Shown: in pieces, positions 1-64,000 of the stretch
Layout of the letters: the number at the start of each line of letters is the position of its first letter
Position numbering within the stretch: position 1 is the stretch's first letter
Assembly (NCBI RefSeq): GCF_030816915.1
Contig: NZ_JAUSYN010000002.1
Location: forward strand, 3,113,501 to 3,177,500
Length of the DNA: 64,000 bases
Source: Streptomyces sp. B3I8
Lineage (GTDB): Bacteria > Actinomycetota > Actinomycetes > Streptomycetales > Streptomycetaceae
Reading direction: 5' to 3'
The notes under the pieces: model-generated
What the model saw: the letters and a program-made list of their open reading frames with translations, nothing else
The model's database searches: none
What the model was told of the DNA's origin: nothing
Program-made: the position numbers and the translations under genes

Positions 1-1
1 G

Positions 2-598
2 CTCGCCTCCGGCGGCGGCCCGCTCGCCGACCGTCTGCCCGCGCTGCGCGACCACGTCGACATGCACCGCGTCGGGACCCTCGGGCACTCCCGGGGCGGC
101 AAGGGTGTGATGTGGCAGGCGTCGGACAAGCACCGGGACGAGATGCCGGACGGCGTCCGCGTGGGCGCCGTACTCGCCCTGGCCCCCGTGAAGTTCGACG
201 ACCCGGAGGGCGACAACAGCGACACCCTCGTCACCCGGACACCCGTCGCCGTGGTGACCTCCAGCTGTGACGGCGCCGTGCGCGAACACGGCCAGGAGTA
301 CCTGGACGACGTGGTCGGACGCACCAGGGAACCCGCCTACTCGGTCTCCCTGCTGCACGGCAACCACAACTACTTCAACACCCGGTGGACGCCGCCCGCC
401 CCGCTCGGCGAGGACGACAGCACCTGCCCCGCGCAGGAACTGGCCCCCGCACCCCAGCAGGACGCGCTGACCGCCTACGCCACCGCGTTCTTCGACGCCT
501 TCCTCAAGGGCGACGACTCGGGCACGGCCGTACTCACGGGCAAGCGCCCGCTGCCCGGCGTCACTTCGACGACACGGGTGGTTCCCCCGGTCCGGTGA
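2..598 (+). CDS. alpha/beta hydrolase family protein, 3' part only
   Basis: The frame is open from the left edge of the window, so the N-terminus is missing. The visible 198 residues contain a nucleophile elbow, GHSRGG, about 28 residues in, which is the Ser nucleophile motif of alpha/beta hydrolases. A later HGNHN segment could supply the catalytic His, and D/C-rich stretches (SSCDG, STCPA) suggest a disulfide and an extracytoplasmic enzyme. Homologues in Streptomyces are secreted proteins of about 400-500 residues. Substrate cannot be read from the sequence. It is convergent with the next gene, 76 bp away. Confidence 0.8.
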   Translation, partial: LASGGGPLADRLPALRDHVDMHRVGTLGHSRGGKGVMWQASDKHRDEMPDGVRVGAVLALAPVKFDDPEGDNSDTLVTRTPVAVVTSSCDGAVREHGQEYLDDVVGRTREPAYSVSLLHGNHNYFNTRWTPPAPLGEDDSTCPAQELAPAPQQDALTAYATAFFDAFLKGDDSGTAVLTGKRPLPGVTSTTRVVPPVR

Positions 599-674
599 GC
601 ACACGGGCCGGGGCGGAACCCGGGGGCCGGCGCCACCGCGCCCCCGACCGACGCCACCTGGACCGCGACCGGTT

Positions 675-1535
675 TCAGCGGTCCCCCCACAACCGGTCCA
701 TCGCCGCACGGCTGCCCTCGTCCGCGGCGCGGCAGATCATCAGCAGCTGGTCCGGGTCCTGGAGCGGCCTCAGCACCTCGAAGTGGACGGCGAGTTCGCC
801 CGCTTCGGGGTGCCGGATCGCCTTGTTCCCGCGGCCGTTGACCTGGACGTCCCGTTCGGCCCACAGGCGCGGGAACTCCTCGACCCGGGCGCCGAACTCC
901 GCGATCAGGCCGTTCAGCGCCCGGTCCTCCGGGTGCGCGGCCCAGGCGGCACGCAGATGGGCGATCCCCTCCCGGACCACCCGCTCGCGGTCGACGTAGA
1001 AGTCACGCATCCGCGGGTGCAGCAGGCAGAGCCACATGGAGTTGCGCTGTTCCGGCGGCAGGGTGCCGTAGTCCATGACCAGTCCGGCCATCTGCGCGTT
1101 CCAGGCCAGGATGTCGTAGCGGTGGTTCAGCAGCATGGCGGGCAGCGGCGAGAGGTCGTCGACGAGGCGTGCGAGCTGCGGCGCGGCGGCGGTGGCGGGC
1201 CTGCCGGGTTCGCGGGGGCGCTGCCGGGCGAGGTCGAAGAGGTAGGCGCGTTCGCGGGGCGCCAGCCGCAGCGCGCCGGCCAGTGCCTCCACCACGTCCG
1301 CGGAGGGCCGCAGGCCGCGGGCCTGCTCCAGCCGTACGACGTAGTCGACGCTGACCCCGGCCAGCTCGGCGACCTCCTCCCGGCGCAGCCCCGGGGTGCG
1401 CCGGGAGCGGCGGCGCGCGGGCAGGCCGAAGTCCCCGGGGTCCAGGCTCTCGCGCCGGGTCCGCAGGAACGCGGCGAGCTCCTGGGTGGTGTCCACGGAG
1501 CGGGTCGCGCCCACACCGGGGGTGGTCGTGGTCAT
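675..1535 (-). CDS. XRE-family regulator with MmyB-like ligand-binding domain
   Basis: A 286-residue DNA-binding regulator. Residues about 15-85 form an XRE helix-turn-helix (LRREEVAELAGVSVDYVVRLE is the recognition region), and the remainder matches the MmyB-like C-terminal domain, a PAS-like fold thought to bind a fatty-acid-like ligand. It is divergent from the aldo/keto reductase at 1658, with a 122-bp shared promoter region. Regulators of this family usually control the adjacent divergent oxidoreductase, so the reductase is the likely target (inference). Confidence 0.88.
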   Translation of the reverse strand: MTTTTPGVGATRSVDTTQELAAFLRTRRESLDPGDFGLPARRRSRRTPGLRREEVAELAGVSVDYVVRLEQARGLRPSADVVEALAGALRLAPRERAYLFDLARQRPREPGRPATAAAPQLARLVDDLSPLPAMLLNHRYDILAWNAQMAGLVMDYGTLPPEQRNSMWLCLLHPRMRDFYVDRERVVREGIAHLRAAWAAHPEDRALNGLIAEFGARVEEFPRLWAERDVQVNGRGNKAIRHPEAGELAVHFEVLRPLQDPDQLLMICRAADEGSRAAMDRLWGDR

Positions 1536-1536
1536 G

Positions 1537-1553
1537 CCCGCTGCAACAGCGGG
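1537..1553. promoter_or_regulatory. inverted repeat upstream of the MmyB-type regulator
   Basis: CCCGCTG-CAA-CAGCGGG is a perfect 7-bp inverted repeat one base upstream of the regulator start codon. It could be an operator or a leader hairpin for autoregulation. The assignment rests on position only. Confidence 0.3.
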
Positions 1554-1657
1554 GGTGGGACCCGTGTTCCCAGGAACTTCCTTCCCTTACCCCCCGCCCG
1601 CGACCGTCACAGGCTTGCCGACGGAAACGGATCACGAGCACACACGAGGAGTCCCCG

Positions 1658-2722
1658 ATGTCACTCACCCTCGACACCTACCGGCCGCTGGGCCGCTCGG
1701 GCCTGCGGGTCTCACCGCTGGCGCTGGGCGCGGCGACCTTCGGTACCGAGACCGGCTGGGGGTCCGAGCGGGAGGAGTCCCGCAAGGTCTTCGACCTCTA
1801 CGTCGAGCGCGGCGGCAACTTCGTCGACACCGCCGACACGTACGCGGCGGGCAGTTCGGAGCGCATGCTGGCCGAGTTCACCCGCGGTGACCGCGACCGC
1901 CTGGTGCTGGCGACGAAGTACACCACGCTGAGCGACCCCCGCGACCCCAACTCCTCGGGCGCTCACCGCAAGAACCTGTTCACCTCGGTGGAGGGGAGCC
2001 TGCGGCGGCTGGAGACGGACTACCTCGACGTGCTGTACCTGCACGTCTGGGACTTCACCACCCCGGTGGAGGAGATCCTGCGTGGCATGGACGACCTGGT
2101 CCGCCAGGGCAAGATCCGCTATGTGGCGATCTCCAACTCCCCGGCCTGGCAGGTGTCGCGCATGCAGGCGATCGCCGATCTGCGCGGCTGGTCGCCCCTG
2201 GTCGCGCTGCAACTGGAGTACAACCTGCTGGAGCGCACCGGGGAGCGCGACCTGATCCCCATGGCCCGCGAACTGGGCCTGGGCGTGCTGCCGTACTCCC
2301 CGCTGGCCGGCGGGGTGCTGAGCGGCAAGTACACGCGCGACGACCTGACCCCGGCGAACATCGACGCCACCGACGGCACCCGCAGGAGCTTCAACGCCGC
2401 CCTCGGCACGCTGACCGAACGCAACCTCGCCGTCGCGGACGTCGTGAAGGAGGTCGCCGCGGAGCTGGGCCACAGCCCCGCCCAGGTCGCCCTGGCCTGG
2501 ACCCTGCGCACCCCGGGCGTCACGGCCCCGCTCCTCGGCGCCCGAACCCCCGCGCAGCTGGAGGACAACCTGGGCGCGCTGGACGTCGACTTCACCGACG
2601 CCCAGCTCGCCCGCCTGGACGAGGCGAGCGCGATCGACCTGGGCGTCCCGCACGCCGCCCTTGCCGGCGACCACATCCGCGCCGTGATGCGGGGCGACCT
2701 GAAGTTCGCGCCGCGCGGCTGA
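1658..2722 (+). CDS. aldo/keto reductase
   Basis: A 354-residue NADPH-dependent aldo/keto reductase (TIM barrel). The start is supported by GAGGAG six bases upstream of ATG. Family marks are visible: the N-terminal LGRSGLRVSPLALG strand, DTADTYAAGSSE with the catalytic Tyr, the ATKYT lysine strand, and LLGARTPAQLEDNL near the C-terminus. It belongs to the AKR branch of bacterial general-purpose reductases. The physiological substrate is unknown. It is divergent from the MmyB-type regulator, which probably controls it. Confidence 0.92.
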   Translation: MSLTLDTYRPLGRSGLRVSPLALGAATFGTETGWGSEREESRKVFDLYVERGGNFVDTADTYAAGSSERMLAEFTRGDRDRLVLATKYTTLSDPRDPNSSGAHRKNLFTSVEGSLRRLETDYLDVLYLHVWDFTTPVEEILRGMDDLVRQGKIRYVAISNSPAWQVSRMQAIADLRGWSPLVALQLEYNLLERTGERDLIPMARELGLGVLPYSPLAGGVLSGKYTRDDLTPANIDATDGTRRSFNAALGTLTERNLAVADVVKEVAAELGHSPAQVALAWTLRTPGVTAPLLGARTPAQLEDNLGALDVDFTDAQLARLDEASAIDLGVPHAALAGDHIRAVMRGDLKFAPRG

Positions 2723-2801
2723 GACGGCGGCACCGGTGCGGTGGGGAGCGGTGGCACCCCACCGGCCCCGGTGCCGCCCCCGGTGCGATGTCCGCGGAAG
2801 G

Positions 2802-3443
2802 TCAGGCCTCGCGGTCCGGGGCGTGCCCGGTCGCGGGGGCTTTCCGCGTGGCGGGCCGTGGCAGGACCGCCAGCGCCGTGTCGGCGACGCCCCGCACCGT
2901 CTCCGGGTCCAGGCCGGCCTTGCCCACCGCCTCGATGCCGCGGACCACCGTCAGCAGCAGTGCCGCCAGCCGCTCCGGGTCCGCGTCACCGTCGATGTCG
3001 CCGTGGCGCTGGGCGGCGGCGATCTCGGTTCGCAGCAGGGTCAGCAGTGCCGTCATCGTCTCGGCCGACCGCCCGGCGACCGTCGGGTCCTGCTGGGCCA
3101 GTTCCGCCGTGCCCTTGGCCATCAGGCACCCTCGGCGCCCGGTGTCGGAGGCGGTGTTCTCCGCCATCAGCCGCACGTATCCCGACAGCCGCTCCATGGC
3201 CTCCGCGTCCGGGCCGCCCGCCAGCCGCCCCTCGGCCACCTCGACGACGGCGGCGCACCAGTCGCCGAACACCCGGTGGAACAGCGCGCCCTTGTCGCCG
3301 AACGCGCCGTACAGGCTGCCCTTGCCCAGGCCGGTCGCCCTGGCGATGTCGTCCATCCGCGTGCCCGCGTAGCCGGTCGCCCAGAACTGCTCCCGGGCCC
3401 GTGCCAGGACTTCGCGTTCGTCGAATGCGCGTGGTCTCGGCAT
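2802..3443 (-). CDS. TetR/AcrR family transcriptional regulator
   Basis: A 213-residue TetR-type repressor. The N-terminal HTH is clear: ARAREQFWATGYAGTRMDDI, then ATGLGKGSLYGAFGDKGALF. The C-terminal half is an all-helical ligand-binding domain. It is divergent from the SDR gene at 3541, and a 12-bp inverted repeat lies over that gene's promoter. The simplest reading is a local repressor of the SDR that responds to the SDR substrate or a related electrophile. Confidence 0.92.
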   Translation of the reverse strand: MPRPRAFDEREVLARAREQFWATGYAGTRMDDIARATGLGKGSLYGAFGDKGALFHRVFGDWCAAVVEVAEGRLAGGPDAEAMERLSGYVRLMAENTASDTGRRGCLMAKGTAELAQQDPTVAGRSAETMTALLTLLRTEIAAAQRHGDIDGDADPERLAALLLTVVRGIEAVGKAGLDPETVRGVADTALAVLPRPATRKAPATGHAPDREA

Positions 3444-3462
3444 GCCCTCACCCTACCCATTC

Positions 3463-3513
3463 TTGACTGGGTCGTCCATAACGGCCTACGGTGCGGACGA
3501 ACGTTATGGACGA
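3463..3513 (+). promoter_or_regulatory. SDR promoter overlapped by a probable TetR operator
   Basis: A -35 TTGACT (3463-3468) and -10 TACGGT (3487-3492) are 18 bp apart. A perfect 12-bp inverted repeat, TCGTCCATAACG (3472-3483) and CGTTATGGACGA (3502-3513), brackets the -10 box. Binding by the adjacent TetR protein would block transcription of the SDR and possibly of tetR itself. Confidence 0.7.
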
Positions 3514-3540
3514 TGCATTCCACAACCGAAGGGGTCCGCC

Positions 3541-4278
3541 ATGCCGGGCGTGCTGCAGGAGAAGGTCGCCGTGATCACCGGAGGGACCAGCGGGATCGGG
3601 CTGGCCGTCGCCCACCGCTTCGTCCGGGAGGGCGCACGCGTCTTCGTGACCGGCCGGGACACCGACCGCCTCGAAGCCGCGGTCGGGGAGATCGGCCCCG
3701 CCGCCACCGGCGTACGGGCCGACGTCTCGGTCCTGGCCGACCTCGACGCGCTCTACGAGCGGGTCCGCGAGGAGGCCGGACGCGTCGACGTCCTGGTGGC
3801 CAACGCGGGTGTCGCCGCGGACGCCTCGCTCGGTGCCCACACCGAGGCGAACGTCGACCTGACGCTCGCCGTCAACATCAAGGGCACGCTGTTCACCGTC
3901 CAGAAGGCGCTCCCGCTGCTCACGGAGAACGCCTCCGTCCTCGTCATCGGCTCGAGCAACAGCGCGCGGCCCAACGAGAACCTGGAGGTCTACAGCGCCT
4001 CGAAGGCGGCGCTGACCAACCTCGTGCACAACTGGGCCCGCCGGTCGCGGGAACGCCGGTTCCGGGTCAACCTGCTCAGCCCGGGCCCCACGCGGACCCC
4101 CGCCCTGCTGGGCGCCGTCGGCGCCGAGGCCGACCGGTTCGCCGAGGCGACGGTGCCGCTGGGCCGGCTGGCCGACCCCGCCGAGATCGCCGAAGCCGCC
4201 CTCTTCCTGGCCTCGGACGCCGCGTCGTTCGTCACCGGCGCCGAACTCTTCGCCGACGGCGGCTACACGCGGGCATGA
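3541..4278 (+). CDS. SDR family oxidoreductase
   Basis: A 245-residue short-chain dehydrogenase/reductase. The Rossmann motif TGGTSGIG lies near residue 17 and NAG near residue 84. The catalytic Ser-Tyr-Lys appears as IGSSNSARPNENLEVYSASKAAL. The C-terminal GAELFADGGY is the usual SDR ending. ATG at 3541 is preferred because GAAGGGG precedes it; the frame is open further upstream but runs through the promoter. It probably uses NAD(P)H on a small carbonyl substrate. Control by the divergent TetR regulator is likely. Confidence 0.92.
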   Translation: MPGVLQEKVAVITGGTSGIGLAVAHRFVREGARVFVTGRDTDRLEAAVGEIGPAATGVRADVSVLADLDALYERVREEAGRVDVLVANAGVAADASLGAHTEANVDLTLAVNIKGTLFTVQKALPLLTENASVLVIGSSNSARPNENLEVYSASKAALTNLVHNWARRSRERRFRVNLLSPGPTRTPALLGAVGAEADRFAEATVPLGRLADPAEIAEAALFLASDAASFVTGAELFADGGYTRA

Positions 4279-4294
4279 CGGGGTGGGGCCACCC

Positions 4295-4327
4295 GGCGCC
4301 CGGAGTATCGCAGGCGCCCCGGGCGCC
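4295..4327 (+). terminator. GC-rich hairpin downstream of the SDR gene
   Basis: GGCGCCCGG (4295-4303) pairs perfectly with CCGGGCGCC (4319-4327), starting 17 bp after the SDR stop. There is no U-tract, as is common for Streptomyces terminators. Confidence 0.4.
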
Positions 4328-4449
4328 CGCCCCCCCAGGAGGTGCGCGGGCAGGAGCCGTGACGCGACGTCCCGCACCGGGCGCTCACCGGCGCCCGCAT
4401 CCGGTCCACGCGGTCGCCCTGCCGGCCGGAGCGGGACGACTTCCGGCGT

Positions 4450-4499
4450 CCGGGTCACCACAGGCGGACGAGCTCCGGGTCACCACAGGCGGACGAGCT
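4450..4499. repeat. 25-bp perfect tandem duplication
   Basis: Two identical 25-bp copies (4450-4474, 4475-4499) sit in the convergent gap between the SDR and cellulase genes, followed by a degenerate third start. No gene covers them. Confidence 0.8.
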
Positions 4500-4565
4500 C
4501 CGAGTCGCGGAGCGGGGGCCGCACGGACACCCGGGGTCCCGGGCGCCCCCCGCTCCGCCTACGGC

Positions 4566-6221
<1,656 letters not shown>

Positions 6222-6273
6222 TCAAGACACCCGGCGCACCCGCCTCTCGCAACGCCTCTCCCACCGTGCGACG

Positions 6274-7266
6274 TCACTGCCGCCCGCGCCGCCGGCGCAG
6301 CCCGAAGAAGCCGAGCGCCAGAACGATCAGGGCACCGGCGCCCACCTTCAGGTTCCGGCCGCTCACGGGACCGTCGTCACCCGGCGCCGACCCGCTCCCA
6401 CTGCCGCTCCCGGACGACGAGGACGAGGCCCCCTTCCCCGGCGCGTCCTGCGCCGTGACCGGGCTGTCGGCGCCCTCCGAGCCGAACATCAGCTTCGTGC
6501 CGTCGGCGCTGTACGTGACCGACTCGCCCTGGCCCTGCAGCGGCACGTTCAGCCGGCCGGCCCGCTTGATCCGCCCGCCGCCCTCCCAGTCGTAGAGCAC
6601 GCCGCCGAAGTACCCGCGCACGGCGAGCTGTTCGCCGTCCGGGGAGAGGGCGGCGTCGGTGGCCCACAGGTCGACGGCCGCGACCGGCTTGAAGATGTTG
6701 CTCCCCGAGGACGACAACCTGGCCGGCCCCTCGTACAGATGGCCGCCGTCCTCCTTCTTGTCGACGATGTAGACGCGCCCGTCCTTGGGGTCCACCACCA
6801 TCGACTCGGCGTCCCGCGCCCCGTCGGAGTACTTCACGACGTACTGCGTGGCCCGCACGGTCCGGTCCACGAGCTTCTTCGGCTCCGGCAGCGCGTAGAT
6901 CCACACGTAGGGCCAGGTCCCGCCGAGGTTGTCGCCGATGTCGCCGACGTAGATCCGGCCGTCCGGCCCGATCGAGACGGCCTCGACGTCACGCGGGGTG
7001 CCGATGCCGCTGAGCGTGATCCGGGCGAGGGTGCGGCCCGTCGCGCTGTCGACGGCGTAGAGGTACGGCCCGTCGTCGCTGTCGTTGTGGGTCCAGTAGA
7101 CGCCCTTGTGCAGGTGCGAGGCGGCGAGGCCGCTGGACTCGGTGATGCGCGGGTCCTTGATCCGGAAACTCGCGTCGCCGTCCGCGGCGGGCGAGGCGGA
7201 GGCGGCGGGCGCGGCGAGGGCACCCACGAGCAGGGCCCCGGCGAGGAGGGCGAACGGTCGGCGCAT
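6274..7266 (-). CDS. secreted beta-propeller-like protein with C-terminal membrane anchor
   Basis: A 330-residue exported protein. It has a signal peptide (about 1-24, ending ASA) and a repetitive beta-rich body with DGRIYVGDIGDN- and DGRVYIVDKKEDG-type blades, resembling WD40/SdiA-regulated propellers. A Ser/Gly-rich stalk (about 275-300) is followed by a hydrophobic segment and terminal RRRRGRQ. No LPXTG is present, so the anchor is a simple tail. Function is unknown; an esterase or binding role is possible but no catalytic residues are evident. Confidence 0.8.
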   Translation of the reverse strand: MRRPFALLAGALLVGALAAPAASASPAADGDASFRIKDPRITESSGLAASHLHKGVYWTHNDSDDGPYLYAVDSATGRTLARITLSGIGTPRDVEAVSIGPDGRIYVGDIGDNLGGTWPYVWIYALPEPKKLVDRTVRATQYVVKYSDGARDAESMVVDPKDGRVYIVDKKEDGGHLYEGPARLSSSGSNIFKPVAAVDLWATDAALSPDGEQLAVRGYFGGVLYDWEGGGRIKRAGRLNVPLQGQGESVTYSADGTKLMFGSEGADSPVTAQDAPGKGASSSSSGSGSGSGSAPGDDGPVSGRNLKVGAGALIVLALGFFGLRRRRGRQ

Positions 7267-7489
7267 GGCGTCAAGCCTGCCATCCCGCCCGGCACTTCAC
7301 GGCGGGTGGTCGGTGCGGGCCGGCGCCGGACGGTCCTGGACCGGCCTCCGGACCTCCTCGCACCGCACGCGGCCGGACCGTGGAGGGGCCGTGGAGGGGC
7401 CGCGGGCCGACCCGTGGGGTGGGCCGTCTCACATTCCACCGGGCCGTCCGCCGTTCCCCGCGCCCACCCCCGTCGGCCATCATGAGCGC

Positions 7490-8170
7490 ATGCTCAGGTT
7501 CATGCCCGTCGGCGATTCCATGACCATCGGCAGCGCGGGCGAGCACACCTGGCGCTACCGGCTGTGGCAGCATCTGCGCACCACCTACGGCGGCCCGTTC
7601 GCGCTGGTCGGACCACGCGAGGCGCTCTACGACAAGGCGCTGGACGCACCCGTCTCGTACGAGTACGCCGACCCCGACTTCCCCCGCGCCCACCTGGCCG
7701 GCTGGGGCGAGGGCTGGCAGCACCTGGCCCCGCTGATAGGGGACGCGGTGCGCGCGAGCGGGGCGGACGTGCTGCTCGTCTCCCTCGGCCTGATCGATCT
7801 GGGCTTCTACACCGATGCCGAGCAGACGGCGGAGAACACGGTGCGGTTCGTGACCCGGGCGCGGGAGGCCCGGCCCGGGGTGCGGATGGTGCTGCTGCCG
7901 GTGATACCCAACGTCCGCGCCACGACCGACGCGCTCTTCGCGGCGGAGGTCGCCCGCTTCAACGAGCTGCTCGCCAAGACCGTCGCCGACCTCGACGAGC
8001 CCGGCTCCCCGCTCCTCCTCGCCTCCGTCCCCGAGTCCTACGACATCGCTCTCGACACCTACGACGGCACCCACCCCAACGCCTCCGGCGAGCACAAGCT
8101 GGCGGCGGCGTTCGCGGGGGCGATGCATCAGGCCTGGGGCTGGGGCGGCGAGTACACCGCCAGGGTCTGA
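7490..8170 (+). CDS. SGNH/GDSL hydrolase-like protein
   Basis: A 226-residue SGNH-fold protein with no signal peptide. Block I is VGDSMTIG (nucleophile Ser near residue 10), and block V is DGTHPNASG with the Asp-His pair. Block III, normally GxND, reads GLIDLG here, so the oxyanion-hole Asn is not obvious. ATG at 7490 gives the family-like N-terminus; the frame is open upstream but the extension is low-complexity. Likely a cytoplasmic esterase or a variant with altered catalysis. Confidence 0.85.
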   Translation: MLRFMPVGDSMTIGSAGEHTWRYRLWQHLRTTYGGPFALVGPREALYDKALDAPVSYEYADPDFPRAHLAGWGEGWQHLAPLIGDAVRASGADVLLVSLGLIDLGFYTDAEQTAENTVRFVTRAREARPGVRMVLLPVIPNVRATTDALFAAEVARFNELLAKTVADLDEPGSPLLLASVPESYDIALDTYDGTHPNASGEHKLAAAFAGAMHQAWGWGGEYTARV

Positions 8171-8198
8171 GCGCGGGCGGGGTCGCATTTTCGGGGGG

Positions 8199-8563
8199 GC
8201 ATATGCGGGTATCGACTTTCCCGGCCACGAGAACGGCTTCTGCCCCGACGTCGCCGAACTGCGCGAGGGCGCCACGAAGGACGCCGAGGGCCGCTGGCGG
8301 TACGAGGATGTCGAGTTCGTCGCCGAGGTCATCTCGAAGGGGACCGCTCAGAACGACTACGGGCCGAAGAAAACCGCGTACGCGCTGGCCGAGGTGCCGC
8401 TCTACCTCATCGTCGACCCCTACCAGGGTCGGTGTCACGCCTACACGCATCCAAGGACGGCGACTACCACACCGAGACCCGGGTCGACTTCGGGGCGGAC
8501 GTCGATCTCACCGGCACCGTGCTCGACCTGGTCCTGAAGACCGACAACTTCCCCTGCGACTGA
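8199..8563 (+). pseudogene. Uma2 family (DUF820) endonuclease remnant
   Basis: From about 8199 the frame reads an internal Uma2 segment (DFPGHENGFCPDVAEL, then YEDVEFVAEVISKGT) without the N-terminal third or any start. Near 8450, within codons for YTHP, one base appears lost. The end (DGDYHTETRVDFGADVDLTG, stop at 8561) is in another frame. A run of seven G at 8191-8197 marks the truncation point. The gene is 5'-deleted and frameshifted. An intact Uma2 relative lies at 53730. Confidence 0.8.
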
Positions 8564-8627
8564 CCCCTCCCCCCGCCCGGGGTCGTCCCCTTGCTTCGAG
8601 CGCACTCCAGCACGTTGGCTTGTGTCC

Positions 8628-9620
8628 ATGGAATACACGCAGCTCGGACGCACCGGACTCAAGGTCGCTCGGCTGGTCCTCGGGACCATGAACTTCGGTC
8701 CGCAGACCGGCGAGGCCGACAGCCACGCGATCATGGACGCGGCGCTGGACGCCGGCATCAACCTCTTCGACACCGCCAACGTCTACGGCTGGGGCGCGGA
8801 CAAGGGCCGGACGGAGACCATCATCGGCAACTGGTTCGCCAAGGGCGGCGGCCGGCGCGAGAAGACCGTCCTCGCCACCAAGGTGTACGGCGACATGACG
8901 CTCGACGACCGCCCGGTCTGGCCCAACCACGACAAGCTCTCCGCGGTCAACATCCGGCGGGCCGTGGAGGCCTCGCTGAAGCGGCTACAGACGGACCACA
9001 TCGACCTCTACCAGTTCCACCACGTCGACCGGAACACCCCGTTCGAGGAGATCTGGCAGGCGATGGACGTCCTGGTGCAGCAGGGCAAGGTCCTCTACGT
9101 CGGATCGAGCAACTTCGCCGGGTACAAGATCGCCCAGGCCAACGAGATCGCCGCCCGCCGCGGGTCCTACGGCCTGGTCAGCGAGCAGTGTCTGTACAAC
9201 CTCGCCGAGCGGCGCGCCGAGATGGAGGTCGTTCCGGCCGCGCGGGAGTACGGGCTCGGCGTCATCCCCTGGTCCCCGCTGCACGGCGGGCTGCTGGGCG
9301 GGGTGCTGAAGAAGCAGGCGGAGAGCGGGCGCCGGGCCGGCGGCCGGGCCGCCGAGACCCTGGCCGACCCCGCCGGGCGGGCACGGATCCAGGCCTACGA
9401 GGACCTGCTCGACAAGCACGGGCTGGCCCCGGGCGAGGTGGCGCTGGCCTGGCTGCTGACCCGGCCGGGGGTGACCGGCCCGATCGTCGGACCGCGCACG
9501 GGCGAGCAGCTGGAGTCCGCGCTGCGGGCGGTGGAGCTGGAGCTGAGCGAGGAACTGCTGGCGTCGCTGGACGAGATCTTCCCGGGCCCGGGGCCGTCTC
9601 CGGAGGCGTTCGCCTGGTGA
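8628..9620 (+). CDS. aldo/keto reductase
   Basis: A 330-residue aldo/keto reductase beginning MEYTQLGRTGLKVARL; a GTG two codons earlier is an alternative. It has the DTANVYGWG catalytic-Tyr motif, ATKVYGD, HHVDRNTPFEEIW and IVGPRTGEQL cofactor segment. It is only about 30 percent alike by eye to the reductase at 1658, so it is not a recent duplicate. The gene stands alone after the Uma2 remnant. Substrate is unknown. Confidence 0.92.
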   Translation: MEYTQLGRTGLKVARLVLGTMNFGPQTGEADSHAIMDAALDAGINLFDTANVYGWGADKGRTETIIGNWFAKGGGRREKTVLATKVYGDMTLDDRPVWPNHDKLSAVNIRRAVEASLKRLQTDHIDLYQFHHVDRNTPFEEIWQAMDVLVQQGKVLYVGSSNFAGYKIAQANEIAARRGSYGLVSEQCLYNLAERRAEMEVVPAAREYGLGVIPWSPLHGGLLGGVLKKQAESGRRAGGRAAETLADPAGRARIQAYEDLLDKHGLAPGEVALAWLLTRPGVTGPIVGPRTGEQLESALRAVELELSEELLASLDEIFPGPGPSPEAFAW

Positions 9621-9751
9621 GACGTCCGGTGAGGGCGTCCGGAGGGCGTCCGCCGAGGCGCCTGACGGGACGCGTGCCGGACGGGCGTTCGACGAGGGGC
9701 CCGGCGAGACGCCGGTGAGGGCGTGTCCCGGGTGTCCGTGCCCCGCGTGCC

Positions 9752-9841
9752 CTACTGGTTCAGGGCGGCCGCCAGGGCCACGACGATGAACATCACCACG
9801 AGTACGACGGCCATGATGCGGTTGCGGGTCTTCGGGTCCAC
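9752..9841 (-). CDS. small single-pass membrane protein
   Basis: A 29-residue reading frame from GTG at 9841: basic N-terminus DPKTRNR, then IMAVVLVVMFIVVALAAAL as one membrane helix. The coding pattern (G/C third bases, ordered hydrophobic run) looks real, but I see no good ribosome site; the true start may lie a few codons upstream. It follows thpR on the same strand and could be the last gene of the marR-MFS-thpR run. Confidence 0.45.
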   Translation of the reverse strand: MDPKTRNRIMAVVLVVMFIVVALAAALNQ

Positions 9842-9939
9842 GTGGTCGAGGGTATCCGGGGGCGGGCGGCGGAGCTGTCCCGCCCCCGTCCCGGCCGCCC
9901 TGCCCCGGCCGCCAGGCTCCGGTGGTCAGGCTCCGGTGG

Positions 9940-10521
9940 TCAGCGGGACAGTTCCCAGTGGGCCACCGTCTCGTAGCGGGGGCGCTCGCCGGGGACGCCC
10001 GCGGCGGGGAGGCGGCTGCGGACCAGGCTGAGGGTGCGCACCTCCCAGGCGCGGCCCTCGAAGGTCTCCAGCGCCCTCACGTACGGGCGGAGGTCGGTCG
10101 CCCGCCGGCCGCTCCGGGCCAGCGTGACATGCGCCCGGTAGGCCCTCCCGGCGTCCCCGGGGGCGCCGGGCACCCGCGCCTTGCGGCCCGCCGCCTCCGT
10201 CCGCCCGGCCAGCAGCCGCAGCGCGGCCACGTCCCCGGACGCGCCCGCCCACAGCGCCCGGTCGCCGAAGCGGCCGGCGCCGTGCAGGGCGAGCGGGAAG
10301 GGGGCGGCGCGGCCGGCGGCCCGGGCCAGCCGGGCGGACAGCTCCGGCACGGTCCCCTCGTCGACCTCCCCGTAGAACGCCAGCGTGAAGTGCCACCCGG
10401 ACCGCTCGGTCCAGCGCAGCGCGTCCGCGCCCGGCAGGCTCCGCAGCTCCGCCGCCCGCGCGGCCGCGGCCAGTTCCTCGACCGCCTCCGCCGGCGGCAG
10501 CACCGCCGCGAACAGTCGCAT
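9940..10521 (-). CDS. thpR: RNA 2',3'-cyclic phosphodiesterase (LigT/ThpR family)
   Basis: A 193-residue 2H phosphoesterase. Both catalytic HxT motifs are present: HFTLAF near residue 45 and HVTLAR near residue 130. Length and spacing fit ThpR, which opens 2',3'-cyclic phosphate ends of RNA and is a reversible 2'-5' RNA ligase in vitro. GAGGTGG precedes the ATG. It starts 55 bp after the MFS gene and is probably co-transcribed with it. Confidence 0.9.
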   Translation of the reverse strand: MRLFAAVLPPAEAVEELAAAARAAELRSLPGADALRWTERSGWHFTLAFYGEVDEGTVPELSARLARAAGRAAPFPLALHGAGRFGDRALWAGASGDVAALRLLAGRTEAAGRKARVPGAPGDAGRAYRAHVTLARSGRRATDLRPYVRALETFEGRAWEVRTLSLVRSRLPAAGVPGERPRYETVAHWELSR

Positions 10522-10576
10522 GACGACGCCACCTCTCTCCGACCGTCTTGCCGGACCGCCTTGCCGGACCGTCTCC

Positions 10577-12019
10577 TCAGACCGCCGCGCCGCGCGGGCA
10601 CAGCCGCACCCGCGGTCCGCCCTGCCACGTCACCCGCACCCGCTGGTTGCCGACCCGGAGCAGAGTGACGGCCACCGTGGCCGCCGCCGCCAGCGAGACG
10701 AGGCCACCGGCCGCGAAGCCGACGCGCGCGCCGAAGGTGTCGGTGGCCCAGCCGACCAGGGGCGCGCCCACCGGCGTACCGCCCATGAAGACCATCATGA
10801 ACAGGGACATCACCCGGCCCCGCATCGCGGGGTCGGTGGTCATCTGCACGGACGTGTTCGCGGTGACGTTCACCGTCATGCCGAAGATGCCGATCGGCAC
10901 CATGAACAGGGCGAACAGCCACAGCTCGGGGGCGACCGAGGCCACCACCTCCAGTGTGCCGAAGCCGAGGGCCGCCGCGAGCAGCACCCGCAGCCGGGCC
11001 GTGCCGCGCCGGGCCGCGAGCAGCGCGCCGATCAGCGAGCCGACCGCCATCAGCGTGTTGAACAGGCTGTACGCGCCGGCGCCCGCGTGGAAGATGTCGT
11101 CGGCGTAGGCGGAGAGCCAGACCGGGAAGTTGAAGCCGAAGGTGCCGATGAAGCCGACCAGCACGATGGGCCAGACCAGTTCGGGCCGTCCGGCGACGTA
11201 CCGCAGCCCCTCTCGGAGCTGGCCCTTGCCGCGCGGCGCGCGCCGGATCTCGTGCAGCTCGCGGGAGCGCACGAGGAGCAGGCCGGCGATCGGGGCGAGG
11301 AAGGAGACGCCGTTGAACAGGAACGCCCAGCCCGTGCCGACCCCGGTGATCAGCACACCGGCGACGGCCGGGCCGACCAGCCGGGCGGACTGGAAGTTGG
11401 CGGAGTTGAGGCTGATGGCGTTCTGGAGCTGGTCCGGTCCGACCATCTCGGGCACGAAGGTCTGCCGCGCCGGGTTGTCCATGACCGTGGCGAGTCCGAC
11501 GGCGAAGGCGACCACGTACACGTGCCACACCTGGACGTGGCCGGAGAGCGTGAGCACGGCCAGGACCAGGCCGGCGACGCCCATCGCGGACTGGGTGAAC
11601 AGCAGCGTGGGCCGCTTGGGCAGCCGGTCGACGAGGACACCGCCGTACAGGCCGAACAGCAGCATCGGCAGGAACTGCAGGGCCGTGGTCACGCCGACGG
11701 CGGTGGAGGAGCCGGTGAGGCTCAGCACCAGCCAGTCCTGGGCGATGCGCTGCATCCAGGTGCCGGTGTTGGAGACGACCTGGCCGATGAAGAACAGGCG
11801 GTAGTTGCGGATGCGCAGCGAGCTGAACATCGACGCCTTGCGGGGATCGGCGGGCGTCCGGGGCCCGGCGGGGGGCCCTGACTCGGCCGGCGTCCGCGCC
11901 TCGACGGGCGTCCGGGTTTCGAGGGGCGCCGGAGCTTCGGCGGGCGTCCGCGACGGGGGCGGGGAGGAGTCGTGGGTGGCTGGTGCGGGGGCGGAGTCTG
12001 CTCCGGGTCCCGAACTCAA
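10577..12019 (-). CDS. MFS transporter (multidrug/siderophore exporter type)
   Basis: A 480-residue major facilitator with about 12 membrane segments after a 60-residue Pro/Thr/Glu-rich cytoplasmic N-terminus. The start is a TTG at 12019 with GAGGAGG ten bases upstream. The sequence (RNYRLFFIGQVVSNTGTWMQRIAQDWLVL) is typical of the MFS_3 group, which includes enterobactin- and drug-export pumps. The MarR gene lies 121 bp upstream on the same strand, so export is probably induced by the MarR ligand. Confidence 0.92.
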   Translation of the reverse strand: MSSGPGADSAPAPATHDSSPPPSRTPAEAPAPLETRTPVEARTPAESGPPAGPRTPADPRKASMFSSLRIRNYRLFFIGQVVSNTGTWMQRIAQDWLVLSLTGSSTAVGVTTALQFLPMLLFGLYGGVLVDRLPKRPTLLFTQSAMGVAGLVLAVLTLSGHVQVWHVYVVAFAVGLATVMDNPARQTFVPEMVGPDQLQNAISLNSANFQSARLVGPAVAGVLITGVGTGWAFLFNGVSFLAPIAGLLLVRSRELHEIRRAPRGKGQLREGLRYVAGRPELVWPIVLVGFIGTFGFNFPVWLSAYADDIFHAGAGAYSLFNTLMAVGSLIGALLAARRGTARLRVLLAAALGFGTLEVVASVAPELWLFALFMVPIGIFGMTVNVTANTSVQMTTDPAMRGRVMSLFMMVFMGGTPVGAPLVGWATDTFGARVGFAAGGLVSLAAAATVAVTLLRVGNQRVRVTWQGGPRVRLCPRGAAV

Positions 12020-12140
12020 AAGGGCTCGCCTCCTCGGGCGTGACGACGGGTGCGGGGGGTGTGGGGGTGCGGGGGGGGAGGGCGCCGGTCGGGTGCCGCG
12101 GTGGGCCCGGAGGCCGGGCCGGGTGCCCGTCCGGGGAGGG

Positions 12141-12578
12141 TCACAGGTGCGCGAGCTTCTCCAGGACGGGGGCGGCGGCGCGGAGTCTCGCCCACTCGTC
12201 CTCGTCGAGGCCCTCGATCAGGTGGGCGAGGAACGCGTTCCGCCGGCGCCGGCTCTCCGCGAGCATGACGGTGGCCCGCTCGGTCGGCCTGACGACCTTC
12301 TGCCGACGGTCCTCGGGGTGCGGCTCCAGGCTCACCAGACCCTTGGTCTCGAGGAGGGCGACGATGCGGGTCATCGACGGCGGCTGGACGTGCTCCTTGC
12401 GGGCCAGCTCACCCGGGGTGGCCGAACCGCACACCGCCAGGGTGCCGAGCACCGACATCTCGGTGGGGCTCAGCGACTCGTCGACCCGCTGGTGCTTGAG
12501 TCGACGCGACAGGCGCATCACGGACGAGCGCAAAGCGCTCACGGCGGCGGCATCGTCGCCATGGGTGAGGTCAGGCAT
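12141..12578 (-). CDS. MarR family transcriptional regulator
   Basis: A 145-residue winged-helix regulator. Visible features are LSPTEMSVLGTLAVCGSATPGELA, the recognition helix region QPPSMTRIVALLETKGLV and the wing residues EDRRQKVVRPT. It heads the marR-MFS-thpR run, so it likely represses the exporter and itself until a phenolic or antibiotic ligand binds. Confidence 0.92.
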   Translation of the reverse strand: MPDLTHGDDAAAVSALRSSVMRLSRRLKHQRVDESLSPTEMSVLGTLAVCGSATPGELARKEHVQPPSMTRIVALLETKGLVSLEPHPEDRRQKVVRPTERATVMLAESRRRRNAFLAHLIEGLDEDEWARLRAAAPVLEKLAHL

Positions 12579-12583
12579 GCTCG

Positions 12584-12609
12584 TTAGCGTAACTCATTAC
12601 TTTGGCTAA
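12584..12609 (-). promoter_or_regulatory. possible MarR operator
   Basis: TTAGC (12584-12588) and GCTAA (12605-12609) form an inverted pair around an AT-richer core just upstream of the marR start, the usual place for an autoregulatory MarR site. The arms are short. Confidence 0.35.
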
Positions 12610-12712
12610 AGACCACTCGTGTGCGCGTCCGGCGTGGTGACTCCGGCCACTGCCGGCCCGGCGGCGCACACACGCACACCCTCCCCGCACCAAAACAACA
12701 GAACGAGACGAA

Positions 12713-12728
12713 TCACCCGTACGAGTGA
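12713..12728 (+). promoter_or_regulatory. 16-bp near-perfect palindrome upstream of the RHH gene
   Basis: TCACCCGTACGAGTGA has one mismatched pair and lies 55 bp upstream of the small ribbon-helix-helix gene. RHH proteins typically bind such palindromes to autorepress. Assignment by position only. Confidence 0.35.
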
Positions 12729-12782
12729 CATGGGAGCAGAAAACCTTCCACCACCCCCACGGATCCGGCCACCCTCGTGGCC

Positions 12783-12992
12783 ATGGGGACCAGCGTGCTC
12801 AGCCTGCGCATGGACGGGGAACTGCTCGACCGGCTACGGCGCCGGGCGGCCAAAAGAGGAATGAGCGTCCAGGACTACGTGGTCCGGACGCTCGTTCGTG
12901 ACGACTTCGACGAGCGATTCCAGGACGCCGTCGAGAGGACGGAGGAGTTCTACGGCGACGACGGGGAGCCGGCCGCGGTCGGCTCCCCGTAG
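12783..12992 (+). CDS. ribbon-helix-helix (CopG/Arc-type) small protein
   Basis: A 69-residue protein (71 if GTG at 12777 is used). The N-terminal strand SVLSLRMDGELLDRLRRRA followed by GMSVQDYVVRTLV is an RHH DNA-binding pattern. The acidic C-terminus (ERTEEFYGDDGE) is the part that would contact a partner if this is an antitoxin, but no toxin gene lies beside it. It is more likely a stand-alone regulator. Confidence 0.75.
   Translation: MGTSVLSLRMDGELLDRLRRRAAKRGMSVQDYVVRTLVRDDFDERFQDAVERTEEFYGDDGEPAAVGSP
12961..12990 (+). terminator. hairpin overlapping the RHH stop codon
   Basis: ACGGGGAGCCG (12961-12971) pairs perfectly with CGGCTCCCCGT (12980-12990), 8-nt loop; the stop codon TAG is at 12990-12992. 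It ends the RHH transcript and faces the convergent permease gene. Confidence 0.7.
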
Positions 12993-13044
12993 ACGGGCCG
13001 GCCGCGGACGGCTCCCGGTGGGCGGCGGGCGGACCGCCCCGTGA

Positions 13045-14496
13045 TCAGGTCAGGCCCAGCGCCGGCATCAGGTAGTAGAAGCCGAACACCGCCGCGACGA
13101 CGTACAGCGCCACCGGCACCTCGCGCCACCGGCCCGCGGCCAGGCGCAGCACCACGAAGGTGAGGAAGCCCATCCCGATGCCGTTGGTGATGGAGTACGT
13201 GAACGGCATCATCAGCATCGTCACGAACGCCGGGACGGCGATCGTGTAGTCCGCCCAGTCGATGTCCTTGATCGAGTGGGACAGGATCAGGAAGGCCACC
13301 GCGATCAGCGCGGGCGTGGCCGCCTGGGACGGCACCATCGTGGCGACCGGGGTGAGGAAGAGCGCCGCGGCGAACAGCAGCCCGGTGACGACGTTGGCGA
13401 AGCCGGTGCGCGCGCCCTCGCCGACGCCCGCCGTGGACTCCACGAAGCAGGTGGTGGCCGAGGAGGAGCTGGCGCCGCCCGCGGCGACCGCGATGCCGTC
13501 GACGAAGAGCACCTTGTTGATGCCGGGCATCTGGCCGTCGGCGTCGGTCAGCTTGGCCTCGTCACCGATGCCCATGATCGTGCCCATCGCGTCGAAGAAG
13601 GTCGACAGCAGCACGGTGAAGACGAACAGGACGCCGGTCAGCACGCCGACCTTGTCGAAGCCGCCGAACAGGCTGACCTTGCCGAGCAGCCCGAAGTCGG
13701 GGGTGGCGACCGGATTGCCGGGCCACTTGGGAGTGGTCAGGCCCCAGGAGGGGATCGTGGCGGTGGCGTCGATGATCAGTGCGAGGACCGTCATCGCGAC
13801 GATCGAGATCAGGATCGCGCCGGGCACCTTGCGCACGATCAGCGCGAGGGTGAGCAGCGCGCCGAGGACGAAGATCAGCACCGGCCAGCCGTTGAGGTGG
13901 CCGTCCGCGCCGAGCTGGAGCGGCACGGTGGTGTGCGCCTCGTCCGGGATGCGGCTGACGAAACCGGAGTCGACCAGCCCGATGATCATGATGAACAGGC
14001 CGATGCCGATCGAGATGCCCTTGCGCAGCCCGAGCGGCACGGCGTTCATCACGCGCTCCCGCAGGCCCGTGGCGACCAGCAGCATCACCACGAAGCCGGC
14101 CAGCACCACCATGCCCATCGCGTCCGGCCAGGACATGCGGGGGGCGAGCTGGAGGGCGACGACCGTGTTGACGCCGAGGCCGGCGGCCAGCGCGATCGGG
14201 ACGTTGCCGATGACACCCATGAGCAGTGTGGTGAACGCGGCGGTGACGGCGGTGGCGGTGACCATCTGGCCGTGGTCCAGCTGGTGCCCGTACACGTCCT
14301 TCGCGCCGCTCAGGATGATCGGGTTCAGCACGAGGATGTACGCCATCGCGAAGAACGTGGCGAAACCGCCGCGGATCTCGCGGGGCAGGGTGCTGCCGCG
14401 TTCGGAGATCTTGAAGTAGCGGTCGAGGGGGCCGGTGGCGGAACGACCGCCGGGCTGCCCGGGGGCGGGGACCTTGGCGGGAGCCGAGGTGGGCAT
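13045..14496 (-). CDS. NCS2 family purine permease (AzgA-like)
   Basis: A 483-residue transporter of the nucleobase:cation symporter-2 family, with about 12-13 membrane segments. The N-terminal LDRYFKISERGSTLPREIRGG and FFAMAYILVLNP are hallmarks of the AzgA adenine/guanine/hypoxanthine group. The FVESTAGVGEGARTG loop is the substrate-site region. ATG at 14496 has a GAGG site; the frame continues 63 codons further but without a ribosome site. Expected role is proton-coupled purine uptake. Confidence 0.93.
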   Translation of the reverse strand: MPTSAPAKVPAPGQPGGRSATGPLDRYFKISERGSTLPREIRGGFATFFAMAYILVLNPIILSGAKDVYGHQLDHGQMVTATAVTAAFTTLLMGVIGNVPIALAAGLGVNTVVALQLAPRMSWPDAMGMVVLAGFVVMLLVATGLRERVMNAVPLGLRKGISIGIGLFIMIIGLVDSGFVSRIPDEAHTTVPLQLGADGHLNGWPVLIFVLGALLTLALIVRKVPGAILISIVAMTVLALIIDATATIPSWGLTTPKWPGNPVATPDFGLLGKVSLFGGFDKVGVLTGVLFVFTVLLSTFFDAMGTIMGIGDEAKLTDADGQMPGINKVLFVDGIAVAAGGASSSSATTCFVESTAGVGEGARTGFANVVTGLLFAAALFLTPVATMVPSQAATPALIAVAFLILSHSIKDIDWADYTIAVPAFVTMLMMPFTYSITNGIGMGFLTFVVLRLAAGRWREVPVALYVVAAVFGFYYLMPALGLT

Positions 14497-14547
14497 GCGG
14501 ACCTCAGGGGATGCGGGGTCGGGGAAGGGGAGTGTTCGGGTCGGGCC

Positions 14548-14634
14548 GACGTGCGCCGCCCCGGGTTCCCCCGGGACCGCGCACGTCACACCACCGAAGA
14601 GTGGCGCCTCGGGGGGTGTCCGGGGCCTCTTCGG
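14548..14634 (-). other. structured 5' leader of the purine permease mRNA
   Basis: Two strong hairpins lie in the leader. GACGTGCGC (14548-14556) pairs with GCGCACGTC (14579-14587), with an internal CCCGGG pair. CCGAAGAG (14594-14601) pairs with CTCTTCGG (14627-14634). It does not match the purine-riboswitch core that I know. Confidence 0.4.
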
Positions 14635-14636
14635 AG

Positions 14637-14667
14637 GTTCGTACGAACGAATACAGCCAGACGTCAA
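14637..14667 (-). promoter_or_regulatory. probable permease promoter with overlapping palindrome
   Basis: On the minus strand TTGACG (14667-14662) and TACGAA (14643-14638) are 18 bp apart. The -10 region is inside the perfect palindrome GTTCGTACGAAC (14637-14648), so a repressor could occupy it. The leader to the ATG would be about 135 nt. Confidence 0.45.
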
Positions 14668-14828
14668 CAGTTTCAGTATGAACATATGAACGAGAAAAGG
14701 CTATCTCCGCGCGTAGACCTCCTCGCCGGTCCCGCGCCGGTGCCTCGCCGGACCTCATGGCAGGCCCCGCCGGTGTCCGCGCGCGCTCCGGGCGGGGCCC
14801 CGCCCTCCCGGCCTCGTAAGCTGTGCGC

Positions 14829-15101
14829 ATGGCGAAGTGGACTCCCCAGCACGAGGCGCCCGAGCCCCTGGAGGGGCCCGTGGTCGCCACCATCACCGGC
14901 GGCACGATCCTGTGGTTCGTCCTCTTCCTGGTACAGCTCCCGTTCTACGGCTGGTTCGACGACCACGGGCACACGTGGTGGGTGTGGACGTGCCTGGCCG
15001 GGGGTGGTCTCGGGCTGATCGGCGTCTGGTACGTGCGCAGGCGGGACGCCGCGATCAAGCGGGACGCCGCCCGCAAGGAGGCCGGCACCGCCGCCGACTG
15101 A
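14829..15101 (+). CDS. DUF2530 membrane protein
   Basis: A 90-residue protein with two membrane helices (GGTILWFVLFLVQLPFY and VWTCLAGGGLGLIGVWYV) and a basic, Ala/Lys-rich cytoplasmic tail. It matches the actinobacterial DUF2530 family. It is divergent from the NCS2 permease, an arrangement common in streptomycetes, but no function is known. Confidence 0.85.
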   Translation: MAKWTPQHEAPEPLEGPVVATITGGTILWFVLFLVQLPFYGWFDDHGHTWWVWTCLAGGGLGLIGVWYVRRRDAAIKRDAARKEAGTAAD

Positions 15102-15327
15102 GCCGTGGTCGCCGCGTCTCCTGAGCCGTGACCGCTACCGCCGACCGAGCCGTGACCGGTTCGCCTCCTGAGCCGGAACCGGTACCGCCGCCTGAGCCTG
15201 CGGTACCAAGCGGCTCGCCCCGCCTGCAACCACCGCACGAGGGCCCTTTGCCCCGCGCTCCTCCCCAGGTCGGATTTGTCACCTGGTGCGGAGGTGAACG
15301 CACCGGCCCGCACGTACCGTCGAAGAC

Positions 15328-17832
<2,505 letters not shown>

Positions 17833-18888
17833 CCGCGGGGGTCGTCGAGGTGCCGGCGAAGCTGTAGCGGAAGGTGCCGTCGGCGGAGGCCGTGACCGTC
17901 GTCTTCAGGGCGCCCTTGCTGCCGGACTTGATGGTCTTCAGGGTGCTGTAGGAGCTGCTGCCCTTCTTCTTGAACTGCAGCTTCACCGACTGCACGGTGT
18001 AACCCGCGTAGGCGTCGGTGTCCCAGTTGGCGCGGCTGAGGGTGCCGGTGACCGTGATGGTCCTGCCCTTCTTCACCGGCTCCGGCGAGGCGTTGACGGT
18101 GAGCTTGGAGTAGCGCTGGAGGTTCGGCGCGGCGAAGCCGTCCTTCTCGGCGACGCCGACCTTGCTCAGGTCCAGGTTCGGGTCGGTCGGGTCCTGCCCG
18201 TTGAACGCGACGGCGAAGGCGTCCGCCTTCCACGCGCCGGCGTCCTCGTTGAGCAGGTCGTCGACCGGGGAGACGACGATCGTCTCGGTGCACTTGGCGA
18301 CCGTGGACGAGGAGACCGTGCAGGTGGCCGGGTCGTCGCTGGAGAGCTCGTAGTCGGAGTCGGCGTAGCTGGTGCCGCGGTAGAGGTCGACGCCGGCGAA
18401 GAAGTCGTCGGCGGTGACGTCGACGCCGGTGCCGTGGGTGACGGTGAAGGTGACCGGCACGCTCACCTTCTTGGAGATACCGGCGACGATCGCCTTGCCC
18501 TTGTTGACGACCACGTTCGAGAAGGTGGCGTTCAGGCTGTACGGGGTGCCGGAGGTGCCGGTCCTGCCGGTCCTGGCGGAGTTGGTACCGGCGCTCTGGC
18601 CCGCGTCCAGGACCTTGGCCGCGTCCGAGTGGTCGGGCGTGGCGGGGCCGTCGGCGTGTGCGGCCGGGACGGCGAGGGCGGAGAGGGCCAGGGCGCCGGA
18701 GACGGCGGCCACGGTGGCGCGTATGCGCATGCGGTTTCCCCAAGTGGAGAAAGGGGGTCCACGGTGTGATCACGTGGGCCCGAGGTTGACGTGAGTCCGA
18801 TTGACTCGCTGATCAGATGCGCGGGAGGCGGGGAGGGTTGCCCCCGCCGTGGATATTTTGCGAACACGTTGCGAAGATCGTCGCCGGG

Positions 18889-19003
18889 CGCGCCCCTGTC
18901 AGGGGCGCGGGGAACCGCGCGAGACGAGGCGAAGCCCCCTGCCGGGGTCCGAGGGGCGGAGCCCTTCGGAGGGACGGGAAGGGCAGGGGCGGCGGGGACG
19001 GGA
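18889..19003 (+). repeat. dispersed Streptomyces intergenic repeat, copy A
   Basis: It contains AGGGGCGCGGGGAACCGCGC, then AGGGGCGGAGCCCTTCGGAG and GGACGGGAAGGGCAGGGGC. Copies B (23781-23885) and C (28767-28910) share the same modules in the same order. The first part folds as CGCGCCCCT/AGGGGCGCG. It occupies most of the 311-bp gap 18731-19041 and sits just past the 3' end of the sacsin-like gene. Confidence 0.8.
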
Positions 19004-19041
19004 AAATCCGTGCGCACCCCCGTCCGCCCGCCCCCTGCCCC

Positions 19042-22000
19042 TCAGTCGAACCAGCGGTCCCGGGCCAGTTCCCCCGTGCGGCTGGGGTCCTCCAGCAGCG
19101 CCGCCACCTCGAACCGCCGCGGCCACTGCCCCGCCGCCCACGCCAGCCCCGCCGCGACCCCCTCCAGCGTCGCCGCGTGCACCACCCCGTCCCTGGTCCG
19201 GCGCCAGTCGAGGCCGACCCCGTCCACGACGAGCTCCTCGTGCTCGACGTACGTGTGTGGCGTGCTCGCGCCCAGCAGCACCCGCACGGACCCCGGAACG
19301 TCGTGTTCCGTCCCCTCTGACCCGACCTCCCCCGTCACGGACTCGCTCAGCCGCCGCACCTGGAACAGCTCGGCCAGCTCGGCGGCCAGCACGGGCCGCA
19401 CCGGCAGCAGCGGCACCCCCTCGGTGAACGGCAGAAGATCCGGCGAGTCGACCACGACGGCGTCGGCCGCGTCGACCACGACCACCTCCCCGTCCACCAC
19501 CGCCCGCACCTCGTCCGGCAACGTCACCCGCTCGGGGTCCAGTTCGGCCAACGCCCCGTACAGCCCGTGCAACTGGGCCGCGGAGACCGGTCGTGACGGA
19601 TCGGCGAGGCGGTCGAGGAGCTCGGCCGCGCCACCCGGCTCGTCCAGCAGCGCGGCCACGGACGTGCGCACGCCCAGCGCCCGCAGCACCTGCTCGTCCT
19701 CGAAGCCGCTCGCGTCGGCCTCGTCGTACAGGCCGTGCAGCAGCGGATCGCCGCCGGCCGCGCGCAGCCCGGCGGGGCGGCGGCCGTCGAGCACGGGGTG
19801 CCCGCGCAGCCACCACGCGGTGTACGGCCGTACGACCTCGTGCGTGCCGTCCGGCAGCAGGACCCGCACGGGCTGGGTGAGCGCGTCCCGCAGCGGCGGC
19901 CGGGCGAGCAGGGCGAGCGCCTCGGGCCAGTGGTCGTCGTCGACGAGGTCCAGGTCGCGCACGGCGACGATCTCGGTGGCGACCGGCGGCACGGGTCCCT
20001 CGGGCAGCCCGTCGAGGACGTCCTCGCACCACACGTCGACGGCGTCGAGCAGCCCCGCGTCGTCGGGCTCGGCGAAGTCGCCCTCGCGCGGCTCCAGTTC
20101 GTCCGGGTCGAGGACGACATCGGTGGCGCGCACGAGCTGGAAACCGGCCAGCACCCCGCAGGCGGCGAGCGGCTGCTCGCCCCAGCGCTCGGCCAGTTCG
20201 GCGTCGACGAGGGCGAGTTCGTCCTCGCGCATGACGGCGGCGAACGGGCTGCCGGGCAGCACGAGTTCACCGGCGGGCGCGGGCTCGCCGTCCTCGTCGG
20301 GCAGGGCGAGCGCGCCGAGCCAGGGTTCGTCGCCGGGCTCCAGGTTCGCGTCTCGGACGAGGGCGAGGACGGTGTCGGCGAGTTCCTCGGGGTCGAGCCC
20401 GTCCTCGTCCCAGCCGGGGGCCTCGCCGTCCAGGGAGGCGGCGACGGCGGCCCGCACCTGCGGGGTGGTGAGCACGGCGCGCGGGGTGGCGGGCAGCGCG
20501 CCGAGCTTCTCCAGGAGGGGGTGGGCGGCGTCGGGGTGGGCGACCTTCAGCCCGAGCCGGGCCAGCGTCGCCGGGTCGACCCCGGGGCCGTCCGCGGCGG
20601 GCAGCAGCACCTGGCGGGGGCCGATCGTGGTACGGCCGTCGGCGAGCGGGACGGGCAGCCCGGTGAGCCGGTCGGGGTCTACGCCCGCGAGGCTGTCGTA
20701 GAGCCGACGCCACCAGCCGGGGTCCTTCTCCAGGCCGGCGAGCCGGTCCACCGCCTCGGTCAGCGGCACCCGCGCCACGCCGAGCGTGCGCAGCTCCACG
20801 CGCCGCTCCAGACCGGCGGGGAGCAGTCCGGTGAGTACCTCGGCGAGCACGCGCACGGTGTCGGCGCCGGCGCCCTCGACGACCTCGGCGTCCCGGGGCC
20901 GCAGCGCCTCGGGCAGCGTGTCGTCGTCCTCCCCCGCGTCCGCGTGCGCGGTGGGCGGGTCGGCGGGCGGCAGGAAGGCGGTGCGGGGCAGCCGGTCGAG
21001 GATCGCCCGGCGCAGCGCGCCGTCCAGTTCGCCCTTGCCGAGCGGGCCGGGGACGAGGCTCAGGATGCCGTCGCCGACCGGCCGCCAGCCGGCGAGGAGT
21101 TCGGCGTAGGCGTCGGCGGCGCGCTCGACGAGGAAGTCGGTGAGCGGTCCGGGCGCGGCGTGCCGGCGGGTGCTGTCCAGCGGGAGCGAGGCGATGAGCA
21201 GCGCGGGGACGCCGAGCGGTTCGTCGCTGGGGGTGGGGGCGTGCACGACGGGGCTGGTGCGGGGCGCGGCCGGGCCGCCGTCGGCGTCGACGGGCACGGC
21301 CCAGGTGACCGACCAGTGCGGCCGCAGCCGTTCCTCGACGGGCCGGTCGGCGAGCAGGGCCGGGTCGAGGGGGCCGTGGCCGCCGGCGGTGCGCCAGCGG
21401 GTGGTGCCGTGCCGGGTGTCCTCGACGACGGTGTGCGCCCCGTCGGCGCGCCTGCGCAGGGTGCGGGCCTCCTCCTGGCCGCTCTCGACGACGACCTCCT
21501 CCAGGCCCGGCAGGGCGAGCAGCAGGGCGTCGTCGACGGCGTCGAGCAGCCGCTCGGCGAGATCCTCGGCGGCGGGATCGCGCAGCGGGAGGACGACGAC
21601 GGTGTCGTACGGCTCCGGGGCGCGGCCCTCGGCGGCGAAGGGCAGCCGGAGGAGGGGGACGTGGCCGTCGCGGCGGCGGATCTCGTCGCCGAGGCCGGGG
21701 CTGTGCCGTGCGGTGTCGGAGGCGAGGTCGCGGGCCTCGGCGAGGGACCAGCGCACGCCGCCGTGCCGGCCGAGGACGGCGGGCTCGTCGCTGACGGCGA
21801 GCACGGCGGCGAAGCCGACGCCGAACCGGCCGACGGCGCCGGGGGCCCCGTCCCGCTTGGCGGAGGCGCGCAGGGTGGCGAGCGACTCGACGCCGGTGGC
21901 GTCCAGCGGGGCGCCGGTGTTGGCGGCGGCGAGGACGCCGTCGCGCAGGGTGAGGCGGAGCCGGCCGGGGACGCCGGCGCGGGCGGCCGCGTCGGCGGCG

Positions 22001-22182
22001 TTCTGCGCGAGTTCCACGACGAGGCGGTCGCGGTAGCCGCCGAGGACGAGGTCCTCCTCGGCGTTGGCGTCCTCGCGGAAGCGGGCGGGGCTGGTGGCCC
22101 ACGCGTCCAGCACGCCGCGCCGCAGGCGGGCGGTACCGAACGGGTCCGCGCCTTCCGGCGCCGGCCGCACGAAGTTGCTCAC
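19042..22182 (-). CDS. sacsin/Hsp90-like GHKL ATPase
   Basis: A 1046-residue protein starting at GTG with GGGAGAG upstream. The N-terminal domain (about 40-250) is a GHKL ATPase of the Hsp90/sacsin type: VVELAQNAADAAARAG carries the Glu and Asn of the N-box, and VGRFGVGFAAVLAVSD is the glycine box. The rest is a long Leu/Asp/Glu-rich region without repeats that I can name. Streptomyces homologues are annotated as Hsp90-like chaperones. The client is unknown. It lies downstream of the DUF3027 gene on the same strand. Confidence 0.85.
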   Translation of the reverse strand: MSNFVRPAPEGADPFGTARLRRGVLDAWATSPARFREDANAEEDLVLGGYRDRLVVELAQNAADAAARAGVPGRLRLTLRDGVLAAANTGAPLDATGVESLATLRASAKRDGAPGAVGRFGVGFAAVLAVSDEPAVLGRHGGVRWSLAEARDLASDTARHSPGLGDEIRRRDGHVPLLRLPFAAEGRAPEPYDTVVVLPLRDPAAEDLAERLLDAVDDALLLALPGLEEVVVESGQEEARTLRRRADGAHTVVEDTRHGTTRWRTAGGHGPLDPALLADRPVEERLRPHWSVTWAVPVDADGGPAAPRTSPVVHAPTPSDEPLGVPALLIASLPLDSTRRHAAPGPLTDFLVERAADAYAELLAGWRPVGDGILSLVPGPLGKGELDGALRRAILDRLPRTAFLPPADPPTAHADAGEDDDTLPEALRPRDAEVVEGAGADTVRVLAEVLTGLLPAGLERRVELRTLGVARVPLTEAVDRLAGLEKDPGWWRRLYDSLAGVDPDRLTGLPVPLADGRTTIGPRQVLLPAADGPGVDPATLARLGLKVAHPDAAHPLLEKLGALPATPRAVLTTPQVRAAVAASLDGEAPGWDEDGLDPEELADTVLALVRDANLEPGDEPWLGALALPDEDGEPAPAGELVLPGSPFAAVMREDELALVDAELAERWGEQPLAACGVLAGFQLVRATDVVLDPDELEPREGDFAEPDDAGLLDAVDVWCEDVLDGLPEGPVPPVATEIVAVRDLDLVDDDHWPEALALLARPPLRDALTQPVRVLLPDGTHEVVRPYTAWWLRGHPVLDGRRPAGLRAAGGDPLLHGLYDEADASGFEDEQVLRALGVRTSVAALLDEPGGAAELLDRLADPSRPVSAAQLHGLYGALAELDPERVTLPDEVRAVVDGEVVVVDAADAVVVDSPDLLPFTEGVPLLPVRPVLAAELAELFQVRRLSESVTGEVGSEGTEHDVPGSVRVLLGASTPHTYVEHEELVVDGVGLDWRRTRDGVVHAATLEGVAAGLAWAAGQWPRRFEVAALLEDPSRTGELARDRWFD

Positions 22183-22593
22183 GCTTGACTCTCCCTCTGC
22201 GAGACGTGCGGCCCGACGCTACCGGACCGGGGGGCGGGGTGCCCGACCCCCGGTGGTCGGGGGTGCCGACCCCCGGCCGGGGGTGCCTTGCGGCGGGAGG
22301 GTGCTCGCGGCTCGGGGCGGTTCGATTCGGTGCGCCGGCGGGTGCGGGTCCGTGGGTGGCTGGTCGCGCAGTTCCCCGCGCCCCTTGGGTCTGCCGGGGC
22401 GCCGCATGGTCACGAGCGGCCCGGCGCGCCCCTGGGTGGGCCGGGGGCGCCGGCCGGTTGCCGGCGACCCGGCGCGCACCGGGGCGGGCCGGACGTGCCG
22501 GCCGGTTGCGAGTGGTACGGCACGCGTCCTCGGGGTGGTCGGGCGGGCTGCCCCGTCGGCTGGACGCGCGCCCGGGACGGGCCGGCCGGTTCG
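22183..22593. other. 411-bp gap with one repeat fragment
   Basis: Between the sacsin-like and DUF3027 genes I see no convincing gene. A partial copy of the dispersed repeat (GTTCCCCGCGCCCC, 22361-22389, minus-strand orientation) is present, plus GC-rich near-repeats of CCGGCCGGTT. Confidence 0.6.
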
Positions 22594-23517
22594 TTACGAG
22601 TGGCCGAGTTCCGTGTCCGCCGGTTCGGTCGCAGGGAGTGAGCCGGTGTCCGTCGACGGGCGCAGGGGGAAGGGGTCGAGGAGGGTTTCGTCGACGACCG
22701 GGGCCGCCGGCACCGGGGCCTTCGGCATCACCGCCGCCTCCGAGTGCCCGCCGCAGCCGTACGCGAGGGAGACGACCCGCCCGTCCGCCGGGGAGAACTC
22801 GTTGGCGCACACGCCGAACGCCTGTCCGAGCGACCCGCCGATCGGTGCGAGGAAGCCGCAGCTCGCGCACGACGCGGGCGCGGCCTGCGCCATCGGGGTC
22901 TTCGCTCCGTACGACTCCTCCCAGCGGTCGGCCGCGATGTGCAGCCCGTACCGCGAGAGGACGCGCGCCCGCCGCAGCCCGAGCTCCTCGGCGATCGCGG
23001 CGACGGAGCCGCGCAGGGGCGCGAACGGGAGGTGCGCCGGTGTGCCGGCGGTGACCTCGGCGTCCTCCGCCTCGACCAGCTCGGCCATGCCCGCGGAGAC
23101 CGCGCTGTTCGGGGCCGGCTCGTCCTCGCCGGTGTACCCCGGCTCCAGCCGGAGGTCGTCCGCGTCGGTGGGCAGCAGGTCGCCGGGGCCCATGTCGCCG
23201 GGGCGCAGCCGCTCGCTCCACGGCACCCACTCGGGGGCGAGCACCGCGTCGGGGCCGGGCAGCAGGACCGCCTCGTCGACGGTGACATTCTTCGCGCGGG
23301 AAGCGCGGGCGACGGTCACCGCCCAGCGCCAGCCCCGGTAACCGAGCTCCTGGCACTCGAAGTAATGGGTGACGACGCGGTCGCCCTCGGAGACGGCTCC
23401 GGTGTGCGCGCCGACGATGCCGGGGGCGGCGGCCTCCTCGGCTGCGGCGCGGGCGAGGTCGACGGCCTCGGCGCACAGACGATCGGGGGTGCGGCTTCGC
23501 GTGCTCGCTGCGCTCAC
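22594..23517 (-). CDS. DUF3027 family protein
   Basis: A 307-residue protein. The start is GTG at 23517 with AGGAGAG upstream, giving VSAASTRSRTPDRLC. It matches the actinobacterial DUF3027 family. Conserved aromatic-rich block FECQELGYRGWRWAVTVAR is near residue 60, and a Cys pair CASCGFL with later Cys residues may bind zinc. It is encoded upstream of the sacsin-like ATPase across a 411-bp gap. The pairing recurs in streptomycetes as far as I know, suggesting a shared pathway, but no activity is known. Confidence 0.82.
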   Translation of the reverse strand: MSAASTRSRTPDRLCAEAVDLARAAAEEAAAPGIVGAHTGAVSEGDRVVTHYFECQELGYRGWRWAVTVARASRAKNVTVDEAVLLPGPDAVLAPEWVPWSERLRPGDMGPGDLLPTDADDLRLEPGYTGEDEPAPNSAVSAGMAELVEAEDAEVTAGTPAHLPFAPLRGSVAAIAEELGLRRARVLSRYGLHIAADRWEESYGAKTPMAQAAPASCASCGFLAPIGGSLGQAFGVCANEFSPADGRVVSLAYGCGGHSEAAVMPKAPVPAAPVVDETLLDPFPLRPSTDTGSLPATEPADTELGHS

Positions 23518-24009
23518 AGGTATCGCTTCTCTCCTACGCCGTCTCACGGGTGCGCCGGCCTTGGCGGGGGTGCGGACGGAGCGGACCGAAGGGCCGCGTC
23601 GACGTCCGCGCCCGATCGCACTCGGGCGCACCTTCAGCCATCCATTCTGCGGGATGGCGAGGAGGCGCGCGGCCGAGAACAACCGCCGGGGCGCGCAAGG
23701 CACGCTACCTGTTCTCGGCCGCCCGGCCCACACCGGCGCCTCCGGCGGGGACGGATCCACGGGTACGGCACGGTCACGAAAGGGGCGCGGAAAACCGCGC
23801 AAAACGGGACCAAGTCCCATACGGGGGCACAGGGGCGGAGCCCCCCGAGGACGGGAAGGGCAAGGGCGGCGGGGGGCGGGAAAAAGCCAGAGCCACACCC
23901 CGTGCCGCCCCCGCACCGCACCCCGTACCACTCCCCCCGCCGCACGCCACTCCCACCGATAGGGCCGGTAACCGCGCTACCCCGGCCCATCCCGGGGCAC
24001 TATGACGGG
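23518..24009. other. 492-bp divergent promoter region with inverted repeats
   Basis: No gene is evident. It holds a perfect 13-bp inverted repeat, GCGGCCGAGAACA (23669-23681) and TGTTCTCGGCCGC (23710-23722), a smaller pair GCCATCC/GGATGGC (23637-23658), and dispersed repeat copy B (23781-23885). Confidence 0.7.
23781..23885 (+). repeat. dispersed Streptomyces intergenic repeat, copy B
   Basis: It has AGGGGCGCGG...CCGCGC, then AGGGGCGGAGCCCCCCGAGG and ACGGGAAGGGCAAGGGCGGC, in the same order as copies A and C. Confidence 0.75.
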
Positions 24010-25662
24010 GTGGCAGCCGCGAGGCCGCCCCGGGACACCCCCGCACAGGACCCGTCCCGGGCCGGCGAGGACCGATGCGGCGGGCCGGGCCGCGTGCGCG
24101 GTTCCGCCCGCAGGATCGGCCGCGCCCTCCACTTCCCCGTGACCGGGACCTACCGCGGCATCCGGCGCGCCACCCACGCCCAGGGCGCCGGAGAGTCCGG
24201 TCTCGCCAAACTCATCGAACTGCACGCCGTGAACGGCGCCGGCGACGTCATGGTCACCGTCGCCCTCGCCTCCACCGTGTTCTTCTCCGTCCCCACCGAC
24301 GAGGCCCGCGGCCGGGTCGCCCTCTACCTCGCCATCACGATGGCCCCCTTCACGGTCCTCGCCCCCGTGATCGGCCCCCTCCTCGACCGCCTCCCGCACG
24401 GCCGCCGTGCCGCGATGGCGGCGGCCATGCTCGCCCGGGCGCTGCTCGCCCTGCTGCTGTCCGGGGCGGTCGCCACCGGCAGCCTGGAGCTGTACCCGGC
24501 GGCCCTCGGCGTACTGGTCGCCTCCAAGGCGTACGGCGTCGTCCGCAGCGCAGTCGTGCCACGTCTGCTGCCGCCCGCGTTCTCGTTGGTCAAGGCGAAC
24601 TCCCGGGTGACCCTGGGCGGACTGCTGGCCACCGGTGTGGCGGCGCCGATCGGGGCGGGGCTGCAGGCGCTGGGCCCCCGCTATCCCCTCTACGGCGCCT
24701 TCCTGATCTTCGTCGGCGGCACGTTCCTGTCGTTCTCGCTGCCGCGCAAGGTCGACTCGGCGAAGGGCGAACACCTCGCCCTCCTCGCGGCGCGGAACCA
24801 CGGACCCCACAGGCCCCACAGGCCCCATGAAGACCACGGGCCCCACGGGGCGCAGCCACCGCCCCCCGACACGCCCGGCCCGCCCCCCGGCTCCGCACCG
24901 ACCGGAACCACACCCTCCGCCACCGCCGGTTCCGCCGCCACCGGTTCCGCCGCCGGTTCCGCCGCCGCCGGTTCCACCGCCGGTTCCGCCCGCGACGCGC
25001 CCACCGAGTACGCCACCACCGGCAAGGCCGCCCGGCGCCGTCCCGGACTGCGCACCGTCGGCAGCACCGTCATCCACGCGCTCACCGCCAACGCGTCCCT
25101 GCGCTGTCTGTCCGGGTTCCTGATCTTCTTCCTGGCGTTCCTGCTCCGCGAGCAGCCGCTGGCCGGATCGAGCGCGGCCGTCTCGCTCGGCATCGTCGGC
25201 GTCGCGGCCGGCACCGGGAACGCGCTGGGCACCATGGTCGGCGCCTGGCTGAAGGCACGGGGGCCGGAGGTCATCATCGTCACCGTGGTGGCCGTCGTCC
25301 TGGCCGTCGCGATCACGGCCGCCGTCTTCTTCGGCACGGTCCTCGTCGCCTGCCTGGCCGCGTTCGCCGGCTGCGCGCAGGCGCTGGGCAAGCTGTCGCT
25401 GGACGCGCTGATCCAGCGGGACGTGCCGGAGGAGGTGCGCACCTCCGCGTTCGCGCGGTCCGAGACGTCCCTGCAGATGGCCTGGGTGCTGGGCGGCGCG
25501 ATCGGCATCGTGCTGCCGCTCAACGGCGTGCTGGGCATGTCCGTGGGCGCGGCGATCGTCGCGACCGGCCTGCTGGCGACCGTCCACCCGCTGTGGACGA
25601 CGGCACGCCGTGGACCCCACGTGGGGACCACTTCGTGCGTGCCAGATAGCCTTCGCCCATGA
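24010..25662 (+). CDS. MFS transporter
   Basis: A 550-residue major facilitator. GTG at 24010 gives the N-terminus VAAARPPRDTPAQD, followed by the conserved cytoplasmic segment RIGRALHFPVTGTYRGIRRATHAQGAGESG. About 11-12 membrane helices are split by a long hydrophilic central loop (about residues 265-340) made of Pro/His and then GSAAGSAA-type repeats. Substrate is unknown. The stop overlaps the next start (ATGA), so it is translationally coupled to a DUF2771 lipoprotein. Confidence 0.88.
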   Translation: MAAARPPRDTPAQDPSRAGEDRCGGPGRVRGSARRIGRALHFPVTGTYRGIRRATHAQGAGESGLAKLIELHAVNGAGDVMVTVALASTVFFSVPTDEARGRVALYLAITMAPFTVLAPVIGPLLDRLPHGRRAAMAAAMLARALLALLLSGAVATGSLELYPAALGVLVASKAYGVVRSAVVPRLLPPAFSLVKANSRVTLGGLLATGVAAPIGAGLQALGPRYPLYGAFLIFVGGTFLSFSLPRKVDSAKGEHLALLAARNHGPHRPHRPHEDHGPHGAQPPPPDTPGPPPGSAPTGTTPSATAGSAATGSAAGSAAAGSTAGSARDAPTEYATTGKAARRRPGLRTVGSTVIHALTANASLRCLSGFLIFFLAFLLREQPLAGSSAAVSLGIVGVAAGTGNALGTMVGAWLKARGPEVIIVTVVAVVLAVAITAAVFFGTVLVACLAAFAGCAQALGKLSLDALIQRDVPEEVRTSAFARSETSLQMAWVLGGAIGIVLPLNGVLGMSVGAAIVATGLLATVHPLWTTARRGPHVGTTSCVPDSLRP

Positions 25663-26138
25663 CCTCGATGCAATCCGCTGTGCGACGCCGCCGCGCCGTC
25701 GCCGCCGCCGGCGCCGTTTCCGCCGGACTGCTCCTGCTGTCCGCCTGCGACAAGCCCACCCCGAGGGCGACGATCACCGTCGGCAAGGACTCGGTCAGCT
25801 CGGAGGCTTCCTGCTACAACGACGACGACAAGGCCCTGTCGACGTCCGTGCGCGAGTCCTGCATCAAGGACAAGGACATCGAGTCGATCAAGGTCGACCC
25901 GGACGAGACGGTCCGCTTCGGTGTCGACCCGGACATCGCCGACAACAAGTGGACCGTCCTGATGAACGGCCGGCCCCTGACCGACTCCAGCACCAAGACC
26001 TACCGGACGATCCCCGGCAGCGTGTTCTTCAACGCCCAGTACGGCGCGAGCGGCAACTCGACGAAGGTGTCGATCCAGGAGGGTGACGACAACAAGGTCA
26101 CCGGTCTGTGGAACTTCACGCTCGAGAAGGACTCCTGA
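25659..26138 (+). CDS. DUF2771 family lipoprotein
   Basis: A 159-residue lipoprotein. Lipobox LLSAC near residue 29 follows a basic n-region and hydrophobic stretch. The mature part has TITVGKDSVSSEASCYND and a beta-rich body, matching DUF2771. The 4-bp overlap with the MFS gene suggests the lipoprotein works with that permease at the outer face of the membrane. It is followed directly by mqnB. Confidence 0.87.
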   Translation: MTSMQSAVRRRRAVAAAGAVSAGLLLLSACDKPTPRATITVGKDSVSSEASCYNDDDKALSTSVRESCIKDKDIESIKVDPDETVRFGVDPDIADNKWTVLMNGRPLTDSSTKTYRTIPGSVFFNAQYGASGNSTKVSIQEGDDNKVTGLWNFTLEKDS

Positions 26139-26158
26139 CCACGGCCCCGTCCGGCCCC

Positions 26159-26932
26159 GTGCCGCCGCGCGTACTGGTCGCCACCGCCGTTCCCGCGGAG
26201 CGGGACGCGGTGGCGCAGGCGTTCGACGGCACCCCGCGGGAGGTGCCGCTCCCCGCGGCCCTGCTCAACCGGTTCCTCGCCCACCCGGGCGGACCGGTGT
26301 ACGACCTGCTCGCGGCCGGTGTGGGCCCCGGCCTCGCCGCCGCCTCCGCCGCCGGCGCGCTGACCGCCGCGGCGCTGCACGGCACCCCGTACGACCTGGT
26401 CGTCTCGGCCGGCATCGGCGGCGGCTTCCTGCCGGACGCGCCCCCGGTCGCCCTCGTCCTCGCCGACGAGATCACCGTCGCCGACCTCGGCGCCGAGACG
26501 GACGGGACCACCGGCCCCGGCGCGACCGGTACGCCCGGCTTCCTGCCCGTCACCGACCTCGGTTTCGGCACCGTCACCCACCTGCCGCCCGCCGCCCTGG
26601 TGCGCCGGGCCGCCGAGGCCACCGGCGCCCGCACCGGCACCGTCCTGACCGTCTCCACCGTCACCGGCACCGCCCGCCGGGCCGCCGAGCTGCGCGCCCG
26701 GCACCCGAGGGCGCTGGCCGAGGCGATGGAGGGGTTCGGCGTGGCGGAGGCGGCCGCCGCGCACCGTACACCCGTCCTGGAGATCCGCGCCGTCTCCAAC
26801 CCGGTGGGCCCCCGCGACCGCGCCGCCTGGCGGATCGGCGACGCCCTCGCCGTGCTCACCGAGGCCTTCGGGAAGCTGGCGCCCGTCCTGGAGAGTTGGA
26901 ATCCGCATGACGACCGCACCGACCGCGACTGA
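26159..26932 (+). CDS. mqnB: futalosine hydrolase
   Basis: About 257 residues, nucleoside phosphorylase/hydrolase fold. It cleaves futalosine to dehypoxanthinyl futalosine and hypoxanthine in the futalosine pathway to menaquinone. Evidence: VLVATAVPAERDAV at the N-terminus, SAGIGGGF phosphate-loop-like motif, and EAMEGFGVAEAA with the catalytic Glu. GTG at 26159 is chosen by family N-terminus; starts at 26135 or 26108 are possible. It overlaps mqnD by 26 bp, and that pairing supports the call. Confidence 0.88.
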   Translation: MPPRVLVATAVPAERDAVAQAFDGTPREVPLPAALLNRFLAHPGGPVYDLLAAGVGPGLAAASAAGALTAAALHGTPYDLVVSAGIGGGFLPDAPPVALVLADEITVADLGAETDGTTGPGATGTPGFLPVTDLGFGTVTHLPPAALVRRAAEATGARTGTVLTVSTVTGTARRAAELRARHPRALAEAMEGFGVAEAAAAHRTPVLEIRAVSNPVGPRDRAAWRIGDALAVLTEAFGKLAPVLESWNPHDDRTDRD

Positions 26933-27845
26933 GCCCGTGTCCACCCCGGGCACCCTGCAGATCGCGTACTCCCCCTGCCCCAACGACACGTTCGTCTTCG
27001 ACGCCCTCGCCCACGGCCGCGTCCCCGGCGCCCCCGCGTTCGACGTGACCTTCGCCGACATCGACCTCACCAACGGCATGGCCGAGCGCGGCGAGTTCGA
27101 CGTGCTGAAGGTGTCCTACGCCGTGCTGCCCTACGTCCTCGACGAGTACGCCCTGCTCCCCTGCGGCGGCGCCCTCGGCCGGGGCTGCGGCCCGCTGGTG
27201 CTGACCAGGGAGGCGGACGCGGACCTCGCCGGGCGCACGGTCGCCGTGCCGAGCGAGCGGTCCACCGCCTACCTGCTGTTCCGGCTGTGGGCGGCGGACA
27301 CCGTCGGAATCAAGGGGGGCGGGATCGCAGGGCCCTCGGCCGAGGGTGGTGGTGGGCGACGGGCGGGCGGCGTCGGCGACATCGTCGTCATGCCGTTCCA
27401 CGAGATCATGCCCGCCGTGCGCGACGGCCGGGTGGACGCGGGGCTCGTCATCCACGAGGCCCGCTTCACCTACCAGGACTACGGGCTGCACAAGCTGGCC
27501 GACATGGGCGAGCACTGGGAGCGCACCACCGGGCTGCCGATCCCGCTGGGCGCGATCATCGCCAAGCGGTCGCTGGGCGCCGAGACCCTGAACCGCCTGG
27601 CCGAATCCGTGCGCACGTCCGTGCGAGCCGCGTGGGAGGACCCCGAGGTCTCCCGCCCCTACGTCCTGGAGCACGCCCAGGAGATGGACCCGGCCGTCGC
27701 CGACCAGCACATCGGGCTGTACGTCAACGAGTTCACCGCCGACCTCGGCGAGGACGGGTACGCGGCGATCCGGGGCCTGCTGGAACGCGCGGCGGCCGAG
27801 GGACTGCTCCCGCCCCTCGGCCCGGACGCGCTCGCGTTCCCCTGA
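26907..27845 (+). CDS. mqnD: 1,4-dihydroxy-6-naphthoate synthase
   Basis: A 312-residue periplasmic-binding-protein-fold enzyme of the futalosine route. It converts cyclic dehypoxanthinyl futalosine to 1,4-dihydroxy-6-naphthoate. The signature SPCPNDTFVFDALAHG is near residue 22, and MPFHEIMPAVRDGRVDAGLVIHE is conserved. Residues about 133-155 (Gly/Arg-rich) look like an extra insertion between the usual WAAD and GDIVVMPF segments and contain a 14-bp DNA palindrome (27333-27346). The frame is preserved, so the enzyme may be functional. Confidence 0.92.
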   Translation: MTTAPTATEPVSTPGTLQIAYSPCPNDTFVFDALAHGRVPGAPAFDVTFADIDLTNGMAERGEFDVLKVSYAVLPYVLDEYALLPCGGALGRGCGPLVLTREADADLAGRTVAVPSERSTAYLLFRLWAADTVGIKGGGIAGPSAEGGGGRRAGGVGDIVVMPFHEIMPAVRDGRVDAGLVIHEARFTYQDYGLHKLADMGEHWERTTGLPIPLGAIIAKRSLGAETLNRLAESVRTSVRAAWEDPEVSRPYVLEHAQEMDPAVADQHIGLYVNEFTADLGEDGYAAIRGLLERAAAEGLLPPLGPDALAFP

Positions 27846-27862
27846 CGGGTACCGGTGCTTCT

Positions 27863-28246
27863 CTAGACGTCCAACTGATCGGCGACCGCGCGCAGCAGGC
27901 CGGCGATCTTCCTGCCGGACGCCTTCTCCGGGTAGCGGCCCTTCTCGAGCATCGGGGTGATGTTCTCGAGGAGGGTCGTCAGGTCCTGCACGATCGAGGC
28001 CAGCTCGTCCGGCTTCTTGCGCTGCGCCGCCGCGACCGACGGGGCGGGCTCCAGCAGGATCACGGAGAGCGCCTGGTCACCGCGCTGTCCGGCGACCACG
28101 CCGAACTCCACCCGCTGGCCGGGCTTGAGGGCGTCGACTCCGGCGGGGAGGACCGAGGAGTGCACGAAGACGTCACCGCCGTCGTCGCGGGAGAGAAAAC
28201 CGAAGCCCTTCTCCCCGTTGAACCACTTGACCTTGCCGGTAGGCAT
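27863..28246 (-). CDS. cold-shock-domain protein with C-terminal extension
   Basis: A 127-residue protein. Residues 1-67 are a cold-shock domain with RNP1 KGFGFLSR and RNP2 DVFVHSS. Residues 75-127 (KKPDELASIVQDLTTLLENI...KIAGLLRAVADQLDV) form a helical tail not found in short CspA proteins. ATG at 28246 begins the canonical MPTGKVKWFN. It probably binds single-stranded RNA or DNA; the tail may give dimerisation or partner binding. It is convergent with mqnD (17-bp gap). Confidence 0.93.
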   Translation of the reverse strand: MPTGKVKWFNGEKGFGFLSRDDGGDVFVHSSVLPAGVDALKPGQRVEFGVVAGQRGDQALSVILLEPAPSVAAAQRKKPDELASIVQDLTTLLENITPMLEKGRYPEKASGRKIAGLLRAVADQLDV

Positions 28247-28335
28247 GCCTGTCCTCGTCCTCGTACTCGTCGGAAACCGCTGTGGAGAAGTGCCGTTGAC
28301 AGCACTGGGGCGGGTGCTGGGACCCGCCGGTACCC

Positions 28336-28363
28336 AGGCTAGTGGTTCACCGTCCGCTGACAA
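28336..28363 (-). promoter_or_regulatory. probable promoter of the cold-shock-domain gene
   Basis: On the minus strand TTGTCA (28363-28358) and TAGCCT (28341-28336) are 16 bp apart, giving a leader of about 80 nt before the ATG at 28246. Confidence 0.5.
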
Positions 28364-28408
28364 GACGTCACCGGGGTGTTCCCCTCGGGCTGGAACTACC
28401 CTGGTCGA

Positions 28409-28669
28409 GTGCGTGACAAAACCCAAACGAATTCCGCCGGAGCCGGCGAGCGGCTGATCCGCGCCGGGGCGATCGTGTTCTTCCTGGGCGCGGTGGCGAC
28501 GATGATCACGGTGGCCCCGCTGCTGCTCGGCACGGAGGTGCTGCCGTCGTACATGTACGGCCTGTGCATGCTGATGGGGGTCGGCTTCCTGCTGGCCGCG
28601 GCGGGGGTGTTGCGCACGGTGGCAGAGGGCCGCCGCCGAGCCCGCGACGCCTCACGTCAAGGGGCGTGA
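28409..28669 (+). CDS. small two-helix membrane protein
   Basis: An 86-residue protein from GTG at 28409 with two membrane helices (AGAIVFFLGAVATMITVAPLL and YMYGLCMLMGVGFLLAAAGVL) and a basic tail. A TACCCT box ends only 6 bases before the GTG and there is no ribosome site, so the mRNA may be leaderless. Function is unknown; homologues are conserved hypothetical proteins in streptomycetes. Confidence 0.78.
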   Translation: MRDKTQTNSAGAGERLIRAGAIVFFLGAVATMITVAPLLLGTEVLPSYMYGLCMLMGVGFLLAAAGVLRTVAEGRRRARDASRQGA

Positions 28670-28712
28670 GCGGGCGTCGTACGGCGAGTGCGGCCCCGTC
28701 GTGGCCGCTCGC

Positions 28713-28910
28713 GCGGTTCCCCGCGCCCCTGAGGACGAACACGAGCCACCCACCGCGCCCCCTCAGAGGCGCGGGGAGCCGCGCGAGAAGTCCCCACCCA
28801 CCCGCACCCGCCCCACGACCCCACCCACCCGGGCTCTCCCGCGTCCCGAGGTCCAAGGGGCGGAGCCCTTTGGAGGGACGGGAAGGGTAAGGGCGACGGG
28901 GGCGAAGAAC
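28713..28910. repeat. dispersed Streptomyces intergenic repeat, copy C (composite)
   Basis: A minus-oriented half (GCGGTTCCCCGCGCCCCT, about 28713-28731) is followed by a plus-oriented full module (28767-28910) ending GGGGCGGAGCCCTTTGGAGG then GGACGGGAAGGGTAAGGG. It fills the convergent gap 28670-28925, where it may serve as a terminator. Confidence 0.75.
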
Positions 28911-28925
28911 CTCCGGGCGAACCCC

Positions 28926-29549
28926 TCAGGCGGCCACCCGCACGTACTCCCCCAGCCACCCCGGGAACTCCGTCAGGTCCGTCAGGACCACATCCGCCCC
29001 GGCCCCCCGCAACTCCCGCACCCCACAGGGCCCCGTCGCGACCGCCACGGAAAGGGCCCGGGCCGCCCGGGCCCCCCGCACATCACCGACATGGTCGCCC
29101 ACGTACACCCCCGCCCCGTGCGCGACCAACGCCTCCGCCTTCCGCTCCGCCCACAACCCCCCGACCACCTCGTCGGGCTCGATCCCGAGATGCTCCAGGT
29201 GGAGCCGGGCGTTGGGCTCGTACTTGGCCGTGACGACGACCGAGCGCCCCCCGGCATCCCGCACGGCCGCCATCGCCTCCCGGGCACCGGCCAACGCGAG
29301 CGTCGGCGTGACGGCGTACGCCGGGTAGATCTCCCGGTAGAGGTCGGCGACGGCGCCGATCCGCTCCGCCGGGAACCAGTTCGCCAGCTCCTCCTCCAGC
29401 GGCGGCCCGAGCCGCGTGACCGCGAGGGCGGCGTCGACGTACGTCCCCGTCCGCGCGGACAGCTCCAGGTAGCAGGCGTGGATACCCGGCCGTGAGTCGA
29501 TCAACGTCATGTCCAGGTCGAATCCGACGGTCAGCGCGGAGGAGGTCAT
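28926..29549 (-). CDS. HAD family phosphatase
   Basis: A 207-residue haloacid-dehalogenase-type hydrolase. Motif I is FDLDMTLIDS (nucleophile DxD), motif II is VVVTAK, the Lys is in WAERKAEAL, and motif IV is YVGDHVGDVRGA. A helical cap between motifs I and II places it with PGP/Gph-like phosphatases. It should remove phosphate from a small metabolite. The start at 29549 has GAGGATGGGG upstream. Confidence 0.9.
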   Translation of the reverse strand: MTSSALTVGFDLDMTLIDSRPGIHACYLELSARTGTYVDAALAVTRLGPPLEEELANWFPAERIGAVADLYREIYPAYAVTPTLALAGAREAMAAVRDAGGRSVVVTAKYEPNARLHLEHLGIEPDEVVGGLWAERKAEALVAHGAGVYVGDHVGDVRGARAARALSVAVATGPCGVRELRGAGADVVLTDLTEFPGWLGEYVRVAA

Positions 29550-29598
29550 GCCCCCATCCTCGCAAACCGTTTCCCGCCACTGGCCGGGCGGCAACCCC

Positions 29599-32217
29599 TC
29601 AGTCCTCCTCCAGCTCCGCCACCCCCGTCACCCGGTGCAGGGGGTAGGTGCGGACCTCGTCGGCCGTGTGGTCGTAGGCCGTGACGAAGCCGCCCTCGAC
29701 CTTGACCGGGGCGATGACGCGCTGGCTGGCGGCGCCCTCGGCGTTGACGTAGCCGATCCACAGCGACTCGCCGGTGAGGACGGCCGCCTGCATGGTGGCC
29801 AGGGTCTCCGCCGCCGAGGTGCGGGGCAGGGCGCCGGGGGCCGCTTCGACAGGGCCGGCGGGGCCGGCGGAGTCCCCGGAGCCTGCGGAGTCCCCGGAGC
29901 CGGCCGGGCCGGGCCGGCGGGCGGCCGTGGCGGCCCGGTCGCCCGCGCGGATCGCGCGGACCGCCGCCGCGAGCAGTGTCGTGTCCGGCACGGGCGGGCC
30001 GTCCGGCACCGGCGCGGGCGGCGTCCGCGGCGACGTGCGGTGGGCGTCGGCGCGGGTGATCAGCACGTCGCCCTCGGCGGACTCGGCGGCGGGGGCGTAG
30101 CCCATGGCCCGCAGCCCCTCCAGGAGCGTCGCCGGGTCGGCCGCCGAGGCCAGCACGGTCGGGGCGAGCGTGCGCAGCCGCAGCCCCGCCGACCGCTTGT
30201 CGGCGAGGATCTCGCGCAGCAGCGCGTCGTCGTCGCACCGCACGTACGCCGAGGCCGCGCCCACCCGCAGATGGCCGTGGCGACGGGCCACGTCGTCGAT
30301 GAGGTAGGTGAGCGGCTGCGGGACCGGCGTACGGGAGTGCTCGGCGAGGAAGGCGTGCAGGTCGGAGGCGGTGCGGCCGGCGTCGAGGGCGCGGCGTACG
30401 GAGGCGGGGGTGAAGCGGTAGACGGTGGCGCCGCCCTTGGACTCGACGTCGGCCAGGACGCCGAGCACCTCGGCGAGCGGGCGCTGCAGCGGGCCCGGGG
30501 CGACGGCGGTCAGGTCGGCCTGGAGCAGCACGTGGTCGAGTGGTTCGGGCAGGAGCGGGGCGAGCAGCCGGGCGGCGTCGGCGGGTCCCTTCCCGAGGGC
30601 GAGCAGCCCGGCGGCGTCGCCGGGCCGTTCCCCGACGGTGGGCCGCCGGACGGCGTCGCCGGACGGCTGCTCGCCCTCGGCCGGCGGCAGGAGGGCGCGG
30701 CCGTGCGCGGAGAGCGCGCCCCGCCCCGTGACGCCGAGCTGTTCCGCCTCGGTGAGTGTCCACCGGGCGAGGCGGGCGCGCAGGTCGTCGGCGCCGGCGC
30801 GGTCGCCGCGCGAGGGGCGCTCCCAGGCGAGGCGGGCCAGCACGGACTCGGGGTCGGGCGCGGCGCCCTCGGGCAGTTCGGCGAGGAGCGACAGCACCCG
30901 CTGCCGTACCTCGGGGGCGGCCGAGCGGTCCAGGCCGGGGCCGAGCGCGGCGAGCGCCCGATCCTTGGTGTCCCTTCCGCCGACCAGGCCGGCCGTCCGC
31001 GTCGCCGCCAGCCAGGCGCCGGCGAGCGAGGCCCAGCGCTCGGCGGCGGGCAGCCGCAGCCATTCGTCGGACGCGGGCGTCGGCGCGTACCGCTCCTCGG
31101 CCTCGCCGTCGGAGGCGAGCAGCCCGGCCGCGTAGGCGAGTTCCAGCCAGAAGGCGGCGTCCGGTTCGGACACGTCGAGGGTGACGGCGGTCCGCTTGAG
31201 GTCGCGCACGCTGAGCCCGCCCGCGCGCAGCACGGCGGGGCCGCCGCCGTCCCACGCCTTGAGCAGTTCCTCGACGGTAGCGAGGGCGGTGTGGGCCTGC
31301 CCGGCCGCCGTCGCGTCCACCACCTGGGGGCGGTGGGTGGCGGCCGCGGCCGGTGCGGGCGGCAGGGGTTCGGCTCTCCGGTGCGCGCGGCCGGCCCGCA
31401 GGTGGAGGGCGACCTCGCGGGGCAGGACGACGGTGCCCGGTGCCGTGGGCAGCAGCAGGCCGCGGTCGAGCAGCGTGCGCAGCCGGGGCGCCGGGTCGGC
31501 GGTGACCTGGCCGTAGGGCGGGCCCCAGACCAGGCGAGAGAGGACGTCGAGGGAGTCGGCGGGGATGTCGTCGAGGAGGGCGGACATGTGGGTGCGGTCG
31601 GTGAACAGGCCGGTCAGCGCGGCGATGGCGGAGACGGTGTCGGCGGTCGTGGGCAGCCCGACGGCGGTGAGGATCTCCTGCATCCGGACCGGGGACATCC
31701 CGGCGGCGGCCTCGGCGACGGTCGGGCCGAGGCCGGTGGCGGACGGGGCTTGCGGGGAGGGGGCGAGGAGTTCGCGGGCGGTGCGGACGAGGCGGAGCCG
31801 GTCGTCGGGCCCCCAGAGCAGGGCCTGGTCGCGAAGGGCGGCGACGGCGGCGGGCAGGGCCCGCTCGACGTCGCGGTGACGGTCGCCGCCGTCGCCCTCG
31901 CCGCCGCCACCGCCGTCGTCGCCGGCCATGAGGGTGCGCAGTTCCTGGTACGACGCCGGGTCGGGGGCGACGGCGAGGGCTTGTGCCGTCTGGAGGGCGA
32001 ACCGGTCCAGGCGCTCCAGCGCGCGCACGACGCTGGCCCGGGTGGCGGCGCGGGTGGCGAGCTGGGTGAGGTCGGCGGGGACGGGGGTGACGAGGTCGGG
32101 GCGGGTGCGCAGGAGGGCGGCGAGGGTGGGGTCGGGCCGGCTCCGGAGATCCTCGGCGAGGGAGCGGGGTGGTGCGGGGGCGGTCCCCGGCTCCGCCGGG
32201 TGGTCCTCGGTGCTCAT
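29599..32217 (-). CDS. helicase-associated protein (XPB/Ssl2 N-terminal-like, helicase_C_3)
   Basis: An 872-residue protein, divergent from the XPB helicase gene. It lacks Walker motifs. A central region (LDHVLLQADLTAVAPGPLQRPL, then VYRFTPASVRRALDAGRTAS and TYLIDDVARRHGHLRVG) matches the helicase_C_3 family, which resembles the N-terminal region of eukaryotic XPB. The C-terminus (LWIGYVNAEGAASQRVIAPV...RTYPLHRVTGV) resembles a WYL-type sensor. It likely partners with the helicase in DNA repair or transcription; this rests on gene pairing and fold, not on direct data. Confidence 0.82.
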   Translation of the reverse strand: MSTEDHPAEPGTAPAPPRSLAEDLRSRPDPTLAALLRTRPDLVTPVPADLTQLATRAATRASVVRALERLDRFALQTAQALAVAPDPASYQELRTLMAGDDGGGGGEGDGGDRHRDVERALPAAVAALRDQALLWGPDDRLRLVRTARELLAPSPQAPSATGLGPTVAEAAAGMSPVRMQEILTAVGLPTTADTVSAIAALTGLFTDRTHMSALLDDIPADSLDVLSRLVWGPPYGQVTADPAPRLRTLLDRGLLLPTAPGTVVLPREVALHLRAGRAHRRAEPLPPAPAAAATHRPQVVDATAAGQAHTALATVEELLKAWDGGGPAVLRAGGLSVRDLKRTAVTLDVSEPDAAFWLELAYAAGLLASDGEAEERYAPTPASDEWLRLPAAERWASLAGAWLAATRTAGLVGGRDTKDRALAALGPGLDRSAAPEVRQRVLSLLAELPEGAAPDPESVLARLAWERPSRGDRAGADDLRARLARWTLTEAEQLGVTGRGALSAHGRALLPPAEGEQPSGDAVRRPTVGERPGDAAGLLALGKGPADAARLLAPLLPEPLDHVLLQADLTAVAPGPLQRPLAEVLGVLADVESKGGATVYRFTPASVRRALDAGRTASDLHAFLAEHSRTPVPQPLTYLIDDVARRHGHLRVGAASAYVRCDDDALLREILADKRSAGLRLRTLAPTVLASAADPATLLEGLRAMGYAPAAESAEGDVLITRADAHRTSPRTPPAPVPDGPPVPDTTLLAAAVRAIRAGDRAATAARRPGPAGSGDSAGSGDSAGPAGPVEAAPGALPRTSAAETLATMQAAVLTGESLWIGYVNAEGAASQRVIAPVKVEGGFVTAYDHTADEVRTYPLHRVTGVAELEED

Positions 32218-32402
32218 CCGGCCAACGGTAGCGGGTGGGGGTGACGGGAGGGAGTTCTCGTCCCGCCGCTCCCCACCCCCGACCGGGCCCGGCACGCACC
32301 CCTGCCCCGGCCCCGCACGGCTCTCCACGACCCGGAGGGGCCCCGATGCTGCACACTGGACGATTGGCCGGTGTGGGGAGTGCGCGAGATGGAGTCGAAC
32401 AG

Positions 32403-34061
32403 GTGAACGGACCACTGATCGTCCAGTCGGACAAGACCTTGCTGCTGGAGGTCGATCACGAGCAGGCGGACGCCTGCCGCCGCGTGATCGCCCCGTTCGC
32501 CGAACTGGAGCGCGCGCCCGAGCACATCCACACCTACCGCGTCACCCCGCTCGGCCTGTGGAACGCGCGCGCCGCCGGGCACGACGCCGAGCAGGTCGTC
32601 GACGCGCTGGTGCAGTACAGCCGCTACCCCGTCCCGCACGCGCTGCTCGTGGACATCGCCGAGACGATGGACCGCTACGGACGGCTGACCCTCAGCAAGC
32701 ACCCCGCCCACGGCCTCGTCCTGACCACCACCGACCGCCCGGTCCTGGAGGAGGTGCTGAAGTCCAAGCGGATCGCGCCGCTGGTCGGCGCCCGCCTCGA
32801 TCCGGACACCGTGGCCGTGCACCCCTCCGAGCGCGGCCAGATCAAGCAGACGCTGCTCAAGCTGGGCTGGCCCGCCGAGGACCTCGCCGGGTACGTGGAC
32901 GGCGAGGCGCACCCCATCGAACTGGTGGAGGACGGCTGGGCGCTGCGCCCGTACCAGAAGCAGGCGGTGGAGAACTTCTGGCACGGCGGCAGCGGCGTCG
33001 TCGTGCTGCCCTGCGGCGCCGGGAAGACGCTGGTCGGGGCCGGTTCGATGGCGCAGGCGAAGTCGACGACGCTGATCCTGGTCACCAACACCGTCTCCGC
33101 CCGGCAGTGGAAGCACGAGCTGGTGAAGCGGACCACGCTGACCGAGGACGAGATCGGCGAGTACAGCGGGACGAGGAAGGAGATCCGCCCCGTCACCATC
33201 GCCACGTACCAGGTGCTGACGACGAGGCGGAAGGGCGTCTACCCGCACCTCGAACTGTTCGACTCCCGGGACTGGGGCCTGATCCTCTACGACGAGGTCC
33301 ACCTGCTCCCCGCCCCGGTCTTCAAGTTCACCGCCGACCTCCAGGCCCGCCGCCGGCTCGGTCTGACCGCGACGCTGGTCCGGGAGGACGGCCGCGAGTC
33401 GGACGTGTTCTCGCTCATCGGCCCCAAGCGGTTCGACGCGCCCTGGAAGGAGATCGAGGCGCAGGGCTACATCGCGCCCGCCGACTGCGTCGAGGTGCGG
33501 GTCAACCTCACCGACTCCGAGCGGCTCGCCTACGCCACCGCCGAGGCGGAGGAGAAGTACCGCTTCTGCGCCACCACCGCGACCAAGCGGAAGGTGACCG
33601 AGGCGATCGTGCGCCGGTTCGCCGGGCAGCAGATCCTCGTCATCGGCCAGTACATCGACCAGCTCGACGAACTCGGCGAGCACCTCGACGCCCCCGTCAT
33701 CAAGGGCGAGACGACCAACGCCCAGCGCGAGAAGCTGTTCGACGCGTTCCGGACGGGCGAGATCAGCGTGCTCGTGGTGTCGAAGGTGGCGAACTTCTCC
33801 ATCGACCTGCCGGAGGCGACCGTCGCCGTCCAGGTCTCGGGCACGTTCGGCTCCCGGCAGGAGGAGGCCCAGCGGCTCGGCCGGGTGCTGCGGCCGAAGG
33901 CCGACGGTCACCAGGCCCACTTCTACTCGGTCGTCGCCCGCGACACCCTCGACCAGGACTTCGCCGCCCACCGCCAGCGGTTCCTGGCCGAACAGGGCTA
34001 CGCCTACCGCATCGTCGACGCCGACGAACTCCTCACGGAGGACGGGCGGGAGGGGCGCTGA
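32403..34061 (+). CDS. DNA repair helicase XPB
   Basis: A 552-residue SF2 helicase. The N-terminal part (about 1-170) holds an XPB damage-recognition-like domain. Walker A is PCGAGKT, motif II is the XPB-type DEVH (YDEVHLLP), motif III is LTATL, motif VI is QRLGRVLRPK. GTG at 32403 is supported by GGAG and by the family start VNGPLIVQSDKTLLLEVD. Bacterial XPB unwinds DNA 3' to 5' in repair. The divergent helicase-associated gene suggests a two-protein machine. Confidence 0.93.
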   Translation: MNGPLIVQSDKTLLLEVDHEQADACRRVIAPFAELERAPEHIHTYRVTPLGLWNARAAGHDAEQVVDALVQYSRYPVPHALLVDIAETMDRYGRLTLSKHPAHGLVLTTTDRPVLEEVLKSKRIAPLVGARLDPDTVAVHPSERGQIKQTLLKLGWPAEDLAGYVDGEAHPIELVEDGWALRPYQKQAVENFWHGGSGVVVLPCGAGKTLVGAGSMAQAKSTTLILVTNTVSARQWKHELVKRTTLTEDEIGEYSGTRKEIRPVTIATYQVLTTRRKGVYPHLELFDSRDWGLILYDEVHLLPAPVFKFTADLQARRRLGLTATLVREDGRESDVFSLIGPKRFDAPWKEIEAQGYIAPADCVEVRVNLTDSERLAYATAEAEEKYRFCATTATKRKVTEAIVRRFAGQQILVIGQYIDQLDELGEHLDAPVIKGETTNAQREKLFDAFRTGEISVLVVSKVANFSIDLPEATVAVQVSGTFGSRQEEAQRLGRVLRPKADGHQAHFYSVVARDTLDQDFAAHRQRFLAEQGYAYRIVDADELLTEDGREGR

Positions 34062-34115
34062 CGGGAGCGGTACTGTCGTGGCGCGAGGTTTCGGCGCCTG
34101 CCCCCGGAGGGGTTC

Positions 34116-35195
34116 GTGGGGATTGAGAGTGACCAGGTCGTCTACGAGTATCTGAGCCGGGTCGCGGACCTGGCGCAGCGGCAGTTGCCGTCGGCGGACC
34201 GGATGCGGCTGGTGTCCGGGTTGCGGGACGAGATCGACCGGCGGCGCGGCCGGACCGCCGTCGACAGTCCGGCCGCCGTCCGCCGCATCATCGACCGCCT
34301 GGGCAGCCCGGACGAGGTCGTGGCCGCGGCGGGCGGCGCACCGGGGGCGGCGGACGGGCCGCCCGCCTCGGTGCCGGTGCAGCGGGCGGAGGAGACGGCG
34401 CCCTCCCGGCCGACGGCCCCGCAGGCGTCGTCGGCCCCGTCGTCGCCGTCGTCGGCCGGGAAGCGGTTGCGGCGGGTGCTGCCGCGGCCCCGGCCGGGCA
34501 AGGATCCGGGCGGCTCGGCGCCGAAAACGCCGTCCCCGGCCCCCGCCGCCGACCCGTACGCCCCGTCGCCGCCGCATCTGGCGGGGACGGACGAGCTGGG
34601 GGACACCCGGGGGGCGCCGCCCGACTGGTGGCGCAAGGAGGTCGGCTCGTTCGACCTGGGCGACAGCGTGCCGGGGTTCGTGGGCGGGGTGGAGATCCCG
34701 GACCTGCTGAGCTCACCGGGGGCGGCAGGGAAAGCGGCGGCGTCCGCGCCCGCCGCGGAGGGAACAACTGTGGCCCCGGCCGGAGCCGGGGTGCCCGAGG
34801 CCGCCGCCGCGCCCGCCGGGAAGAGCGCGCGGCGCCGTGTGCGGCTGCCGCGCCTCACCGGCCGGCAGAACCCGCTGCTGCTGTTCGCCGCCGTGCTGCT
34901 CGTCGTCGGTGCGGTGCTCGGCAGTTGGATCGCGCTGGGTCTCGGCTGGGTCATCGCCTACGCCTCGCGGCGGCTGACGCCGGCGGAGGTGAAGTGGGCG
35001 GTCATGGTGCTGCCGGGCGCGTCCGTCGCCGCGGGCGCGGTGTGGCTGTGGGGCCGTTCCGAGGGCCGCTGGGGCGAGCCGATCGCCACGGGTCACATGA
35101 ACGAGGCGGTCTCGCAGGCCTGGCCATGGGTCGTACGGGGCGCCGCGGTGGCCTCGGCGCTGTACCTGGCGTGGAGGTCGCAGAGGAGACGGTGA
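34116..35195 (+). CDS. membrane protein with HAAS-like N-terminal domain
   Basis: A 359-residue protein from GTG at 34116 (GGAGGGG upstream). Residues 1-75 (YEYLSRVADLAQRQLP...EIDRR...IIDRLGSPDEVV) resemble the HAAS helical signalling domain. A long Pro/Ala/Ser-rich linker (about 75-245) leads to two or three C-terminal membrane helices (LLLFAAVLLVVGAVLGSWIALG, MVLPGASVAAGAVWLWG, VVRGAAVASALYLAW). Function is unknown. It follows XPB by 54 bp and may be co-transcribed. Confidence 0.75.
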   Translation: MGIESDQVVYEYLSRVADLAQRQLPSADRMRLVSGLRDEIDRRRGRTAVDSPAAVRRIIDRLGSPDEVVAAAGGAPGAADGPPASVPVQRAEETAPSRPTAPQASSAPSSPSSAGKRLRRVLPRPRPGKDPGGSAPKTPSPAPAADPYAPSPPHLAGTDELGDTRGAPPDWWRKEVGSFDLGDSVPGFVGGVEIPDLLSSPGAAGKAAASAPAAEGTTVAPAGAGVPEAAAAPAGKSARRRVRLPRLTGRQNPLLLFAAVLLVVGAVLGSWIALGLGWVIAYASRRLTPAEVKWAVMVLPGASVAAGAVWLWGRSEGRWGEPIATGHMNEAVSQAWPWVVRGAAVASALYLAWRSQRRR

Positions 35196-35264
35196 GGGGC
35201 GGGTCGGGGGCGCCTGCCGCTCCGGGGGTCGCGGAGGCGTCGGTGAGGGGCGTGCCCGTCCCCG

Positions 35265-35462
35265 TCAGCGCCGGCGCACCCCCGCCTCCTCCGCGTACTC
35301 CCCGAGGATCACCACGTCGAGGGCCGCACCGGCGAACGCCGTCACCGCCCGTACCGCGTCACCGAACCGGTGGCGGGAGGACGCCGTGCCGTTCCGTAGG
35401 GCCGTCGTACCCGCCGGGGGCGCCTGCCGCCCGGGGGCCGGAGAAAAGGTCGCTGCACTCAT
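35265..35462 (-). CDS. small conserved hypothetical protein
   Basis: A 65-residue protein. It starts at ATG 35462 with GGAAG upstream. The C-terminal half (SSRHRFGDAVRAVTAFAGAALDVVILGEYAEEAGVRRR) reads like a conserved small Streptomyces protein with one amphipathic or weakly hydrophobic helix. A 9-bp inverted repeat lies about 90 bp upstream. No function is assigned. Confidence 0.65.
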   Translation of the reverse strand: MSAATFSPAPGRQAPPAGTTALRNGTASSRHRFGDAVRAVTAFAGAALDVVILGEYAEEAGVRRR

Positions 35463-35549
35463 GCTTCCAGGGTGCGATCCCGCGCCTCCCGGCGCATCGG
35501 CCTACGGGCGTATCCGGCACCTCCACCCGGTACCGACGAAACACCCCTT

Positions 35550-35571
35550 CCCTACACCTGTGGGTGTAGGG
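35550..35571 (-). promoter_or_regulatory. palindrome upstream of the small 65-residue protein gene
   Basis: CCCTACACC (35550-35558) pairs with GGTGTAGGG (35563-35571), 4-nt spacer. It is in the shared region between the small gene and the HelD-like gene, a plausible operator. Confidence 0.4.
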
Positions 35572-35667
35572 ATCCCCTAGGGCCTGAGGCGGACGTGCCG
35601 CCTGTCCACCTGCCCCGCCCGCCCCGTCCCACGGGATAATCATTGGCCCGCCCCCACCCCCGTCACC

Positions 35668-35673
35668 TACAAT
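35668..35673 (+). promoter_or_regulatory. -10 element candidate for the HelD-like gene
   Basis: TACAAT is one mismatch from the consensus -10 and stands out in this GC-rich gap. The best -35 (TTGGCC) is 19 bp upstream. No rifamycin-associated element of the GGGGCTTGC type is seen near it. Confidence 0.4.
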
Positions 35674-35847
35674 CCCCTCTCTTGCCCGCCTCCCTCCGCG
35701 GAGCGCCGCCGTCCGGACGGAAACCGGACGGCAGACCGCAGTGCCCCCGGCACCGACACCGCCGCGGGCACCGCCCCGCCCACACGCGTACAGCCGGCCG
35801 TTCTCCGCCCCGGCCGGCACACCGTCATGCCCCGGAGGCAACCGCCC

Positions 35848-37917
35848 GTGTCCACCCCTCCCGCCCCGTCGGCCATCCCTGCCCCGGATCCCCTGGACCC
35901 GCTCACCCGCGAACGCGCCCACCTGGCCGCCTCCCGGGCCGCCCTGCGCGCGATGCGCGAGGACGTCCAGGCGCTGGACATCAAGAACGTCACCGCGAAC
36001 TGGGTCAACACCGTCGCCCTCGCCCATCAGATCGACGAGCGGATCAAGGCGCTCGCCGACCTCAAGGACACCCCCCTCTTCTTCGGCCGCCTCGACTACC
36101 TGCACTCCCCCGGCGCCGAGCAGGCCGAGGGCGCGGCGGGCGAACAGTTCTACATCGGGCGGCGGCACGTCCACGACACCGACGGCGACCCCATGGTGAT
36201 CGACTGGCGCGCCCCCGTCTCGCAGCCGTTCTACCGCGCCTCGAAGCAGGACCCGCAGGACATCGCGCTGCGCCGCCGCTTCGGCTACACCGGCGGCGAG
36301 CTCACCGCGTACGAGGACGAGCATCTGTCCGACCCGGCGGAGGCGGCCACCACCAGCAAGCTGCTCCAGCGGGAGATCGAGCGCCCGCGCGTCGGCCCGA
36401 TGCGCGACATCGTCGCCACGATCCAGCCGGAGCAGGACGAGATCGTACGGTCCGGCCTGACCGCCAGCCTGTGCGTGCAGGGCGGCCCCGGCACCGGCAA
36501 GACCGCCGTCGGCCTGCACCGCGTCGCCTACCTCCTCTACGCCCACCGCGAGCGGCTGGCCCGCACCGGCACCCTCGTCATCGGCCCGAACCGCTCCTTC
36601 CTGCAGTACATCGAGCAGGTGCTGCCGGCCCTGGGCGAGCTGGAGGTGCGGCAGGCGACGGTGGACGACCTGGTCGCCCACGTCGAGGTGCGCGGCACGG
36701 ACGGCGCCGCCGCGGCCGTGGTCAAGGGCGACGCCCGGATGGCCGAGGTGCTGCGCCGGGCCGTGTACTCCCACGTGACGATGCCCACCGAGCCGGTGGT
36801 CGTGGTGCGCGGCTCGCGGCGCTGGCGCGTACCGGCGCACGAACTGGAGCAGCTCGTGCGGGAACTGCTGGACCGGGACATCCGCTACGGCGCGGCCCGG
36901 GAGGCGCTGCCGCAGCGCATCGCGCACGCCGTCCTCGTCCAAATGGAGCGTTCCGGGGAGGCCCCGGACGACCGGGTGCAGGACTCCGTCGCCCGCAACG
37001 CGGCGGTCAAGGCGGCGGTGAAGACGCTGTGGCCGCCGGTCGACCCGGCCAAGCTCGTCCTGCGCCTCCTCACCGACGCGGACTTCCTCTCCGCGCACGC
37101 CGAGGGGATCCTCGACGAGGCCGAGCGGAAGGAGATCCTCTGGACCCGTCCGGCGCGGTCGGTGAAGTCGGCGAAGTGGTCGGCGGCGGACGCCGTGCTG
37201 ATCGACGAGGCGACGGACCTGGTCCGGCGCACGCACTCGCTCGGCCATGTCGTCCTGGACGAGGCGCAGGACCTCTCCCCGATGCAGTACCGCGCGGTGG
37301 GCCGCCGCTGCACCACCGGTTCGGCGACCGTGCTGGGCGACCTGGCCCAGGGCACCACCCCGTGGGCGACCCGGAGTTGGCAGGAGGCCCTGACGCACCT
37401 CGGCAAACAGGACGCGCTGATCGAGGAGTTGACGGCGGGCTTCCGCGTCCCCACCGACGTCATCACCTACGCCTCCCGCCTCCTCCCGCACATCGCCCCG
37501 GGCCTGACCCCGGTCGCGTCGGTACGGGAGAACCCGGGCACGTTCGAGATCCGGCGGGCGACCGGGGACGCGGACGTGCTCGCGGCCTGCCACGACGCGC
37601 TGGCCAACGAGGGCTCGACGGCCCTGATCGCGGCGGACACCCGCATCCCCGCCCTCACCGAGGCCCTGGCCGCGGCGGGCACCCCGCACCTGACCCCCGG
37701 CGAGGAGACCACCCCCGACGTCCGCCTCACCCTGGTCCCGGCCTCCCTCGCCAAGGGCCTGGAGTACGACTACGTGGTCCTGGACGAACCCGGCGCGATC
37801 GTCGACGCCGAACCCGACGACCGCACCGGCCTGCGCCGCCTGTACGTCTGCCTGACCCGCGCGGTCTCGGGCCTGACGATCACCCATGCGACAAAGCTGC
37901 CGGAGCAGTTGGGCTGA
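35848..37917 (+). CDS. HelD/HelR-type RNA polymerase-recycling ATPase
   Basis: A 689-residue UvrD-like SF1 ATPase. An N-terminal coiled-coil region (about 10-70, RERAHLAASRAALRAMREDVQAL) would enter the polymerase secondary channel. Walker A is GGPGTGKTAVGLHR and Walker B is VVLDEAQDLSPMQ. C-terminal motifs include KGLEYDYVVLDEP and LYVCLTRA. GTG at 35848 has GGAGG upstream; an ATG 7 codons earlier has none. HelD proteins pull stalled RNA polymerase off DNA, and the HelR branch protects against rifampicin. I cannot separate the two here. Confidence 0.9.
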   Translation: MSTPPAPSAIPAPDPLDPLTRERAHLAASRAALRAMREDVQALDIKNVTANWVNTVALAHQIDERIKALADLKDTPLFFGRLDYLHSPGAEQAEGAAGEQFYIGRRHVHDTDGDPMVIDWRAPVSQPFYRASKQDPQDIALRRRFGYTGGELTAYEDEHLSDPAEAATTSKLLQREIERPRVGPMRDIVATIQPEQDEIVRSGLTASLCVQGGPGTGKTAVGLHRVAYLLYAHRERLARTGTLVIGPNRSFLQYIEQVLPALGELEVRQATVDDLVAHVEVRGTDGAAAAVVKGDARMAEVLRRAVYSHVTMPTEPVVVVRGSRRWRVPAHELEQLVRELLDRDIRYGAAREALPQRIAHAVLVQMERSGEAPDDRVQDSVARNAAVKAAVKTLWPPVDPAKLVLRLLTDADFLSAHAEGILDEAERKEILWTRPARSVKSAKWSAADAVLIDEATDLVRRTHSLGHVVLDEAQDLSPMQYRAVGRRCTTGSATVLGDLAQGTTPWATRSWQEALTHLGKQDALIEELTAGFRVPTDVITYASRLLPHIAPGLTPVASVRENPGTFEIRRATGDADVLAACHDALANEGSTALIAADTRIPALTEALAAAGTPHLTPGEETTPDVRLTLVPASLAKGLEYDYVVLDEPGAIVDAEPDDRTGLRRLYVCLTRAVSGLTITHATKLPEQLG

Positions 37918-37944
37918 CCGGGCGGGCGGGGCGGGTACGGAGGG

Positions 37945-38223
37945 TCAGCCCTCCTCCCGCTCCTCCGCCTTCCGCCCCCGCGTCGCACGGCTGCGGAACC
38001 GCTGCAGCACGGAGCCGCCCACGAGCACGAGGCCGACGCACATGATCTTGGCTGCCTGGTAGCCGTCGGCGGGGTTGTCCGAGGAACCGCCCGGCCGGGC
38101 GAACACCCACACCAGCGCCCCGACCCCGACGAGGACCAGCAGACCGGCCCCCAGCGGCCCGATCCCCCACCACCAGGGTTCCTGGTGATGCCGGTCGTCC
38201 CGGCCCCGCTCGTCCTCGGCCAT
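37945..38223 (-). CDS. small two-helix membrane protein
   Basis: A 92-residue protein with a His/Glu-rich N-terminus (DDRHHQEPWWWG), two membrane helices (PLGAGLLVLVGVGALVWVFA and AKIMCVGLVLVGGSVLQ) and a basic tail. GGGAGGG precedes the ATG. Convergent with the HelD-like gene; GGAGGG/CCCTCC (37939-37954) spans its stop codon. No function known. Confidence 0.75.
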   Translation of the reverse strand: MAEDERGRDDRHHQEPWWWGIGPLGAGLLVLVGVGALVWVFARPGGSSDNPADGYQAAKIMCVGLVLVGGSVLQRFRSRATRGRKAEEREEG

Positions 38224-38299
38224 GGTCGCCGCCCTCCCGGAACGTCCGTCGGGCGTTTCTCGGACACCCGTCGGATCAGCAGGACGCCCGGCCCGCGCC

Positions 38300-39013
38300 T
38301 TACGGTTCCTGGGCGCGAGGCGCCTCTGTGTCCACCGCGGTCCGCCACCGGCGTACCGCCTCCGCCGTCACCGGGCCCCTCCAGCCCTCCGGGCGGGCGG
38401 CACCGCCGATGTGGAAGGCGTCGATGCCGGCCGTGCGCAGGGTGGGGAGGTGGGCGAGGGTGAGGCCGCCGCCGGCCATGAGGCGTTGGGTGTAGCCGGG
38501 TTCGCCGTGCAGGGCGGCCTCGGCGCACAGGGTCGGCAGGCCGTGGGCGACGCCGGACGCCGAGCCCGCGCTGAGGTAGGTGTCGAGGCCGGGCAGGTCC
38601 GCGAGGAGCTTGCGCAGCCCGGCGCGGTCGGTGGCGCGGTCGATCGCGCGGTGGAACGTCCAGTGGCAGTCGGCCAGTTCGGCCGCCAGCAATTCCAGCA
38701 CGGCGAGGTCGGGGCCGCCGTCCCGATCGAGGAAACCGAGGACGAACTCGTCCGCGCCGGCTTCCCGCAGTGAGCGTGCGGCTGCCACGAGCGGGGCCGG
38801 GTCACCGGCCGTGAAGCCGTCCGCGAGGCGCAGCATCACGCGCAGCGGGAGATCGACGGCGGCGCGGATGCCGGCGAAGGTCGCGACCGGCGGGGTCAGT
38901 CCGTCCGCGGCCATGTCGGCGACCAGTTCGAGGCGGTCCGCGCCTCCGGCCTGGGCGGCGACCGCATCCTCGGCGTCGAGTGCGATCACCTCCAGGACTG
39001 CACGCTTGCTCAT
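38300..39013 (-). CDS. cutC: CutC family copper homeostasis protein
   Basis: A 237-residue TIM-barrel protein. VLEVIALDAEDAVAAQAGGADRLELV at the N-terminus, FHRAID near residue 120, and GGGLTLAHLP are CutC family signatures. CutC was linked to copper tolerance in enterobacteria; its biochemical role is unclear. ATG at 39013 has GAGGG upstream. A DasR-like half-conserved box lies 68 bp upstream, in the gap shared with the ECF sigma factor gene. Confidence 0.9.
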   Translation of the reverse strand: MSKRAVLEVIALDAEDAVAAQAGGADRLELVADMAADGLTPPVATFAGIRAAVDLPLRVMLRLADGFTAGDPAPLVAAARSLREAGADEFVLGFLDRDGGPDLAVLELLAAELADCHWTFHRAIDRATDRAGLRKLLADLPGLDTYLSAGSASGVAHGLPTLCAEAALHGEPGYTQRLMAGGGLTLAHLPTLRTAGIDAFHIGGAARPEGWRGPVTAEAVRRWRTAVDTEAPRAQEP

Positions 39014-39080
39014 GAACCCTCGATTCCCGAAGACGGTGGCCACAGGCCCGCAGACCGCAAGATCTACCGGCTTCACCCTG

Positions 39081-39096
39081 ACAGGTCTAGTCCAAT
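39081..39096 (-). promoter_or_regulatory. dre-like (DasR/GntR) site upstream of cutC
   Basis: ACAGGTCTAGTCCAAT matches 13 of 16 positions of the DasR-responsive element as I know it (core TGGTCTAGACCA). DasR is the GlcNAc-6P-sensing GntR repressor. Another GntR protein could equally use such a site. Confidence 0.4.
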
Positions 39097-39230
39097 TACA
39101 GCCTATAGTCCTCCCGGCGCCCCCCGCGCCCCCGCCTCACCGCCGTTGTGGCACAGGTCACGGGAACCGTGCCGGTGGTACGGAGAGGCAACGGGTGTGA
39201 GGTGCCACGAGATGCGAGACGACGACCCGA

Positions 39231-40004
39231 GTGAACGACGAAGCGATCGACGATCCGGCCTTTCGGCGACACTGCCCGGCGCACGGCGACATGAGTGACT
39301 CCCTGCGGGCACGCCTGCGCGCGGGCGACCGGGACGCCTTCGCCGAGCTCTACGAGGAGCACGCGCGCGCCGTCCACCTGCACGCCCACCGCCTGACCGG
39401 CGACTGGTCGCTCGCGGAGGAGGTGATGGCGGACACCTTCCTCGACGCCTGGCGCCACCGCGCGCGGCTGGAGCCCGACGGGGGCGCGGTCCTGCCCTGG
39501 CTGCTGGGCATGGCCACCAACAAGGCCCGCAACGTCCGCCGCGGCACCGGCCGCCGGCTCGCCTTCCTCTCCCGCCGCCCGGCCCCGGAACCCGTGCCGG
39601 ACTTCGCCGACGAGACCGCCGGACGGCTCGACGACGCCCGCACCCTCGCCGCCGTGCGCCAGGTGTACGGGAGGCTGCGGCGCGCGGAGCGGGAGGTGCT
39701 GGCCCTGTGCGTGTGGTCCGGCCTCGACTACGCCGAGGCCGCGCAGGCGCTGGGGGTGCCGGTCGGCACCGTACGGTCCCGGCTGTCCCGCGCCCGCGCC
39801 CGGCTGCGCCGCCTCGTGCGGGAGCGGCTCGCCGAGGAGACGGAGGCGCGGGCGGGAGACGGGGCGGGACACCGGGTGGAGGGCAGGACCGGACACCGGG
39901 CGGAGGGCAGGACGGAACCCGCCCCCGGCCGCGGAGAGGTACGGCGTGGGGACGCATTCGCGGCCCTGACACTCACGGACTTTCAGGAGGGCACATCCCG
40001 ATGA
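39231..40004 (+). CDS. ECF-type sigma-70 factor
   Basis: About 257 residues. Region 2 spans DAFAELYEEHARAVHLHAHRL to DTFLDAWRHR, and region 4 reads LRRAEREVLALCVWSGLDYAEAAQALGVPVGTVRSRLSRAR. The C-terminal 50 residues are Arg/Gly-rich and repetitive. Start GTG at 39231 is kept; ATG at 39291 (MSDSLRARL) is a good alternative. The stop overlaps the next start (ATGA), coupling it to a CU044_5270 protein as seen across actinomycetes. No zinc anti-sigma factor is present. Confidence 0.9.
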   Translation: MNDEAIDDPAFRRHCPAHGDMSDSLRARLRAGDRDAFAELYEEHARAVHLHAHRLTGDWSLAEEVMADTFLDAWRHRARLEPDGGAVLPWLLGMATNKARNVRRGTGRRLAFLSRRPAPEPVPDFADETAGRLDDARTLAAVRQVYGRLRRAEREVLALCVWSGLDYAEAAQALGVPVGTVRSRLSRARARLRRLVRERLAEETEARAGDGAGHRVEGRTGHRAEGRTEPAPGRGEVRRGDAFAALTLTDFQEGTSR

Positions 40005-41116
40005 ACGCCTCAGGCCACGGGCCCGGGCGGGCCGACGGTGACGACACGGCACGCGCGTCACGCGAACTGCGTGAGACCCGCGCCGAACTGGCCCGGCTGC
40101 TGCCGGCCCCACCCGAGCGGGAGCTGCCTCCTGAGCGTCACCTCCACCACAAGGAACGGTTGATGCGACTCATCGACAACGACCAGGCCCGGGCAGGGGC
40201 CACGGCCCACGCCGGCACCGACGCCCACACCGCCGGCGCCGCCCCCCGCCGCCCCCTCCTCCCCCGCCCCGCGCTGTGGCTGCCCGTCGCCGCCCTCGCA
40301 CTGGCCGGGGCGCTGACCGTCACCCTCGTCACGCACGACGCCACCGGCACCCGCGCGGACACCGCCACCTCCGCCACACCCACCGGCTCCGCCACGGTCC
40401 TGCTGGACCGGATCGCCGCCGTGGCCGCCGACACCGACGCCGCCCCGGTCCGCGACGACCAGTTCACCTACGTCAAGAGCCTGACCGCCGGTGCCGAGGG
40501 GCAGCCGGACGGCTCCTTCGTCCCGGGCAGGCTGCACGAACGCGAGATCTGGAAGTCGCAGCGCTCCGGCCCCGTGAAGCAGGTCGGCCTGATCCACGAG
40601 GACGGCGGGTACGCGCCGCTGCGGGAGTTCCTGCCGGCCGGCTCCCCCGGCGTGTCCCCGGGCATCGACCGGCCCACGTACACCTGGCTGGCCTCTCTGC
40701 CCACCGACCCCGCGACCCTGCTGAGGAAGCTGTACCGGCTGACCCCGGTCCAGGACGGCCAGGAGCGGGACCAGGCCGTGTTCGACCGGATCGGTGAGCT
40801 GCTGCACGAGACGGTCATGCCGCCCGAGAACGCCGCCGCCCTCTACAAGGCCGCCGCCCGCATCCCGGGCGTCACCCGGCGGGAGGACGCCACGGACCCG
40901 GCCGGCCGGCACGGCGTCGCCATCCTCCGCGTCGACGCGCACGCCTCGACGGCCACCGAGTGGATCTTCGACCGGAAGACGCTGGCGTTCCTCGGCGAGC
41001 GCAGCTATCTCACACATGACGTCACGGCGGGCAGGAAGGGCACGGTCATGGAGGAGACGGCGGTGCTGCGCCGGGCGGTCGTGGACGCGTACCGGGAGCG
41101 TCCCAGCGGGTCCTGA
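40001..41116 (+). CDS. CU044_5270 family membrane protein
   Basis: A 371-residue protein with a cytoplasmic N-terminus (about 1-85, ELRETRAELARLLP...ERHLHHKERLMRLID). One membrane helix follows (PALWLPVAALALAGALTVTLV), and then an extracytoplasmic domain of about 260 residues. It matches the CU044_5270 family, nearly always encoded just after an ECF sigma factor. The topology fits a membrane-bound partner or anti-sigma-like sensor of that factor (inference). Confidence 0.85.
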   Translation: MNASGHGPGRADGDDTARASRELRETRAELARLLPAPPERELPPERHLHHKERLMRLIDNDQARAGATAHAGTDAHTAGAAPRRPLLPRPALWLPVAALALAGALTVTLVTHDATGTRADTATSATPTGSATVLLDRIAAVAADTDAAPVRDDQFTYVKSLTAGAEGQPDGSFVPGRLHEREIWKSQRSGPVKQVGLIHEDGGYAPLREFLPAGSPGVSPGIDRPTYTWLASLPTDPATLLRKLYRLTPVQDGQERDQAVFDRIGELLHETVMPPENAAALYKAAARIPGVTRREDATDPAGRHGVAILRVDAHASTATEWIFDRKTLAFLGERSYLTHDVTAGRKGTVMEETAVLRRAVVDAYRERPSGS

Positions 41117-41218
41117 ACACCCGCGGAACACCTGCGGACCCCGGAGGCGCCTGGTGCGCCGGGGGTTCCTGACGCGCCGGAAGGCTGTCCGTTCCGTGAC
41201 GCGGCGCTTCTCCCCGAC

Positions 41219-41259
41219 GAGGCCCCGACCGGCGCTCTGACCAGCCCGGTCGGGGCCTC
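41219..41259 (+). terminator. terminator after the sigma-factor operon
   Basis: GAGGCCCCGACCGG (41219-41232) pairs perfectly with CCGGTCGGGGCCTC (41246-41259), 13-nt loop. It lies in the 314-bp gap 41117-41430; the rest of that gap holds nothing I can name. Confidence 0.8.
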
Positions 41260-41430
41260 ACGCGAGCCACACCCGTTCCGTTGTCCCCCGTGCGAGCTAC
41301 AGGTGAGTGTCCACTGCACGGTGACGATTCTCGAACATCGTCTCCGTAGTGTTCGGTTCACCGCGGAACGCCGGACCGCGGGCCGGGAGAAGAACCGGAG
41401 TCGGACGGACCGGCAGAGGGAGCGCATGTC

Positions 41431-42273
41431 ATGAAAGCCATGAAGATCGTCCTGCAGATAGTGGCCGTGTTCGCGGTCTACGCGATCAGCGGCGCCGCCA
41501 TCAACGGGGTGAAGGACAATCCGTGGCTGTCGCTCCTGGCGGGCGCGCTCACCGTGGCCGCCATGGTGTTCGTCTACCGGTGGGTCGTGGGCCGTACCGA
41601 GAACCGCGAGGTCACCGAGCTCCAGGGGAAGGGCGCGACGAGCGCGACCGCCTGGGGCCTGGTCTTCGGCACGCTGATGTTCCTCTGCGTCATCAGCAAC
41701 ATCTACTTCCTCGGTGACTACAAGGTCCACGGCATCGACTCGGTGAGCGGGGCCATCGGCCTGATCGGCTTCATGGCCGGCGCCGCCTCGACCGAGGAGA
41801 TCGTCTTCCGCGGCCTGCTGTTCCGGCTGGTGGAGCGGGGCCTGGGCACGTACGTCGCACTGGTGCTGTCCGGCCTCGTGTTCGGCGGCATGCACCTCTT
41901 CAACGACGACGCCACCGTCGCCGGTGCCCTCGCCATCTCCGTCGAGGCCGGCGCCATGCTCGCCGCCGCGTACGCCGCCACCCGCAACCTGTGGCTGCCG
42001 ATGGGCGTGCACTTCGCCTGGAACTTCATGGAGTCCGGCATCTTCAGCACCCAGGTCTCGGGCAACGGCGACACCCACGGTCTGCTGAAGTCCACCCTGT
42101 CGGGCGACAAGCTGATCACCGGCGGCCAGTTCGGCCCCGAGGCGAGCCTGTACGCGGTGCTCTTCGGCACGCTGCTGACGGTCTGCTTCCTGATCGTGGC
42201 CCACCGCCGCGGCAACATCGTCCCCCTGCGCCGCGCCGAGCGTGCGAACGCCCTCGTCGCCCTCGCCCGGTGA
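41431..42273 (+). CDS. CPBP family intramembrane metalloprotease
   Basis: A 280-residue polytopic protein. The CPBP (CaaX protease/bacteriocin-processing) motifs are clear: STEEIVFRGLLF (EExxxR), FGGMHLFN and VHFAWNFMES, which supply Glu and His metal ligands. About 8 membrane helices are seen. The substrate is unknown. The stop touches a possible start of the histidine kinase downstream, so the three genes 41431-44377 may form one operon. Confidence 0.9.
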   Translation: MKAMKIVLQIVAVFAVYAISGAAINGVKDNPWLSLLAGALTVAAMVFVYRWVVGRTENREVTELQGKGATSATAWGLVFGTLMFLCVISNIYFLGDYKVHGIDSVSGAIGLIGFMAGAASTEEIVFRGLLFRLVERGLGTYVALVLSGLVFGGMHLFNDDATVAGALAISVEAGAMLAAAYAATRNLWLPMGVHFAWNFMESGIFSTQVSGNGDTHGLLKSTLSGDKLITGGQFGPEASLYAVLFGTLLTVCFLIVAHRRGNIVPLRRAERANALVALAR

Positions 42274-42467
42274 TGACGCGGCAGCGATCCGCCGGGACGC
42301 CGGAGCACTGGACGGACGGGGCCGAGCACCGCGAGGGCGGTGCCGGGCACCGGCCGGACGGGCTCCGGCTCCGGCCGTTCCCGGGCACGGAACGGCGGGA
42401 CGGCATACGGCACGGGCAGGACGGCCCCCCTCACCGACCGGGCGGAACGCAGGAGAGACTGGGCGAC

Positions 42468-43700
42468 GTGCGAAACAGACTGGGCGGCATGAAGCGCCGG
42501 CTGGGCGGAGTTCAGAGAAGACTGAGCGGCGCCTGGTACCGGCTGGACGTCGTCGTGCGAGACCTTCCGTTCGGGCTGCTCCTCCTGGTCGGTTCGTTCG
42601 TCCCGGCGCTCAGCAAGAACGGAACGGTCCTCGGCGGCGTCCACGACCGCCCGTACGAGGCACTGGCCGTCGTGGTGATCCTGCTGGAGTCCCTGCCGCT
42701 CGCGGTGCGGCGACGGTGGCCGGCCCTCGCCCTGGGCCTGGTGTTCTGCGGGTTCGCCCTCGACCAGCTCCGCGGCTACCACACCTTCGCCGCCACCGCG
42801 ATGCCCGTCATGCTGCTGAGCACCGGCTCGCACCTGGAACGGCACCGCCGGGCCACCGTGTTCGGCCTGACCGCGGTGTACGTGGCACTGGTGGTGGCCC
42901 TCGCGCGGATCGGCACCGGCGAGACCGTCACCGGGTTCGCGACGTTCTACCTGGCGCTCGGTCTGGCGTGGGGCGCCGGGGGCTGGCTGCGTACCACCCG
43001 CCGGGCGGAGGCCGAGCGCCGCAAGCGCATCGCGGTGGAGACGCGGACCGCCGAACGCACGCGCATCGCACGGGAGTTGCACGACGTCGTGACCCACCAC
43101 GTGACGGCGATGGTGGTACAGGCGGAGGCCGCCCGCTATCTGGCCTCCGCACCGGAACGGCTGGACCAGTCCCTCAGCGCCGTCTCCGACACCGGCCGAC
43201 GGGCGATCACCGATCTGCGGCACCTCCTGGACCTGCTCAACCCCGACCACGGCACCGGCACCGGCACCGGCACCGGCGGCGACGCCCCGGCCGAGCCCAG
43301 GACACCGGCCGTCGGCCGCGTCCTCACCCTGGTGGAGCAGACCCGCCGGGCGGGCCAGCCGGTGGAGTTCACCGAGGAGGGCACCCCGCCGGTCTCCACC
43401 GGCAGCGCCGACCTCGTCGCCTACCGGGTGGTGCAGGAAGCACTCACCAACGCGCTCAAGTACGCTCACGGCAGCCGCACTTCGGTCATGGTGCGGCACG
43501 GGGAGAGGGAGATCACCGTGGAGGTCAGCACGGACGGCACCGGCTCACGGGCCGCCGCCGTCGGTGGCAGCGGGCGGGGCCTGGCCGGCCTGCGCGAGCG
43601 GGTCGACGTGCTCGGCGGCGACTTCAGCGCGGGCCCCGGCGCGGGCGGCGGCTTCGTCGTCCGGGCGCGCGTTCCCGCCCCGGCCCGGAGCCGCTCGTGA
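42468..43700 (+). CDS. two-component sensor histidine kinase (NarL group)
   Basis: About 410 residues. N-terminal membrane helices (four to five, from FGLLLLVGSFVPAL to FYLALGLAWGAGGWL) lead to a HisKA_3 dimerisation domain, with the phospho-His in ARELHDVVTHHV. The ATPase shows VVQEALTNALKYA and SGRGLAGLRERV. A GTGTGTGTGG stretch in the linker comes from a GGCACC hexamer run. GTG at 42468 has AGGAGAG upstream. An earlier ATG at 42273, coupled to the protease stop, would add 65 low-complexity residues. The stop overlaps the response regulator start. Confidence 0.9.
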   Translation: MRNRLGGMKRRLGGVQRRLSGAWYRLDVVVRDLPFGLLLLVGSFVPALSKNGTVLGGVHDRPYEALAVVVILLESLPLAVRRRWPALALGLVFCGFALDQLRGYHTFAATAMPVMLLSTGSHLERHRRATVFGLTAVYVALVVALARIGTGETVTGFATFYLALGLAWGAGGWLRTTRRAEAERRKRIAVETRTAERTRIARELHDVVTHHVTAMVVQAEAARYLASAPERLDQSLSAVSDTGRRAITDLRHLLDLLNPDHGTGTGTGTGGDAPAEPRTPAVGRVLTLVEQTRRAGQPVEFTEEGTPPVSTGSADLVAYRVVQEALTNALKYAHGSRTSVMVRHGEREITVEVSTDGTGSRAAAVGGSGRGLAGLRERVDVLGGDFSAGPGAGGGFVVRARVPAPARSRS

Positions 43701-44377
43701 ACACACCCCCGCCCTCCGGCGCCGCGCCGACCCGGGTCGTCGTCTGCGACGACCAGGCGCTGATCCGCATGGGCCTGACCACGATCATCGACGCGCAGCC
43801 CGACATGGAGGTGGTGGGCGAGTGCGGCGACGGGCGGACCGGCGTCGACCTCGCCCGGACACTCGAGCCGGACGTCGTGGTCATGGACATCCGCATGCCG
43901 GTCCTCGACGGCCTCGAAGCCACCCGGCTGCTGGCGGGGGCCGGGGTCACCCACCCCGTCAAGGTCCTCGTGGTCACCACGTTCAACCTCGACGAGTACG
44001 TGTACGAGGCGCTGCGCGCCGGAGCGAGCGGCTTCCTCCTCAAGGACGCCCCGCCCGACCGCCTGCTGCACGGCATCCGCACGGTGGCCATGGGCGCGGC
44101 GCTGCTGGACCCCGACGTCACCCGTCAGCTCGTGGGCCGGTACGCGGCCCGTATCCGCCCCACCGACGGCACCCCGCGGGACATCCCGCTCACCCCCCGC
44201 GAGCTGGAGGTGCTCCGGCTGATCGCGGACGGCCTCTCCAACAGCGAGATCGCCGCCACCCTGGTCATCAGCCAGGAGACGGTGAAGACGTTCGTCTCCC
44301 GCATCCTCACCAAACTGAACCTGCGCGACCGGGTCCAGGCGGTCGTCTACGCGTTCCGCCACGGCCTGGCGAGCTGA
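43697..44377 (+). CDS. response regulator, NarL/FixJ family
   Basis: A 226-residue regulator. The receiver domain has the acidic pair CDDQAL, phospho-Asp in VVMDIRMPVLDG and Lys in LLKDAP. The LuxR-type HTH (TPRELEVLRLIADGLSNSEIA...SQETVKTFVSRIL) closes the protein. GTG at 43697 overlaps the kinase stop as GTGA, so the two are translated together. The CPBP protease upstream may be part of the response. Confidence 0.94.
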   Translation: MNTPPPSGAAPTRVVVCDDQALIRMGLTTIIDAQPDMEVVGECGDGRTGVDLARTLEPDVVVMDIRMPVLDGLEATRLLAGAGVTHPVKVLVVTTFNLDEYVYEALRAGASGFLLKDAPPDRLLHGIRTVAMGAALLDPDVTRQLVGRYAARIRPTDGTPRDIPLTPRELEVLRLIADGLSNSEIAATLVISQETVKTFVSRILTKLNLRDRVQAVVYAFRHGLAS

Positions 44378-44385
44378 GGACCGCC

Positions 44386-44415
44386 GAGCCCGCGAGGCCC
44401 GGACTCCGCGGGCTC
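44386..44415. terminator. bidirectional hairpin between response regulator and murQ
   Basis: GAGCCCGCG (44386-44394) pairs with CGCGGGCTC (44407-44415), 12-nt loop. It is between convergent genes and overlaps the murQ stop codon. Confidence 0.6.
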
Positions 44416-45373
44416 AGCGGCGGCCGGCGGGGTCCGCCGCCGCCTTGAGCGACGCCCGCAGGTGCCCCGCGTTCTCGGCCAGCAGGCGCGCGGCCCGCGC
44501 GGCGCCGACGTCGGCCAGCAGCATCAGGATCGCGTTCTTGACCTCGCCGTCCGTCGCCGTCAGGGCTGCCTCGATCTCCTCGTCCGTCGCGTCCGTGGCG
44601 AGGGAGACGATGCGGTGGGAACGGGCCCGCAGCTTGTCGTTGGAGGCGCGCACGTCGACCATCAGGTTCCCGTACGTCTTGCCCAGGCGGATCATCGTGA
44701 TCGTCGACAGCATGTTCAGGACCAGCTTCTGCGCCGTGCCCGCCTTGAGGCGCGTGGAGCCGGTGAGGAGTTCGGGACCGACGACGACCTCGATGCCGTG
44801 GTCCGCCGCGGCGGCCAGCGCGCTGCCCGCGTTGCAGGCCAGCCCGATCGTCAACGCCCCGCGCGTGCGGGCGTGTTCGACCGCGCCGACGGCGTACGGG
44901 GTGCGCCCGGAGGCGGAGACTCCGACCACCGTGTCGTCCGGGGTGAGGTCCAGCGCCCGCAGGTCGTCCTCGGCGAGCGCCTTGGAGTCCTCCGCGCCCT
45001 CCACGGACGTCACCATCGCGCCGGGACCGCCCGCGATCAGGCCCACCACCTGCGAGGGGTCGGTGTTGAAGGTGGGCGGGCACTCGGAGGCGTCCAGCAC
45101 GCCGAGCCGCCCGGCGGTGCCGGCGCCCGCGTAGAGGAGCCGGCCGCCCCGCGCCATGCGCGCGGCGGTGGCGTCGATCGCGGCGGCGATCTCGGGCAGC
45201 CGGGCGGCGACGGCGGCCGGGACGGTGGCGTCCTCGCCGTTCATCAGGGTGGCGATCTCCAACGTGGAGAGCTGGTCGATGCTCGCCAGTTCCGGGCGGA
45301 ACGCCTCGGTCGTCAGGGTCTCCAGCTGGGCGCGCAGCGCACGGGGGGCGTCTTCGGACGCGGGAGAGGTCAT
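44414..45373 (-). CDS. murQ: N-acetylmuramic acid 6-phosphate etherase
   Basis: A 319-residue SIS-fold enzyme. It splits D-lactate from MurNAc-6-phosphate to give GlcNAc-6-phosphate during cell-wall recycling. Signatures: GRLLYAGAGTAGRLGVLDASECPPTF near residue 80, GVSASGRTPY, and LLTGSTRLKAGTAQKL. ATG at 45373 gives the usual length. It follows an RpiR-type regulator by 88 bp on the same strand and is probably controlled by it. Confidence 0.95.
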   Translation of the reverse strand: MTSPASEDAPRALRAQLETLTTEAFRPELASIDQLSTLEIATLMNGEDATVPAAVAARLPEIAAAIDATAARMARGGRLLYAGAGTAGRLGVLDASECPPTFNTDPSQVVGLIAGGPGAMVTSVEGAEDSKALAEDDLRALDLTPDDTVVGVSASGRTPYAVGAVEHARTRGALTIGLACNAGSALAAAADHGIEVVVGPELLTGSTRLKAGTAQKLVLNMLSTITMIRLGKTYGNLMVDVRASNDKLRARSHRIVSLATDATDEEIEAALTATDGEVKNAILMLLADVGAARAARLLAENAGHLRASLKAAADPAGRR

Positions 45374-45461
45374 GGTGGTGCGGCTCTTTCCGGTGAGGGT
45401 GCGGGACCGCGGCCTGCGGCCCGCGTGGTCAGCGGGAGGTGGGGCCGCCACGGGGCCGTGG

Positions 45462-46454
45462 TCAGCGGGAGGTGGCGCCGCCGCGGGGCGCGTGGCGGTG
45501 CGCGAGCGCCTCGTAGGACGCGGCGAGCGCGGGCGCCGCCGTCTCGTACGTGCGCTGGGCGACGCCTATGAACAGGCAGTCCACGACGAGGAGTTGGCTC
45601 GTACGGGAGGACATCGCGGCCGGCCGCAGCTCGCTCTCCCGGGCGGTGGAGGTGGTCAGCACGTGATCGGCGTACTGCGCGACCGGTCCGCCGGGCCGGC
45701 CGGTGATCGCGACGGTGGTGGCCCCGCGTTCGAACGCGACCCGCAACGGCTCGATCACGTCCCCGGTGGAACCCGAATGGGTGATCGCGATCGCCACGTC
45801 CTTCGCCCGCAGCAGCACCGCGTTGGTGACGGCGAGGTGGGGGTCGCTGTGCGCCTGCGCCATGAGCCCTATGCGCAGCAGCTTCTGGGTGAGGTCCTGT
45901 GCGACGAGCCCGGACGCCCCGACCCCGTACACGTCGATCCGGCGGGCCGCCGCCAGCGCGGCGACGGCCGCGCCGAGCTGCGCGGTGTCCAGTCCGGCGG
46001 CGGTGTCGGCGAGGGTCTGCCGCTCGTCGTGGGCGAGCTTGGCGACGACGTCGGCGAGCGGGTCGTCCACCGCGATGTCGGCGGTGACGGCGGGGGCCCG
46101 GCCGGACTCCTGGTGGGCGGCGAGCCCGGCGAGGGCGAGCCGCAGGTCCCGGTAACCGGGGTAGCCGAGCAGCCGGGCGGTGCGTACGACCGTGGCCTCG
46201 CTGGTGCCGGTGCGCGCGGCGAGGCCGGTGACGGTGAGCGCGGCGCAGCCGGCCGGGTCGGCGGCGACGGTCTCGGCGACGCGCTGCATCGAACGGGTCA
46301 TCGACGGCGCGAGCGTGCGCACCTTGGCGGCCAACGCGGCGGGAGCGGGCGGCGCGGGCGGCGCGGGTGCGGCCGGGGGAGCGGCGGGCGCAACGGGTAC
46401 AGCGCGAGCCGCCGGAGCCGCCGAAGCCGCGTGCACCGCGAAAGTTTCCTTCAC
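45462..46454 (-). CDS. MurR/RpiR family transcriptional regulator
   Basis: About 330 residues. An Ala/Pro-rich N-terminal tail of about 40 residues precedes an RpiR HTH (MTRSMQRVAETVAADPAGC...LAARTGTSEATVVRTARLLGYPGY). A SIS sugar-phosphate-binding domain (about 150-290, IDVYGVGASGLVAQDL and ITHSGSTGDVI) follows. GTG at 46454 has GAGG six bases upstream; GTG at 46466 is also possible. The ligand is probably MurNAc-6P, given murQ next to it. Confidence 0.9.
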   Translation of the reverse strand: MKETFAVHAASAAPAARAVPVAPAAPPAAPAPPAPPAPAALAAKVRTLAPSMTRSMQRVAETVAADPAGCAALTVTGLAARTGTSEATVVRTARLLGYPGYRDLRLALAGLAAHQESGRAPAVTADIAVDDPLADVVAKLAHDERQTLADTAAGLDTAQLGAAVAALAAARRIDVYGVGASGLVAQDLTQKLLRIGLMAQAHSDPHLAVTNAVLLRAKDVAIAITHSGSTGDVIEPLRVAFERGATTVAITGRPGGPVAQYADHVLTTSTARESELRPAAMSSRTSQLLVVDCLFIGVAQRTYETAAPALAASYEALAHRHAPRGGATSR

Positions 46455-46470
46455 CTCATACCTCACACTC

Positions 46471-46485
46471 TGAAAGATATTTTCG
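46471..46485 (-). promoter_or_regulatory. candidate RpiR operator
   Basis: TGAAAGATATTTTCG has GAAA and TTTC arms around an AT core in an otherwise GC-rich region, just upstream of the RpiR gene. Such GAAA/TTTC boxes are typical for RpiR/MurR proteins. Confidence 0.4.
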
Positions 46486-46522
46486 ATGCGGTGGCCCGGT
46501 CAAGAGTGCGCACAATGGGTGT

Positions 46523-46972
46523 ATGAACCCTCCGGACCCGTCCTCGTCCCCAGACCCGTCCCCGTCCTCATCCTCATCCCCGTCTCCGTCCCCGTCCATC
46601 GGCCCGTTGGAGCAGGTGCTCCACACGGCCCGCGCACGTGTGCTCGCCGACCTGGTCGCGGGGGACGTCGCCCAGGCCGACGTCGTCTCGCTCGTCGAGG
46701 ACTCCGTCACCCAGCGCCGCTGGTGGGTGGAGCAGTGGCCCGACGGCTCCACTTTCGTGGCGGGGCTGGTCGCGCAGGACGTGCAGGACGCGCTGCTGGA
46801 GAAGTACGGCCGCTGGCCGCTGTGCCCGGTCTGCCCCACCGGCGACCCGCACGCGCTGGAGGTGGAACCGGAGTTGGGCCCCGACCCGCACTGGGTGTGC
46901 CACAAGGCGGGCGTGAAGGTCGCGGCGGTGGGCTCGCTCGCGGCGGTGACGGGAGGGACGCGCCGCTCGTGA
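46523..46972 (+). CDS. conserved hypothetical protein with a CPVC motif
   Basis: A 149-residue protein. The first 25 residues are Ser/Pro repeats; the conserved part contains ARARVLADLVAGDVAQADVVSLVEDSVTQRRWWVEQWPDG and LCPVCPTGDPHALEVEPELG...WVC, which could bind a metal through Cys. A CACAAT box shortly before the ATG suggests a short or absent leader. The stop overlaps the DUF4031 gene (GTGA), so the two are coupled. Confidence 0.75.
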   Translation: MNPPDPSSSPDPSPSSSSSPSPSPSIGPLEQVLHTARARVLADLVAGDVAQADVVSLVEDSVTQRRWWVEQWPDGSTFVAGLVAQDVQDALLEKYGRWPLCPVCPTGDPHALEVEPELGPDPHWVCHKAGVKVAAVGSLAAVTGGTRRS

Positions 46973-47241
46973 CGATATACGTCGACCCGCCCACCTGGCC
47001 CGGCCACGGCCGGCTGTGGTCGCACCTGGTCAGCGACGTCTCCTACGCCGAACTCCACACGTTCGCCGAGGCGTTGGGGGTTCCCCGCCGCGCCTTCGAA
47101 CGCGACCACTACGACCTCCCCGCCCATCGGTACGCGGACGCGGTGGGCGCGGGCGCGGTCGAGGTGAGCAGCCGTGAGGTGGTCCGGCTGCTGACGTCGG
47201 CGGGACTGCGCCGGCGCAAGGGCGCCGCCACGCGCACCTGA
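46969..47241 (+). CDS. DUF4031 domain protein
   Basis: A 90-residue protein beginning at GTG (VTIYVDPPTWPGHGRLWSHLVSD), with FAEALGVPRRAFERDHYDLP and a basic C-terminus. These match the small DUF4031 family of actinomycetes. Biochemical function is unknown. It is translated with the upstream CPVC-motif protein through a 4-bp overlap. Confidence 0.88.
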   Translation: MTIYVDPPTWPGHGRLWSHLVSDVSYAELHTFAEALGVPRRAFERDHYDLPAHRYADAVGAGAVEVSSREVVRLLTSAGLRRRKGAATRT

Positions 47242-47279
47242 CCGCACCCGGGGCGTCACCCGCGCGGCTCCCGGTGGCG

Positions 47280-48365
47280 TCACCCGGGCAGTTCGTAGAG
47301 GTGCAGGTCCCCTTCGGCCGGGACGCGGGTGAAGCCCGCCCTGGTCAGTACCGCCTGGGAGGCGGTGTTCGCCGGGTCCGTCTTCCCGAAGACCGTCCGT
47401 ACGTCGTCGCGGGCGGCGGCCCAGGACGACAGCGCGCGCAGCGCCCGCGTGGCGTAGCCGTTGCCTCGGGCGGAGGCGGCCAGGTCGTAGCCGACCTCGA
47501 CCCGGCCCTCGTCGTCCGGCGGCCCGTGGAAGCCCATGGCCCCGACCGCGCGGCCGTCCTCGGCGCGGACCAGGACGAACATGCCCCACTCCGGCCGGTG
47601 CGTCCCGGCCTCGTACGTCTGCCGCATCATCCCGGCCGCGACCCGCGTGCCGGCCTCCCCCGCGCCCTCCCCCTCGTACGGGCCGTTCCCGATCCAGTGG
47701 AAGCCGCCGCTGCCGCCCGCGGCCAGGTCGGCGGCGGCCGCCGGGGTGACGCCCTGGAGGGTGAGGCCGTCGGCGGGGATCACCAGGTCGTTGCTCCAGT
47801 ACCAGTCGGTCAGCGGGGCGCGGCCGGGCAGGTCGCCGCGGCCGGTCGCCCAGCGGAGGGTGGGCCAGGGGGCGTGGCCGGGGCGCACGTGCGGGAAGAT
47901 CCGCTCCAGTACGCCCCCGCACAGCTCGGCCGGCGGCTCGTACGGGACGCCGAGGCCGGTGGCGATGTCGTACGTGTGCAGCAGGACCTCCGTGACGCCC
48001 ATCGCCGCGAACCCCTCGCGGCTCGCGCTGCCGAACGGGGCGGCGTGGAAGGCGCGCGCCTCGCGCGGGGCCGTGGCGACCGCGGCGGCCAGCAGGGCGC
48101 CGGCGGTGGTCAGCACGTCCAGGACGGCGGTGTTGTCCGCCTCGTCGAGGAGGACGGTGTCGAAGGAGACGCGCTGCCGCGCCCCGGTCGCCAGCCGTCC
48201 CGCGTAGGCGATCAGCGTGCCGGCCACGTGCTGCGCGGTGGACCGGCAGCTCCACTCCAGCCCTCCGGCCTTGGTCCCCGCCCAGTCCCGCCCGGTGCCC
48301 ACCGCCAGCGCGGACACCGCGTGCGCGACGGCTTCGGTCACCTGTTCCCCACCCATGTTCTGCAT
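47280..48365 (-). CDS. MDMPI_N (DinB-like) and GNAT acetyltransferase fusion
   Basis: A 361-residue two-domain protein. Residues about 1-215 match the mycothiol-dependent maleylpyruvate isomerase N-terminal fold (EWSCRSTAQHVAGTLIAYA, MGVTEVLLHTYDIATGLG), with the His residues that would bind a metal. Residues about 220-361 are a GNAT domain (MMRQTYEAGTHRPEWGMFVLVRAEDG...GYDLAASARGNGYATRAL, with the acetyl-CoA loop RGNGYA). The combination suggests a thiol- or metal-linked enzyme coupled to acetyl transfer. Substrates are unknown. Confidence 0.87.
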   Translation of the reverse strand: MQNMGGEQVTEAVAHAVSALAVGTGRDWAGTKAGGLEWSCRSTAQHVAGTLIAYAGRLATGARQRVSFDTVLLDEADNTAVLDVLTTAGALLAAAVATAPREARAFHAAPFGSASREGFAAMGVTEVLLHTYDIATGLGVPYEPPAELCGGVLERIFPHVRPGHAPWPTLRWATGRGDLPGRAPLTDWYWSNDLVIPADGLTLQGVTPAAAADLAAGGSGGFHWIGNGPYEGEGAGEAGTRVAAGMMRQTYEAGTHRPEWGMFVLVRAEDGRAVGAMGFHGPPDDEGRVEVGYDLAASARGNGYATRALRALSSWAAARDDVRTVFGKTDPANTASQAVLTRAGFTRVPAEGDLHLYELPG

Positions 48366-48413
48366 AGGGCCGAGGGTAGGACGCGGGCAGGCGGCCGTAC
48401 GACCGGTTTGTTC

Positions 48414-48530
48414 GACCGGATCGACCGGATCGACCGGATCGACGGGGTCGACGGGCGACGGGCGACGGGCGACGGGCGACGGGCGACGGGCGACGGGCGA
48501 CGGGCGACGGGCGACGGGCGACGGGCGACG
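48414..48530. repeat. minisatellite: 9-bp then 7-bp tandem repeats
   Basis: Three copies of GACCGGATC (48414-48440) and one degenerate GACGGGGTC are followed by eleven perfect copies of GACGGGC (48450-48526) and a partial twelfth. The 7-bp period is not a codon multiple, so it is non-coding. It fills much of the 344-bp divergent gap 48366-48709 upstream of the secreted lectin-like gene. Confidence 0.95.
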
Positions 48531-48709
48531 GGGTCGACTGCTTCGCCTGTTCCGCGAGTTCCGCCTGTTTCACCTGCCTCGACCAGGAGTTGCGGGACGG
48601 GCCGGCACGAGCAGCTCGATCCGGTGGTTTTTCCCCATTTTCAGGTGCGGACAGTGGTGTTCGGGGATCCTGCCGAGGTACCTCCCGAGACCACCGCAAG
48701 GAGACCCCA

Positions 48710-49201
48710 GTGCGCCGACCGACCCGGAAAGCCTTCGCCGCCCTCGTCGCAGCAGCCGGCCTCGCCCTCCCCCTCCTCACCTCCACTCCCGCCTCGGCCG
48801 CCACCACCGCCGCCACCGCCACCACCACGAGCCGCTTCGCGAACTACCGCTACGGTGCATGCCTGCGCGAGGTCGACGAGACCGTCCTCAAGGGCGACCG
48901 CTGTTCCACCGGGCGCGGCAGCCTCCGGTGGCAGTGGAACGGCCGCCTCAACACCAGCACCACTCTCAGGAACAGCTTCTGGGGCCGCTGTCTCGACAGC
49001 AACGACCGGGGCGACGTCTACCCCCTGCCCTGCAACGGCAGCTCGTACCAGAAGTGGCGCACCGTCCAGCCCGCCGCCCGCAGCGCCGTCATGCTCCAGA
49101 GCGTCGGCACGGGCCGCTGCCTCTACCAGCAGGCCGACGGCTACTACCGCACCGCCCGCTGCGACCGAGGTGCCCAGAACCAGCGCTTCACCATCGGCTG
49201 A
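48710..49201 (+). CDS. secreted ricin-type (beta-trefoil) lectin-like protein
   Basis: A 163-residue exported protein from GTG at 48710 with AAGGAG upstream. A signal peptide ends near ASA (residue about 31). The mature domain has paired Cys residues (GACLREVDE...GDRC, GRCLDSN...LPC, GRCLYQQ...ARC) and Q-x-W/F motifs (YQKWRT, NQRFTIG), as in ricin-B-like trefoils. It probably binds a carbohydrate. The minisatellite upstream may influence its promoter. Confidence 0.8.
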   Translation: MRRPTRKAFAALVAAAGLALPLLTSTPASAATTAATATTTSRFANYRYGACLREVDETVLKGDRCSTGRGSLRWQWNGRLNTSTTLRNSFWGRCLDSNDRGDVYPLPCNGSSYQKWRTVQPAARSAVMLQSVGTGRCLYQQADGYYRTARCDRGAQNQRFTIG

Positions 49202-49235
49202 CATCCCGGAACGGACCGACCGGAGAGGAAAACTC

Positions 49236-49916
49236 CTAGGACGTCAACAGGTCGAGTTCCGCGCGGAGGTTGCGGCGGGCCGGGTCCTCCCACGCCTGGC
49301 TGCCGTGCGGTGTGCTGAACAGGCGTGGCAGCGCGAGGAGTTGCCGCAGGATGTCGGCACGGCCGGTACGGAAGGCGTCCTCGGGGACGAAGGCGTACTC
49401 CTCGCGGACCTGGGCGGTGTAGGCCGCGTACGCCTCGGGCGGGGCGGCGAGGATCGCGAGGTCCGCGTCGCACAGGACGGCGCCGTCGCGGTCGTCGGGC
49501 GCGGGGGCGTGGGTGACGGTGAGGCGGACGAGGCGGGCCACCTCGTCGGTACGGGCCTGCGGAACTCCGGCCTCCGCCAGCGCCCGGACGGCCAGCCGGG
49601 CCGACCGTTCCTCGTTCTCGGAGCGGTCCGGCAGGTAGACGGCGTCGTGGAACCAGGCGGCGAGACGGACGACGGCGAGGTCATCGGCGTACGCGGCGAG
49701 CGCATCGACGTGGTCGAGCACGGCGGTGAGGTGGGCGGCGGTGTGATACCGCCGCTGCGGCTCCGACCAGCGGCGCAGCAGATCGTCGGCGTACGGGTCC
49801 GGGTCGGGGGCGGCGGAGCCGGGGCCAGGGCCACCGGGGTCGTCGCCGCGCGCGGCGAGCAGGGCCTCGCGCCAGCGGGCACGGAGGGCGGCGGGGTCGG
49901 TGCCGAGGTGAACCAT
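49236..49916 (-). CDS. HD domain metal-dependent phosphohydrolase-like protein
   Basis: A 226-residue protein. The HD motif pattern is H...HD...D: RRYHTAAHL near residue 55, AAWFHDAVY near residue 85, and VLCDADLAIL near residue 150. This fits the predicted HD-superfamily phosphohydrolases. ATG at 49916 gives MVHLGTDPAALRARW; MGRMVHL three codons earlier is an alternative. Likely acts on a nucleotide or phosphate ester; substrate unknown. Confidence 0.87.
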   Translation of the reverse strand: MVHLGTDPAALRARWREALLAARGDDPGGPGPGSAAPDPDPYADDLLRRWSEPQRRYHTAAHLTAVLDHVDALAAYADDLAVVRLAAWFHDAVYLPDRSENEERSARLAVRALAEAGVPQARTDEVARLVRLTVTHAPAPDDRDGAVLCDADLAILAAPPEAYAAYTAQVREEYAFVPEDAFRTGRADILRQLLALPRLFSTPHGSQAWEDPARRNLRAELDLLTS

Positions 49917-50076
49917 GCGACCCATTCTTCCGCCCACGGGGGCCCGGCCAGGGAACCGGCCCAATAGGACGTGATCCGACCTCTATGAAGCCTACGGTGA
50001 TCCCCGACGCCGCACCGGAAACCCGGAAGTCCCCGGGACCCGGCGCACCGGACCGCGCGGAAGGACCCCGACCACC

Positions 50077-50628
50077 ATGAGCGACACCACGAACTCCACG
50101 AACTCCACCGAGCAGGCCCTCACCGGCGAGCGCGCCGACATCCGCGACGCGCTGCGCAAGCACCGGCAGTTCCTCGTCCAAACCGTCCGTGATCTCGACG
50201 ACGAGCAGGCGGGCCGGCGCACCACGGCCAGCGAACTGTGTCTGGGCGGCCTGATCAAACACGTCACGTCGGTCGAGCGCGGCTGGGCGGAGTTCATCGT
50301 GCACGGCGCCTCGGTGATGCCGGACTTCACCGCCCTCACCGAGGAGGACCTCGCCCGCCGGGCCGACGAGTTCCGCATGCTGCCGGGCGACACGCTCGAC
50401 GGGGTCCTCGCCGAGTACGCGAAGGTCGCCGAACACACCGACGAACTCGTCGCGACCGTGCCCGACCTGGACACCTCCCACCTGCTGCCGAAGGCGCCCT
50501 GGATCCAGCCGGGTGCCCGCATGACGGTCCGCAGGGTCCTGCTGCACGTCATCGCGGAGACCGCCCAGCACGCCGGCCACGCCGACATCATCCGCGAGTC
50601 CCTGGACGGCGCGAAGACCATGGGCTGA
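50077..50628 (+). CDS. DinB family (DUF664-like) protein
   Basis: A 183-residue four-helix-bundle protein. Conserved metal-site residues appear in LCLGGLIKHVTSVERGW (His) and RRVLLHVIAETAQHAGHADIIRE (HxxxxxxxH). The family includes thiol-dependent S-transferases that use bacillithiol or mycothiol. GGAAGGA lies upstream of the ATG. It is divergent from the HD protein gene. Confidence 0.9.
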   Translation: MSDTTNSTNSTEQALTGERADIRDALRKHRQFLVQTVRDLDDEQAGRRTTASELCLGGLIKHVTSVERGWAEFIVHGASVMPDFTALTEEDLARRADEFRMLPGDTLDGVLAEYAKVAEHTDELVATVPDLDTSHLLPKAPWIQPGARMTVRRVLLHVIAETAQHAGHADIIRESLDGAKTMG

Positions 50629-50646
50629 CCCCCGACCCCGGACCAC

Positions 50647-50673
50647 GCCCGCCGCCGCTCACGGCAGGCGGGC
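50647..50673. terminator. hairpin between convergent genes
   Basis: GCCCGCC (50647-50653) pairs with GGCGGGC (50667-50673), with an inner CCG/CGG pair. It lies after the DinB-like gene and overlaps the stop codon of the convergent gene at 50659. Confidence 0.5.
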
Positions 50674-51048
50674 CTCCTGGTTGATGCAGCGGACGCGTTC
50701 GCGCAGCACCGCGTCGGGCGGGGCCTGCCGCAGTCCGTCCGGCGGGCAGTCCCACTCCCGGCCGCCGCCCACCGGACGCAACTGCACCCGGCCGCCCACA
50801 TGCCCGCACACCTCGCCCATCCGCCCGTCCCGCACGTCCACCATGTACGTCCCGACCGGTGGCCGTTCCCCGCGCAGCACCGCCGTCAGCCGCTCCGCCG
50901 TCCGTACGTTGCAGCGCCCCAACGCGACGAGGGCGAACGGCTCGTCGCTCGCACCGGTCACCGGGTCCACCCCCAACGACGGCAGCACGACACCCGCTTC
51001 CGCCAACGCCTCCCGCAACGACGCCACGACTTCCTCGGTCGACCGCAC
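50659..51048 (-). CDS. hypothetical protein divergent from the Scr1/DUF397 pair
   Basis: About 129 residues from GTG at 51048 (VRSTEEVVASLREALAEAGVVLPSLGVD); GAGGAAAGTGGGG lies upstream. It has no membrane segment. The sequence FALVALGRCNVRTAERLTAVL and GTYMVDVRDGRMGEVCGHVGGRVQLRPVGGGREWDC recurs in Streptomyces next to XRE/DUF397 pairs. Role unknown; it may belong to the same module. Confidence 0.78.
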   Translation of the reverse strand: MRSTEEVVASLREALAEAGVVLPSLGVDPVTGASDEPFALVALGRCNVRTAERLTAVLRGERPPVGTYMVDVRDGRMGEVCGHVGGRVQLRPVGGGREWDCPPDGLRQAPPDAVLRERVRCINQEARLP

Positions 51049-51176
51049 TGTGCGCCCCACTTTCCTCACGCAGAGTTTTCGATACGCCACCCAGCGTGTA
51101 TGCCCGCGCTCTAACCTGGCCAGACGTTCCGCCCCAACAAGAGAGGTCGTGGGACGAAAAGGACAGGGGGCGATTC

Positions 51177-52013
51177 ATGCCTGGACCCAAAGATCTCGAC
51201 CCGTCGTCCTCACCCCGTGCGCTGCTGGGCGCGGAGTTGCGCCACGCGCGCGAGAAGGCGGCCCTGAGCCAGGAGGAGTTGGGCAGCCGCCTCTTCGTCA
51301 GCGGCTCGTACATCGGCCAGTTGGAAGCGGGCACGAGACGGATGCAACCCGAGTACGCGCGGATGCTGGACGAGGTGCTGGGCGTGGACTTCTTCCTCCG
51401 CAACTGCCGCGCGGCGGCGAAGTCGGAGTACCCGGAACACTTCGCGGAGGCAGCGGAGGCGGAGGCGCGGGCGGTGGCGATCCGCGCATACGCGCCTCTG
51501 CTCATCCCCGGCCTGCTCCAGACCGCCGGGTACGCACGCGCGGTGTTCCGCGCCTACCAGCCGACGGCGCCGGAGGCGGCCATCGACAAGCTGGTCGCCA
51601 CGCGGATGGAGCGAACGCACCTCCTCAACGACCCAACAGATCTGGTGTTGTGGGCCGTACTTGACGAAGCAGCGCTGCGCCGGGTGGTGGGCGAACCCGG
51701 TGTCATGGCGGAGGCTCTGCGCCACCTCGCCGAGATCGTCCGCACGAACCGGGCGATCGTGCAGGTGCTGCCGTTCTCGGCAGGAGCTCACGCCGCGATG
51801 CAAGGCGCCATCAAACTGATGGACTTCGAGGACGCTCCGCCGCTGGTCTACTTCGAGGGCGTCGCCACCGGGAGGCTGGAGGACGCACCGGCGGTCGTCC
51901 GCCACCAGCGCCTCACCTACGAACTCCTCACGGCCTGCGCCCTGTCGCCGAAAACCTCTCTGGCCCTACTGGAGGAAATGGCACAGGATTACGAGCATGA
52001 GGAGCTTTCCTGA
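51177..52013 (+). CDS. Scr1-family XRE regulator with DUF5753 domain
   Basis: A 278-residue regulator. The HTH is LRHAREKAALSQEELGSRLFVSGSYIGQLEAG. The DUF5753 hallmark AYAPLLIPGLLQTAGYARAVF begins near residue 100. This is the antitoxin-like regulator class (Scr1) paired with DUF397 proteins, abundant in streptomycetes and linked to development or toxin-antitoxin function. Its 3' end overlaps the DUF397 gene by 17 bp. Confidence 0.92.
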   Translation: MPGPKDLDPSSSPRALLGAELRHAREKAALSQEELGSRLFVSGSYIGQLEAGTRRMQPEYARMLDEVLGVDFFLRNCRAAAKSEYPEHFAEAAEAEARAVAIRAYAPLLIPGLLQTAGYARAVFRAYQPTAPEAAIDKLVATRMERTHLLNDPTDLVLWAVLDEAALRRVVGEPGVMAEALRHLAEIVRTNRAIVQVLPFSAGAHAAMQGAIKLMDFEDAPPLVYFEGVATGRLEDAPAVVRHQRLTYELLTACALSPKTSLALLEEMAQDYEHEELS

Positions 52014-52263
52014 GTACGACCTGACCGACGCCGCATGGCACAAGTCGAGCTACAGCGGCGGCGACGGCGGCGACTGCCTCGAAGTCGCCCGCTGGCGCAA
52101 GTCCACGCACAGCGGCGGCAGCGGCGGCGACTGCCTGGAAGTCGCCGACGGGCACCCCGCCCTCGTCCCCGTACGGGACTCGAAGAACCCCCAGGGCCCG
52201 AAGCTCGTGTTCCGAGCCTCGGCATGGGCACCGTTCGTCGAAGGCCTCAAGCGGCGGCACTGA
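51997..52263 (+). CDS. DUF397 protein with a duplicated core motif
   Basis: An 88-residue DUF397 protein, the usual small partner of Scr1 regulators. The core (WHKSSYSGGDGGDCLEVAR, 52036-52092) is repeated in frame as WRKSTHSGGSGGDCLEVAD (52093-52149), a 57-bp duplication. Normal members have one copy and about 60-70 residues. The C-terminal part (VPVRDSKNPQGPKLVFRASAWAPFV) is regular. Overlaps the Scr1 gene by 17 bp. Confidence 0.9.
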   Translation: MRSFPEYDLTDAAWHKSSYSGGDGGDCLEVARWRKSTHSGGSGGDCLEVADGHPALVPVRDSKNPQGPKLVFRASAWAPFVEGLKRRH

Positions 52264-52328
52264 GCCACTGCCGCACGGACGGGAGAGGCGGGGTTGCCCC
52301 ACCCGCCCTCCCCGCCCAGAGTGCGGAC

Positions 52329-52817
52329 ATGCCGATACCGCCGCATCCGCATCCGCATCCGCATCCACACCTGCGAGAGATCAGCCCCGACAACTTCCAG
52401 AGCGCGATCGACCTGCGCGTCCGCCCCGACCAGGAACACCTCGTGGCGCCCGTGGTGAAGTCGCTCGCCGAGGCGTACGTCCACCCCGACATCGCATGGC
52501 CCCGGCTCATCTGCGACGGCGACGAGATCGTCGGGTTCCTCATGGCCTTCTTCGACGTCGACTGGACCGGCAAGGGCACCGACTTGCGCTCGGGGCTCTG
52601 GCGTCTCAACATCGCGGACGGCCAACAGGGCCGGGGCTACGGACGCTTCGCGGTGCGGTCCGTGGCCGACGAGATCCGGCGCCGGGGCGGCACACGCCTG
52701 ACGACCACCTGGCATCCCGGACCGGACGGCCCCGAGGGCTTCTACCGGGCACTCGGCTTCCGCACGACCGGCGAGACCAGCGGAGATCAGACCGTGGGCG
52801 TGCTGGACCTCGACTGA
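52329..52817 (+). CDS. GNAT family N-acetyltransferase
   Basis: A 162-residue acetyltransferase. The acetyl-CoA loop reads QQGRGYGRFAV, and EGFYRALGFRTTGE closes the fold; it resembles spermidine/aminoglycoside-type GNATs. The N-terminus is HPHPHPHPHPH, coded by four tandem GCATCC hexamers (52343-52366), so the true start may lie after it. Substrate is unknown. Confidence 0.85.
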   Translation: MPIPPHPHPHPHPHLREISPDNFQSAIDLRVRPDQEHLVAPVVKSLAEAYVHPDIAWPRLICDGDEIVGFLMAFFDVDWTGKGTDLRSGLWRLNIADGQQGRGYGRFAVRSVADEIRRRGGTRLTTTWHPGPDGPEGFYRALGFRTTGETSGDQTVGVLDLD

Positions 52818-52887
52818 ACCCGCACTGCCGCCGCGCCCCGCCGCCCGGAGCTCAAGTACCGAGCTGCGAGCCCTCTTTGTACGGATT

Positions 52888-52912
52888 GGGGGGTGGGTTG
52901 TACCCACCCCCC
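52888..52912 (+). terminator. 11-bp hairpin after the GNAT gene
   Basis: GGGGGGTGGGT (52888-52898) pairs with ACCCACCCCCC (52902-52912), loop TGT; it lies 70 bp after the GNAT stop. Confidence 0.65.
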
Positions 52913-52983
52913 CTCCCCGTCAACACAAAGCGACGCGTTTGCCACGGACCGTCATCAAGCTCTAGGTTGCCCGCAGACGTAAC

Positions 52984-53019
52984 GACCCCCGTCAGGTGCT
53001 ACGAACACCTGCGGGGGTC
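52984..53019 (+). promoter_or_regulatory. conserved leader hairpin of the HTH gene
   Basis: GACCCCCG (52984-52991) pairs with CGGGGGTC (53012-53019), and CAGGTG (52993-52998) with CACCTG (53006-53011), with one bulged T and a 7-nt loop. Such a hairpin precedes this HTH gene family in other streptomycetes, from memory. It may be an attenuator. Confidence 0.6.
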
Positions 53020-53060
53020 TCACCTACGAGATCGCCCAATCCCAGAGGGAACTCGATCCC

Positions 53061-53670
53061 ATGGCTGCCGCCAACTCTAGTGACGACCCCCGCTCTCCGC
53101 ACAGCACCCCGCACCCGATGGCGAACCCGGGTTACGGCAAACGCTCCGTGCCGGGACAACTTCCGCGCACACGCCACGACTTCACACACCTGCCGCGCCG
53201 CGAGGCCTCCGTCGCCGCGTACCTCGACCGGCTGTCCGAGAACGCCGACATGTCCGGGAACGGCCCCCGCGCTCACGCTCTCGCAGGCGGAGTGCGCGGA
53301 ACTGGCGCCGCTGCTGGGCGACTGGTTCACGCGGGGAGCCACCGAGGAGCACATCACGCACGCCCTGACCGGCGGGCTCCCCAGCCCGGTGCACCACCCG
53401 GCGGCCCTGATCCGCTCCCGCCTGCTCACCAAGCTGCCGCCGGAGCCGGTGCCCGAGGCGCCGCGTACACCGCGCCGCCTGCTGGAGTGCGCGGAGTGCG
53501 GCGTCCCCGGCCGCCCCGAGGCGCTGCCCGGCGGCGTGTGCGGCGCGTGTCGGGACACGCCCTCTCCCCCGCGCCCCCACGCGCCCCTTCCCGCCCCCTC
53601 GGTTCACGCCCGCGCCGCCGCCATCCGGGCCAAAATGCCTCAACGACGACAGGAACGGACACCCGCATGA
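53061..53670 (+). pseudogene. internally deleted, frameshifted helix-turn-helix protein gene
   Basis: The start at 53061 (AGAGGGA upstream) encodes the family N-terminus: KRSVPGQLPRTRHDFTHLPRREASVAAYLDRL. After about residue 72 (SENADMSGNG) the HTH middle is missing. The family C-terminus then continues in another frame (LTLSQAECAELAPLLGDWFTRG...LLECAECGVPGRPEALPGGVCGAC) to the stop at 53668. The join is at about 53265-53290. Two halves of one protein in different frames show a deletion in the middle. The expected intact length is about 250-300 residues. Confidence 0.75.
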
Positions 53671-53729
53671 CGGCTCCCACGATCCGACGGCACCATCCCG
53701 GGGCACGATGGGGGGAAGGAGGCGAGACC

Positions 53730-54401
53730 ATGACCCCAAGCACCGCCGACGACCCGCAGATGTCCGTCGAGGACTTCGAGGAACTCGCCGAGGCCGCCCC
53801 TGAGGGGGTACGGCTCGAATTCATCAATGGCCGGGTCCACGCCAAGGACGGCCTCAGCGTCGAGGACTTCGAAGAACTGGAACGCCGGGCGCCGGAGACC
53901 GTCCGGCTCGAATACGTACACGGAAAACTAGAGGTCAAGGCAGTGCCGGACGGCAAGCACACGTCGATCTTCCTGTGGTTGCAGCGCCAGTGCATGCAAC
54001 AGCGTCCCGACCTCGACCTCGCCCCCGAACGTGGAGTCAGGGCAGAGGCCTACCGCAAGGGTCGCGCCCGGACGGACGGTTTCCTGGCACCGGTGGATCA
54101 CTTCGTCGATGACGGCGAGTGGTCGGAAGCCGGCGGGGCCCTGATGGCCGTGGAGATCACCTCCCACGACCGCGACACCGACAAGCGGGACCGCATCGAC
54201 AAGCCCATCGGCTACGCGGAGGCCGAGATCCCCGTCTACCTCCTCATCGACCGCGACCACCACACCGTCGTCGTGCACAGCGAACCGAAGGACGGCCGCT
54301 ACCGGCAGTCCCCCTCCTACCCGTGGGGGGCGACCGTCGAGCTCCCGCCCCCGGTGGGCATCACGCTCGACACCGAACAGCTCAAGAAGTACGCCGACTG
54401 A
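53730..54401 (+). CDS. Uma2 family (DUF820) endonuclease-like protein, duplicated N-terminus
   Basis: A 223-residue protein with GGAAGGAGG upstream of its ATG. The Uma2 body (about 75-223) shows ERGVRAEAYRKGRARTDGFLAP, GGALMAVEITSHDRDTDKRDRIDKPIGYAEAEIPVYLLID, the PD-(D/E)xK-like fold of this family. The N-terminal entry module MSVEDFEELAEAAPEGVRLE (residues 11-41) is repeated as LSVEDFEELERRAPETVRLE (42-72). Function of Uma2 proteins is unsettled. A dead relative is at 8199. Confidence 0.88.
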   Translation: MTPSTADDPQMSVEDFEELAEAAPEGVRLEFINGRVHAKDGLSVEDFEELERRAPETVRLEYVHGKLEVKAVPDGKHTSIFLWLQRQCMQQRPDLDLAPERGVRAEAYRKGRARTDGFLAPVDHFVDDGEWSEAGGALMAVEITSHDRDTDKRDRIDKPIGYAEAEIPVYLLIDRDHHTVVVHSEPKDGRYRQSPSYPWGATVELPPPVGITLDTEQLKKYAD

Positions 54402-54429
54402 GGCACCCGACGGCGGCGAGAATGCCGTC

Positions 54430-54969
54430 ATGTCCGAACTCCCCGCCTGGCCGGTCGCCGTACCGCTCGAAGGGCCGCGACTGCGGCTGGAACCGTTGCG
54501 CGTCGCGCACGCGGAGGAAGCGCCGGCATTCCTCGCCGACGTCCGCCTGCACACGTACATCGGAGGGACCCCGCCGACCCGGGGCGAACTGGAGCAGCGC
54601 TATCGCCGCCAGTCCGCCGGCCACTCGCCCGACCGCACGCAGGGCTGGCTGAACTGGATGCTGCGGCGCCACACCGACGGCAAGCTGGTCGGCACCGTAC
54701 AGGCGACCCTCACCCGCCCCGACGGCCACCACCGTCCTACCGCCGAGCTCGCCTGGGTCGTAGGCCACGCCTTCCAGGGCAACGGCTACGCGAAGGAGGG
54801 CGCCGCCGCCATGACCCACTGGCTGCGCGACCAGGGCATCTCACCCCTCACGGCCCACGTCCACCCGGACAACCACCCCTCCGCCGCCGTCGCCGCAGCC
54901 CTCGGCCTGCACCCCACCGGCACCCTGCACGACGGCGAACGACACTGGACCGACGCCACCTCTCCGTGA
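54430..54969 (+). CDS. GNAT family N-acetyltransferase (RimJ/RimL type)
   Basis: A 179-residue acetyltransferase. LEGPRLRLEPLRVAHAEEAPAF at the N-terminus, WVVGHAFQGNGYAKEGAAAM for the acetyl-CoA loop and HVHPDNHPSAAVAAALGLHPTG near the end are typical of the RimJ/RimL-like GNAT_3 group. The target is not evident. It lies 28 bp after the Uma2 gene. Confidence 0.88.
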   Translation: MSELPAWPVAVPLEGPRLRLEPLRVAHAEEAPAFLADVRLHTYIGGTPPTRGELEQRYRRQSAGHSPDRTQGWLNWMLRRHTDGKLVGTVQATLTRPDGHHRPTAELAWVVGHAFQGNGYAKEGAAAMTHWLRDQGISPLTAHVHPDNHPSAAVAAALGLHPTGTLHDGERHWTDATSP

Positions 54970-55028
54970 CCACCGCGGCAACCGTCCGTCCGGCGGCGCT
55001 GTCAGTCCCGTGTGCGACCCTGGCGGAC

Positions 55029-55610
55029 ATGAACCACGCACAGCTCACCGCGCTCGGCCGGGCCCTGCGCGTGCTCGGGGAGCACGGGGAGGCGCTGGGC
55101 GCCGACACGCCGGACGCCAAGCTGCACGAGGCCAAGGACGATCTGAAGCGCGCGCTCGACCTGCTGGAGGAGAGCATCAGCGGGGACCGGCCCACCACGC
55201 GGTGCGCCGAGCATCCGACCGGGCCCGTCGACAAGGACGCGCCCGATCTGTGCCTGCTGTGCGAGACGCGGCGCCGGGCCGCCCGGCGCGCCGAGTACGA
55301 CGGCGGCGGACCTCGCCGGGCGGGGGTCGGCCCCGGGGAGCGCGTCCCGTCCCGGTACGGCACGCGGGAGGACCGGCCGCAGCCGCAGCAGCGCTGGCTG
55401 CCCGAGGCGTGGAACGGGCAGGAGTGGCAGCTGTGCGGCACCCCGCGCCGGGACCGGCGCGAGGCGGAGCTGTACCTCGACGCGCAGCGCCGGGGACCCC
55501 GCCCGGCGATGGCGTACCGGCTGGTGCACGAGTTCACCGACTACGAGGTGCTGCGCGTGTGGGGCCGGCCGGTGCGTGTCGACATCGAGCCGATGGGCGG
55601 GGGCCTGTGA
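55029..55610 (+). CDS. hypothetical protein with Cys pairs
   Basis: A 193-residue soluble protein. A helical N-terminus (LGRALRVLGEHGEALGADTPDAKLHEAKDDLKRALDLLEE) is followed by CAEHPTG...DLCLLCETRRR, a possible zinc site, and WLPEAWNGQEWQLCGTPRRDRREAELYLD. No known family is recognised. The ribosome site is weak. Codon use fits the surroundings. Confidence 0.65.
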   Translation: MNHAQLTALGRALRVLGEHGEALGADTPDAKLHEAKDDLKRALDLLEESISGDRPTTRCAEHPTGPVDKDAPDLCLLCETRRRAARRAEYDGGGPRRAGVGPGERVPSRYGTREDRPQPQQRWLPEAWNGQEWQLCGTPRRDRREAELYLDAQRRGPRPAMAYRLVHEFTDYEVLRVWGRPVRVDIEPMGGGL

Positions 55611-55656
55611 CCGGTCGCGGTCGTCCGGGCGGCGGCCCCCGCCGTCCCGCCCGCGG

Positions 55657-56808
55657 TCAGTGCAGGGTCTTCGCGGCGGCCGCGTCGTAGGGGGCCAGTT
55701 CGTCGAAGCGGCCCGTGAGCACCTTCCGCGCCCACTCGGGGTCCTGGAGCAGCGCGCGGCCGACGGCGACGAGGTCGAACTCGTCGCGCTCCATGCGGTC
55801 CAGGAGTTCGTCGATGTTCTTGACGGGGGCGCCCTCGCCCTTGAAGGAGCGGGCGAAGTCGCCGTCCAGTCCGACCGAGCCGACGGTGATGGCGGGCCTG
55901 CCGGTGAGCTTCTTCGACCAGCCCGCGAGGTTGAGGTCCGAGCCGTCGAACTCGGGCAGCCAGTAGCGCCGGGTGGAGGCGTGGAAGGCGTCCACCCCGG
56001 CCTCGGCGAGCGGTGTGAGGATCGCCTCCAGCTCCTGGGGCGTCCCGGCGAGCCGCGCGTCGTAGCTGTCGGCCTTCCACTGCGAGTAGCGGAAGATGAC
56101 CGGGAACTCCGGCGACACCCGCGCCCGAACCGCCTCGACGATCTCCACCGCGAACTTCGCGCGGGCCACCGGGTCGCCGCCGTAGGCGTCGGTGCGGCGG
56201 TTGGTGTGCTCCCACAGGAACTGGTCGATGAGGTAGCCGTGGGCGCCGTGCAGTTCGACGCCGTCGAAGCCGATGCGCTCGGCGGCGGCGGCCGCGTCGG
56301 CGAACGCGGCGATGACGTCGTCCAGGTCCTGCCGGGTCATCGCCCGGCCGGTGGCCTCGGCCTCGCCGCCGCGCAGACCGGAGGGGCCGACGGCGGGGGC
56401 GTCCGGGAAGGGCGGACGGCCCTGCTCACGGACCATGCCGACGTGCCAGAGCTGCGGCACGATCGTGCCGCCCGCCCCGTGCACCGCGTCGGCGACCTCC
56501 GCCCAGCCCGCGAGCTGCTCCTCGCCGTGGAACCGGGGGACGCGGTCGCTGATACCGGCGGAGGGGTGGCCGACATAGGTGCCCTCGGTGACGATCAGCC
56601 CGACGCCCGCGGCGGCCCGGCGGGCGTAGTAGGCGCGCACGTCCTCGCCCGGGACGCCGCCCGGGGAGAACATGCGGGTCATCGGCGCCATGACGATGCG
56701 GTTGGGGACGGTCAGGCCGTTCAGGGCGACGGGGCGGGAGAGGATCCGCGCGGCGCGGGAGGCGGAGGTGTCCGCACCGGAGGTGGTGGTGTCGGCGGGG
56801 GCGGTCAT
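55657..56808 (-). CDS. NADH:flavin oxidoreductase (Old Yellow Enzyme family)
   Basis: A 383-residue FMN-dependent TIM-barrel reductase. MAPMTRMFSPGG near residue 41, PQLWHVGM and the ELHGAHGYLIDQFLWEHTNRRTDAYGG active-site signature mark the OYE family; VAVGRALLQDPEWARKV closes the FMN site. It reduces activated C=C bonds with NAD(P)H. GAGGAG lies upstream of the ATG. It sits downstream of groEL, separated by a terminator. Confidence 0.93.
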   Translation of the reverse strand: MTAPADTTTSGADTSASRAARILSRPVALNGLTVPNRIVMAPMTRMFSPGGVPGEDVRAYYARRAAAGVGLIVTEGTYVGHPSAGISDRVPRFHGEEQLAGWAEVADAVHGAGGTIVPQLWHVGMVREQGRPPFPDAPAVGPSGLRGGEAEATGRAMTRQDLDDVIAAFADAAAAAERIGFDGVELHGAHGYLIDQFLWEHTNRRTDAYGGDPVARAKFAVEIVEAVRARVSPEFPVIFRYSQWKADSYDARLAGTPQELEAILTPLAEAGVDAFHASTRRYWLPEFDGSDLNLAGWSKKLTGRPAITVGSVGLDGDFARSFKGEGAPVKNIDELLDRMERDEFDLVAVGRALLQDPEWARKVLTGRFDELAPYDAAAAKTLH

Positions 56809-56968
56809 ACGGGCTCCTCGAGGACGTGGATAAACCGTTCAGTATGTGCACGCGCATGCAATGCGCCCCTTGGTCAATGTCTTGTACGGCCCACGCATTC
56901 CCGTCCGCCCCACCACTGTGACCGCGACCTCCCGAGCCTCCGTGCGGCGCGGGCGCCGAACACGCCGA

Positions 56969-57002
56969 AGGGCGGCACCCCCCGTGCGGGGAGTGCCGCC
57001 CT
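56969..57002 (-). terminator. groEL terminator
   Basis: AGGGCGGCAC (56969-56978) pairs with GTGCCGCCCT (56993-57002), and an inner CCCC/GGGG extends the stem. It lies about 118 bp beyond the groEL stop, in the 311-bp gap 56809-57119. Confidence 0.75.
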
Positions 57003-57119
57003 CTGTCGCACTCGAACGTCGGCGTGTGCCGGCCTGTGCCGGTCCACGACGGCGTGCGTCGGACTTCCTGTCCGGTCCTCGGTGGGCCCGGCCCGGCTGG
57101 AGGCCGGACCCGGAGAGGA

Positions 57120-58847
<1,728 letters not shown>

Positions 58848-58866
58848 TCACCGACCCGGTCCATAG

Positions 58867-58893
58867 TTGTCACTCTCACCTTGTGAGTGCTAA
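58867..58893 (-). promoter_or_regulatory. CIRCE element 1 (HrcA operator)
   Basis: TTGTCACTC-N9-GAGTGCTAA; the consensus is TTAGCACTC-N9-GAGTGCTAA. The right arm is perfect and the left has two mismatches. Nearest to the groEL start, near the expected transcription start. Confidence 0.85.
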
Positions 58894-58899
58894 CGCCAA

Positions 58900-58928
58900 T
58901 GATTAGCACTCACCCCCCGAGAGTGCAA
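58900..58928 (-). promoter_or_regulatory. groEL promoter
   Basis: On the minus strand TTGCAC (58928-58923) and TAATCA (58905-58900) are 17 bp apart. The two boxes fall inside CIRCE element 2, so HrcA binding would block RNA polymerase. Confidence 0.6.
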
Positions 58929-58929
58929 G
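58903..58929 (-). promoter_or_regulatory. CIRCE element 2 (HrcA operator)
   Basis: TTAGCACTC-N9-GAGTGCAAG; the left arm is perfect and the right arm has two mismatches. It is 9 bp from CIRCE element 1 and covers the promoter. Confidence 0.85.
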
Positions 58930-58947
58930 CGCCACCCCGCGGAACCC

Positions 58948-59082
58948 GGACGGACCGGCGGGCCCGCGGGCGCCCGACGCCGCCCCGGTTCCGGACGGAC
59001 CGGCGGGCCCGCGGGCGCCCGACGCCGCCCCGGTTCCGGACAGACCGAAGGGCCCGCGGGCACCCGACGGTGCCCACGAGCC
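58948..59082. repeat. 45-bp tandem repeat, three copies
   Basis: Copies at 58948-58992 and 58993-59037 are identical; the third (59038-59082) is degenerate and carries the terminator of the cold-shock gene. It lies between groEL promoter and csp. An open frame of 60 codons on the minus strand (Arg/Gly repeats) is not convincing as a gene. Confidence 0.85.
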
Positions 59083-59087
59083 CTTCG
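59046..59087 (-). terminator. terminator of the small cold-shock gene
   Basis: CGAAGGGC (59046-59053) pairs with GCCCTTCG (59080-59087), and inside GGGCACC (59058-59064) pairs with GGTGCCC (59069-59075), loop CGAC. About 31 bp downstream of the csp stop. Confidence 0.8.
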
Positions 59088-59117
59088 TTCACGTCGAACT
59101 TTCAGTCGGCGCGCGCG

Positions 59118-59321
59118 TCAGCCGGCAACGCGGACCATGTCCGCCTGCGGCCCCTTCTGACCCTGCGAGATCTCGAACTCGACCCGCTGGCCCTCTTCCA
59201 GAGTGCGGTAACCGTCCATCTGGATCGCGCTGTAGTGGACGAACACATCCGCACCACCGTCGACCGCGATGAAGCCGTACCCCTTCTCCGCGTTGAACCA
59301 CTTGACGGTGCCCTGAGCCAT
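59118..59321 (-). CDS. cold shock protein, CspA type
   Basis: A 67-residue single cold-shock domain: [17 protein letters not shown] (RNP1) and DVFVHYSAI (RNP2). It binds single-stranded RNA/DNA and melts mRNA structure. ATG at 59321 has GGGAG upstream. A 9-bp hairpin starts 30 bases upstream, and the 478-bp upstream region holds several palindromes and is less GC-rich than its surroundings, suggesting an elaborate leader or promoter. Confidence 0.95.
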
Positions 59322-59350
59322 GCCTAACTCCCCTATTACTGGCCCTTGCA

Positions 59351-59373
59351 CGGATCCGCACTTCGCGGATCCG
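59351..59373 (-). other. leader hairpin of the cold-shock gene
   Basis: CGGATCCGC (59351-59359) and GCGGATCCG (59365-59373) pair perfectly around a 5-nt loop, 30 bases upstream of the start codon. It may act in the mRNA leader. Confidence 0.55.
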
Positions 59374-59510
59374 GGTCAGACCTCACCCCCCAACGGTTGG
59401 GGGCGTGCGCCGGAACGCGTCGACCGCGGCTGAATGTATCTGTCCAACTGCCGTGTGCAACAGGTCAGTCGGACGAGAAATCTGGGCACGACCGGTCGGG
59501 AATGTACGGA

Positions 59511-59609
59511 GAATTCGCTCGAATTCAGGGCAAGTCGGACCGCACAAAAGGCGCATAGGACGCAAAAGCCCTGCACACTTTGGCTACTTCTTGTCGGAAG
59601 CCCGACAAG
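59511..59609. promoter_or_regulatory. palindromes in the AT-richer gap upstream of csp
   Basis: GAATTCG-CT-CGAATTC (59511-59526) is a 16-bp palindrome, and CTTGTCGG (59590-59597) pairs with CCGACAAG (59602-59609). They lie in the gene-free stretch 59322-59799, which has no convincing coding frame. Confidence 0.5.
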
Positions 59610-59674
59610 ATTGCCGTCGCCCGGTCTCGGAAATCCGGGGTGCGTTCCCCAATTGTATCGCGCTCAATCATACA

Positions 59675-59713
59675 GAATTACCCCCTCCGCTTCTCTCGCG
59701 GAGGGGGTAATTC
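59675..59713. terminator. 16-bp perfect hairpin, terminator of the metM-metO transcript
   Basis: GAATTACCCCCTCCGC (59675-59690) pairs perfectly with GCGGAGGGGGTAATTC (59698-59713), 7-nt loop. It lies 87 bp beyond the stop of the sulfur-carrier gene and could work in both directions. Confidence 0.8.
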
Positions 59714-59799
59714 GTTCTACGCTGAGTGATCTGCATTACCGAGGGTAAGGGACGCGGAACGTGGACGCCGTCCGGCGCGTCCCGCCCGCCACGCCCGTC

Positions 59800-60075
59800 T
59801 CAGCCGCCGGCGACCGCGGGGATGATCGACACGCCCGCACCCTGCGGCGTCGCCGTGTCGAGCCCCTGCTCGAAGCGGACGTCGTCGTCGTTGACGTACA
59901 CGTTGACGAAACGGCGCAGCTTGCCCTGGTCGTCCAGGACCCGGGCGGCGATCCCGGTGTGGTTCTTCTCCAGGTCCGCGATGACCTCGCCGAGGGTCGT
60001 GCCCTCGGCGTCGACCTCGGCCTTGCCGCCGGTGTAGGTGCGCAGGATGGTGGGGATGCGAACGGTGACGCTCAT
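59800..60075 (-). CDS. metO: CysO/MoaD-like sulfur-carrier protein (MetO type)
   Basis: A 91-residue ubiquitin-fold protein ending PAVAGG, so the C-terminal Gly can be adenylated and thiocarboxylated. It is strikingly close to Mycobacterium CysO: VTVRIPTILRTYTGGKAEV, RRFVNVYVNDDDVRFEQGLDTAT. Here, however, no cysM lies beside it. It directly follows a threonine-synthase-like gene behind a SAM riboswitch. That is the layout of metM-metO of Streptomyces, where the carrier donates sulfur to O-phosphohomoserine to make homocysteine. Activation would need a MoeZ-like enzyme encoded elsewhere. Confidence 0.85.
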   Translation of the reverse strand: MSVTVRIPTILRTYTGGKAEVDAEGTTLGEVIADLEKNHTGIAARVLDDQGKLRRFVNVYVNDDDVRFEQGLDTATPQGAGVSIIPAVAGG

Positions 60076-60173
60076 GGGGGTGATGACCTCCGGTCGGGTG
60101 CGAGGGTGCCCGTAGGGGGGCGCTGTGGGGAAGGGGGGACGGCCGGTCCTGCCGCGCGAGGGCCGCGCGGGGG

Positions 60174-61493
60174 CTACGCGAGCCCCGCCTCCCGGAAGGA
60201 CTCCAGGGACGGCCGGATCGTCGCGGTGAGCCCCGTGCCCGCCACCGCGTCCAGCGTCTTGAGGCCGTCACCGGTGTTGAGGACGACGGTCGTCAGCGAC
60301 GGGTCGAGCACACCGGCCTCGATCAGCTTGCGCGTGACGCCGACCGTCACACCGCCGGCGGTCTCCGCGAAGATGCCCTCGGTCCGCGCCAGCAGCCGGA
60401 TCGCGTCGACGATCGCCTCGTCGTTCACGTCCTCCACCGCACCGCCCGTGCGGCGTGCGATGTCCAGCACGTAGGGGCCGTCGGCCGGGTTGCCGATCGC
60501 CAGCGACTTGGCGATCGTGTCCGGCTTCTGCGGCCGTACGACGTCGTGGCCCGCCTTGAACGCGGTCGACACCGGCGAACAGCCCTCCGCCTGGGCGCCG
60601 AAGATCTTGTACGGCCGGTCCTCGACGAGCCCGAGCTCGATCAGCTCCCGCAGCCCCTTGTCGATCTTCGTGAGCTGGGAGCCGGAGGCGATGGGCACCA
60701 CGAGCTGGTCGGGCAGCCGCCAGCCGAGCTGCTCGCAGATCTCGTACGCCAGCGTCTTGGAACCCTCGGCGTAGTACGGCCGCAGGTTGACGTTGACGAA
60801 GCCCCAGCCCTCGCCCGCCGGGTCGCCGATCAGCTCGGAGCAGAAACGGTTCACGTCGTCGTAGTTGCCCTCGATGCCGACGAGCTCGCCGCCGTAGATC
60901 GCGGCCATGACGACCTTGCCCTGCTCCAGGTCGTGCGGGATGAACACGCAGGAGCGGAAGCCGGCCCGGGCGGCGGCGGCACCCACCGCGCCGGCCAGGT
61001 TGCCGGTGGAGGAGCAGGACAGGGTGGTGAAGCCGAAGGCACGGGCGGCCTCGATGGCCTGGGCGACGACGCGGTCCTTGAAGGAGTGCGTCGGGTTGCC
61101 GGAGTCGTCCTTGATGTACAGCCCGCCGGTGACGCCGAGTTCACGGGCCAGGTTGTCGGCCTTGACGAGCTTGGTCCAGCCGGGGTTGATGTTCGGCTTC
61201 GTCGCCACGTCCGCCGGGACGGGCAGCAGCGGGGCGTACCGCCAGATGTTCGCGGGGCCCGCTTCGATGGTCCGGCGCAGTTCCTCGGTGTCGTGACCCG
61301 AGAAGTCGTAGGCGATCTCGAGCGGCCCGAAACATTCCTCGCAGGCGAACACGGGACCGAGCGGCACCCGGTGGCCGCATTCGCGGCAGCTCAGCGCGGC
61401 GGCCGGACCGAGATCGACGGACCCGGTGGCGGAAGGGGCGGAGGTGGCAGAAGTGGTGGAGCCGGTGGTGTCTTCGACAGTCTGCACAGCCAT
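60174..61493 (-). CDS. metM: threonine synthase-like PLP enzyme (ThrC family), probable MetM homocysteine synthase
   Basis: A 439-residue PLP fold-type II enzyme. An N-terminal zinc ribbon (Cys 36, 39, 51, 54: CREC...CEEC) precedes the ThrC body, with the PLP lysine at about residue 139 in HSFKDR and the STGNLAGAVGAAAARAG phosphate loop. Classical annotation is threonine synthase (thrC). Two facts argue for MetM, which makes homocysteine from O-phosphohomoserine: the leader is a SAM-I riboswitch, which controls methionine genes, and the next gene is a thiocarboxylate carrier. No hom or thrB is nearby, as would be expected at a threonine locus. If it is a plain ThrC, SAM control would be unusual. 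Confidence 0.9.
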   Translation of the reverse strand: MAVQTVEDTTGSTTSATSAPSATGSVDLGPAAALSCRECGHRVPLGPVFACEECFGPLEIAYDFSGHDTEELRRTIEAGPANIWRYAPLLPVPADVATKPNINPGWTKLVKADNLARELGVTGGLYIKDDSGNPTHSFKDRVVAQAIEAARAFGFTTLSCSSTGNLAGAVGAAAARAGFRSCVFIPHDLEQGKVVMAAIYGGELVGIEGNYDDVNRFCSELIGDPAGEGWGFVNVNLRPYYAEGSKTLAYEICEQLGWRLPDQLVVPIASGSQLTKIDKGLRELIELGLVEDRPYKIFGAQAEGCSPVSTAFKAGHDVVRPQKPDTIAKSLAIGNPADGPYVLDIARRTGGAVEDVNDEAIVDAIRLLARTEGIFAETAGGVTVGVTRKLIEAGVLDPSLTTVVLNTGDGLKTLDAVAGTGLTATIRPSLESFREAGLA

Positions 61494-61513
61494 GTGAGGC
61501 GAGGCCCTTTCTC

Positions 61514-61672
61514 CTCATCTTCCTCACGACGCATCTCGCCGTGAGACGGATTTGGCACCTTCCCTAGCCGGGAGCCTCGCGGAGTGATCGGGATTGATCA
61601 GCGATCTACGAGTGCCGGCTGGAGGGTTGCCGGGGCTTCATCGGGCCGTTTCCCTCTGCCCCTCTGGATGAG
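61514..61672 (-). promoter_or_regulatory. SAM-I (S-box) riboswitch
   Basis: Read on the minus strand from 61672. P1 CTCATC (61672-61667) pairs with GATGAG (61519-61514). Between them come the conserved blocks AGAGGGGCAGAGGGA, GGCCCGATGAAGCCC and CGGCAACC, a variable arm, then AGGGAAGGTGCCAAATCC and the P4 hairpin CTCACG/CGTGAG. These are the S-box core elements in order and spacing. After P1 only 20 bases remain to the start codon, so control is probably at translation. It lies in the 315-bp gap shared with gpgS. Confidence 0.95.
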
Positions 61673-61808
61673 CGGTATTCGGTTGTGGTGGCGCCGGTGG
61701 CCCCCGGCATGCGACGGCCATCTGCGTTGTTCAAGACTGTAACCGAAGGCCAGGACACTTGGACGAGTCGTCCGTACCGCGAGATGGATCACGAAGGAGC
61801 CACCGACC

Positions 61809-62753
61809 GTGCTGCAGGAAGTCGAGCATTGGCTGAAGGCGCGCTCGTGGTCGGTGGCGGACCGCCCGTTGCAGCAGGTCATGGCCGCCAAGCGGGCCAC
61901 CGGCCAGTCGGTCAGCGTGGTGCTCCCGGCGCTGGACGAGGAGGCGACCGTCGGCGAGATCGTGGCGACGATCCGCCGCGACCTGGTCCGGCGGGTGCCT
62001 CTCGTCGACGAGATCGTGGTCGTCGACTCCGGCTCCACCGACCGCACCGCCGAGGTGGCCGCGGCGGCGGGCGCCCGGGTCGTGCACCGTGACGCGATCC
62101 TGCCGCGCATCCCGGCCCTGCCCGGCAAGGGCGAGGTGCTGTGGCGCTCGCTGCTGGTCACGCGCGGCGACCTCGTCTGCTTCGTCGACGCCGATCTGCG
62201 CGCGTTCTCCTCCGACTTCGTCACCGGCATCGTCGGCCCGCTGCTGACCGACCCCGACGTGCACCTGGTCAAGGCGATGTACGACCGCCCGCTCGCCGGA
62301 GCCGCCGGACAGGGCGGCCGGGTCACCGAGCTGATGGCCCGGCCACTGCTCAACATGCACTGGCCGCTGCTGGCCGGCTTCGTCCAGCCGCTCGGCGGCG
62401 AGTACGCGGCCCGCCGCTCGCTGCTCGAACGGCTCCCGTTCCCGGTCGGCTACGGCGTCGAGCTCGGCATGCTGGTCGACGCGTTGCACACCGTCGGCCT
62501 CGACGCGCTCGCCCAGGTCGACGTCGGCGTACGCCACCACCGCCACCAGGACGGGCAGGCACTGGGCCGCATGGCCGCCGCGATCTACCGCACCGCCCAG
62601 CTCCGTCTGGCCCGCGGCCACCTTCTGCGCCCCGCCCTCACCCAGTTCGAACGCGGCCCGCAGGGCTTCGAGCCGCGCACCCATCCGGTGGACACGGAGG
62701 AGCGCCCGCCGATGACCGAGATCGCGGAGTACGCGGCGGGGAAGGTGGCGTAG
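61809..62753 (+). CDS. gpgS: glucosyl-3-phosphoglycerate synthase
   Basis: A 314-residue GT-A glycosyltransferase (family GT81). VSVVLPALDEEATVGEIV at the nucleotide-sugar site, VVDSGSTDRTAEVA, the metal-binding DADL (LVCFVDADLRAFSSDFV) and GGEYAARRSLLERLPFPVGYGVELG are family marks. It makes glucosyl-3-phosphoglycerate, precursor of glucosylglycerate (an osmolyte) or of methylglucose polysaccharides. GTG at 61809 has AAGGAG upstream. Divergent from the SAM-controlled metM; otsA follows. Confidence 0.92.
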   Translation: MLQEVEHWLKARSWSVADRPLQQVMAAKRATGQSVSVVLPALDEEATVGEIVATIRRDLVRRVPLVDEIVVVDSGSTDRTAEVAAAAGARVVHRDAILPRIPALPGKGEVLWRSLLVTRGDLVCFVDADLRAFSSDFVTGIVGPLLTDPDVHLVKAMYDRPLAGAAGQGGRVTELMARPLLNMHWPLLAGFVQPLGGEYAARRSLLERLPFPVGYGVELGMLVDALHTVGLDALAQVDVGVRHHRHQDGQALGRMAAAIYRTAQLRLARGHLLRPALTQFERGPQGFEPRTHPVDTEERPPMTEIAEYAAGKVA

Positions 62754-62876
62754 GGGGAGGGCGGGGCATGGGCCGGCCGCTTACACCCGTTGTATGCACA
62801 GGTCGTGTGACGGAATCGGTGCGGTGAGGTGTCCGTGCACGTTTGAGGGTTCGGGGGCCGGGCTAGGTTGAGGCGT

Positions 62877-64000
62877 ATGGCTTCAAGGTTCGGTGCTGCT
62901 CAGGTGCTGGTCGCCTCCAATCGGGGGCCCGTCTCGTACGCCGTGCGGGAGGACGGTTCGCTGCACGCCAGGCGGGGCGGTGGCGGGCTGGTCTCCGGGC
63001 TGTCGGCCATCGGGCCGGACGCGGGCGCGCTGTGGGTGTGCTCGGCGCTGGGCGACGGTGACCGCGAGGCGGTGCGGCGCGGGGTCGGCGAGGACGGCGT
63101 ACGGATGCTGGACGTGCCGGCCGACGTGCACGCGGACGCCTACAACGGCATCGCCAACTCCGTGCTCTGGTTCGTGCACCACATGCTGTACCAGACCCCG
63201 TTGGAACCCGTGTTCGATCGGGAGTTCCGGCGCCAGTGGGCCTCGTACGAGACCTACAACCGGGCCTTCGCCGAGGCGCTCGCCGAGGAGGCGGCCGAGG
63301 GCGCGGTCGTGATGGTCCAGGACTACCACCTGACCCTGGTCCCGGGAATGCTCCGGGAACTCCGCCCCGACCTGCGGATCGGGCACTTCTCGCACACCCC
63401 CTGGGCGCCCGTCGACTACTTCCGGATGCTCCCCGACGACATCGCCGAGCAGGTGCTGCGCGGCATGCTCGGCGCCGACCGGCTCGGCTTCCTCACCCAC
63501 CGCTGGGCGGACGCCTTCACCGCGTGCGCGGACGCGGTGGCCGGCGGGCTCGGCGACACCCGGATCGGGGTGCACGGGCTCGGCGCGGACGCCGACTTCC
63601 TGCGCGCCCGCTCGCACGAGGACGACGTGGCGGAGCGGATGACGGCGCTGCGCGAGGAGATCGGCCCGGACCGCAGGACGATCGTCCGGGTCGACCGGAC
63701 CGAACTGTCGAAGAACATCGTGCGCGGACTGCGCGCCTACGAGGAACTGCTCGCCTCGCGGCCCGAGTGGCGCGAGCGGGTGGTGCACGTGGCGTTCGCC
63801 TACCCCTCCCGGCAGGACCTCGCGGTGTACCGGGAGTACACCGACGAGGTGCGGCGGGTGGCCGAGTCGATCAACGCCCGGTACGGCACGGACGGCTGGA
63901 CACCGGTCCTGATGCATGTCGAGGACGACTTCGCACGGTCGCTCGCGGCCTACCGGCTGGCCGATGTGGCGCTGGTCAACCCCGTACGGGACGGGATGAA
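62877..64000 (+). CDS. otsA: trehalose-6-phosphate synthase, 5' part
   Basis: The first 374 residues of a GT20 enzyme, cut by the window end. LVASNRGPVSY near residue 11, NGIANSVLWFVHHMLYQ, VQDYHLTLVPGMLREL and GHFSHTPWAPVDYF are OtsA signatures; RVDRTELSKNI begins the C-terminal nucleotide-sugar domain. It makes trehalose-6-phosphate from UDP- or GDP-glucose and glucose-6-phosphate. A TAGGTT box ends 7 bases before the ATG, so the transcript may be leaderless. With gpgS it forms a compatible-solute pair. Confidence 0.93.
   Translation, partial: MASRFGAAQVLVASNRGPVSYAVREDGSLHARRGGGGLVSGLSAIGPDAGALWVCSALGDGDREAVRRGVGEDGVRMLDVPADVHADAYNGIANSVLWFVHHMLYQTPLEPVFDREFRRQWASYETYNRAFAEALAEEAAEGAVVMVQDYHLTLVPGMLRELRPDLRIGHFSHTPWAPVDYFRMLPDDIAEQVLRGMLGADRLGFLTHRWADAFTACADAVAGGLGDTRIGVHGLGADADFLRARSHEDDVAERMTALREEIGPDRRTIVRVDRTELSKNIVRGLRAYEELLASRPEWRERVVHVAFAYPSRQDLAVYREYTDEVRRVAESINARYGTDGWTPVLMHVEDDFARSLAAYRLADVALVNPVRDGM

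Follow-up and report, generated by a model that had tools for sequence, protein, structure and literature searches.

Does a gene that passes for a threonine synthase make threonine when it lies behind a SAM riboswitch and in front of a sulfur carrier gene, or does it supply homocysteine for methionine? The question arises at one locus of a 64,000-nucleotide window, the whole stretch of Streptomyces sp. B3I8 DNA that was analysed, from a genome of 7.98 Mb whose nearest relatives, judged by the protein in question, are other Streptomyces. Hasebe, Adachi, Maruyama and Hamano reportedly described a MetM/MetO homocysteine pathway in Streptomyces in 2024 (AEM 90:e01247-24). We conclude that the locus is very probably the Streptomyces metM-metO unit, which would supply methionine synthesis with homocysteine and be controlled by a SAM riboswitch.

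Architecture of the metM-metO locus

The coordinates and parts that a first-pass annotation had given for the locus all proved right in open reading frame (ORF), covariance and domain searches. A SAM-I (S-box) riboswitch aptamer at 61512..61674 on the minus strand is followed on the same strand by metM (60174..61493), a gene for a ThrC-fold PLP enzyme recognised by its ORF, PF00291, TIGR00260 and linkage to SAM-I, and by metO (59800..60075), a gene for a CysO/ThiS-like sulfur carrier recognised by its ORF, PF02597 and a PDB match; metM and metO putatively share one transcript. For Streptomyces lividans, a published table likewise pairs a SAM-I element with two genes (PMC8079986, Table 3). Directly after the unit come genes for a cold-shock protein (59118-59351, minus strand) and a GroEL-type chaperonin (57120-58835, minus strand), both called by ORF and domain match, and a glycosyltransferase family 2 gene (61809-62753, plus strand; domain match) diverges from the riboswitch leader.

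The riboswitch itself, at 61674-61512 on the minus strand, scores 76.3 bits against RF00162 (gathering score 44.4, E 3.7e-16) over the full model (positions 1-108), which bears out the S-box that had been claimed. It is the sole gathering-level Rfam match within the window and the only RF00162 match genome-wide, and one of its stems is far longer than in the model (54 nt against 6). Covariance alignment and folding place the 5′ strand of the P1 helix, CUCAUC, at 61667..61672 and its 3′ strand, GAUGAG, at 61514..61519, both on the minus strand. The 3′ strand is immediately followed by GAGAAAGGG, which by its placement is likely the ribosome-binding stretch. With the metM start codon 20 nt past the P1 3′ strand, there is hardly any space for a separate terminator; in the 37 parsed of 38 loci (L034 was missed), the distance from P1 to the start codon, as chosen, is 8-22 nt. 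Putative SAM-dependent control would thus likely act at the level of metM translation. Going by this geometry and the published general pattern, plentiful SAM would bind the leader aptamer and stabilise P1; as the likely ribosome-binding stretch adjoins the 3′ strand of this helix, less metM would be translated. Folding calculations on the leader were no better than on shuffled sequences (z -0.93, with 36/200 as good) and put the cost of forcing P1 at about 1.3 kcal/mol. Whether P1 was forced or free, GAUGAG was mostly paired and the AGAAAGGG stretch mostly open, with no switch seen. Because these foldings demonstrated no switch, the evidence for the aptamer rests on the covariance score.

MetM (ORF 61493-60174, minus strand; 439 aa) agrees with its earlier description as a ThrC-fold PLP enzyme with an N-terminal ribbon. 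It carries PF00291, passes the TIGR00260 thrC model at 266.8-267.6 bits (cut-off 167.1) and reaches only 34.5 bits with the cysK model. The four cysteines of the ribbon (C36, C39, C51 and C54), which probably bind zinc, show no variation in 13 aligned actinobacterial proteins. By sequence, the nearest solved structures to MetM are threonine synthases, and the PLP motif NPTxSFKDR is common to MetM and ThrC.

At two other stretches, MetM departs from ThrC. The genome's own ThrC and two solved ThrCs carry SVNPxR[IL]EGQKT; compared with these three proteins, MetM does not have the stretches SVNPxRxEGQKT and GNAGN, which we take to define ThrC and to contact the phosphates of substrate and cofactor. 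At the EGQKT position all loci that could be parsed (37 of 38, including that of the window) have [VI]N[LV]RP[YF]Y[AG]EGSKT, and the GNAGN loop has become ASGSQ in the window's MetM. An EGSKT-type motif was found in 119 of the 120 homologues listed and in 79 of the 80 named Streptomyces loci, the sole difference in the two exceptions (P0089 and L140) being EGSKS. The comparison of pocket residues that had been envisaged was made with these three ThrCs. As sequence evidence, the diverged stretches would be compatible with an altered reaction on a common substrate, without amounting to proof of one.

The carrier, too, is CysO-like and ends in GG, as had been read from the DNA. MetO (ORF 60075-59800; 91 aa) contains PF02597, has the C-terminus AVAGG, is 57% identical to the CysO of its own genome, and finds its best PDB match in 3dwg (107 bits; listed as culture filtrate antigen cfp10A), presumably CysO. 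A carrier-like gene lies downstream of metM in 80/80 named Streptomyces loci and in 26 of the 29 parsed riboswitch loci of L032-L061; among the three misses, one had no remaining sequence and two had no recognised carrier within about 200 nt.

Past metO, the 16-bp hairpin described earlier is present at 59675..59713, 86 nt beyond the gene, with a stem without mismatch and a 7-nt loop. Folding of 59660-59760 gave a z of -6.4, and 0/200 shuffles were as stable. No canonical intrinsic terminator was reported there (the hairpin has no U-tract, and a terminator scan gave two sites, neither of which is this one); from its sequence and folding, it may end the unit as a U-less terminator.

Routes to homocysteine in the genome

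Were MetM the enzyme of homocysteine synthesis, a second ThrC beside hom and thrB would be expected elsewhere in the genome, and one was found in a hom-thrC-thrB cluster, where it reaches 325.9 bits with TIGR00260, higher than MetM, and is flanked by genes for homoserine dehydrogenase (557.4 bits) on one side and homoserine kinase (219.6 bits) on the other. The predicted absence of metA and metX also held in the genome, with no match to metA and, as the best match to metX, a 23.9-bit fragment. For metB and metY the genome came close to the same prediction. PF01053 has seven matches in the genome, four over the cut-off and three of them strong, and within the 25 top families listed per protein none of the three strong proteins passed any O-acetylhomoserine sulfhydrylase model, which agrees with the predicted lack of metY. 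Against the metB part, one strong protein passes PRK07811 'cystathionine gamma-synthase' at 682.6 bits (cut-off 513). Another passes a cystathionine gamma-lyase model (558.2 bits), and the third, queried without its ends, passed no cut-off among the best 25 families shown. One canonical-looking gene (the PRK07811 match) therefore remains, yet a supplier of acyl-homoserine was not found in the genome. Because a cystathionine beta-synthase is also present (706.1 bits), the PRK07811 protein may serve reverse transsulfuration. The genome further encodes a MoeZ-type protein that combines ThiF and rhodanese domains, and its only PF14464 JAMM match lies in a mec-cysO-cysM run.

From these components a route can be proposed. 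Judging from its family and the presence of its gene, the MoeZ-type enzyme would convert the C-terminal glycine of MetO to a thiocarboxylate. MetM would take O-phosphohomoserine from the hom/thrB branch and swap its phosphate for MetO-borne sulfur, yielding homocysteine, a reaction reported for S. albulus and extended to this locus by homology and context. The other ThrC, encoded in hom-thrC-thrB, would make threonine. The initial proposal that the locus makes homocysteine for methionine is thus supported by the separate hom-thrC-thrB cluster, by the failure to find metX or metA in the genome, and by a sole SAM-I aptamer that sits on metM.

Could MetM nevertheless be an ordinary second threonine synthase, an isozyme whose adjoining carrier serves something else? 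It does pass the thrC model at 266.8 bits, its nearest solved relatives are threonine synthases, and a homologue from Microcystis forms threonine in vitro, as stated in the excerpt of PMC12172450 on which we draw. According to the same excerpt, this relative is 51.6% identical to S. albulus MetM and adjoins a metO-like gene but has no riboswitch; an assay of the MetM type gave only an unidentified peak near methionine, and methionine in cells was not raised (PMC12172450). Homology alone therefore cannot settle the product. Context speaks against an isozyme, however: SAM-I sits on metM in 119/120 genomes listed in both searches, a hom-thrC-thrB run is present elsewhere, MetM departs from ThrC in the EGQKT and GNAGN stretches, and, with metX and metA not found, a homocysteine route would be missing. 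We regard a second threonine synthase as very unlikely.

The high score of the PRK07811 protein (682.6 bits with 'cystathionine gamma-synthase') raises another thought, that a plant-like route is the main one, in which this protein would join O-phosphohomoserine and cysteine into cystathionine for a beta-lyase to act on, with MetM secondary. With cystathionine beta-synthase and gamma-lyase both present, however, it fits reverse transsulfuration equally well, and it is metM that carries the one SAM-I aptamer of the genome; a plant-like main route strikes us as highly improbable. It is barely conceivable that MetM and MetO make cysteine, like CysM and CysO, from another phosphorylated substrate: a separate mec-cysO-cysM run exists in the genome, MetM scores 266.8 bits with thrC against 34.5 with cysK, and regulation by SAM sensing would be unusual if cysteine were the only product, even though MetO shares 57% identity with the CysO of the genome and best matches 3dwg (presumably CysO) among solved structures. 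Homocysteine synthesis by MetM and MetO remains our reading of the locus.

Distribution and annotation of metM

We surveyed 296 genomes of the class, calling metM present at E<=1e-100, metX at E<=1e-30, a JAMM protease (PF14464 only) at E<=1e-8 and SAM-I at E<=0.001. An E-value was used for metX because the curated cut-off of its model was reached in 0/296 genomes and 0/14 controls. A few of the metX matches score low and could represent different hydrolases. The SAM-I calls were also over the RF00162 family cut-off in 200/202 positive genomes; filtering in the large RNA searches was tightened, at the price of missing weak matches. Out of 595 confirmed stretches from a scan of genome contigs, the top 80 were retained, and these are all Streptomyces. 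By these thresholds, and with class-survey counts and Fisher tests that ignore shared ancestry, metM was found in 193/296 genomes, and SAM-I in 191 of the 193 genomes with metM vs 11 of the 103 without it. Of the 120 genomes that occur both among the 150 matches listed for metM and among the 150 listed for SAM-I, 119 have the aptamer immediately before metM in the same orientation (the exception is G074), and the aptamer pattern precedes metM in 80/80 named Streptomyces loci. Within the window's own genus, metM and SAM-I were both present in 28/28 genomes and metX in 8/28.

Across the class, metX was matched in 90/193 genomes with metM and in 93/103 without it, and 10/296 genomes had neither gene. 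With metX matched in so many metM genomes, MetM is often not the sole homocysteine route and is no strict replacement for metX; many species seem to hold two routes. SAM-I occurred without metM (E<=1e-100) in G002, G025, G031, G065, G076, G084, G248, G256, G266, G273 and G281.

The names attached to these genes tell a different story, and the warning in the first-pass annotation that the automatic labels, threonine synthase and MoaD/ThiS, would mislead was well founded. In the list of the best 120 homologues, all proteins that have a name (from Streptomyces and Kitasatospora) are called 'threonine synthase', and a 2021 study of S. lividans assigns a SAM-I element that precedes two genes to 'Threonine biosynthesis' (PMC8079986). 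In the excerpted text of PMC12172450, by comparison, MetM is named a homocysteine synthase of Streptomyces and metO is mentioned, S. albulus metM is said to have a SAM riboswitch upstream, and a citing sentence implies that S. albulus without metM is a methionine auxotroph. The locus is thus an already published system that had been correctly read, low in surprise and useful for annotation. With metM in 193/296 sampled genomes of the class and the names seen being threonine synthase, the error is a common one, and the riboswitch together with the motif N[LV]RP[YF]Y[AG]EGSK offers a straightforward means of correcting their label.

MetO tails, Mec and known systems

The C-terminal end of MetO varies among the 80 named Streptomyces loci, with exactly GG in 61, GGC in 18 and GGA in 1. 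The 19 loci whose MetO runs one codon past GG (L078, L091, L094, L114, L117, L119, L120, L122, L126-L129, L132, L135, L136 and L138-L141) do not form one clade on a quick MetM tree, on which the tails require at least 13 label changes (shuffled mean 17), with 5 changes forced by well-supported branches. The extra residue has been gained and lost repeatedly along this tree, and a one-codon tandem duplication ahead of the stop would account for the recurrent Cys. The CysO of the window's own genome (L023:835-1113, minus strand) ends AVAGGMR and, with residues after GG, would need trimming before charging, whereas the window's MetO, which ends at GG, would not.

As far as such carriers are known, one that ends GGC can be charged at its glycine only after trimming. 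In the GGC species, MetO should therefore be the target of a protease, for which Mec would be the obvious candidate. Mec frees cysteine from its carrier and may likewise free homocysteine from MetO. In the survey a JAMM protease was present in 189/193 genomes with metM vs 44/103 without it, and the four metM genomes in which it was not found are incomplete (78-86% complete). The co-occurrence of JAMM and metM and the tails one residue past GG suggest that the Mec of the cysteine pathway also serves MetO. We tentatively propose, as a possibility somewhat short of even, that methionine synthesis by MetM and MetO needs the cysO-cysM-linked Mec, which would release homocysteine from a MetO-homocysteine adduct and, in the Streptomyces whose MetO extends past GG, would before that cut off the additional residue; common inheritance with cysO-cysM is a rival cause of the co-occurrence. 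A literature search at the level of listings, outside the full text of the 2024 pathway paper, found no mention of Mec acting on MetO. If the proposal is true, one protease joins cysteine and methionine synthesis, and loss of mec should lead to methionine auxotrophy; the near-perfect company of metM and JAMM points to a test of homocysteine release.

Set beside known systems, the locus is closest to the MetM/MetO pathway of Hasebe and colleagues, from which we found no difference in a comparison by description. In the window, too, a ThrC homologue of the genus Streptomyces adjoins a CysO-like carrier ending in GG, and metM is preceded by a SAM riboswitch, as has been stated for S. albulus. Threonine synthase ThrC shares with MetM its fold family and NPTxSFKDR, but MetM has VNLRPYYAEGSKT where ThrC has SVNPVRIEGQKT, ASGSQ where ThrC has GNAGN, and an additional N-terminal cysteine ribbon.

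The leader resembles the SAM-I riboswitches whose P1 helix holds the ribosome-binding site in its 3′ side, as characterised by Barrick and Breaker 2007 (PMC2258182), in that the 3′ strand of P1 continues into the likely ribosome-binding stretch and the gap from P1 to the start codon is short. At 20 nt, however, that gap places the window slightly outside the rule given there for direct translational control, a start codon within 15 nt of P1 (PMC2258182), and the likely binding stretch reaches beyond P1. Unlike the RF00162 model, the window's aptamer has one much longer stem.

The CysM/CysO/Mec pathway, by which M. tuberculosis makes cysteine, offers a further parallel: there, as proposed here, a carrier protein gives sulfur to a PLP enzyme after MoeZ-type activation. 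The PLP partner in the window, in contrast, is ThrC-like rather than CysM-like, and the JAMM gene of the genome lies away from metM-metO, beside cysO-cysM.
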